From a bacterium (GTDB lineage Bacteria > Desulfobacterota > S145-22), in contig JALSPC010000123.1 in the NCBI GenBank assembly GCA_026986155.1, forward strand, positions 1 through 34,158: 34,158 nucleotides of DNA, read 5' to 3'. Position 1 is the stretch's first letter. Each line of letters starts with the position of its first letter. The notes under the pieces were generated by a model. That model did no database searches, was not told the origin of the DNA, and was given only the letters and a program-made list of their open reading frames with translations. A program made the position numbers and the translations under genes. Below are positions 1-34,158 of the stretch, piece after piece.

Positions 1-208
1 CCAAGAAGAAGCATGGGAACATCCCGATATGATTGATGGGCAGAAGGACGGGGCGTTCGCCCCTTGAAGGCTGAAGTCCGAAGGGTTTTTACTTCAGACT
101 TCGGACTTCAAGGCCGCGCGGCGGCCACCCTTCCGCCTAAAGGGAAATGGATGAAATTTAACGAACGTTTGGTAAGAGCAACCTTGAACGAACAAGGGGG
201 GTGAAGAT
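1..208. other. Upstream region of the acyl-CoA cassette, with hairpins
   Basis: No gene is recognisable here. An open frame that enters from the left edge ends at a TGA at 62-64 and could be the tail of an upstream gene, but its 20 residues match nothing I know. A GGGGCG/CGCCCC hairpin lies at 50-63 and a longer inverted repeat at 72-110. No convincing sigma-70 or -24/-12 promoter is visible before the gene at 209. Confidence 0.4.
72..110. repeat. Perfect 12-bp inverted repeat with alternative pairings
   Basis: TGAAGTCCGAAG (72-83) is the exact reverse complement of CTTCGGACTTCA (99-110). The left arm can also pair with ACTTCAG (91-97), and TTGAAG (64-69) with CTTCAA (106-111). The right half therefore contains three spaced ACTTC units, and the structures exclude each other. 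A GTTTTT run lies inside the loop. Confidence 0.6.
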
Positions 209-1426
209 ATGGCGGGTCCAATCGACATTTTCAGGACGGAAAAGATCAAGGGGGTCAAAAACCTTGGTTCCGTCTACGCGTGGGAAGAGGGACGGGCGTC
301 CCTGTTTCTCGATGAGATTACAACCGGGGGTGCGAAGGGGGGGATTCTGTGTTATTATAATCCACCCGTGCACCAGGTGGGGAATCCGGGGCTGGATGCC
401 TACCACGCCGCGCTGGATGCGATTATTGAAAACAAGCTGGACGACTGGTCCTTTGTGATATTCTACGGCGGCTGCGATCCCGTGCACGCTGGAGGGGACC
501 TGAAGGAGAGCCTGAACCGCCTGACTGAGACCATCGAGAAGCGCAGGGAACTGGAGAAGGCGGGACGGCCCCGGGAGGAGATCGAGGCCCTCTACGCGTG
601 GGGCGACAAACGCATCGAGAAGGGCGTGGGCCTTTACAAAAAGGTGCGCCGCGTCTCGGATCACCTGCGGACACTGGCGATCTGCGGCGGCGGAACCCGG
701 TTCGGCGGTTCCGCGGAGATTGCCCTGATGACCGATGTCCTGGTGGGGGATTCCAGGTCCGGGATGTGCTTCAGCGAGGCGCAGATCGGCCTGATACCCG
801 GCTGGGCCGGTGTGGGCCGCGCCTACACCAAGGCGGGGATGCTGAACGCCCGGTTCATGGCCTCCACGAGCCGGGAGGTGAAGGCGGCGGACCTGAAGGC
901 CTGCGGGATCTACAACGCCGTGGTGGAGGTGGCGCTGCCCTTCCCGAAAAAGGAGCGCACCGACGATCCGCGGGCGGACAAGCGGAGATACGCGGAGGCC
1001 CTCCAGGCCCATAACGACGAGGTGGGGGCCATGCTCGCGCCGGCCGCCCTGGACCTGGCCACCTGCCCGGCGCATGAAATCCCCGTGGTGACGGGAAAGG
1101 ACCGGAAGATCCTGGCGACGGACCGGGAGATGGAGGAAGAGGTGGCCCGCAGGGTGAACCCCATGAACTACGAGGGATTGTGGGGCAGGCCATTGAAGGA
1201 GGTCAGGGAAGAGATAAAGAGGCTGGGGAAACCCCTCGCGCCCCAGTCCATCGCCGAGTTGAGAGGGCTGTTCGAGACCTACCCGGAGGGCCGTTTCGAC
1301 GAGGCCAGGTTCGTGGAGGATGAAAAGCAGGCGGATTCCCGCCTCTATAGGGACCCCCGCTTCAAGCTGGGGATACTTGCAACCTTGGAACAGAAAGTCG
1401 CAGATTTTAGGGAGGTACAGGAATGA
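209..1426 (+). CDS. Large crotonase-superfamily enoyl-CoA hydratase/isomerase-like protein
   Basis: 405 aa, much longer than the usual ~260-aa crotonase. The fold is recognisable from an HAGGDLKE segment (residues 93-100), which matches the first oxyanion-hole loop, and from GGSAEIALMTD (166-176) followed by FSEAQIGLIPG (188-198). Glu170 and Glu190 are 20 residues apart, as are the two catalytic glutamates of rat crotonase (144/164), so hydratase chemistry looks possible. About 50 extra residues, charged and probably helical, lie between the two halves of the active site (about 101-155), and there is a C-terminal extension of ~150 residues. A purine-rich AAGGGGGGTG precedes the ATG. The stop overlaps the gcdA start (ATGA), implying translational coupling, so a glutaconyl/crotonyl-type CoA ester is a reasonable inferred substrate. 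It does not resemble BamA ring hydrolase. Confidence 0.8.
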   Translation: MAGPIDIFRTEKIKGVKNLGSVYAWEEGRASLFLDEITTGGAKGGILCYYNPPVHQVGNPGLDAYHAALDAIIENKLDDWSFVIFYGGCDPVHAGGDLKESLNRLTETIEKRRELEKAGRPREEIEALYAWGDKRIEKGVGLYKKVRRVSDHLRTLAICGGGTRFGGSAEIALMTDVLVGDSRSGMCFSEAQIGLIPGWAGVGRAYTKAGMLNARFMASTSREVKAADLKACGIYNAVVEVALPFPKKERTDDPRADKRRYAEALQAHNDEVGAMLAPAALDLATCPAHEIPVVTGKDRKILATDREMEEEVARRVNPMNYEGLWGRPLKEVREEIKRLGKPLAPQSIAELRGLFETYPEGRFDEARFVEDEKQADSRLYRDPRFKLGILATLEQKVADFREVQE

Positions 1427-3162
1427 GGAAGTATTTTGAAAAGATGCAGGATTTTGGAAAACCACTCAACGAAAAACAGATCGAGCGGATGGAGGAAAAC
1501 GTCAAGCAGATCAAGGAGGTGGAAGCGGAGGTCGCCAAGGAGGTGGAGCGCGTCAAGAACGCGGGCCTTCCCGCCGAACGGATTAACAAGCGGGGACAGC
1601 TGACGGTCTGGCAGCGACTGGAATACCTCGTCGATCCGGGCACCTGGTGCCCGCTGCACACGCTCTACAACCCGAAAAACAACGAGGAAGGCACCACGGG
1701 CGTGATCGACGGCCTGGGCAAGATCAACGGGAAATGGGCCGTCATCATCGGATTCGACAACAAGGTCATCGCGGGGGCCTGGATCGCGGGGCAGGCGGAG
1801 AATATCCTCCGGGTTACCGACATGGCCAAGCGCCTCCATGTTCCTCTCGTCTGGCTGGTCAACTGCAGCGGCGTAAAGCTGACGGAACAGCAGGAGGTCT
1901 ACGCGGACCGTCGCGGCGGCGGGACGACCTTCTACCGCCACGCGGAACTTGAGAAAATGGGAATTCCCGTTCTGGCCGGCGTCTACGGCACCAACCCGGC
2001 GGGCGGCGGATACCAGGGCATCAGCCCCACCTACATCATCGCCCACAAGGATGCCAACATCGCCGTCGGCGGCGGCGGGATCGTGGGCGGCATGAGCCCC
2101 AAGGGCCACTTCGATATGGAAGGCGCCCTCCAGCTCATCGAGGCGACCCGGCACTTCAAGGCGGTGCCTCCGGGGCGCGTGGAGATCCATTATAACGAGA
2201 CGGGCTTCTTCAAGGAGGTCTATGAGACGGAGGAGGGTGTCCTGGACGCCCTGAAGCGCCTCATGGACGACATGCCGGCCTACAACCCCAATTTCTTCCG
2301 GGTCGCGGAACCGAAGGAACCCAAGCTCAGCCCCGCGGAGATCGACCGGATCGTTCCCTTCAACCAGAAAATGGTCTATTCTTTTGAGGAGGTGGTGGCG
2401 CGCCTGGTGGACGGCAGCGAGCACATGGAGTTCCGTCCCGGTTACGGGCCCGAGATCTACACGGCCCTGGCGAAGGTGGACGGCTTCCTCGTGGGCGTGG
2501 TCGGGAACCGGCAGGGCTTCCTGGGCAGGGATTACCCGGAATACGCGAAGGGACAGTATATCGGCGTGGGCGGCAAGTTCTACCGCCAGGGTTTGATCAA
2601 GCTGAACGAGTTCGTTACGCTCTGCGGCCGGGATCGGATCCCCATGATCTGGTTCCAGGATACCACCGGCATCGACGTGGGTGACATTGCCGAAAAAGCG
2701 GAACTCCTGGGCTTGGGACAGGCGTTGATCTACTCCATCGAGCAGTCCGATCTGCCCATGATGCTGACGGTCCTGAGGAAAGGCACCGCGGCGGCGCATT
2801 ATATCATGGGCGGCCCCACGGCCAACAACAACAACGTCTTCACCCTGGGAACGCCGACCACCGAGATCTATGTCATGCACGGGGAGACCGCGGCGGCGGC
2901 GTCCTTCTCACGCCGGCTCGTCAAGGAGCAGGACGCGGGACGCCCGCTGGAGCCGGTCATCGAGAAGATGAACGCCCTGGCGAAGCAGTATTACGATCAG
3001 TCCCGCCCCGTTTATTGCGCCATTCGCGGCTTCGTGGACGAGGTGGTTTCGTTCGCCAGGATCCGGGATTACATGAAGGCCTTTACCGGCGCGGCTTACC
3101 AGAACCCGCCCTCTTTCTGTCCGCATCACCACCTGATTACCCCGCGGATCATCAAGGGATAA
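1423..3162 (+). CDS. gcdA: Glutaconyl-CoA decarboxylase alpha subunit (carboxyltransferase)
   Basis: 579 aa, close to the ~587-aa GcdA of Acidaminococcus fermentans, which it resembles along its whole length. Landmarks are YGTNPAGGGY, the GGMSPKGH segment, IQDTTGIDVG-like WFQDTTGIDVGD, LRKGTAAAHY and the C-terminal AYQNPPSFCPHHH. The family is a duplicated crotonase-fold carboxyltransferase that moves the glutaconyl-CoA carboxyl group to biotin, giving crotonyl-CoA. Known enzymes couple this to Na+ export through the membrane subunit GcdB, with GcdC/GcdD as biotin carrier and anchor. None of these partners is in the window, so they must be elsewhere or be replaced. The gene overlaps the preceding crotonase-like gene by four bases. 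Confidence 0.93.
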   Translation: MRKYFEKMQDFGKPLNEKQIERMEENVKQIKEVEAEVAKEVERVKNAGLPAERINKRGQLTVWQRLEYLVDPGTWCPLHTLYNPKNNEEGTTGVIDGLGKINGKWAVIIGFDNKVIAGAWIAGQAENILRVTDMAKRLHVPLVWLVNCSGVKLTEQQEVYADRRGGGTTFYRHAELEKMGIPVLAGVYGTNPAGGGYQGISPTYIIAHKDANIAVGGGGIVGGMSPKGHFDMEGALQLIEATRHFKAVPPGRVEIHYNETGFFKEVYETEEGVLDALKRLMDDMPAYNPNFFRVAEPKEPKLSPAEIDRIVPFNQKMVYSFEEVVARLVDGSEHMEFRPGYGPEIYTALAKVDGFLVGVVGNRQGFLGRDYPEYAKGQYIGVGGKFYRQGLIKLNEFVTLCGRDRIPMIWFQDTTGIDVGDIAEKAELLGLGQALIYSIEQSDLPMMLTVLRKGTAAAHYIMGGPTANNNNVFTLGTPTTEIYVMHGETAAAASFSRRLVKEQDAGRPLEPVIEKMNALAKQYYDQSRPVYCAIRGFVDEVVSFARIRDYMKAFTGAAYQNPPSFCPHHHLITPRIIKG

Positions 3163-3168
3163 GGCGAA

Positions 3169-3187
3169 GGGGAGGGATTCCCTCCCC
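3169..3187 (+). terminator. Intercistronic hairpin after gcdA
   Basis: GGGGAGGG (3169-3176) and CCCTCCCC (3180-3187) form a perfect 8-bp GC stem with a 3-nt loop, followed by TTTCCCC. It lies between the gcdA stop and the RBS of the next gene. It could be a weak terminator or an mRNA-stabilising processing site that sets the ratio of the two products. Confidence 0.5.
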
Positions 3188-3213
3188 TTTCCCCAAATAA
3201 GGAGGCGATACGC

Positions 3214-4506
3214 ATGAAACACCATCTATCCTTTCCTGAACGCGTGGAGATCGGGGACCTCACCGTCCGTGACGGGATGCAGGCCCTGGAACACGTCTTC
3301 AGCACGGAAGAGAAACTGGCCATCGTGGAGGAGCTGATCCTGGCCGGGTTTGAGCACGTGGAGGTCACCAACTTCGGCCATCCCAAGTATCTACCCCAGT
3401 TTGCCGACGCGGAGGAGCTTTTGGAGCGCCTCTTCCAGAGCAAGCGGGTGGGGCACCTCCTTCGCCAGAACGGGGGAAAGGTCTGGGTGACCGCCATCAC
3501 CATCAACGAGCGGGCCTGCGCGCGCGCCCTCGACTTCAAGGCGAAGCACGGGGTGGGGCCGGATATCGTTCTGCAGATGGTTTCCACCGATCCGGTGCAT
3601 CATAAGAGAAATTCAGGGATGACTCTGGACGACTACTGGAAGATGACGGAACGTTGCATCAAAATGGTCGACGAACAGGGTATCCAGATGTGCGGCACGG
3701 TCAGCACCATCTGGGGATCGCCCATGGAGGGCGCCCGGGTGACCGACCTGAAACGGGCGGTGGAGTTTTCCAAGATCTACCTCGACCTGGGGGCCAGTTA
3801 CATCGAGCAGGCGGACCACGACGGATCGGCCGACCCGGCCCGCGTCTACGAATACTTCTCTATGATCCTCGATCCCGAGATCATGGGCAAGTGGGCGGAT
3901 CCCAAGTATCACCTGGCCCATTTCCATACCTCCCGCGGCATGGGGCTCGCCAACGTCCTGGCGGCACTCCAGGCCGGGATCTACCGCTTCGAATCGACCA
4001 TGAGCGGCATCGGCGGGCAGCCGGCCAACATGATCGACGGCAGGCTCATCAAGGGGACCGGGAAGTATTACCACAAGGAGCATCTCCTTTCCGGCCTGGT
4101 CGCCACGGAAGACGTGGTGGTCATGATGGAGGCGATGGGGGTCAAGACCGGCGTGGATATCCGGAAGCTGCTCGCGCTCGGCAAGAGGTTCCGGGACGAC
4201 TATCTCACCATTTCACCGGCGCAGATGGAGACCATCGTTTCGGCCGTTTCCGAAGTGACGGGCATCGCCAAGGACCGGCTCCTTTCCCTGAGAGATTCGG
4301 ACAGGGATCTCGACACCTTCGTGGAAGAGGCGGTGAAACACGTGGTCAAGCCGGGAGAGGAGGAGCCGTCGCGTATCCGCGAAACCCTGGGACAGCTTTT
4401 CCATTCCCTGGCGGGCTACCTCAAGCGGGGCATGTGGGCCATCTCCCGGGCGGAAACACTCGTGTCCGACGTGCCGCCCTCCCCATTTTTGAAGGACCTT
4501 CTATAA
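3214..4506 (+). CDS. HMG-CoA lyase-like DRE-TIM superfamily enzyme
   Basis: 430 aa with the DRE-TIM barrel pattern of HMG-CoA lyases, homocitrate synthases and pyruvate carboxyltransferases. VRDGMQ (residues 18-23) supplies the Arg-Asp pair, and AHFHTSRGMG (235-244) gives the two metal-binding histidines (His236, His238). GIGGQP (265-270) matches the HMG-CoA lyase signature GxGGCP but has Gln269 where lyases carry the catalytic cysteine. The C-terminal ~130 residues extend past a minimal barrel. A strong RBS (AAGGAGG) precedes the ATG. It probably makes or breaks a C-C bond in a CoA ester connected with glutaconyl-CoA or crotonyl-CoA, but the substrate cannot be read from sequence and the lost cysteine argues against ordinary HMG-CoA lyase activity. 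Confidence 0.78.
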   Translation: MKHHLSFPERVEIGDLTVRDGMQALEHVFSTEEKLAIVEELILAGFEHVEVTNFGHPKYLPQFADAEELLERLFQSKRVGHLLRQNGGKVWVTAITINERACARALDFKAKHGVGPDIVLQMVSTDPVHHKRNSGMTLDDYWKMTERCIKMVDEQGIQMCGTVSTIWGSPMEGARVTDLKRAVEFSKIYLDLGASYIEQADHDGSADPARVYEYFSMILDPEIMGKWADPKYHLAHFHTSRGMGLANVLAALQAGIYRFESTMSGIGGQPANMIDGRLIKGTGKYYHKEHLLSGLVATEDVVVMMEAMGVKTGVDIRKLLALGKRFRDDYLTISPAQMETIVSAVSEVTGIAKDRLLSLRDSDRDLDTFVEEAVKHVVKPGEEEPSRIRETLGQLFHSLAGYLKRGMWAISRAETLVSDVPPSPFLKDLL

Positions 4507-4528
4507 AGCAACGCTTGGCGGGGTGATT

Positions 4529-4561
4529 AAGGCGGTTTTCCAAAAAGGGAAACCGCCTTTT
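4529..4561 (+). terminator. Rho-independent terminator of the acyl-CoA cassette
   Basis: Arms at 4529-4541 and 4547-4559 (AAGGCGG...CCGCCTT) pair with one G-U and a five-A loop, followed by TTTT. It lies between convergent genes and may also serve the histidine kinase on the other strand, where the T run is weaker. Confidence 0.8.
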
Positions 4562-4600
4562 CCATGGCTTTCCGGGAGAGAGGGGGATTGTTTGACGTGG

Positions 4601-6565
4601 TCACGCGGGAGATGTTTCCAAGACCTCTTTGACCGCCATTCCCAGGATCTGGATACTGAAGGGCTTTTTGATGAACCTGGCCACCCCGGACTGAAGGGCG
4701 ATCTTCACCTTGTCGCTTTCCGAGTACCCGCTGACGAGAATGGTCTTCTGGCCGGGCCGAATCTTGATAATCTCCCTGTAGGTTTGCAGTCCGTCCATCC
4801 CTGGGTCCATCACCATGTCCAGGAGAACCAGGTCCACCGCGTGATCCCTGAGATATTCCAAGGCCCTTTCACCGCTGTCGACGGCGGCGACCTCGTAGCC
4901 GAGATGTGACAGGATCTGTCCGTTGATATCCCGCTGCAAGGGTTCATCGTCCACGATGAGGATTTTCCCCGCTCCCCTCAGGTCGGGGGTGTCTCTCATC
5001 TTTTCCCGCGACTTGTTCTCCCGTGACGCGGGCAGATAGACGGTGAACCGGGTGCCGCGCCCCTCTCCGCTTTGGACGGTGACCGTGCCGCCGTGCTCAT
5101 GGATCGTGTTCCAGACCACCGCCAGCCCCAGGCCCGTGCCGCTTCGTCCCAGGACCTTCTTGCTGTAGAAGGGTTCGAAGATATGGCTTGCGTCCTCCGG
5201 CGAGATTCCGTGTCCCGTGTCTTCCACGTCCAGGGTGACATAGCGGCCGGGCGCGAGGAGCTCCGTGCCGGGCGGCCCGTCCTTTTCCTCGATGAAACAA
5301 GTCCCCGTGGTGAGGGTGACCCGCCCCTCCGACGCGATGGCCTCGAAGGCATTGTTAATCAGGTTCATCAGCGCCTTTTGAATGTGCACGGTGGAGACCT
5401 CACAGGCCGGAAGGCCGTCAGCGGGGTTGAAGCTAAGTTTGATCTCCGGGTAACGGGACACGAGCCCCTTGAACTCGGGGGACGCGAGGTGGCTTTCCAC
5501 CAGTTCGTTGATACACACGACGTCTCGCTCCGAGGCCACGCCTCTCGCCACGGTCAAAAGGTCCGCGACCACGGCCGCGGCGCGGTTTCCCGAATCCCTG
5601 ATAGCCTCGGCGTATTTTCTCAGGTCGCTTTTTACGGGGAGTTTCATCAACATCAGTTCGGGGTAAGTTATAATGCCGGAAAGGATTTTGTTGAGATCAT
5701 GGGCCACGCCGCCGGCCATCAAACCGAGGGATTCCATCTTCTGGTGACGGGCAAGCTGACCTTGAATGCGGGCGCGTTCCTTCTCCAATCGGCCGCGTTC
5801 CCTGATTTCTTGTAGGAGTTGCTGGTTGATTTCACGGAGTTGCCGAGTTCTTTCCCGCACCCTCTCTTCGAGATGCGTCTTGGCCTGCTGGACCTTGTCG
5901 CGTTCGATTGCCAGGAGATGCTTCCGGTAGAAGTCCCGGCGGGAGTGAAATTCAATCAAATAACAAGCGAGCATGCCGATGAGGTTGGCGCTGATGAAGA
6001 AAAAATTATTGTTGATGAGCACGGGTGTCGGCGTGTCGGCGATAAAGAGGGAAGCCGTTTCATAGAGCAAAACGAGAATCCACCCGGCGAGCGAAGCCCA
6101 GACAAACCGCAGGGTTGTGGACGTATATCCAAAAATGATAATGAGAATCAGGCCGGCATAGTAAGAGTAGGCCACGGGAGGGCGCGACAGCACGATCATC
6201 AGGACAATGCCAATTCCCGCGATAATTTCGATGGCCGCGATGGAGGGTTGCGCGATTTTCTTGAAATCCTTGTGAAAGGTTCCAAAGAACATGCCCAGGA
6301 TCAGGGGACAGATGAAGGCATACCGAATCAGCCAGAAAAGGTATTTTTTCTCGGGGATGAGATAGGCGTCGAGGATCCCGAAGATCGCGTAGAAGAGGAG
6401 GGCCAATGGGAGGATGATCCTGACAATTGGCAGGATGACGTTGAAATTTTCTTCAATAAACCTTTTTTCGAGAGATTCTTGACTCCCGGTAAAACTGAGG
6501 GTCAGGGGATGCAGGAGAATCCCTTCGAACTTCGCGCCGGCCCTGTCTTTTTCCCCTTTTTCCAT
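4601..6565 (-). CDS. Hybrid sensor histidine kinase with C-terminal receiver
   Basis: 654 aa. Six likely transmembrane segments fall at about residues 43-65, 77-97, 109-126, 133-147, 157-176 and 185-205. A coiled coil (~212-275) links them to the kinase. The H-box is AHDLNKIL with His289 as phosphoacceptor. The ATPase domain has LINNAFEA (N-box, ~402-409), DTGHG (449-453) and GTGLGL (476-481). A receiver follows from ~533 with Asp539/Asp540, Asp583, Ser612 and Lys634, all expected residues being present. No periplasmic sensor domain is visible, so the signal is probably sensed in or at the membrane. No partner regulator is adjacent, and the receiver may hand phosphate to an Hpt protein elsewhere. 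Transcription is divergent from the polyprenyl synthase. The RBS is poorly placed (AGGGG about 12 nt before the ATG), so the exact start is less certain. Confidence 0.9.
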   Translation of the reverse strand: MEKGEKDRAGAKFEGILLHPLTLSFTGSQESLEKRFIEENFNVILPIVRIILPLALLFYAIFGILDAYLIPEKKYLFWLIRYAFICPLILGMFFGTFHKDFKKIAQPSIAAIEIIAGIGIVLMIVLSRPPVAYSYYAGLILIIIFGYTSTTLRFVWASLAGWILVLLYETASLFIADTPTPVLINNNFFFISANLIGMLACYLIEFHSRRDFYRKHLLAIERDKVQQAKTHLEERVRERTRQLREINQQLLQEIRERGRLEKERARIQGQLARHQKMESLGLMAGGVAHDLNKILSGIITYPELMLMKLPVKSDLRKYAEAIRDSGNRAAAVVADLLTVARGVASERDVVCINELVESHLASPEFKGLVSRYPEIKLSFNPADGLPACEVSTVHIQKALMNLINNAFEAIASEGRVTLTTGTCFIEEKDGPPGTELLAPGRYVTLDVEDTGHGISPEDASHIFEPFYSKKVLGRSGTGLGLAVVWNTIHEHGGTVTVQSGEGRGTRFTVYLPASRENKSREKMRDTPDLRGAGKILIVDDEPLQRDINGQILSHLGYEVAAVDSGERALEYLRDHAVDLVLLDMVMDPGMDGLQTYREIIKIRPGQKTILVSGYSESDKVKIALQSGVARFIKKPFSIQILGMAVKEVLETSPA

Positions 6566-6607
6566 TCAGGCTATTATCCCCTAAAAACGCCAAAAACAAC
6601 ACGCTAT

Positions 6608-6637
6608 AGAATATCATACCTCGTCCCGCATTGACAA
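6608..6637 (-). promoter_or_regulatory. Sigma-70-type promoter for the hybrid kinase
   Basis: On the minus strand, TTGTCA (6637-6632) is followed after 18 nt by TATTCT (6613-6608). The predicted start near 6601 leaves a leader of about 36 nt. Confidence 0.5.
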
Positions 6638-6809
6638 ACCCTTGCCTCGGACTATCGGTCCCTTCGCGCTCGCGCAAGGCGGCGGTGGAGAACTTGACAA
6701 CGTTGCCGCTTATTTCGTGAAGGAATAGTCCGGGGGCAACATCTTTTTTGCGTGAAAAGATCCGCGCCTCTGGCGCCACGCTATTTTTGCGCTTTGGCAT
6801 GAATCTGTT

Positions 6810-6838
6810 TTGACAAGGATTTGCAAATCCGATATAGT
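6810..6838 (+). promoter_or_regulatory. Consensus promoter giving a leaderless mRNA
   Basis: TTGACA (6810-6815), a 17-nt spacer and TATAGT (6833-6838) make a near-perfect sigma-70 promoter. The first ATG of the polyprenyl synthase is at 6845, where transcription should begin (6-7 nt past the -10 box). The mRNA would have essentially no 5' leader and no Shine-Dalgarno sequence. Confidence 0.75.
6817..6830. promoter_or_regulatory. Perfect palindrome in the promoter spacer (operator candidate)
   Basis: GGATTTGCAAATCC is a perfect 14-bp palindrome filling most of the 17-nt spacer between the -35 and -10 boxes. A dimeric repressor bound here would block RNA polymerase directly. The binding protein is unknown. 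Confidence 0.6.
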
Positions 6839-6844
6839 TACTTT

Positions 6845-7807
6845 ATGGATTTGTCGATCATTGAAGAGGATCTTAAAGCCGTCGACGCGAGCTTTGAGGA
6901 GTATCTCTCCTCGAGGGTCCCTCTCATCGCGAAGATTGGGAAGCATATCCTCACGAGCGGCGGCAAACGGATTCGGCCTGCGATTCTCTTGCTGAGCTCC
7001 CGGCTGAACGGTTACACGGGGGAACGCGCCATCCGCATGGCAAGTATCATCGAGTTTATCCATACCGCGACGCTGCTGCACGACGACGTGGTGGACAACG
7101 CGGACATCCGTCGGGGCAATCCCGCCGCCAACACCCTTTGGGGGAGCGAGGCGAGCGTCCTGGTGGGTGATTTCCTCTTTTCCAAGTCCTTTTTTCTCAT
7201 GGTGGAGGACGGGGACCTCAGGGTGTTGCGGATCCTTGCCGAGGCCACGACGGAGCTGGCTGAAGGGGAGATCCTTGAACTGGTCAAAACGGGGGATCTC
7301 CGCATCACGCGAAAGGAATACATGGATCTCATCACCAGCAAGACGGCCGTGCTCATCTCGGCGGCCAGCCGGATCGGGGCGGTACTGGGGAACGCGACGG
7401 ATGAGATCGAAAACGCCATGAAGGAATACGGCCTCCATATCGGCATCGCCTTCCAGTTGGTGGACGACTGCCTCGATTACACGGCGACCAACGAGTCCCT
7501 TGGAAAAACCATCGGAACCGATTTGCGGGAGGGAAAGGTGACCCTGCCCCTGATCCTTTCCATGGAGCGGGCCGCGCCGGAGGAGAGAAATCGCGTTCGG
7601 GATATCGTCCTGTCCGACGAAATCGTCCAGGGGGAGTTCGAGGAGGTTCAAAGAATCATCGAGAAATATGATGGAATCGACGCGACCCTGGATCTGGCGC
7701 GTCGCCACGTTGAGCAGGCGAAGGAACATCTCGGCCGGTTGCCCGTGAAGGCGGAACGGGAGACCCTTGAGGACCTTGCGGATTACATCGTTCAGCGGGA
7801 CCGGTAA
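6845..7807 (+). CDS. ispB: Long-chain trans-polyprenyl diphosphate synthase
   Basis: 320 aa from the ATG at 6845, the usual length for octaprenyl/heptaprenyl-type synthases. GGKRIRP (39-45), the first aspartate-rich motif LLHDDVVDNADIRRG (DDxxD at 80-84) and the second motif QLVDDCLDY are all present, as is KGK-like REGKVTLPLI. The enzyme condenses IPP units to make the side chain of quinones, menaquinone being likely in an anaerobe. An in-frame TTG at 6821 lies inside the promoter and cannot be the start on that transcript. No ribosome binding site precedes the ATG, consistent with leaderless translation. Thioredoxin follows about 100 nt downstream. Product chain length cannot be decided from sequence alone. 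Confidence 0.9.
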   Translation: MDLSIIEEDLKAVDASFEEYLSSRVPLIAKIGKHILTSGGKRIRPAILLLSSRLNGYTGERAIRMASIIEFIHTATLLHDDVVDNADIRRGNPAANTLWGSEASVLVGDFLFSKSFFLMVEDGDLRVLRILAEATTELAEGEILELVKTGDLRITRKEYMDLITSKTAVLISAASRIGAVLGNATDEIENAMKEYGLHIGIAFQLVDDCLDYTATNESLGKTIGTDLREGKVTLPLILSMERAAPEERNRVRDIVLSDEIVQGEFEEVQRIIEKYDGIDATLDLARRHVEQAKEHLGRLPVKAERETLEDLADYIVQRDR

Positions 7808-7826
7808 AACCATTTCACCCAGAGGG

Positions 7827-7855
7827 TTGACAGGGAGAAAGGGATTCGATAAGTA
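7827..7855 (+). promoter_or_regulatory. Possible promoter for the thioredoxin pair
   Basis: A perfect TTGACA (7827-7832) is followed at 17 nt by TAAGTA, or at 15 nt by GATAAG. The -10 match is poor, so this is only a candidate for independent expression of trxA and tlpA. Confidence 0.35.
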
Positions 7856-7908
7856 GGCGAAAAATGAGATAGACGATTTTTGTAAATGGCGAAAAAAGGA
7901 GGATCGAA

Positions 7909-8238
7909 ATGTCTGACAGCCTGTTACACGTAAACGATGAAAATTTCCAATCGGAAGTCCTCGATTCCGACACCCCAACCTTGGTCGATTTCTGGGCCCC
8001 CTGGTGCGCCCCGTGTAATATCCTGGGGCCTGTCATCGAGGAGCTTGCCGAGGAATATCAAGGAAAATTGAAGGTCGCGAAGATGAACGTGGATGAAAGC
8101 CCCGCGACCCCGGGCCAATATGGCATCCGGGGGATCCCCACGGTCATCCTCTTCAAGGACGGCAAGGTGGCGGACCAGGTGGTGGGCGTGGTTCCCAAGG
8201 CCCATCTCAAAACCATGATAGACAAGGTCCTTTCGTGA
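7909..8238 (+). CDS. trxA: Thioredoxin
   Basis: 109 aa, a single thioredoxin fold without signal peptide, so cytoplasmic. The active site is WAPWCAPC with Cys33 and Cys36, and the cis-proline loop GIPT is intact. The dipeptide between the cysteines is Ala-Pro instead of the common Gly-Pro, a change known in other thioredoxins that can shift redox potential. GGAGG precedes the ATG. The stop overlaps the next start (TGATG), so this cytoplasmic thioredoxin is translationally coupled to an exported thioredoxin-fold protein. That arrangement suggests the pair works across the membrane, although no CcdA/DsbD-type carrier is adjacent. Confidence 0.92.
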   Translation: MSDSLLHVNDENFQSEVLDSDTPTLVDFWAPWCAPCNILGPVIEELAEEYQGKLKVAKMNVDESPATPGQYGIRGIPTVILFKDGKVADQVVGVVPKAHLKTMIDKVLS

Positions 8239-8774
8239 TGCGGAGCGGCGGATACCTGAAAAAGAAGTTGTTCTTGCTCCCGCTTCTTCTTGGGATAGCC
8301 CTTCTCTGGAACGTGGGGGTGGGGACATGCGGGTCCAAGAAACCAAGTTCCAATACCGTGATCGCGCCCGACTTCAAACTGGATGTCCTGGACGACGGCA
8401 CGACATCCCTGAAACATTACAGGGGCAAGGTTGTTGTGTTGGACTTTTGGTCGATCGGGTGCCCCCCGTGCCGGCGCGCCGTTCCCCACCTTGTGACCCT
8501 TTACGAGAAATACAAGGGAAAGGGGCTCGTGGCGCTGGGCATCAGTTTTGACAGGAAGGATATAGATAATCTCAAGGCCTTCGTGGAAAAATACAGCGTG
8601 ACCTATCCCATCTTGTTGGGTGATATGGATGTAGCCAGGGCCTATGGGGTCCGGAGCATCCCTTCCATCTTTGTCTTGGACAAAGATGGAAAAGTCAGGT
8701 TGCATCGGATCGGGTTCAACGAGCAGATAGGCCAGGAGATTGAAGAGACGGTGAAAAAGCTGCTCAAAAAATAG
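8238..8774 (+). CDS. TlpA/ResA-like exported thiol-disulfide oxidoreductase
   Basis: 178 aa. A basic N terminus and hydrophobic stretch (residues ~7-28) form a signal peptide or anchor. Cys31 follows it, but the lipobox is imperfect (Thr at -1), so lipidation is uncertain. The AhpC/TSA-thioredoxin domain has APDFKL, the active site WSIGCPPC (Cys75, Cys78) and the cis-Pro segment RSIPSIFVLD. Such proteins reduce or oxidise disulfides of exported proteins, often apocytochromes c. A GTG three bases upstream is an alternative start. A strong terminator follows, closing the transcription unit. Confidence 0.88.
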   Translation: MRSGGYLKKKLFLLPLLLGIALLWNVGVGTCGSKKPSSNTVIAPDFKLDVLDDGTTSLKHYRGKVVVLDFWSIGCPPCRRAVPHLVTLYEKYKGKGLVALGISFDRKDIDNLKAFVEKYSVTYPILLGDMDVARAYGVRSIPSIFVLDKDGKVRLHRIGFNEQIGQEIEETVKKLLKK

Positions 8775-8792
8775 GTTTTCCCCGCGGCATGA

Positions 8793-8835
8793 AAAACAAA
8801 GGTGGCTGCTCCATTGGGGCAGCCACCTTTGTTTT
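8793..8835 (+). terminator. Strong, probably bidirectional terminator
   Basis: AAAACAAAGGTGGCTGC (8793-8809) and its exact complement (8819-8835) form a perfect 17-bp stem with a 9-nt loop. The T-rich 3' side on each strand suits both converging genes. Confidence 0.93.
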
Positions 8836-8855
8836 GGGATCCGGTTCCCAATGGG

Positions 8856-9047
8856 TTAAGACGCCTGGATCTCCTCCCGGTGAATTTCCATGATGGAGAT
8901 AATCTCGACCCCTTGTTCCTTCAACGCCTTCTTGATATCGTTTCCCGTCTTGTCCATGACCTTCAGGATGAAGTTTCGCTGCGTGCGAGTGGGTGTCTCG
9001 GGCGCCGTTACTTCCGTCTTTTTTTCCGTTTGAGCCGTGTTACCCAT
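8856..9047 (-). CDS. Small uncharacterised charged protein
   Basis: 63 aa. I do not recognise a family. The first ~23 residues are Thr/Glu/Lys-rich and probably disordered. The rest (about 24-60) reads as an alpha/beta unit with a helix (MDKTGNDIKKALKEQG) and a strand (VEIISIMEI). There are no cysteines, signal peptide or membrane segment. A proper RBS (GGAGA) precedes the ATG. It lies 50 nt downstream of the acyl-CoA dehydrogenase gene on the same strand, just before the shared terminator, so it is probably co-transcribed with it. Confidence 0.65.
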   Translation of the reverse strand: MGNTAQTEKKTEVTAPETPTRTQRNFILKVMDKTGNDIKKALKEQGVEIISIMEIHREEIQAS

Positions 9048-9097
9048 ATTTTTATCTCCTTTCCCGCGTTTCCCGGGTAGAGATTGACACTAAAACC

Positions 9098-10294
9098 CTA
9101 CTCCCAAGCCATTTCCTCCAATTCTTTCCGGAAATAGCGGTCATAGATTTCAAGATGTTCCTTAATCATCTGCTCGGCGACGACGAAACGCTGCACCTGG
9201 TTGGTTCCCTCGTAGATCTGCGTGATCTTGGCGTCCCGCATCATCCGTTCCAGCGGCCGGCTTTTCAGGCATCCGTAACCCCCGAAGACCTGGACGGCGT
9301 CGATGGTAACCTTCATGGCCATGTCGGAGCAGAAGAACTTGCTCATGGCGGAGAGCTTGGTGGCGTTCCGGTGATTGTGGTCGAGGTAGTAGGCTGCCTT
9401 ATAGACCAGGTTGCGAGACGCCTCCACGGAGGCGGCCATGTCCGCCAGGATGAACTGCATTCCCTCCAGCTTCGCGATGGGCTTGCCGAATTGCCGGCGT
9501 TTCATGGCGAAGAGGATGGCGTATTCCATGGCGGCCTCGGCGATCCCCACCGCCTGAGCGGCGATGGCGGGCCGGGAGCGGTTGAGGGTCTCCATGGCGA
9601 TGCGGAATCCCTCTCCCTTCCTGCCGATGATGGCATTGTGGGAAACAGCCACATCCTTGAAAGAAAGGGAAGTGGAGGGAATTCCCCGCATTCCAATTTT
9701 GTCGTCCTTCTTTCCCACAGTGAGGCCGTCCGCGTCGGCGGGCACGACGAAGGCGGTGAGCCCCCGTTTGCCCCTCCGGGGATTCGTCTTGGCAAAGGTG
9801 GTATAATAGTAAGAAACCCCTCCGTTGGTCACGAAGGACTTCTTTCCGTTGAGAATGTGATGGCGTCCGTGATTCTTGGCCGTCATCTGAATGGAGCCCG
9901 CGTCGGAGCCCGCCTTCGGTTCCGTCAAAGCGAAGCCGATCAGACGGTGATTGCGCGCGATGTCCCCCAGAAAGGCGTCTTTTTGCTTGTCGGTTCCATA
10001 GAGGAGAATGGGAAGGGTTCCCACGGTCTGCACGATGACGAGAAGGGCGAGGGAGGCGGAATACTTGGCGATCTCCTCCACGATGGTGCAAAAATCCATG
10101 ATGGAGCCGCCGAAGCCCCCGTGCTCTTTTGGAATGAGGAGCGTGAGGTAGCCCCGCTTGAAAAAGTGCTCCGCCATGTGCCAAGGGAATTCGTCTGTTT
10201 CCTCGATTTCCTTGACCTTTTCAACGACCATCTCCTGAACGAACCGCTTCACTTCCTCGGTCAGGGCCCGCTTGCTTTCCATCAAATCGAACAT
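9098..10294 (-). CDS. Acyl-CoA dehydrogenase
   Basis: 398 aa, normal for the family. It has the N-terminal helical domain, the substrate and flavin loop FALTEPKAGSDAG, the ACAD signature GGYG, and IYEGTNQVQR near the C terminus, where the Glu fits the catalytic base of butyryl-CoA-type dehydrogenases. It oxidises an acyl-CoA to the 2-enoyl-CoA with FAD and passes electrons to ETF. A short-chain substrate is likely, but glutaryl-CoA or a cyclic acyl-CoA cannot be excluded. The start at 10294 has a close GAGAGGAG RBS; an upstream in-frame codon would lie inside the promoter. No ETF genes are adjacent. Confidence 0.9.
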   Translation of the reverse strand: MFDLMESKRALTEEVKRFVQEMVVEKVKEIEETDEFPWHMAEHFFKRGYLTLLIPKEHGGFGGSIMDFCTIVEEIAKYSASLALLVIVQTVGTLPILLYGTDKQKDAFLGDIARNHRLIGFALTEPKAGSDAGSIQMTAKNHGRHHILNGKKSFVTNGGVSYYYTTFAKTNPRRGKRGLTAFVVPADADGLTVGKKDDKIGMRGIPSTSLSFKDVAVSHNAIIGRKGEGFRIAMETLNRSRPAIAAQAVGIAEAAMEYAILFAMKRRQFGKPIAKLEGMQFILADMAASVEASRNLVYKAAYYLDHNHRNATKLSAMSKFFCSDMAMKVTIDAVQVFGGYGCLKSRPLERMMRDAKITQIYEGTNQVQRFVVAEQMIKEHLEIYDRYFRKELEEMAWE

Positions 10295-10327
10295 AGGCTC
10301 CTCTCGTATCGGGGATTGGACTCTTCC

Positions 10328-10356
10328 TCTATACCTGAATTTCCCAGGCAAGACAA
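10328..10356 (-). promoter_or_regulatory. Promoter of the acyl-CoA dehydrogenase gene
   Basis: Minus-strand TTGTCT (10356-10351), 17-nt spacer, TATAGA (10333-10328). The predicted start near 10321 gives a 27-nt leader that contains the RBS. Confidence 0.6.
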
Positions 10357-10419
10357 CGTGCGTTGATTGAAAGGAGTAAAAAAGCCGATGTTATGCCGAT
10401 CCTTTAATATCGCGTCCCC

Positions 10420-10438
10420 GGGATACCCACGGTATCCC
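10420..10438. repeat. Short hairpin downstream of the SEC-C gene
   Basis: GGGATACC (10420-10427) and GGTATCCC (10431-10438) form a perfect 8-bp stem with a 3-nt loop, 11 nt past the SEC-C stop on the minus strand. There is no T run, so it is at best a weak terminator or an mRNA 3'-end stabiliser. Confidence 0.45.
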
Positions 10439-10448
10439 CTTACCGGCT

Positions 10449-10625
10449 TCAGGAGCTTGACGTGCACCGGGACGCGCGGATCTTGGATATCCTCCGCAGG
10501 TCGGATTCCATGTGGCATTTCTTGTATTTCTTCCCGCTGCCGCACCAGCAGGGGTCGTTCCGTCCCAACTTTGGAATCTCCCGGGGGGCGTTTTCCATGC
10601 CCAGGAGTTTTGAAAAGAATCCCAT
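10449..10625 (-). CDS. SEC-C motif zinc-binding small protein
   Basis: 58 aa. The N-terminal half is [20 protein letters not shown]. It is followed by a perfect SEC-C motif ([18 protein letters not shown]), with Cys26, Cys28, Cys37 and His38 in CxCx8CH spacing. This zinc knuckle occurs at the C terminus of SecA, where it binds SecB, and in many small stand-alone proteins. No SecA is present here. The RBS GAGGAGG precedes the ATG and a separate promoter lies upstream. The 20 residues after the motif are basic and Ser-rich. A role in protein binding, translocation or quality control is possible but not shown. Confidence 0.88.
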
Positions 10626-10660
10626 GACGCCTCCTCGTGTCTGTGTCGAATGAGGATTGA

Positions 10661-10689
10661 ACTATTTCATTTTAGCGAATTTTTGTCAA
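10661..10689 (-). promoter_or_regulatory. Promoter of the SEC-C gene
   Basis: Minus-strand TTGACA (10689-10684), 17-nt spacer, AATAGT (10666-10661). The -35 box starts 8 nt beyond the ilvD stop, so the SEC-C gene can be transcribed apart from ilvD. Confidence 0.55.
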
Positions 10690-10696
10690 CATTCCC

Positions 10697-12358
10697 TCAG
10701 CCTTCGAAGACCGCCCCCGTGTCGGCTGACGTGACCATCCGGGCGTAGCGGGCCATGTAACCGGTCTTTATCTTGGGTTCCGGGGGCGTCCAGTCCTTCA
10801 GTCTCGCGGCGATTTCTTCCTCCGAAACGAGCAGGGAGAGACGTTTGTTGTCGATGTCGATCTCGATCTCGTCCCCCTCTTGAACTATCGCGATGGGACC
10901 GCCCTGCGCCGCCTCGGGCGAGATGTGGCCGATGGAGGCCCCGCGGGTTCCCCCGGAGAACCGACCGTCCGTGAGCAGGGCGACGTCCTTGTCCAGCCCC
11001 ATGCCGGCGATGGCCGAGGTGGGGGAGAGCATTTCGCGCATGCCCGGGCCGCCCCTCGGTCCCTCGTAGCGGATGACGATAACGTCTCCCTTGTCGATTT
11101 TGCCGCCCAGGATGGCGTCCACCGCGTCCTCTTCCGAATTGAACACCCTGGCGGGACCCTTGTGGCGCCGCATGGACGGGTCAACGGCGGATTGCTTGAC
11201 CACGGAGCCGTTGGGGGCCAGGTTTCCCTTGAGGACCGCCAGGCCGCCGGTGGCGTGGTAGGGCGCGTCGAAGGGGCGGATAACGTTGGTATCGAGGACG
11301 GGGTGCTTGGGAAGCTCCTCAGACACGGGACGTCCCGTGACGCTGAGGGCGGCGCCGTCGATGAGCCCGTGTTCGTTAAGCAGGTTCATCAGGGCGTAGA
11401 TCCCGCCCGCGCCGTCCAGGTCCTGGATATGGTGCGGGCCGCCGGGGGACATGTTACAGAGATGGGGTGTTTTGCCGGAGATCTCCTGGAAAGTATCAAG
11501 GGGCAGAGAAACGCCTGCCTCGTGGGCGATGGCGGGAAGATGCAGGGCCGTGTTGGTGGAACCTCCGAAGGCCATGTCCACGGTGACGGCGTTCAAAAAC
11601 GCCGATTTCGTCAGGATCTTGTCTGGGGTGATGCCGTTTTCCACCAGGCGGACGATCCGCATGCCTGAGGCCTTGGCCAGCCTCAACCGCGCGGCCATGA
11701 CGGCGGGGATGGTGCCGTTGCCCGGCAGGGCCATTCCCAGGGCCTCCGTCAGGGCGTTCATGGAGTTGGCCGTGAACATTCCGCTGCACGACCCGGCTCC
11801 GGGACAGGCAGCGTCTTCGTAGGGCTTAAGATCCGCTTCGGTAAATTCTCCTGTGCTGACCCTGCCCACGGCCTCGAAGACGGTGATTAGGTCGATGGTC
11901 TGCCCGCAGCATTCACCCACGAGCATGGGACCCCCGCTGACCACGATGGCGGGGATATTGAGCCGTGCCGCCGCCATGAGCATGCCGGGGATGATCTTGT
12001 CGCAGTTGGGCACCAGGACGATCCCGTCGAAAGGATACGCCATGGCCATCACCTCCACGGAGTCGGCGATCAATTCCCGAGAACCGAGGGAGTATTTCAT
12101 TCCCTGGTGACCCATGGCGATGCCGTCACAGATCCCGATGGTTCCGAAAGTCATGGGGGTGCCGCCGGCCATGCGGATGCCCGCCTTGACGGCCTCGACC
12201 ACCTTGTCCAGGTGCACGTGTCCCGGGATAACCTCGTTGGCGGAACTGGCGATTCCGATGATGGGACGGTTCAGTTCCTCGTCCGTGTAGCCCATGGCCT
12301 TGAAGAGGCTGCGATGAGGGGCCCGCGTGATGCCTTTTTTCATCTGGTCCGAGCGCAT
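10697..12358 (-). CDS. ilvD: Dihydroxy-acid dehydratase
   Basis: 553 aa, full length. It dehydrates 2,3-dihydroxy-isovalerate and 2,3-dihydroxy-3-methylvalerate in valine/isoleucine synthesis. [10 protein letters not shown] (Cys119) and [17 protein letters not shown] are the family Fe-S and metal signatures. The N-terminal segment VIPGHVHL lacks the extra cysteine of the [2Fe-2S] class and resembles the oxygen-labile [4Fe-4S] E. coli type, as expected for an anaerobe. AAGGAG precedes the ATG. It lies 74 nt downstream of a flavoprotein gene, separated by a hairpin. leuB is about 4 kb away on the other strand, so this is not a classical ilv-leu operon. Confidence 0.96.
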
Positions 12359-12381
12359 TTGAAACTCCTTGATAAAATATT

Positions 12382-12409
12382 ATGGGGAGCGCCTCGTGGC
12401 GCCCCCCAT
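12382..12409 (-). terminator. Hairpin between the flavoprotein gene and ilvD
   Basis: Arms 12382-12393 and 12398-12409 (ATGGGGAGCGCC/GGCGCCCCCCAT) pair with one mismatch and a 4-nt loop. On the minus strand an AATATTTTATC tract follows. It probably terminates or attenuates read-through before ilvD. Confidence 0.6.
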
Positions 12410-12432
12410 ACGTTACACCATTTCGGATGAGA

Positions 12433-13767
12433 CTAAAAGCCCTTCCGCGACTTCAGCCAGGCGTCTTCCGCCGCCAGCATGATGCCGTGCGTGGCGGGAT
12501 TCGGGGTGAGTTCAGGGTGAGTGGTGTAGTGGATGGTGGTGAGATCTTCCACCGTGAGGTGGTTGCGGATGGCCTGGGCGATCATGTCGATGTGCCCGGC
12601 CAGGAACTGGCTTCCCACGATCTGGCAGCCGACGATCGTGTGATCCTGTTTCTTGAAATAGAGGCGCACGCGGGTTTTCTTCGTCCCAGGAATCATCCCG
12701 TACATACTTGTGGTTTCCGCGTCTCCCGTAAAAACCTCCAGATCATCCCGCTCGGCTTGTCCCTTCCCGACGCCGACCATCCCGAAGCAGAGGTCGAAGA
12801 TCTTCGTGCCGGAAGGCCCGATGATTCCCGGGAAGATGCGGTCGTGCCCCAGGGCGTTCAAGACGGCGGCCTTGGCCTCCACCACGGCGTTGCTGCCGAT
12901 CTTGCCGGGTTTGACCTTTCCGGTGACGAAGCATCGGGTTTCGATATTGTCGCCGGCAGCGTAGATGTCCGGGATGTTGGTGCGCATCCGGTTGTCCACG
13001 ACGATGCCGGTCTTGCCGATCGTGATTCCCGTTTCACGCGCCAGCGAGGTCTCGGCCCTCACCCCAACGCCGAGGATGACGAGATCCGCCTCGATTTCCT
13101 TGTCGCCCACTTCGACCGATTCGACCTTGTCCTTTCCCTTGATGGCCGTAACCTGGGTGTTAGTCAGCACCGTGACGCCGTTTCTGCGCAGCTCTTCTTC
13201 CGCCAGTTCGCAGAAATCAGGATCCAGCGTGGCCATCATGCAGTGGGGAAGCATCTCCACGATGGTGACATCGAGCCCCCGTTTCCTGACCAGGGAGCCG
13301 AACTCGACACCGATGTAACCGCCTCCGATGACCACGACCTTCTTCGCCGTGCCGAGGGCCTTGTCGATGGCCTCCACGTCCTCCGTGTGGCGCAGGGAGA
13401 AGACGTTTTCAAGGTCGATTCCAGGGATGGGGGGCTTGATGGGCATGGAGCCGGTGAGGAGGAAGAGCTTTTGGTATTTGAACTTGTCGTTTTCCGTCGT
13501 GACGATCTTATCCTTGGGGTCGATGTGGGTCGCTTTATCGACGAAGAGCTCCGCCTTCCATTTGAATAGCCGCTGGTCCGAAACGACGATCTTTTCGAGG
13601 GTCACCTCCCCCCCCTCCAGGGCATAGGGCATGGCGCAATGGTTGATCATGGTCTTGTCGTACCGAATGACGGCCGATGTGACATCCGGCTTGAGCTGGC
13701 GCATCATTTTTACCGCGTTCCTCGTGGACGGTCCACCACCGATAATGAGCATGTCAAATTCTTTCAT
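12433..13767 (-). CDS. CoA-disulfide reductase/NADH oxidase-like flavoprotein
   Basis: 444 aa, a two-dinucleotide-binding flavoprotein. The FAD motif is LIIGGGPSTRNA (residues 7-18), the NAD(P)H motif VVVIGGGYIGVEFGS, and the second FAD segment NIPDIYAAGD. INHCAMPYAL carries Cys44 at the place of the redox-active cysteine of NADH oxidase, NADH peroxidase and CoA-disulfide reductases, where the usual text is CGLPY. The C-terminal dimerisation domain is present (QFLAGHIDMIAQAI, HPELTPNP). It may reduce CoA-disulfide, polysulfide or peroxide with NAD(P)H, and the exact acceptor is undecided. The start at 13767 has a good AGGAGA RBS. It has its own promoter and a ~125-nt leader. Confidence 0.85.
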   Translation of the reverse strand: MKEFDMLIIGGGPSTRNAVKMMRQLKPDVTSAVIRYDKTMINHCAMPYALEGGEVTLEKIVVSDQRLFKWKAELFVDKATHIDPKDKIVTTENDKFKYQKLFLLTGSMPIKPPIPGIDLENVFSLRHTEDVEAIDKALGTAKKVVVIGGGYIGVEFGSLVRKRGLDVTIVEMLPHCMMATLDPDFCELAEEELRRNGVTVLTNTQVTAIKGKDKVESVEVGDKEIEADLVILGVGVRAETSLARETGITIGKTGIVVDNRMRTNIPDIYAAGDNIETRCFVTGKVKPGKIGSNAVVEAKAAVLNALGHDRIFPGIIGPSGTKIFDLCFGMVGVGKGQAERDDLEVFTGDAETTSMYGMIPGTKKTRVRLYFKKQDHTIVGCQIVGSQFLAGHIDMIAQAIRNHLTVEDLTTIHYTTHPELTPNPATHGIMLAAEDAWLKSRKGF

Positions 13768-13900
13768 GGCATCTTCTCCTTTTGAGGTGTTTTCAGGGCA
13801 ATCGCGATTTCCGTCCTCTCGTTTCAAGGCTTGCTATCGGGAGTTTCTCATCACCTCCTTTTCGGCAAGTGAGAACAGTGTTGAAATTTCCCTTTAAAAC

Positions 13901-13929
13901 CTTATAAAAAGGATTTTTTTCTAAATCAA
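13901..13929 (-). promoter_or_regulatory. Promoter of the flavoprotein gene
   Basis: Minus-strand TTGATT (13929-13924), 17-nt spacer with an A tract, TATAAG (13906-13901). The predicted start near 13894 leaves a long leader that contains a perfect Shine-Dalgarno sequence next to a 5-codon mini-ORF (13851-13834). Confidence 0.65.
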
Positions 13930-13955
13930 GCTAAAAAAAATTTCGCTGAACGGAA

Positions 13956-15065
13956 TCATGAAAACAGGCGCCGGCGAAAGACGATGGCGTCTTCGGGACA
14001 GACCTCCTGGCAGCAGTAGCAGCGGATGCAGCGGGAGATCTGGATGAAAACCGTTTTCTCCCTTTCCGATATGGCCCCCGCGGGGCAAACATCGCGGCAT
14101 AGGAGGCAGCCGACGCAGCGTTTCGTGTTCACGGCCGGGAAGGGAAGGAAAAACCGGCGCAGGGTCCCCTTGAGGAAGCCGGGCAGTCCCCAGTCGGTCC
14201 GGGTGGGATCGGGAAGCCCGAAGGGAAACGGCGAGGCGAGCGGGGGGTCCCCGACGGGCGTGATTTCATCATCGGCTGAGGGACCCGTCCCGATTTCCGA
14301 GGCGGCCGCGCAGGTGGGTAGTTCACCGGGATTCACGCCGACGAGGCGTGCGGCAACGGCGTCTATGGCGGGGGCGTTTTCTCCCCCTAATAACACACCC
14401 AGGTTGGTGGGAGTGCCATTTCCCGGCCCGTTGCCTTCCATGGCCACGATCCCGTCGAGGAGGTGAAAATCGACGGGAAGCACGGCGGCCAACTCGGCGA
14501 GCATCCGGCCGAAGAGGCGCCGGTCCTCGCCGATGGCGAGGTGCCAGGCCGCCTTTCTTTTCCCCGGCACGCACCCGAAGAGATTCTTCACGCATAAAGT
14601 CAAGCCCATCATGCTGTGTGTCTTGAACTTGGCCACGTTGATGAAGCGATCGAACTCAAGGCAGCGCCTGGAGATTTCGAAGGCGCGGAACATGCCGCCG
14701 TCGGGGCCGGCGATTTCCACGGGGTCGTCGAATTCCAGGATACGCGCGGAATAGCGCCGCGCGAGGCGCTCGAACCCCGCCTTCCGTGCCACGGTGGAAA
14801 ATTTCTGGAGGGCGGGGCTGTCCCCGATGGCCACCTTGCAGCCATGATCGCACAGAAGCTGTGTCACCGCCTCCAGGACCGCCGGGTGCGTGGTGACGGC
14901 GGCCTCCGGGGGCTTGGCGCTCAGGCCGTTGGGCTTGACGAGGACGGTGTCGCCGTGTCTCAGGGCGCGATAGCCCCGCCACGCGTCACGAAATATGGCG
15001 TCGATGCCCTTCTTGACGTCTTCCGGCGCGTAGGTGTCCTGGAAGCGGAGAGAGACGGGGAACAT
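13956..15065 (-). CDS. DUF362 protein with C-terminal 2x[4Fe-4S] ferredoxin domain
   Basis: 369 aa. The N-terminal ~290 residues fit DUF362: [21 protein letters not shown], then a GDSP segment and [23 protein letters not shown]. The last ~60 residues hold two cluster motifs, [12 protein letters not shown] and [12 protein letters not shown]. The biochemical role of such proteins is unknown; the motifs imply low-potential electron transfer in the cytoplasm. The ATG lies 5 nt past the prfB stop and the GGGAG directly abuts it. The start is therefore probably reached by translational coupling with prfB. Confidence 0.85.
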
Positions 15066-15070
15066 CTCCC

Positions 15071-16178
15071 TTACCCCGTCTGGGGGACCCCTTGCATCAG
15101 GTAGGCGTTGATGAAGGGGTCAAGCCCCCCGTCCAACACCTCGTCCACGTTGCCCGTTTCCATGCCGGTGCGGTGGTCCTTGACCATCCGGTAGGGATGC
15201 AGGACATAGGAGCGGATCTGGCTTCCCCACTCGATACCCTTTTTCTCTCCTCTCAGGGCCTCGAGTTTTTCCTCCTCCTCACGGCGTTTCAACTCGTAGA
15301 GGCGGGACTTGAGCACGCTCAGGGCCATCTGCTTGTTGCGGTACTGGGAGCGTTCATTCTGGCATTGCACCACGATGCCGGTGGGAAGGTGGGTGATGCG
15401 GACGGCGGAATCGGTCTTGTTGACGTGCTGCCCCCCCGCGCCGCTGGCCCGGTAGGTATCGATTTTGAGGTCGGCCTCGTCGATCTGGATGTCCACGTCC
15501 TCGGGTTTTTCCGGGATGACGGAAACAGAGGCAAACGAGGTGTGCCGCCGCCGGTTGGCGTCGAAGGGGGAGATGCGCACGAGGCGGTGAATCCCGTTTT
15601 CCGCCTTGAGGTAACCGTAGGCGTAGGGTCCCCTCACCGTGAAGGTGACGCTCTTGACCCCGGCCTCGTCCCCCGCCAGGAAATCGATGATCTCCGTCTC
15701 GTAGCCCTTCCGCTCGCACCAGCGCAACAGCATTCTCAAAATCATCTCCGACCAATCCTGGGCCTCCGTTCCCCCCGCGCCGGCGTTGATGCTGACGATG
15801 GCGTTGCTCCGGTCGTCCGGATTTCCCAGCTTCTGCTGAAACTCGAGGGACTGTATCGTCTGTTCCAGGCCCTTGAGGCGCCGCTCCAGCTCTTCCTCGG
15901 ATTCCTTGTCGGATTCCTCCTCCAAAAGCTCGACCAGGGCCTCCAGATCTTCCATCTCGGCCTCGAGGGAGGTAACGGCTTCGATGTCCCGCTTGAGATC
16001 CGCCTGCTGCTTCAGGATCTCCTTGGCGCGGTTGGCGTCCTGCCAGAAATCCTCCTTCTCCGATTCCGCGCTGAGTTTCTCCAGGGTTTTCGTCTTGTTT
16101 TCGATGTCAAAGATAGCCCCGCAGGGCGAAAAGTTTTTCCTTGCTCCGGGTGAGGCGTTCTTCAATTTCGGATGTCAT
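15071..16178 (-). CDS. prfB: Peptide chain release factor 2 (programmed +1 frameshift)
   Basis: 368 aa after frameshifting. The zero frame starts at the ATG at 16178 (RBS GGGAGA) and encodes 23 residues ending LFALRGYL, then meets an in-frame TGA at 16109-16107. A +1 shift at CTT-TGA-C continues with [12 protein letters not shown] to the TAA at 15071. The rest is a complete RF2: helical N-terminal domain, the peptidyl-tRNA hydrolysis motif [18 protein letters not shown], and a normal C terminus. RF2 reads UGA and UAA, so the shift autoregulates RF2 supply. A single unbroken frame here would give a false N terminus. The DUF362 gene follows at once. Confidence 0.96.
16106..16121 (-). other. prfB programmed +1 frameshift site
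   Basis: The minus strand reads CGG-GGC-TAT-CTT-TGA-C, matching the classic slippery site CUU-UGA-C. The upstream CGGGGC stands at the place of the internal Shine-Dalgarno-like AGGGGG of E. coli, at the same distance but less purine-rich. Confidence 0.95.
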
Positions 16179-16366
16179 GCTTGTCTCCCTGATGGTATGG
16201 ATTCATTTCCGGAAAGTCACTCCGTTGGTGAGATTTTTAACACAACCGGGGGGAACATCGCAAGCCGAAGGGGGACGTTGGTTTTTAGATAAAGGGGAAA
16301 AACACGATTCCAATTTGCCGTTTTCCATGGTAAAAAAGAATCTATTCACACGTGAAGGGAGTCAAA

Positions 16367-17434
16367 ATGGAAAAAAAGAGCTATTCTATCGCCGTCATCC
16401 CAGGGGACGGGACGGGGCCCGAGGTGGTCCGGGAGGGCATGAAGGCCCTGGACGCGGTCGCCGGGAAATTCGGATTTTCCTTCGACTATCACACCTATCC
16501 CTACGGAGGGGAATACTTCAAAAAGACGGGGGAAACCCTTCCCGAGGGGGCCCTGGAGGAGCTGAGGCAATATCCCGCCATCCTCCTGGGGGCCATCGGC
16601 CACCCGGACGTGGCCCCCGGCATCCTCGAGACGGGCATCCTATTGAAGCTCCGCTTCGGACTTGATCAGTATGTCAACCTCCGCCCCATCAAGCTCTACG
16701 AGGGCGTGGAAACGCCGCTGAAGGACAAGGGCCCGGAGGACATCGATTTCGTGGTCATTCGCGAAAACACGGAGGGCCTCTACGCGGGCGCGGGGGGATT
16801 CCTCAAGAAGGGAACCCCGGACGAGGTGGCCGTCCAGGAATCCATCAACACGCGCAAGGGCGTGGAACGCTGCGTGCGCTACGCCTTCGAACTGACCCGC
16901 AAGCGGAACCGGGAAAAGAAACTGACCCTCTGCGGGAAGACCAACGTCCTGATCTACGCCTTCGACCTCTGGTTTCGGACCTTCAACGAGGTGGCGAAGG
17001 AATACCCGGACGTGACGACCGACTACGCGCACGTGGACGCCATCTGCATGTGGATGGTCAAGAACCCGGAGACCTTCGACGTCATCGTCACGGACAACAT
17101 GTTCGGCGACATCATCACCGACCTGGGGGCCATGATCCAGGGCGGCATGGGCATCGCCGCCGGGGGAAACATCAACCCGGAGGGGACCTCCATGTTCGAG
17201 CCCATCGGCGGCTCCGCGCCCAAGTACGCGGGGAAAAACGTCATCAACCCCTTGGCCGCTATCTCTTCCGCGGCCATGATGCTGGATTACCTGGGAGAAA
17301 AGGCGGCGGCGGACACGATCGAGTCGGCCGTCCAGTCCGTCATCCCCAGGCTGAAAAGCCTCTCCGCCGGAAAGATGGGCTACACCACTCAGGCGGTTGG
17401 TGACCTCGTGGCCGAAGAAATCCTGAAATCCTGA
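16367..17434 (+). CDS. leuB: 3-isopropylmalate dehydrogenase-type oxidoreductase
   Basis: 355 aa from the ATG at 16367, which has GAAGGGA 6 nt upstream; a GTG at 16352 is less suitable. It begins [12 protein letters not shown], has the substrate-arginine segment [17 protein letters not shown], the [13 protein letters not shown] strand, the metal-binding aspartates in [16 protein letters not shown], and the NAD-binding loop [14 protein letters not shown]. It oxidatively decarboxylates 3-isopropylmalate in leucine synthesis. Closely related isocitrate, homoisocitrate or tartrate dehydrogenases are alternatives; the NAD rather than NADP preference is inferred. No leuA, leuC or leuD is nearby. 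A terminator follows. Confidence 0.8.
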
Positions 17435-17475
17435 CACGGTCCCTTCGCCGAAGAGACGCCGCTCAACCTTTCTCT

Positions 17476-17506
17476 GCCTGGCTCCCGCGGGGAGCCGGGC
17501 GTTTTT
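17476..17506 (+). terminator. Terminator after leuB, abutting the MFS start
   Basis: GCCTGGCTCCC (17476-17486) and GGGAGCCGGGC (17490-17500) form an 11-bp stem with one G-U pair and a 3-nt loop, then GTTTTT. The next ATG is only about 5 nt after the T run. Confidence 0.85.
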
Positions 17507-17510
17507 CGAT

Positions 17511-18680
17511 ATGGGTGAACTGCAAAAAAAGATATTTATCGCGCTCTGCCTCGCCATCTTTTCGGCCATGCTGGGCATGGGCATCGTGGCGCCCCTGCTG
17601 CCGGTCTACGCCCAGCACTACGGGGCCACGGGACTGGCTATCGGGTTAATATTTGCCTCTTTTTCTATCTCGCGCACCCTTCTCCTTCCCCTCATCGGGA
17701 AGGTGTCGGATAAAAAAGGGCGGAAGATCTTCATCACGGCCGGGCTGTTTCTCTTCTCCCTGACCTCCATTGGCTACCTGGTATCCACCACCATCCCCCT
17801 GCTCGTCCTGACCCGAACCGTTCAGGGGATCGCCGCTGCCATGGTCATCCCCATCGCCCTGGCCTACATGGGGGAGATTACGCCCCATGGAAGGGAGGGT
17901 GCCTACATGGGAACCTTCAACCTCTTTTTCTACGGCGGGCTTGCCGCGGGCCCCATCCTGGGGGGCATCGTCAAGGACGCCTTCGGCATGGACAGCAGCT
18001 TCTACGCCATGGGCATCCTCAGCTTCGTGGGATTCCTCACCGCCCTCTTGTTTCTTCCCGAGAAGAAAAGGGAGGACAATCCCCGCCCCGTCCCCAAGGG
18101 ATACCGCCGTTTCTTCAAGCCGAGGACCTTGAAGGGCATCTTCATCTACCGACTCTGCTTTTCCATCGGCATCGGGGTCACGTGGGCCTTTCTTCCCATC
18201 TTCGGGGACAACGTGCTTCACCTTTCCAGTTCCCGCATCGGTATTCTCATTTCACTGAACATCCTCATCGCCACCCTGCTTCAAACCCCCTTCGGAAAAC
18301 TGGCCGACCGCATCCCCAAGGGGTGGTTCGTCTCCATTGGCGGGATTATGGCCGCCGCCGCCCTGATCCTTATCCCATTCACGCGGAATTTCACCGAGAT
18401 CTTCTGGGTGAATTTCCTGCTGGGAATCTCCGGGGGCATCGCCATGCCAGCCTTGACGGCCCTCGTGGTGGAAGAGGGGAAAAAGATCGGAGAGATGGGC
18501 TCCATGATGAGCCTCTTTGTCCTGTTTCACAGTATCGGCATGATCATTGGTCCCATTTTCGCGGGTTTTACCTCCGAAACCCTGAGCCTGACCGCCACCT
18601 TCGTGGGCGGCGGCTTCATCGGGCTTCTGGGCGTCGCTGGATTCACAATATCCCTGAAACGCAGAACAAAATTAGTGTGA
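17511..18680 (+). CDS. MFS transporter, 12-TM
   Basis: 389 aa with the twelve-helix pattern of the major facilitator superfamily. The loop 2-3 motif GKVSDKKGRK is clear and its equivalent GKLADRIPKG appears in the second half. The family carries out proton-coupled uptake or efflux of small molecules; the sequence resembles efflux-type members but the substrate is unknown. The only Shine-Dalgarno-like sequence (GGGGAG, 17489-17494) is inside the stem of the leuB terminator and about 16 nt from the ATG, so translation initiation may depend on that structure or be weak. About 135 nt separate its stop from the end of atpE, which runs the other way. Confidence 0.85.
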   Translation: MGELQKKIFIALCLAIFSAMLGMGIVAPLLPVYAQHYGATGLAIGLIFASFSISRTLLLPLIGKVSDKKGRKIFITAGLFLFSLTSIGYLVSTTIPLLVLTRTVQGIAAAMVIPIALAYMGEITPHGREGAYMGTFNLFFYGGLAAGPILGGIVKDAFGMDSSFYAMGILSFVGFLTALLFLPEKKREDNPRPVPKGYRRFFKPRTLKGIFIYRLCFSIGIGVTWAFLPIFGDNVLHLSSSRIGILISLNILIATLLQTPFGKLADRIPKGWFVSIGGIMAAAALILIPFTRNFTEIFWVNFLLGISGGIAMPALTALVVEEGKKIGEMGSMMSLFVLFHSIGMIIGPIFAGFTSETLSLTATFVGGGFIGLLGVAGFTISLKRRTKLV

Positions 18681-18723
18681 GGACTGAAAGGTGAAAGAGC
18701 GGGTTTCCAAGGTTCGATATCCT

Positions 18724-18754
18724 AAATAAAAAGGCGGGATCTTCATCCCGCCTT
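18724..18754 (-). terminator. Terminator of the atp run
   Basis: AAGGCGGGAT (18731-18740) and ATCCCGCCTT (18745-18754) form a perfect 10-bp stem with a 4-nt loop. On the minus strand it is followed by TTTTTATTT, placing it as the terminator downstream of atpE. Confidence 0.88.
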
Positions 18755-18816
18755 ACTCTCACTTTACGGATACGTCACGAATGCCGGGGGATGCCCGGCC
18801 CTTCAAAGAGTGCTGA

Positions 18817-19152
18817 CTACAACTTGAAGACCAGCAGAAGCTCGATAACGAGCGTGTAGATGACCAGGGACTCGATGAGGGCGAGACCGATGATCATCGG
18901 GGTCACCATCTGACCGGAAGCGGAAGGATTCCGCGCGATGCCCTCCAGCGCCGACGCGATACCCCGGCCCTGGCTGATCGCGCCACCCACCGTGGCGATC
19001 GCCATACCGAAACCGGCCGCGATGGCAATCCACATCTTGACCTGTGGGGGCAGCGTTGCCGCGGCACCTTCTTCCGCCGCCATGGCGACCATGGCAAAGG
19101 AGAAAATGGTCCCGAAGAAAACACCTACCATCAACCAAAGTTTCTTCAACAT
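18817..19152 (-). CDS. atpE: ATP synthase F0 subunit c
   Basis: 111 aa from the ATG at 19152; the GTG three codons upstream lies inside the AAGGAGGTG ribosome binding site. The last ~75 residues are a normal two-helix c subunit with loop ARNPSASG. The ion-binding Glu94 is in ALIESLVIY. Gln61, Glu94, Ser95 and Tyr99 keep the spacing of the Na+ ligand set of Ilyobacter tartaricus (32/65/66/70), but Thr67 is replaced by Leu96. Residues 1-25 form an extra hydrophobic, signal-peptide-like segment ending in MVAMAAEE, a feature known in some Desulfobacterota c subunits. It is the last gene of the run, before a terminator. Confidence 0.94.
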   Translation of the reverse strand: MLKKLWLMVGVFFGTIFSFAMVAMAAEEGAAATLPPQVKMWIAIAAGFGMAIATVGGAISQGRGIASALEGIARNPSASGQMVTPMIIGLALIESLVIYTLVIELLLVFKL

Positions 19153-19200
19153 AGTTTTCACCTCCTTTCGTTGTTAATACACAAAACCTAAAAAAGCGTA

Positions 19201-19944
19201 TTACGCGGCCTCGGTTGCTTCTTCCAATGCCGGCGTTCCGTGTTCTTCCTCATGTTCATGCTCGATAGCGCCGGAAAAATAGGCCATGGAAAGCAGAACG
19301 AAGACGAGGGTCTGCACCACGGAAACAAAGATTCCAAGGAACATAATGGGAAGAGGCACGAGCAGGGGAGCGAGGAGGAAGAAGATTCCCACGACCAGGT
19401 GATCCCCCATCATGTTTCCGAAGAGACGAAGAGAGAGGGACATGGGACGCGCAAAGTGTCCAATAAGCTCGATGGGAAACATGAGGGGCGCCAGCCAGAG
19501 GAAAGGCCCCATGAAATGCTTAAGGTATTTGGCCCCGTGAACCTTAAAGCCATAGAACTGATACATGAAAAAGACGGTCAGGGCCAACGCCAGTGTCGTG
19601 TTCAGGTTGCTGGTGGCGGGGGCGAACCCCGGAACCAGCCCCGACAGATTGTTGAACAGGATGAAGACGATGAGGGAACCCAAAATGTAGAGGAGGGATT
19701 TTCCCACCTCTCCCATGTTGTCCTCGATAAGCTTGATGCTCATCTCCACGATGAGTTCCATGAAATTCAGGAGCGTAAACTTTTCGTCGGGAATGATGTC
19801 ATCCCCCTTTTTCTTCAGACTCCGGTATCCCAGGAAAAAGAGAATAAGCAGGATGATCGAAACCAGGGCCGCGTTCCCCACCTGCATGGGCAGCTTGTTC
19901 AGCCCCGGGATAAACTGGTAATAGAAAATTCCCCCGTGTTCCAT
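19201..19944 (-). CDS. atpB: ATP synthase F0 subunit a
   Basis: 247 aa, integral membrane. The essential arginine facing the c-ring is Arg173 in LSLRLFGNMMGDH, and the C-terminal helix includes FVSVVQTLVFVLLSMAYF. It forms the ion half-channels of F0. The C terminus is acidic and His-rich (EHEHEEEHGTPALEEA), a little unusual. GGGAGAGG precedes the ATG. The order atpZ-atpI-atpB-atpE without the F1 genes fits organisms that keep F0 and F1 operons apart; the b subunits and F1 must be elsewhere. Confidence 0.95.
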   Translation of the reverse strand: MEHGGIFYYQFIPGLNKLPMQVGNAALVSIILLILFFLGYRSLKKKGDDIIPDEKFTLLNFMELIVEMSIKLIEDNMGEVGKSLLYILGSLIVFILFNNLSGLVPGFAPATSNLNTTLALALTVFFMYQFYGFKVHGAKYLKHFMGPFLWLAPLMFPIELIGHFARPMSLSLRLFGNMMGDHLVVGIFFLLAPLLVPLPIMFLGIFVSVVQTLVFVLLSMAYFSGAIEHEHEEEHGTPALEEATEAA

Positions 19945-19956
19945 GTGGCCTCTCCC

Positions 19957-20412
19957 CTATAACAACTTTTTTGACACCCCAATCACCCCGTCGGCCATGA
20001 TTCCAAACACCGACACCGAAAGGCCGGCGAGGAAAGCGATAGGGTTGACTGGTGTGAAATAAATCACGAAGGCGACTATAGCCAAAAGTAAAAAAAATTT
20101 CAAGCCAAATTTTACAAAGAACGATTTCGGCGGTTTCCCACCATCACGAAAGGCGCGGCGGATCAGGCGGGTCAGCCAGAAAAAATTGAGAACGACGATG
20201 AGCCCGCCCAGGAAGATCCCGAGAATCACGGGAAAGGTGCGAAAGATCGCCCCGCCCACCGCGAGAAAGAGAATCCAAAGCCCCAGTCCCAAAAACTGGA
20301 TGCGCCTCAGCCTCTCTTCCTGGGCACGCACCAGGGCGGCGGCCTCCTCCCTGGAGAGCGGCCGCGGGGCCTCTTCTTCACGAATCTCGTTTTTCCCCTT
20401 CTCTCTTGTCAC
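19957..20412 (-). CDS. atpI: ATP synthase subunit I-like protein
   Basis: 151 aa. A charged, Arg/Glu-rich N terminus of ~38 residues is followed by four predicted membrane segments (about 41-58, 62-82, 104-121, 125-143). The position between atpZ and atpB and the size fit AtpI, which assists c-ring assembly. The GTG start at 20412 lies within the end of atpZ (35-bp overlap), with GAGG about 6 nt upstream. Sequence conservation in this family is low, so the call rests partly on context. Confidence 0.8.
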   Translation of the reverse strand: MTREKGKNEIREEEAPRPLSREEAAALVRAQEERLRRIQFLGLGLWILFLAVGGAIFRTFPVILGIFLGGLIVVLNFFWLTRLIRRAFRDGGKPPKSFFVKFGLKFFLLLAIVAFVIYFTPVNPIAFLAGLSVSVFGIMADGVIGVSKKLL

Positions 20413-20656
20413 GCTTCGCCTCTTCCGCCTCCCTTTTCATCAGGTCGTGGGCAAGTTTATACAGGCTTTTGAAGCCCGCAACAATGCCAAACAGGGTAAA
20501 AATGAGTGTCAACCATGGCTGTGTGTGAAAAATCTTGTCCAGATAGGCCCCGAAGACCACGCCGAGGAAGACACAGATCCCCATTTCCAGGCCGATGGTC
20601 CCGTATTTCGAGACAAGATCGACCCATTTTTTGGTCTTTGGGGTTCCAAGTTTCAT
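20378..20656 (-). CDS. atpZ: AtpZ/AtpI-family small membrane protein
   Basis: 92 aa. Two membrane segments (about residues 21-40 and 47-66) fit the two-helix AtpZ family, with the typical GLEMGICVFLGVVFGAYLDK first helix. The C-terminal tail is a highly charged Lys/Glu helix. In other bacteria AtpZ is encoded at the head of atp operons and, with AtpI, has been linked to ion supply (Mg2+/Ca2+) or assembly of the synthase. It starts 24 nt after the hemL stop and overlaps atpI. Confidence 0.85.
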   Translation of the reverse strand: MKLGTPKTKKWVDLVSKYGTIGLEMGICVFLGVVFGAYLDKIFHTQPWLTLIFTLFGIVAGFKSLYKLAHDLMKREAEEAKRDKREGEKRDS

Positions 20657-20680
20657 GGCATCCTTGGCGGGGCCTCCTTC

Positions 20681-21958
20681 TCACAGGGACTTTGCCACCC
20701 TCGCGACTGCCTCGATCGTCCGATCCAGGTCTTCCCGCGTGTGGGCGGTCGAGACGAATCCCGTCTCGAACTGGGAAGGCGCGATGTAGATCCCTTCGCT
20801 CAAAAGCCCTGAGAAAAATCTGGCGAATCTCTCCGTGTCGCTGGTTTTGGCGGTGGCGTAGTCCACCACGGGGGTCTCCGTGAAGAAGTTGCAGAACATG
20901 GATCCGATCCGGTGTGACTGCACGGGAATCCCCGCGCCGGCCTCCCCAACCCCCTTTGCCAGGTAGGCCCCCATCTCTTCGAGCTGCTCGTAGATCCCTT
21001 CTTTCTTGAGGATGCGCAACGTGGTCAGCCCCGCCGTCACCGCCAGGGGGTTGCCGGACAAGGTCCCCGCCTGGTAGACGGGACCCAGGGGCGCGATGGC
21101 CTCCATTATCTCCGCCTTTCCCCCGAAGGCCCCGACGGGCAGGCCGCCCCCGATGATCTTCCCGAGGCAGGTCATGTCGGGATCGATCCCGAATCTTCCC
21201 TGCGCTCCTGAGAAGCCCACGCGAAACCCCGTGATGACCTCGTCGAATATCAGGAGGGCGCCGTCTTTCCGCGTTATCTCCCGCAACCCCTCTAGAAAGC
21301 CCTCCCTGGGCGGGATCATCCCCATGTTCCCGGCAATCGGCTCCACGATGACCGCGGCGATCTCCCCCGGGTGCCGGGAGAAGAGGGCCTCCACGGAGGC
21401 GAGGCCGTTGTAGGTGGCAATAAGGGTTTCCCGCGCCAGCCCCTCCGGGATGCCGGCGCTGTCCGGCGTCCCGAAGGTCATGCCGCCGGATCCCGCCTTG
21501 ACGAGCAGGCTGTCCACGTGGCCGTGGTAGCATCCCTCGAATTTCACGATCTTCGTCCTGCCGGTGAATCCCCGGGCGAGGCGAAGGGCGCTCATGGTGG
21601 CCTCTGTTCCCGAACTGACCATCCGGACCCAGTCCATGGACGGCACGGCAGCCACGATCTCCTCGGCCATCTCCACCTCCAGGGGGGTGGGCGCCCCGTA
21701 ACTGGTTCCCCGCTCCGCCGCCGCCTTGATGGCCTCGACGACCTTGGGATGGGCGTGTCCCAGGATCATGGGGCCCCAGGAGGCCACGTAATCGATGTAG
21801 GTGTTCCCGTCCACGTCGGTGATCTTCGCCCCCTGGGCCTCCTTGATGAACGGGGGATTGCCCCCCACCGAGAGGTAGGCCCGCACGGGGCTGTTGACCC
21901 CGGCGGGAATCATCTTTTTCGCCTTTTCCATGAGCGCGATGGATGTGTCCAGTTTCAT
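20681..21958 (-). CDS. hemL: Glutamate-1-semialdehyde 2,1-aminomutase
   Basis: 425 aa, full length. It converts glutamate-1-semialdehyde to 5-aminolevulinate with PLP, the committed precursor of all tetrapyrroles. The motifs are complete: [43 protein letters not shown] and [14 protein letters not shown], where Lys267 is the PLP lysine. GGAGG precedes the ATG. It lies 18 nt after a siroheme-decarboxylase gene, giving a heme-synthesis pair, and 24 nt before atpZ, so heme and ATP-synthase genes are likely on one transcript. Confidence 0.96.
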
Positions 21959-21976
21959 ATATTTCCTCCGTTCTCG

Positions 21977-22447
21977 TTAAAAAATCTTCAGGCTCTCCTT
22001 CTTGAACTCGCGCGTGCTGAACAGGAGCCGGTATCCGGAGATCCCCGTCTTCTTCGAGAGTCTCTCCGCAATCCGCTCGCAATCCGCCTCCGTCTCCCCG
22101 TGGATCATGGTGTAGAGGTTGTAGGGCCAGTGTTCCACCGGGTCGCGGTGATAGCAATGGGTCACCCCCGGGTCCTCCGACATCATCTTTCCCACGCGTG
22201 TGATGTCGTCCTCCGGGACTCTCCAGACGCCCATGGCGTTGGCCTTGACCCCCGCCCTTCGGTGGCGGAGGATGGCCCCCATGCGCCGGATGATACCCCG
22301 GTTCATCAAATCTTCCACGATGGCAAGGACCTCCTGCTCGGTGAGCCCCGCCTTCTCACCGATGGCGGCGTAAGGACGGGGGCTTAAGGGCAAATCCCCC
22401 TGGATTTCCCTGAGAACAGCCCTTTCTTTTCCGGATAGTTCGATCAC
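21977..22447 (-). CDS. Siroheme decarboxylase subunit (AhbA/AhbB family), Lrp-like
   Basis: 156 aa. The start is a GTG at 22447 whose last bases overlap the stop of the upstream gene (GTGA). The N-terminal winged helix ([14 protein letters not shown] to GIIRRMGAI) is Lrp/AsnC-like, and the C-terminal domain has [17 protein letters not shown] and [22 protein letters not shown], typical of AhbA/AhbB/NirDLGH. Those proteins decarboxylate siroheme to didecarboxysiroheme in the alternative heme (or heme d1) pathway of sulfate reducers and archaea. The enzyme normally works as an AhbA-AhbB pair and only one member is here. Adjacency to hemL supports a heme role over a transcription-factor role. Confidence 0.85.
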
Positions 22448-23223
22448 CTCTCCGCCCTCATCACCGGGTTGGTCAGGGAGCCGATCTCCTCGATGGTTAC
22501 GGTCACTTCGTCCCCGGGCTGCATGGGTCCGATCCCCGAGGTGGTCCCGGTGGCGATGACGTCGCCGGGCAGCAGGGTCATGACGCGCGAGATGAAGGCG
22601 ACGAGGGTCTTCACGGGAAAGATGAGCTGGCTCGTTCGTGTCGATTGCATCACCTTTCCGTTGAGCTTCGTGGTGAGCGCCAGGTCGGAAGGGTCGACGC
22701 CCCGAACGAGGAAAGGCCCCAGGGGGGCGAAGGTATCGAAGGATTTCGCGCGGGTCCACTGCTTGTCCTTGTATTGCAGGTCTCGGGCCGTCACATCGTT
22801 GAAACAGACGTAGCCGGCGATGAAGGCACCGGCATCGTCTTTCGATACGTCCTTCGCCCGCTTGCCGATGACGACTCCCAGCTCCCCCTCGTAATCGACC
22901 CTTTGGGACATGGAGGGAATTACGATGGGCTCACCGGGGGCGATGACGGCCGTGGAGGGCTTGAGGAATATCAGCGGCTCCTCGGGGAGTTTCAGTTTGA
23001 CCTCCTCCGCGTGGTCCCTGTAGTTCAGGCCGATGGCGACGATCTTGGAGGGACTGGCCGGCGGCAGGAGCCTCACGTTCGCCAGCGAAACGACCGCCTC
23101 CTCTTCCTCGAAACCATCAAGCGGGTTCCCGCGGAGAAGACGCATCGTCTCCTTGTTCATCAAGCGCCCCCACGATTCCTTTTCCTCCAGGTTGAAACGG
23201 CAGAACCTCTCAATCTCAGCCAT
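22444..23223 (-). CDS. Fumarylacetoacetate hydrolase-family protein
   Basis: 259 aa. It has the FAH fold with [16 protein letters not shown], the metal-binding glutamates in [11 protein letters not shown], the [14 protein letters not shown] segment, and the C-terminal [13 protein letters not shown]. Members hydrolyse or decarboxylate 2-oxo/diketo acids, or hydrate 2-oxopent-4-enoates, with Mg2+ or Mn2+. The substrate cannot be assigned. It is the first gene of the long minus-strand run and overlaps the siroheme decarboxylase by 4 nt. Why it sits with heme and ATP-synthase genes is unclear. Confidence 0.87.
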
Positions 23224-23247
23224 CGGCCAACTCCTTTTTTCTTTGCA

Positions 23248-23275
23248 AACTTACACGACGCCGGCCAAAAGTCAA
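23248..23275 (-). promoter_or_regulatory. Promoter of the FAH-ahb-hemL-atp run
   Basis: Minus-strand TTGACT (23275-23270), 16-nt spacer, TAAGTT (23253-23248). The predicted start near 23241 gives a short leader carrying AAGGAG. The -10 match is moderate. Confidence 0.5.
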
Positions 23276-23303
23276 CCTTTCGACGTCCTCTCCGAGATTT
23301 TCC

Positions 23304-23332
23304 TTGAAAACCCGTTTCCCGGACGTTATGTT
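23304..23332 (+). promoter_or_regulatory. Promoter of the prenyltransferase-repeat gene
   Basis: TTGAAA (23304-23309), 17-nt spacer, TATGTT (23327-23332). The start near 23339 leaves a leader of about 70 nt. It diverges from the FAH promoter. Confidence 0.55.
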
Positions 23333-23409
23333 AAAAAAACATTCATCGCAGGCGATGAGGTCCGCCTTCAACCGCCCAACGGCTGATGACCTCTGATCCG
23401 GGAGGCGCC

Positions 23410-24237
23410 ATGGACGGGGTTCTGAAAGCGCGGACAATCCACTATATCTTAGAGCGGCAATGTGAGAAAGGCGGATTCTGCTTCTACAGGCTGGAGGAGC
23501 CCAACGGGGCGGACACCTACTACGCCCTCGTCACGCTACACCTGCTGGGCGAAAGAATTTACGACCCCGCCAGCGTCCAATTCCTGAAAGACGCTCAGGC
23601 CCCCGGCGGATCCTACCACAACCTCTACCGGGCCTACTACGCCATCAAGGGACTTCGATACCTCGGATCACGCCCCCGTCACGATCCTCGCCCCTATCTC
23701 GAAGCGCAACTGCGCCATTTCGCGGTCGAAAACGCCTCTTCGGAAACTGCCCTCAAGCGCCTGGACCTGCTCACGGAGCTCTGCCTTGAGACGGGCGTGG
23801 AGATATCCCCCGCCCAACGCCGGGAGATTACAGCCTTCATCCACGGTTTCAGTGGCGAAAACGGCGGGTTCGGAAGCCCTGTTCCCACCCTTCTCGTCAC
23901 GGCCTACGCGGTCAAGATCCTGTCGAGGCTGGGACTTTCCCTTCCTTCCCTGAAAATCGAGAGATACCTCGCGGCCTGCGAGCACCCCCTGCACGGGTTT
24001 CTCAATGTTCCTGATATGGCCCCCTCGTTTTTAGAGCATATCCATGCGGGGCTTTCCGTCTCACGGTTCCTGAAACACCCCCCGCGGTATCCAGACGCCT
24101 GTCAACGATTTATTGAAAGATGTCAGGCCCCAAACGGGGGATTCGCCCGGACCTCGTGCGGCCTTCCTGGCCTCGCGGACACCTATCTCGCGATACATGC
24201 CTTGACCATTCTCGAAGACATGGAGAAGATTTCCTGA
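23410..24237 (+). CDS. Prenyltransferase/squalene-cyclase-repeat alpha-alpha toroid protein
   Basis: 275 aa from the ATG at 23410, which has GGGAGG 4 nt upstream. Repeated units of the QW/prenyltransferase-beta type are visible: EKGGFCFYRLEEPNGADTYY, APGGSYHNLYRAYYAI, GENGGFGSPVPTLLVTAYA and PNGGFARTSCGLPGLADTYLA. Each has a Gly-Gly-Phe/Ser turn before an aromatic helix. Eukaryotic relatives are protein prenyltransferase beta subunits and Rab geranylgeranyl transferase; terpene cyclases share the fold. The length is that of a single toroid. There is no DXDD cyclase motif, and Cys, Asp and His zinc ligands are not obvious, so catalysis is uncertain. Function is unknown. Confidence 0.75.
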   Translation: MDGVLKARTIHYILERQCEKGGFCFYRLEEPNGADTYYALVTLHLLGERIYDPASVQFLKDAQAPGGSYHNLYRAYYAIKGLRYLGSRPRHDPRPYLEAQLRHFAVENASSETALKRLDLLTELCLETGVEISPAQRREITAFIHGFSGENGGFGSPVPTLLVTAYAVKILSRLGLSLPSLKIERYLAACEHPLHGFLNVPDMAPSFLEHIHAGLSVSRFLKHPPRYPDACQRFIERCQAPNGGFARTSCGLPGLADTYLAIHALTILEDMEKIS

Positions 24238-24351
24238 GGAAAGGGCCCCCGCGTGGATATTTTCCGGGATATCTGTTAGAAGATGAGGGCAAGGGGCTCG
24301 ACGTTCTGTATCGCGAGAGCACCCGACACGGCAGACAAGGGGGGAGAAAAA

Positions 24352-24738
24352 ATGGAGATGTTCAGCACCATCGGCGTGATCGCCACTGCCATTCTGGGCG
24401 TGGCGGTGCTCGCGCTTCTACTCGCAACCTTTTTCATGTGGCTGGGGGCCAAGATGGCCGGGGTAAAAAAGGCCACCTTCGGACGGTCGTTTGTCGCCGC
24501 CCTCGGGTCCGCTTTCATTACCTGGTTTCTTTCCCTCGCCCTTTCTTTCTTTCCGCCTGTCGGACCCCCCATCGGGTTCCTGGTGGGACTGATCCTGGTG
24601 GTCTTCGTCATCAAAGGGGCCTACGACACCGACTTCGGCAAGGCCCTGCTGGTCTGGATTTTCCACCTCTTGGCGGAAATCGCGGCCATCGTCATCGGTC
24701 TTTTGACCTTCGCGGGCGCCCTCATGCAGCTGGTTTGA
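24352..24738 (+). CDS. Small four-TM membrane protein of unknown function
   Basis: 128 aa from the ATG at 24352, which has GGGGGAG 6 nt upstream. Four hydrophobic segments lie at about residues 5-30, 45-64, 68-87 and 96-124. A basic cytoplasmic-type loop (AKMAGVKKATFGRS) follows the first segment. No catalytic or binding motif is visible and I do not recognise the family. It is convergent with arsR (21 nt between stops) and lies 114 nt after the prenyltransferase-repeat gene, possibly in the same transcript. Confidence 0.7.
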   Translation: MEMFSTIGVIATAILGVAVLALLLATFFMWLGAKMAGVKKATFGRSFVAALGSAFITWFLSLALSFFPPVGPPIGFLVGLILVVFVIKGAYDTDFGKALLVWIFHLLAEIAAIVIGLLTFAGALMQLV

Positions 24739-24759
24739 GCGCGCGTCAGGCCAACAGTT

Positions 24760-25161
24760 TTACGCAGCCTCCTTTGCTTTTGCCTTCTTTTTCTTGTTCT
24801 TTTTCTGGCGCTCCACACCCTTTTCACAGATCTTTTCGCGCTCGAACTCGGGCAGGCGCTCAACGATGTCGTGCACGCTGGGCTCGTCGTCCAGCCAGTG
24901 GCGGAGGTTGCCGAGTAGCGTCGCGGCGAAGGGACTGGAGGTTCCTTCCGCGAGGAAATAATTGACCCAGAGACCTTCCTTCTCGAATCCAACCAGCCCC
25001 GCCTCCTCGAGAGTCTTCAGGTGTTTGGAGATGGTCGGCTGGGCGAGCCCGAGTGCCGCCTGGATCTCGCAGACGCACATGTCGCGATGCTGAAGCATCT
25101 TAAGGATTTTGACCCTGCTGGGATCGGACAAAGCCTTCATGACCTTGATAAAATTTCTCAT
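24760..25161 (-). CDS. ArsR/SmtB-family transcriptional regulator
   Basis: 133 aa from the ATG at 25161 (RBS AGGAG). The winged-helix core is complete: ALSDPSRVKILKML, then DMCVCEIQAALGLAQPTISKHLKTLEEAGLV. Cys29 and Cys31 in the CVC motif match the helix-3 metal/metalloid site of ArsR (ELCVCDL), so As(III), Sb(III) or a soft metal could be the inducer, though many CVC proteins sense other signals. The C-terminal ~20 residues form a Lys/Ala-rich tail, unusual for the family and perhaps a DNA-affinity extension. A palindrome over its own -10 box points to autorepression. No arsenic resistance gene is adjacent. Confidence 0.9.
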   Translation of the reverse strand: MRNFIKVMKALSDPSRVKILKMLQHRDMCVCEIQAALGLAQPTISKHLKTLEEAGLVGFEKEGLWVNYFLAEGTSSPFAATLLGNLRHWLDDEPSVHDIVERLPEFEREKICEKGVERQKKNKKKKAKAKEAA

Positions 25162-25236
25162 TGCCCACTCCTTTCCAAAAAATCTCACGCCACATCATAA
25201 CGGCCTGACGTGACACGAACAACTAAATACAAATTA

Positions 25237-25254
25237 GTTATATTTAAATATAAC
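25237..25254. promoter_or_regulatory. Palindromic operator over the arsR -10 box
   Basis: GTTATATTTAAATATAAC is a perfect 18-bp palindrome that includes the -10 box. An overlapping inverted repeat AACTAA-N7-TTAGTT lies at 25221-25239. AT-rich dyads of this type are typical ArsR-family sites. Confidence 0.7.
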
Positions 25255-25275
25255 AGAATCTTCTTCGTTTTTCAA
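25247..25275 (-). promoter_or_regulatory. arsR promoter
   Basis: Minus-strand TTGAAA (25275-25270), 17-nt spacer, TATATT (25252-25247). The start near 25240 gives a leader of about 79 nt. Confidence 0.7.
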
Positions 25276-25355
25276 ACCCTTTTCATGATTGAAGAACGAA
25301 CCAGAACAAATCCGTGTTGCATAAAATGAATTGGCTTGGAAATGAGAGTTAGAGA

Positions 25356-26222
25356 TTATAGCAGGGGCGGATTCTCGCGGGACGGGCTGTAGTAGATTCC
25401 CTCTTTGTCCCATAGCTCTTCCAGCCTTTTGAAGGCCTCGAGGGCCTTGTCGGGTTTCTTCAGGCTCATGGCGGTAAGCAGCGAATGGATGAGAGCCATG
25501 GCGGCGGTAAAGGAATCCATATAGGAATAGGATTCGCATGGCGCGACAAGGATCCAATCGCTATAGGTGGTGAGGGGGGAAACGAGGCTGTCGGTGATTG
25601 CGAGGATGCGGCATCGTCTTTCGCGGGCGAATGCTACCGCGTCGATGGTCATCCTCGCGTAACGGGGAAAGCTGATGCCGATGACAAAACTGTCTCTGCC
25701 AAGAGAAACGAGTTGATCCCACTGGTCCCATTGGGACGGGTCGAGGAGCGCGACATCCTTTCCGAGGAACCGGAGCCCAAACTTCATATAAACAGCGAGA
25801 CCGTAGGCACTTCGAAGACCGATGATAAAGATTTTCTTTGCCCTCCACAGGTGCGAAACGATTTCCTTGAAGGTTTTTTCGGATATGGATTCCGCCATGC
25901 GGGAAATATTTTTGATGTCTATCTTCAAAATCCCGAGAAGCGACTCTGAGGACTCAGGGTGTTCCAGGGTCTTTTCGAGGCGACTCACCGTGGTCAAACG
26001 CTCTTGAAGGTGCTCCCGGAGATTTTTTTGGAAATCCGGAAATCCCCGGAATCCAAGACTCTGGGCCAGCCTAATGATCGTCGCTTCGCTCACTCCCGTT
26101 TTCCGGCCAAGGGCGGAGGCCGTGAGAAAAACGCAATCTTCAAGGTTGTTGAAGATATATTTAAGGACCTTTTTCTGAGAAGGGGTCAATCTGGCTGTCT
26201 GGGTCTTAATCAAATCCTTCAA
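25356..26222 (-). CDS. RpiR-family transcriptional regulator (HTH-SIS)
   Basis: 288 aa. The N-terminal RpiR HTH (LTPSQKKVLKYIFNN to GVSEATIIRLAQSLGFRGFPDFQ) is followed by a SIS sugar-isomerase domain (~125-260) with KKIFIIGLRSAYGLA, DSFVIGISFPRYARMTIDA and ILAITDSLVSPL. SIS domains bind phosphosugars, although RpiR members near transporters respond to varied ligands. It starts at a TTG with GGGAG about 6 nt upstream. It diverges from the TAXI-TRAP genes across ~270 nt, making it the likely regulator of that transport system. A dyad just downstream of its own promoter suggests autorepression. Confidence 0.92.
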   Translation of the reverse strand: MKDLIKTQTARLTPSQKKVLKYIFNNLEDCVFLTASALGRKTGVSEATIIRLAQSLGFRGFPDFQKNLREHLQERLTTVSRLEKTLEHPESSESLLGILKIDIKNISRMAESISEKTFKEIVSHLWRAKKIFIIGLRSAYGLAVYMKFGLRFLGKDVALLDPSQWDQWDQLVSLGRDSFVIGISFPRYARMTIDAVAFARERRCRILAITDSLVSPLTTYSDWILVAPCESYSYMDSFTAAMALIHSLLTAMSLKKPDKALEAFKRLEELWDKEGIYYSPSRENPPLL

Positions 26223-26235
26223 GCTACGCTCCCAA

Positions 26236-26259
26236 ATTTTGTATTTTATCCTACAAAAT
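26236..26259. promoter_or_regulatory. Inverted repeat, probable RpiR operator
   Basis: ATTTTGTA (26236-26243) and TACAAAAT (26252-26259) form a perfect dyad with 8-nt spacing, 14 nt before the rpiR start codon and just downstream of its predicted transcription start. The core TGTA-N8-TACA resembles RpiR-family (HexR-like) sites. Confidence 0.65.
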
Positions 26260-26274
26260 AAAGAAATATTGCAG

Positions 26275-26303
26275 TATATACATAATCAAACTATGTTTGT
26301 CAA
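26275..26303 (-). promoter_or_regulatory. rpiR promoter
   Basis: Minus-strand TTGACA (26303-26298), 17-nt spacer, TATATA (26280-26275). Predicted transcription start near 26268, placing the dyad at about +9 to +32. Confidence 0.7.
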
Positions 26304-26325
26304 TAATGGGATATTCGAGGGTGTC

Positions 26326-26354
26326 TTGACAATGCCGTTGGGTTTTGGTAACAG
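26326..26354 (+). promoter_or_regulatory. Candidate promoter of the TAXI-TRAP operon
   Basis: TTGACA (26326-26331), 17-nt spacer, TAACAG (26349-26354). The -35 is perfect and the -10 weak, fitting an activated or regulated promoter. The leader would be about 130 nt and contains AAAGGAGG (26395-26402) ahead of an 8-codon ORF (26416-26442). Confidence 0.45.
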
Positions 26355-26494
26355 GATTTTATCTTTGGTAAAAAGTGATTTGAATTTCATAGAGAAAGGA
26401 GGTGGTGGAAAAGAAATGCCGGGATATGGGATGCCGGCGTAAGCGTGTGAGTAAACATATAAAGAAAAAAACGACAAACAAGGAGGGGTATTGA

Positions 26495-27514
26495 ATGAAA
26501 AGGTTTAAATTAGGCATGCTGGTTGGAATCATTTCCATCTGTTTCCTGGCTGTGGGAATGATGACCCCGGGCGCGGCTTCCGCGAAGATTACGTTCGTGA
26601 CCATCGGAACGGGTGGTGTTACGGGCGTTTACTATCCGACGGGCGGCGCCATCAGCAAGATCGTGAATAAAAAAGCGAAACAGTATCACCTGAAGGTGAC
26701 GGTCGAATCGACCGGCGGGTCCGTGTTCAATATCAACGCCATTCTTTCCGGCGACTTGGAATTCGGAATCGTTGAATCGAGCCGCCAGTACGATGCATGG
26801 CACGGCCAGAAGGAATGGGCCAAAAAGGGACCGCAGAAGGCCCTACGTTCCATCTGCAGTTTTCATCCCGAATCGGTGACCATCATCGCGGGTGACGACA
26901 CCGGCATCAAGACATTCGTGGATCTGAAAGGAAAACACATCAACATCGGAAATCCGGGCTCAGGCACGAGAGGCGAGGCCATCGACCTTCTCACGCAGGC
27001 CGGAATCGATTGGAAGAAAGACATCAAGGCCGAAGGTATGAAAGCGGTGGAATCCGCGCAGATGCTGCAGGACGGCCGGATCGACGCCTTCTTCTACACC
27101 GTGGGACACCCCAACGGCTCTATCAAGGAGGCCACTTCGGGGAAACGCAAGGTTCGCTTCGTGCCCGTACCTGACAGCATTATCATGCCGCTGATCAAGA
27201 AACATTCCTATTTTGCCAAGGCGTTCATTCCCGTCAAGTTCTATCCCGGCGCCGCCAACAAGAAGGATGTCCCCACCATCGCGGTCAAGGCCACGTTCTG
27301 CACCAACAAAAAGGTCCCAGCGTGGGTCGTTTACGACATCACCAAGGAGATCTTCGACAATCTTGAGACTTTCAAGAAACTGCATCCCGCCTTTGGCGTT
27401 CTGACGAAACAGAACATGCTGACGGGACTAACCGCCCCGATCCATCCGGGCGCCCTGAAGTATTATAAAGAAAGCGGGTTGATCAAGTACATTCCCAAGT
27501 CTCTCATCAAGTAA
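26495..27514 (+). CDS. TAXI-family TRAP transporter substrate-binding protein
   Basis: 339 aa. A Sec signal peptide (basic MKRFK, hydrophobic core, cut after about AASA at residue 30) is followed by the TAXI signature VTIGTGGVTGVYYPTGGAI. Further hallmarks are GDLEFGIVESSRQYDAWHG, GNPGSGTRGEAIDLL and DGRIDAFFYTVGHPNG. It is a periplasmic receptor that delivers its ligand to the fused permease downstream. TAXI receptors are poorly characterised; dicarboxylates or amino acids such as glutamate are known or proposed ligands. AAGGAGGGG precedes the ATG. A hairpin after the stop probably enriches receptor over permease. Confidence 0.93.
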   Translation: MKRFKLGMLVGIISICFLAVGMMTPGAASAKITFVTIGTGGVTGVYYPTGGAISKIVNKKAKQYHLKVTVESTGGSVFNINAILSGDLEFGIVESSRQYDAWHGQKEWAKKGPQKALRSICSFHPESVTIIAGDDTGIKTFVDLKGKHINIGNPGSGTRGEAIDLLTQAGIDWKKDIKAEGMKAVESAQMLQDGRIDAFFYTVGHPNGSIKEATSGKRKVRFVPVPDSIIMPLIKKHSYFAKAFIPVKFYPGAANKKDVPTIAVKATFCTNKKVPAWVVYDITKEIFDNLETFKKLHPAFGVLTKQNMLTGLTAPIHPGALKYYKESGLIKYIPKSLIK

Positions 27515-27528
27515 AGGCGAACGATTGA

Positions 27529-27567
27529 GGCAGGGAGGAAACTTTCTCCCTCCCTGCCCTTTTTCTT
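27529..27567 (+). terminator. Terminator/attenuator between TRAP receptor and permease
   Basis: GGCAGGGAGG (27529-27538) and CCTCCCTGCC (27549-27558) form a perfect 10-bp stem followed by CTTTTTCTTT. Its position inside the operon fits partial termination that makes excess receptor. Confidence 0.8.
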
Positions 27568-27595
27568 TCAACACCCCGTTACATGGAGGATTGCC

Positions 27596-29686
27596 GTGGC
27601 GGAAAAAGAGGTCGAGCTTAATGTTGAGGCTCCGGAAGAGGGAATTGCCAAGGCGCAGGAACTTGTCAAGGCGTCGGAAGAAGGGCTGAAATCGGTAAAA
27701 GGTCCGGCGCGCTGGCTGGTTCCCTGTATCGCCGCCGCATGGTCGCTGTTTCAGTTGGCCCTTCCATCTGTCCTTATCCTAAATGCCGTATATATACGGG
27801 CCATTCACTTGGCATTCGCGATTGTTCTGGTTTTTCTGAGTTACCCCATGTTCAAAAAGGTCCGGAAAGGGAAGATTTTTGGATACTTTTCCGTGCGGGA
27901 CCGCTTTACGCTGTTCGATTATGTGGTCGCCATCTTGGCGGCCGCCTCCGCCCTCTATATCGCCTATGACTACACCGGCATCAGCGGGCGGATGGGCGCG
28001 CCCAATACCCTGGATATCGTAATGGGCGTCATGCTCCTGGTCCTTTTGCTGGAAGCCGCGCGCAGATCCCTCGGGCCCGCCTTGCCCATTGTTGCCATCG
28101 CCTTCATCCTCTATAGTTTCTACGGTCCCTACATGCCGGACATCTTGGCCTTCAAAGGGGTTTCCCTGAACCGGTTTATCGGCCAGATTACCATGTCAAC
28201 GGAGGGAATCTACGGGATTCCATTGGATGTGTCGGCGACCATCGTCTTTCTCTTCGTTCTCTTCGGCGCCATGCTTGAAAAGGCTGGAGCCGGGGAATAT
28301 TTCGTCCACCTTGCCTTCAGCGTCCTGGGACGTTTCAGGGGCGGTCCCGCCAAGGCGGCGGTCCTGGCCAGCGGGCTGACCGGTCTCGTTTCCGGATCCA
28401 GTATCGCCAACGTGGTCACCACCGGGACATTCACCATCCCCCTGATGAAACGGACGGGATATCCCGATTACATTGCCGCCTCCGTCGAGGTGGCATGCAG
28501 CACCAACGGCCAATTGATGCCGCCCATCATGGGAGCCGCGGCCTTCATCATCGCGGAATACTGCAACATGCCCTATATCGAGGTGGTCAAGGTGGCCTTC
28601 ATCCCGGCGATTATCTCCTACATCGCCTTGATGTACATCACCCACGTGGAGGCCACGCGACTCGGCCTCAAGGGGATGAAGAAGGAGGATATTCCCCCCT
28701 TCTGGTCCACCTTCTTTAAGGGATTGCATTACATCATCCCCCTGATTTTTCTCGTTTACGAACTGGTGGTGCTGAGGCACTCTCCGGCCCTGGCCGCTTT
28801 TTACGCGATTATCGTTCTCGTGGCCCTTATCATCATCCAGAATCTCATTCAGGCGAAAAAACACGGCATTTCTCTGGGGCTTGCCCTGAAGGATGCGGGG
28901 GAAATCGTCTGGAATTCCCTGGTCTCCGGCGGCAAGAGCATGATGGGAATCGGCGTCGCCGTCGCGGCGGCGGGCATCATCGTGGGTGTCGTGACCATGG
29001 GGCTGGGCGGTATCATTACCGAAGTCATTGACACCATCGCCCAGGGGAACTTTGTTGCCATCCTCGTCATCACGGCTATCGCCAGCCTGATTCTCGGGAT
29101 GGGGCTTCCCACCACGGCGACCTACATCGTCCTGGCCTCGTTGACGGCCAACGTCATCGTGACCCTCGGGGCGAAGGCCGGGGTTGTCTTTCCTCTGGTG
29201 GCCGCGCACCTCTTCGTCTTCTTCTTTGGAATCATCGCGGATGATACCCCGCCGGTGGGGCTGGCGGCCTACGCCGCCGCGGCCATCGCCGGGTCGGATC
29301 CCATCAAGACGGGGGTGAAGGGGTTCTCCTACGATATCCGGACTGCCATTTTACCCTTCATGTTCATGTATAACACCGATCTCCTCCTGATCAACATCCA
29401 TTCCATCTGGCACGCCGCCTGGATATTCTTCACGAGCACCGTGGCCATGTTCGCCTTCGCCAACCTCACCCTGAATTACTTCCTCGTGAGAAACCGGATC
29501 TACGAGTTCATTCTGCTCGGCGCGGTTACTTTTGCCCTATTGCGTCCCAAATACGTGGCGAGTGTCTTCGACCTTGGCAAGGGATGGGGGCCGTTTCTTG
29601 TCGGCCTGGTCGGGATCATCATCTACGCCCTTATCTACCTGATGCAAAAACCGAGGGCACGGGCCGCTGAAGCGGCACAGGCATAA
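27596..29686 (+). CDS. Fused TRAP transporter permease (DctQM-type)
   Basis: 696 aa. The start is a GTG with GGAGG 6 nt upstream. After ~40 hydrophilic residues come N-terminal helices equivalent to the small DctQ subunit, then the large DctM domain with many hydrophobic segments. Landmarks include FGAMLEKAGAGEYFVHLAF, GLTGLVSGSSIANVVTTGTFTIP, GQLMPPIMGAAAFI, ILGMGLPTTATYIVLA and DDTPPVGLAAYAAAAIAGSDP. Such fusions pair with TAXI receptors and use a Na+ or H+ gradient for high-affinity uptake. Since the window hints at Na+ bioenergetics, Na+ coupling is plausible but not shown. The Usp gene follows after 13 nt. Confidence 0.94.
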   Translation: MAEKEVELNVEAPEEGIAKAQELVKASEEGLKSVKGPARWLVPCIAAAWSLFQLALPSVLILNAVYIRAIHLAFAIVLVFLSYPMFKKVRKGKIFGYFSVRDRFTLFDYVVAILAAASALYIAYDYTGISGRMGAPNTLDIVMGVMLLVLLLEAARRSLGPALPIVAIAFILYSFYGPYMPDILAFKGVSLNRFIGQITMSTEGIYGIPLDVSATIVFLFVLFGAMLEKAGAGEYFVHLAFSVLGRFRGGPAKAAVLASGLTGLVSGSSIANVVTTGTFTIPLMKRTGYPDYIAASVEVACSTNGQLMPPIMGAAAFIIAEYCNMPYIEVVKVAFIPAIISYIALMYITHVEATRLGLKGMKKEDIPPFWSTFFKGLHYIIPLIFLVYELVVLRHSPALAAFYAIIVLVALIIIQNLIQAKKHGISLGLALKDAGEIVWNSLVSGGKSMMGIGVAVAAAGIIVGVVTMGLGGIITEVIDTIAQGNFVAILVITAIASLILGMGLPTTATYIVLASLTANVIVTLGAKAGVVFPLVAAHLFVFFFGIIADDTPPVGLAAYAAAAIAGSDPIKTGVKGFSYDIRTAILPFMFMYNTDLLLINIHSIWHAAWIFFTSTVAMFAFANLTLNYFLVRNRIYEFILLGAVTFALLRPKYVASVFDLGKGWGPFLVGLVGIIIYALIYLMQKPRARAAEAAQA

Positions 29687-29699
29687 AGGAGGAAAATAT

Positions 29700-30230
29700 A
29701 TGATACCGGAAATCAAAAAGATCCTTTACGTGACGGATCTCAGCCGGAACGCGGCTTACGCCTTTCGCTACGCCGTCCGATTCATGAAATCTTTCGACGC
29801 GGAGGTCGTCATCCTGACGGTCGTCAAGGGATTCAATCCCGTGGATGAGGTGCCCGTGGTTGTCCAGATGGGGGAAAACAGTTTCAAAAAGGCACGGGAA
29901 GAGGCCTTAAAAAATGTGCTCCAAAGGCTGAAAAGACGTTTGGACAATTATGCCAAGCGCGAACTCTCCGAGGAAGAAAAAGCACAGATGACGGAAAGGA
30001 TTTCCATCGAGGTTCAGGAAGGGGATCCCGCGGTTCGTATCCTTGAGGCCGCCGAGGCGGACGACGTGGATATGGTCATCATGGGAGCCCATAGCAAGGA
30101 GGTTCTCAAATACACCTTTTTGGGCGGTGTGACACAACGGGTTTTGAGGCATATCCGGAAACCCGTGCTCGTCGTCCCCATACCCAAGGGTTCATTCGAG
30201 CTCTCTTTCAAGGAGGACGATACCCTTTAA
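29700..30230 (+). CDS. Universal stress protein (UspA family)
   Basis: 176 aa. The Usp fold is clear: KKILYVTDLSRNAAYAFRYAVRF at the start, a long charged helix (~65-100) and the C-terminal VIMGAHSKEVLKYTFLGGVTQRVLRHIRKPVLVVPIP. The usual ATP-binding pattern Gx2Gx9G(S/T) is degenerate (GAHSK in place of GxxG), so nucleotide binding is uncertain. The 13-nt gap and AAAGGAGG RBS tie it to the TRAP permease. In Halomonas elongata the Usp protein TeaD, encoded beside the TeaABC TRAP transporter, modulates transport; a similar role is inferred here. Confidence 0.88.
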   Translation: MIPEIKKILYVTDLSRNAAYAFRYAVRFMKSFDAEVVILTVVKGFNPVDEVPVVVQMGENSFKKAREEALKNVLQRLKRRLDNYAKRELSEEEKAQMTERISIEVQEGDPAVRILEAAEADDVDMVIMGAHSKEVLKYTFLGGVTQRVLRHIRKPVLVVPIPKGSFELSFKEDDTL

Positions 30231-30253
30231 ACATCCACGCAGGAGGAAAGGGT

Positions 30254-30730
30254 ATGAAACAATCCAACAAGATCATCTGCATTCTCGTCTTGGCCATCTT
30301 CATCCTTGGGCTGGGAGTTGGCCATCTCATGGCTCAAGGCAGATTCATCGACAACAACGACGGAACGGTCACCGACACGAAAACGAATCTTATGTGGGCG
30401 AAGTACGACAACCAGGGGGATATTACCTGGCATGACGCCAAGGCCTACTGCGAACACATCATTCTGAGCAAGTACGAAGACTGGCGGATGCCTACCATTA
30501 AGGAGCTCGAAACCCTGTATGATCCTTCAGAAAAGGGCTACAAGACAACATGCGGAAACCGGGTGCGGGTCAACCCTGCCATTCAGTTGAGCTGCGGATG
30601 GGTTTGGGCTCGCGACGCTTTGACCATCACCGCCTACGCGTACAATTTCTCGAGGGGATACCGTTACACCGACCGCATGGTGCACAAGCGTCACTTCCGG
30701 GCTTTGCCGGTTCGGACAGTCAAAAAATGA
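30254..30730 (+). CDS. Exported DUF1566 (Lcl C-terminal) protein
   Basis: 158 aa. A signal peptide (hydrophobic residues ~8-25, then GHLMAQG) leads to a DUF1566 domain. RFIDNNDGTVTDTKTNLMWAK, ITWHDAKAYCEHI, WRMPTIKELETLYD and the terminal HKRHFRALPVRTVKK are typical. These domains are related to bacterial adhesin/formylglycine-generating-like folds and are abundant in Desulfobacterota, without settled function. Cysteines in AYCEHI, TTCGNR and LSCGW could form disulfides in the periplasm. GGAGGAAAG precedes the ATG, 23 nt after the usp stop, so it is likely the last gene of the TRAP operon. Confidence 0.87.
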   Translation: MKQSNKIICILVLAIFILGLGVGHLMAQGRFIDNNDGTVTDTKTNLMWAKYDNQGDITWHDAKAYCEHIILSKYEDWRMPTIKELETLYDPSEKGYKTTCGNRVRVNPAIQLSCGWVWARDALTITAYAYNFSRGYRYTDRMVHKRHFRALPVRTVKK

Positions 30731-31084
30731 GTCTTGAACGAGTGATAAATTCTTTTCGTGCTGCGGGAGGAAACAACTATCATTTTATAAATTGATATCG
30801 TGATTTTCCCTTCCTGTAGTCAAATTTGAAGGCTTCTTAAAAGTCGCATTTCTGTGCCTCTCTGTGCGTGGCACGCAGACAGATCGGGTTGTATCTTTCG
30901 CCATTACAGCGTCCTATAAGTACGATTCACCCCTCGCGAATCGCGCTCCTTGAGCTTGAAGCTTTTTAACGTGGGTTCTTACGAGTTCATTAAATTTACT
31001 GTGCTTGTATTTTTTGTAAAACAGCAGTAGGGTTATTATGTGAAAGCATAAAATGGGTTGACTTCACGTTTCACGGGCTAAGCA
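30731..31084. other. 354-nt intergenic region before the sigma-54 activator
   Basis: No gene is seen. A direct repeat TCTGTGC occurs at 30851-30857 and 30861-30867. The second copy begins a bulged hairpin (30861-30869 with 30873-30883, loop GGC). A CGCGA/TCGCG dyad lies near 30935-30950, and an AGCTT-GA-AGCTTTTT element that could be a small terminator lies near 30956-30967. A weak promoter candidate, TTGTAA-N17-TATGTG, precedes the next gene, whose RBS is poor. Confidence 0.4.
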
Positions 31085-32401
31085 ATGTCAAAAGTGGTTG
31101 TAATCACGGATGATCCCGAAATAGAAAGGGATTTTTCTGGCAGGGCGCAAGGCATGGATCTCATGTTTATGCCCCCCCCTCTTAATGATCTTCTAAATAT
31201 GATTTACGAAACGAAACCGCTTTGTCTCCTTGTGGACACACGGATCCCGCGGCCGGAACGTTTGTTGGAGGCATTTACGCAGAATGGGTTTTACGCGCCT
31301 GTCATGGTTTTTTCCTCGAAGGTCTCCGCGCGGGCCACGTTCGCGGCGGCAAAAAAAATTTATTTTTCATCCGTATCCTCGGAAGAAAAGGAAACAGGTG
31401 AGAAAAACGCTGGCCTTCGATCCGACATTTCACTCATGGGATTGGAAAAGATCGTTGGGAAAAGTTCCGCATTGATAAATGTTTTGAAAACGGCGGAAAA
31501 GGTGGCCAAAACGGATTCCAATGTCCTCGTCTGTGGAGAGAGTGGGACGGGGAAGGAACTGATCGCTCATTTGATCCATGAGAACAGCCTACGCGCGTCC
31601 CGTCCCTTTATTCCCCTGGATTGCGCCGCTTTACCTGAGAGCCTACTTGAAAGCGAATTGTTCGGGTTTGAGCGGGGGGCGTTCACGGATGCGTATCGAA
31701 CCAAGCATGGCATTTTCGAATACGCGGACGGCGGGACCCTTTTTCTCGACGAAATTGGAGAAATGCCGATTTCCATGCAGTCGAAACTGTTACGCGTTCT
31801 CCAGGAACGGCAGTTCAGAAGGATCGGGGGGCGCCAACTTATTCGTGTCGATGTGCGCATCATCTCCGCCACAAACCGGGACCTTGTAAAGGCCATGGAT
31901 GAGAGGTCGTTTCGCCAGGACTTATTCTACCGCCTGAACGTCATTTCCATCTATCTTCCCCCTTTGCGGGAGAGGAAGGAAGACATTCCGCTACTCATCG
32001 AGCATTTTCTCCAACATTACTGCGAGGTCTTCGACAAATCCTTAAAGAAGGTTTCCCAGTCCGCGCTTGCCCAGATGGAGGCGTACCCGTGGCCAGGCAA
32101 CGTCCGGGAGCTTCAGAATGTTATCGAACAGGCAGTGGCGCTTTCCGAGGAGGAGATTTTGCTGCCGGAAGATCTTCCCGAAAGGATCCGGGAAATGGAG
32201 GGATGCGGTTCAGGAGCTTTGGACTTGAGCCTTCCTTTCGAGGACGCGAAGTGCCGTCTCATTGAGACCTTTGAAAAGAAATATCTGGAAAACCTGATGG
32301 AATTTTGCGGGGGAAACGTTTCTCTAGCCGCGAGAAGGGCGGGTGTTAACCGCAAGACGATTCACCGGCTACTCAAAAAACATGGCTTGTTGAAACGGTA
32401 A
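31085..32401 (+). CDS. Sigma-54-dependent activator with degenerate receiver
   Basis: 438 aa. The N-terminal ~100 residues look like a receiver with Asp9/Asp10 and Asp51, a Ser at 77/78, but no recognisable Lys-Pro near the end of the domain, so phosphorylation control may be altered. The AAA+ domain has Walker A GESGTGKE (151-158), the sigma-54 loop GAFTDA (198-203; consensus GAFTGA), Walker B GGTLFLDE (216-223), and the arginine-finger region FRQDLFYRLNV. A Fis-type HTH lies at about 409-435 (GNVSLAARRAGVNRKTIHRLLKKHG). No partner kinase is adjacent. The next gene, 260 nt downstream, has a sigma-54-like promoter and an upstream dyad and is its likely target. Confidence 0.92.
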   Translation: MSKVVVITDDPEIERDFSGRAQGMDLMFMPPPLNDLLNMIYETKPLCLLVDTRIPRPERLLEAFTQNGFYAPVMVFSSKVSARATFAAAKKIYFSSVSSEEKETGEKNAGLRSDISLMGLEKIVGKSSALINVLKTAEKVAKTDSNVLVCGESGTGKELIAHLIHENSLRASRPFIPLDCAALPESLLESELFGFERGAFTDAYRTKHGIFEYADGGTLFLDEIGEMPISMQSKLLRVLQERQFRRIGGRQLIRVDVRIISATNRDLVKAMDERSFRQDLFYRLNVISIYLPPLRERKEDIPLLIEHFLQHYCEVFDKSLKKVSQSALAQMEAYPWPGNVRELQNVIEQAVALSEEEILLPEDLPERIREMEGCGSGALDLSLPFEDAKCRLIETFEKKYLENLMEFCGGNVSLAARRAGVNRKTIHRLLKKHGLLKR

Positions 32402-32421
32402 TCCGCGAATCCGCGGCATGA

Positions 32422-32459
32422 GGGACACGGATGGGACACGTGGGACACAAATGTCCCAT
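32422..32459. promoter_or_regulatory. GGGACAC repeats and TGGGACA-N4-TGTCCCA dyad (enhancer candidate)
   Basis: GGGACAC occurs at 32422-32428, 32433-32439 and 32442-32448. TGGGACA (32441-32447) and TGTCCCA (32452-32458) form a perfect 7-4-7 dyad. Its centre is about 175 nt upstream of the predicted start of the next gene, a usual distance for sigma-54 enhancers. As RNA it could also be a terminator-like hairpin for the activator gene, but it has only a short T run. Confidence 0.6.
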
Positions 32460-32599
32460 TTGTCTATTGCATTGATTTTATTGATGTTTTGACCGATTTC
32501 GCGCATAACGGCGAAAGAGGGTGCACGGGGATGGCGGGGATTCTTCTTCGGCCATGACGTAACACCCTGAATTTTTAAAGGATTGTTGATTCTTCATTA

Positions 32600-32615
32600 C
32601 GGCATCGATTTTGCT
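32600..32615 (+). promoter_or_regulatory. Sigma-54 (-24/-12) promoter
   Basis: CGGCATCGATTTTGCT matches TGGCACG-N4-TTGCW at 9 of 12 defined positions. The invariant GG (32601-32602) and GC (32613-32614) have the correct spacing. Transcription would start near 32626, about 39 nt before the ATG at 32665. Confidence 0.65.
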
Positions 32616-32664
32616 TAATTCAATTATGGTGATTACGCGCAAATCCTCGACCGGGGGGGAATGA

Positions 32665-34158
32665 ATGGACGTTATCATCGGGACGGATGACGAACAAATC
32701 TCGCAGATTGCCAGCACCCTTTTGGGTAAAGAGGGGATCGACTATCGTGTCGTCTCCGACTTCGATCTTTTCGTAGATCATCTTGACAAGCAGGATGTGC
32801 GCCTTGCCATCGTTGATTTTGATCTCCAGGGAATGGATGATTTCGGTTTCATTGATGCCGCGAAGAAATGGGGCAAGACGACCCGGTTTCTCGCACTGAC
32901 GGGAGATCATTCTTTCCAACTCGGGAAAAAGATCCGGGAAAACGGGTTTTTCTACCAGATTTTCAAGCCGGTGGACCAGAACGAGATGCACCAGGCCATC
33001 AAGTCGGCCTTTGGGGAGAAAGAGGATATCCCCGGGAAATTCCGGGTAAGGCTCCGCGACTGGCGGGGGTATCGTGAAAACGTGCCGTGCCTTGATGCGT
33101 GCCCCGTGCACACGGATGCCGGGAAATACGTGCAGCTCATCGCCGAGGAGCGTTTCGAAGAGGCGTATCTCGTGGCCCGTTCCCCGAACCCGGCGGCCGC
33201 GATTTGCGGAAAGGTCTGCGCGGCGTTTTGCGAGGACGCCTGCAGGAGAGGGAACGTCGATTCACCAATTACGATACGGGCGCTTAAACGTTTCGTGACC
33301 ACGCTTTTCGGCCCAGAATCCCGGAGTTCCGGAACCTATCGCCGACTCCTCGAGGGCGAACGGGACCCTGGAAATCAGTTGCCGTGGAACCTTCCCGCTC
33401 TTCAGGAACGGAAGATTGGAAAGGGAAGAAAAGTGGCGGTAGTCGGGGCCGGTCCCGCGGGCTTGGCCTGCGCGCACGATCTGGTCGTGATGGGCTTTCA
33501 GGTGACTCTTTTCGAGGCCTCGGGCGTGGTGGGCGGGGCGATGCGGCTGCATATTCCCGAATACCGGCTACCGAGAGAAACCATTGAAAAAGAAATCGAA
33601 GAAATATTGTCCCTGGGGATCGATCTCAGGTTGAACACCCCCTTGACGAAGGAATTCGGCATTCGCGAACTGCTGGCCGAGGGATATGAAAGCGTGTTTC
33701 TCTCCACGGGAGCCTTCAAGGGAACGGATCTCGATATCCCTGGAGCGGACCTGGACGGGGTCGTCAAGGCGGTCGACTATCTGCTAAACGCCAGTACGGG
33801 AAACTATCGGCTGGATCTTGGCAGGGATGTCATCATCGTTGGAGGCGGGCGTGTGGCCCTCGACGCGGCCCGCACGGCATGGCGGCACTTGACGGAGCTG
33901 CCTTTTTCTGAATCTCCCGACTGGGAGACGCTGGATGTGGCGAGGGATACCCTCCGGAGGGGGTTGAAACCGCGGATCATCTACCGTCGCTCCCTCGAGG
34001 AAATGCCGGCGGCTCAGACCATTCAGGGCCGGGAAGAGTTGGAAGAGCTGAAACGCGAGGGGATTGAGATACTCGATCTCAGGGTTCCCAAGAGAATCAT
34101 CGGGGAGAACGGTAAGGTCAAGGCCATGGTGTTCGACAGGGCGTCCAAGGCGACAGAT
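32665..34158 (+). CDS. Receiver domain fused to GltD-like Fe-S/FAD/NADPH oxidoreductase (3' partial)
   Basis: 498 codons, still open at the window edge. Residues 1-115 form a complete response-regulator receiver: Asp8/Asp9, Asp51 (AIVDFDL), Thr79 (ALTG) and Lys101 (FKP). Then comes the N-terminal Fe-S domain of the GltD/DPYD family, with Cys142 and Cys146 (CLDACP) and Cys181-x3-Cys185-x3-Cys189-x3-Cys193 (ICGKVCAAFCEDACRRG), and the conserved IRALKRF. The FAD motif KVAVVGAGPAGLA is at 256-268 and the NAD(P)H motif IIVGGGRVALDAAR at 390-403. Such modules pass electrons between NAD(P)H, flavin and Fe-S partners. A receiver at the front is unusual and suggests signal control of enzyme activity. 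GGGGGGGA precedes the ATG. The C terminus and any further domains lie outside the window. Confidence 0.88.
   Translation, partial: MDVIIGTDDEQISQIASTLLGKEGIDYRVVSDFDLFVDHLDKQDVRLAIVDFDLQGMDDFGFIDAAKKWGKTTRFLALTGDHSFQLGKKIRENGFFYQIFKPVDQNEMHQAIKSAFGEKEDIPGKFRVRLRDWRGYRENVPCLDACPVHTDAGKYVQLIAEERFEEAYLVARSPNPAAAICGKVCAAFCEDACRRGNVDSPITIRALKRFVTTLFGPESRSSGTYRRLLEGERDPGNQLPWNLPALQERKIGKGRKVAVVGAGPAGLACAHDLVVMGFQVTLFEASGVVGGAMRLHIPEYRLPRETIEKEIEEILSLGIDLRLNTPLTKEFGIRELLAEGYESVFLSTGAFKGTDLDIPGADLDGVVKAVDYLLNASTGNYRLDLGRDVIIVGGGRVALDAARTAWRHLTELPFSESPDWETLDVARDTLRRGLKPRIIYRRSLEEMPAAQTIQGREELEELKREGIEILDLRVPKRIIGENGKVKAMVFDRASKATD

Follow-up and report, generated by a model that had tools for sequence, protein, structure and literature searches.

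Among described systems, the NAD(P)-linked Rieske/cytochrome b complexes of Kuenenia are relevant to the locus studied here: two complexes with an NAD(P) oxidoreductase are known from this organism, with a modelled chain of four clusters leading to FAD and a proposed reduction of NAD(P)+ by electron bifurcation (PMC12954380). Receiver domains placed on metabolic enzymes have also been described, including receiver-thioredoxin reductase fusions of Mycobacterium-like and Heimdallarchaeota origin (PMC5847659). In this work, we analysed a stretch of 34,158 nucleotides, hereafter the window, at the end of which a receiver domain is joined to a GltD-like flavoprotein. A preliminary description of this DNA had regarded the receiver as complete and control of such an enzyme by it as a new type of receiver output, and we examined its anatomy, relatives, genomic setting and possible function.

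The fused gene is cut by the end of the window (Table 1), and contig C145 of the same genome supplies the remainder (L017:2-913), giving a full-length protein of 755 aa. A search of the genome itself matched the start of C145 to the last 46 codons of the window with 100% protein identity, and the two synonymous mismatches found in the overlap are like the strain differences that occur within a metagenome assembly. As the preliminary description had stated, a complete receiver stands in one frame with a GltD-family flavoprotein: besides the Pfam domains, residues D8, D9, D51, T79, K101 and P102 occupy the canonical receiver positions, the Fer4_20 region carries C142, C146, C181, C185, C189 and C193, none of which varies among the 20 Rieske-linked members compared, and the glycine motifs of both Rossmann regions were found. 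The C-terminus, encoded on C145, adds an RCLYC sequence and two [4Fe-4S] motifs; altogether, 16 cysteines are invariant in the Rieske-linked members compared (20/20), enough for four [4Fe-4S] sites. A structure model of the 498-aa fragment, built from 7 sequences (mean pLDDT 49.7, pTM 0.40), displayed the (beta-alpha)5 order of a receiver with low confidence, and a sequence search of the PDB with the receiver alone as query gave no match at E<=0.001. The YRR arginine pair typical of NADPH-binding GltD relatives is found in the window protein, and is missing from its fused homologue L081 (see below) and from most of the clade. The second Rossmann region (window 33820-34044, residues 386-460) and its homologues in the clade often lack YRR and carry insertions.

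Table 1. Features of the receiver-flavoprotein locus. Positions refer to the window, or to contig C145 where preceded by L017.
Feature	Position	Strand	Details
Sigma-54 (NtrC-type) activator	31085..32401	+	438 aa; Sigma54_activat 240 bits, HTH_8 (AAA+, Fis-type HTH)
Palindrome TGGGACA-N4-TGTCCCA	32441..32458	.	probable activator (enhancer) site
Sigma-54 promoter-like -24/-12 element	32600..32615	+	CGGCATCGATTTTGCT; score 18/20.5; 0.008 expected per gap of this size
Receiver-GltD-like flavoprotein ORF	32665..34158	+	498 codons, open at window end; first 498/755 codons
Receiver domain	32674..33003	+	Pfam Response_reg, residues 4-113, 42.1 bits (cut-off 30.2)
Fer4_20 domain	33079..33303	+	Pfam, residues 139-213, 61.9 bits
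FAD and nucleotide-binding Rossmann regions	33430..34128	+	Pyr_redox_2, residues 256-488, 62 bits; continue on C145
Overlap of window with C145 start	34020..34158	+	equals L017:1-139; 139 bp, two synonymous mismatches
Rieske protein	L017 922-1473		downstream of receiver-GltD
Cytochrome b	L017 1501-2838		
5-heme cytochrome c	L017 2839-4188		
NosZ, Sec-type	L017 4340-6283		TIGR04246, 803 bits (cut-off 625)
NosB-like protein	L017 6352-6975		
Protein of unknown function	L017 6994-7389		~130 aa, between nosB-like and nosD; no Pfam match
NosD	L017 7511-8953		
NosF-type ABC ATPase	L017 8950-9876		
NosL and ABC permease	L017, after NosF		

The preliminary description had named a frameshift or assembly joint near codons 115-130 as a possible origin of the fusion, by which a response-regulator gene would have been artificially joined to a gltD-like gene. 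The window gene is indeed cut by the contig end and requires joining to C145; however, the junction between receiver and GltD lies well within the contig and in a single frame. Furthermore, the same junction was independently recovered in L081, from a genome of another class (G229), whose protein matches positions 3-751 with 54% identity, is encoded by one ORF on one 54-kb contig, and has a similar linker between receiver and Fer4_20. On this evidence, chimera and frameshift were discarded, and the probability left to such an artefact is negligible.

The fusion was detected in only 2 genomes in approximately 680 genome searches (repeats included) of the host phylum, L081 having been discovered among 395 genomes sampled from that phylum, and the host class being represented by 6 genomes. 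A third fusion was not found in the classes of both fused genomes nor in the class of G149, and one search of genome contigs yielded no further receiver fusion; the classes of G293 and G025 gave no match at a strict cut-off that also missed their known receiver-less members. The possibility that many well-described proteins share this architecture, which the preliminary description had raised against its own claim, found no backing in these 2 genomes or in the literature search, where no title or abstract dealt with a protein having a receiver domain and GltD. Likewise, no receiver on a Rieske/cytochrome b-linked NAD(P) oxidoreductase appeared in the literature searched, whose scope left out most subscription journals. 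The term "new output type" was nonetheless overstated: since receiver-thioredoxin reductase flavoenzyme fusions are already described (PMC5847659), the category of output is not new, and the fusion would represent a new output of a known category.

With regard to the enzyme part, the glutamate synthase small subunit GltD was ruled out, because NCBIfam scores are far under the cut-offs (TIGR01316, 200 bits against 472; TIGR01318, 142 against 483, for the part encoded in the window) and the neighbours of the gene are Rieske, cytochrome b, cytochrome c and nos genes, not GltB. The full-length L081 protein also scored below both cut-offs, with 285 and 213 bits, respectively. The best solved sequence relatives of the flavoprotein are 9n5u, 9bov and 5jca (E 3e-70 to 7e-60). 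Receiver-less relatives encoded beside Rieske, cytochrome b and cytochrome c genes were found in many genomes, and in a tree of 38 sequences, 24 receiver-less Rieske-linked rows and the two receiver proteins formed one clade (100/100), within which the receiver proteins constituted one nested pair (100/100); synteny was inspected directly for most of the 24 rows, and L108-L112 and L115 were placed by close sequence kinship. This topology is compatible with a single gain of the receiver, which we consider probable, and the domain is absent from every other Rieske-linked member examined, including the nos-linked L116-L118. The receiver-less loci examined carry the GltD-Rieske-cytochrome b-cytochrome c block, in L047 and L052 with its genes in another order, and three of these loci (L116-L118) are full nos clusters. 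Therefore, of the earlier reading as a GltD-like NAD(P)H flavoprotein, the GltD-family fold is retained and the notion of a stand-alone enzyme, or of GltD itself, is not, as the clade is encoded with Rieske, cytochrome b and cytochrome c genes, and here within a nos operon. On the basis of synteny and homology, the protein is very probably the cytoplasmic NAD(P)-oxidoreductase subunit, with FAD and four [4Fe-4S] sites, of a Rieske/cytochrome b complex of the type known from Kuenenia.

The operon that continues on C145 (Table 1) corresponds to a Sec-dependent (clade II) nos cluster, its NosZ scoring above the TIGR04246 cut-off, and a PDB search with its Rieske protein gave 9rk3 and 9rk4 as best solved relatives, which are precisely the Rieske proteins from the two Kuenenia complexes. 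L081 and the window genome share the gene order sigma-54 activator, receiver-GltD, Rieske, cytochrome b, 5-heme cytochrome c, NosZ, NosB-like, small protein, NosD and NosF. The small protein was conserved in all the nos loci examined (5/5), with 40-52% identity to the copy of the window genome. Downstream of nosF, four clustered NosL-domain genes (L017 9886-15351) constitute an unusual NosL expansion; the domain occurs alone (9886 and 13435), with a cytochrome c (12658), or with Phenol_MetA_deg (13999). Elsewhere in the window, a NirDL-like siroheme decarboxylase homologue (21977-22759, minus strand), with AsnC_trans_reg2 and a NirdL-like HTH, adjoins a class-III aminotransferase. The sequences show that receiver and flavoprotein are fused, that the cofactor motifs and the operon are present, and that the protein descends from receiver-less ones whose genes accompany the same complex.

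The region upstream of the fused gene points to transcription with sigma-54, a conclusion that is well supported by the conserved elements found there. The palindrome located between the activator and the receiver-GltD gene is the sole exact copy in the 2.68-Mb genome, none being expected in the shuffled window, and it recurs in the equivalent gap of L081. In the matching place of that gap, L081 also has a -24/-12 element (AGGCATCGTGTTTGCT), likewise scoring 18/20.5, so that in each of the fused loci (2/2) a sigma-54 element directly precedes the codons of the receiver; the scoring weights applied to these elements are an approximation of the sigma-54 consensus made for this analysis. Among the receiver-less nos loci, a perfect-consensus TGGCACG-N4-TTGCT stands before GltD in L117 and L118, and a near-perfect one in L116. 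These three loci are full sigma-54 activator-GltD-Rieske-cytochrome b-cytochrome c-NosZ clusters whose GltD has no receiver. Homologues of the activator are syntenic in L081 and L116-L118. Residues 1-118 of the window activator gave no Pfam receiver match, this N-terminal portion of ~118 aa being receiver-like at best; the L081 activator has no receiver; and those of L116-L118 have a pseudo-receiver in which the Asp, the acidic pair and the Lys are replaced. As the activators are devoid of a full receiver, the receiver of the flavoprotein is the only full phosphorylation site of the window locus.

Our explanation overall, a receiver-tagged NAD(P)-oxidoreductase subunit with a phospho-gated electron branch, comes close to being probable. 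In the leading mechanism, the Rieske/cytochrome b core would oxidise quinol, one electron passing through the Rieske protein and the 5-heme cytochrome c to Sec-type NosZ and N2O, and the other through cytochrome b, the Fe-S chain and FAD to NAD(P)+; alternatively, the arm may run in reverse and deliver NAD(P)H electrons into the complex. As a high-potential acceptor, N2O would favour such a bifurcation on thermodynamic grounds. Asp51 could be phosphorylated by an unlinked histidine kinase or a small phosphodonor, and its phosphorylation would alter the packing of the receiver on the adjoining Fer4_20 domain, opening or closing the low-potential branch; transcription of the operon would presumably be under independent control by the neighbouring sigma-54 activator. 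Such phospho-gating of a respiratory arm is advanced here as a tentative proposal. Its furthest-reaching form seems unlikely to us, namely that two-component phosphorylation directly gates the Rieske/cytochrome b complex, switching quinol electrons between NAD(P)+ and the Q-cycle during N2O reduction, and that the receiver possibly reports the state of the complex to the receiver-deficient sigma-54 activator.

The comparison of the two receivers bears directly on phospho-gating. They are identical at 29 of 119 positions (~25%), versus ~60% for the rest of the protein, and the L081 receiver obtained 15.1 bits against Pfam Response_reg, below the cut-off of 30.2. This divergence, the change of Asp8 to Ala in L081, the want of an adjacent kinase among the genes examined, and the lack of a receiver in all other Rieske-linked members examined are what would be anticipated if the receiver, gained once, acted in docking or assembly independently of phosphorylation, or were decaying, and now only helped the protein to fold, dimerise or attach, free of any two-component input. 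Nevertheless, both receivers keep an open frame over their full length and align with hardly any gaps; Asp9, Asp51, Lys101 and Pro102 are identical, Thr79 is conservatively replaced by Ser, and the phosphorylation site of the window receiver is complete. Retention of the canonical residues is only marginally above what chance would give at this level of identity (P=0.09 for five residues, 0.03 for six), which hints at selection on receiver phosphorylation chemistry; given the diverged L081 receiver, with its Asp8 to Ala change and its score under the Pfam cut-off, phospho-control conserved between the two fused proteins is weakly supported. Around neither fused locus did the genes examined include a recognised histidine kinase, the neighbours of L081 being judged by eye from their ORFs. 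The window yielded a single kinase, 26 kb away (4601-6565, minus strand): a membrane-type hybrid histidine kinase with HisKA and HATPase domains, whose C-terminal receiver is intact. On balance, we regard the docking or decay role as doubtful, though worth serious consideration.

A further alternative is that the receiver binds the adjacent sigma-54 activator, so that nos transcription would receive feedback from the redox or phosphorylation state of the flavoprotein, an arrangement analogous to that of the flavoprotein NifL with NifA. In both fused loci the activator gene is the one just before the flavoprotein gene, the shared palindrome and sigma-54 element lying between them. The activator has no receiver in L081 and none recognisable by Pfam in the window. 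However, the flavoprotein receivers compared with the N-terminus of the window activator gave z scores of 1.2 and 0.4, versus 2.7 to 8 with L116-L118, and the latter loci have a pseudo-receiver activator, yet a flavoprotein without receiver. A link of this kind appears improbable. Transfer of the receiver from the adjacent sigma-54 activator was also considered, and the pairwise similarity scores were too weak to claim it.

If the receiver works as in the phospho-gating mechanism, two-component signalling would act post-translationally on an electron-transport complex, instead of on transcription or second messengers, in the route by which the greenhouse gas N2O is removed. Leaving the receiver aside, the Rieske/cytochrome b-linked GltD-like clade and the sigma-54-controlled operon suggest that NAD(P)-linked Rieske/cytochrome b complexes, discussed so far for anammox bacteria, may have a part in N2O respiration as well. 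The coupling of N2O reduction to NAD(P)+ reduction that we propose is testable.

With respect to known systems, NfnA of the Bfu-type enzymes (9n5u), the 9bov chains and the large subunit of NfnI (5jca) share with the flavoprotein a GltD-type Fer4_20 and FAD/NAD(P) core; unlike it, they have no receiver and belong to soluble bifurcating or FDH/Nfn complexes with no Rieske protein or cytochrome b. Thioredoxin reductase is a different flavoenzyme, without Fe-S clusters and outside respiratory complexes. Its receiver fusions resemble ours in that a receiver is joined to a pyridine-nucleotide flavoprotein (PMC5847659). Closer in setting are Kuste4570 and Kustd1483 of Kuenenia, each an NAD(P)/FAD protein that contains several [4Fe-4S] sites and whose gene accompanies those for a Rieske protein, cytochrome b and a multihaem cytochrome c; the 16 invariant cysteines match the four-cluster chain modelled for these complexes (PMC12954380). 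This likeness is drawn from the published descriptions and from the PDB matches of the Rieske partner to 9rk3 and 9rk4. The passages describing the Kuenenia proteins mention no receiver, and the terminal partner is a HAO-like cytochrome, versus NosZ here (PMC12954380). Finally, the operon has the NosZ (TIGR04246), NosB-like, NosD, NosF and NosL genes of clade II nos clusters, and differs from them in that a sigma-54 activator and the GltD-Rieske-cytochrome b-cytochrome c block precede these genes, the first gene of the block being receiver-tagged in two genomes only.
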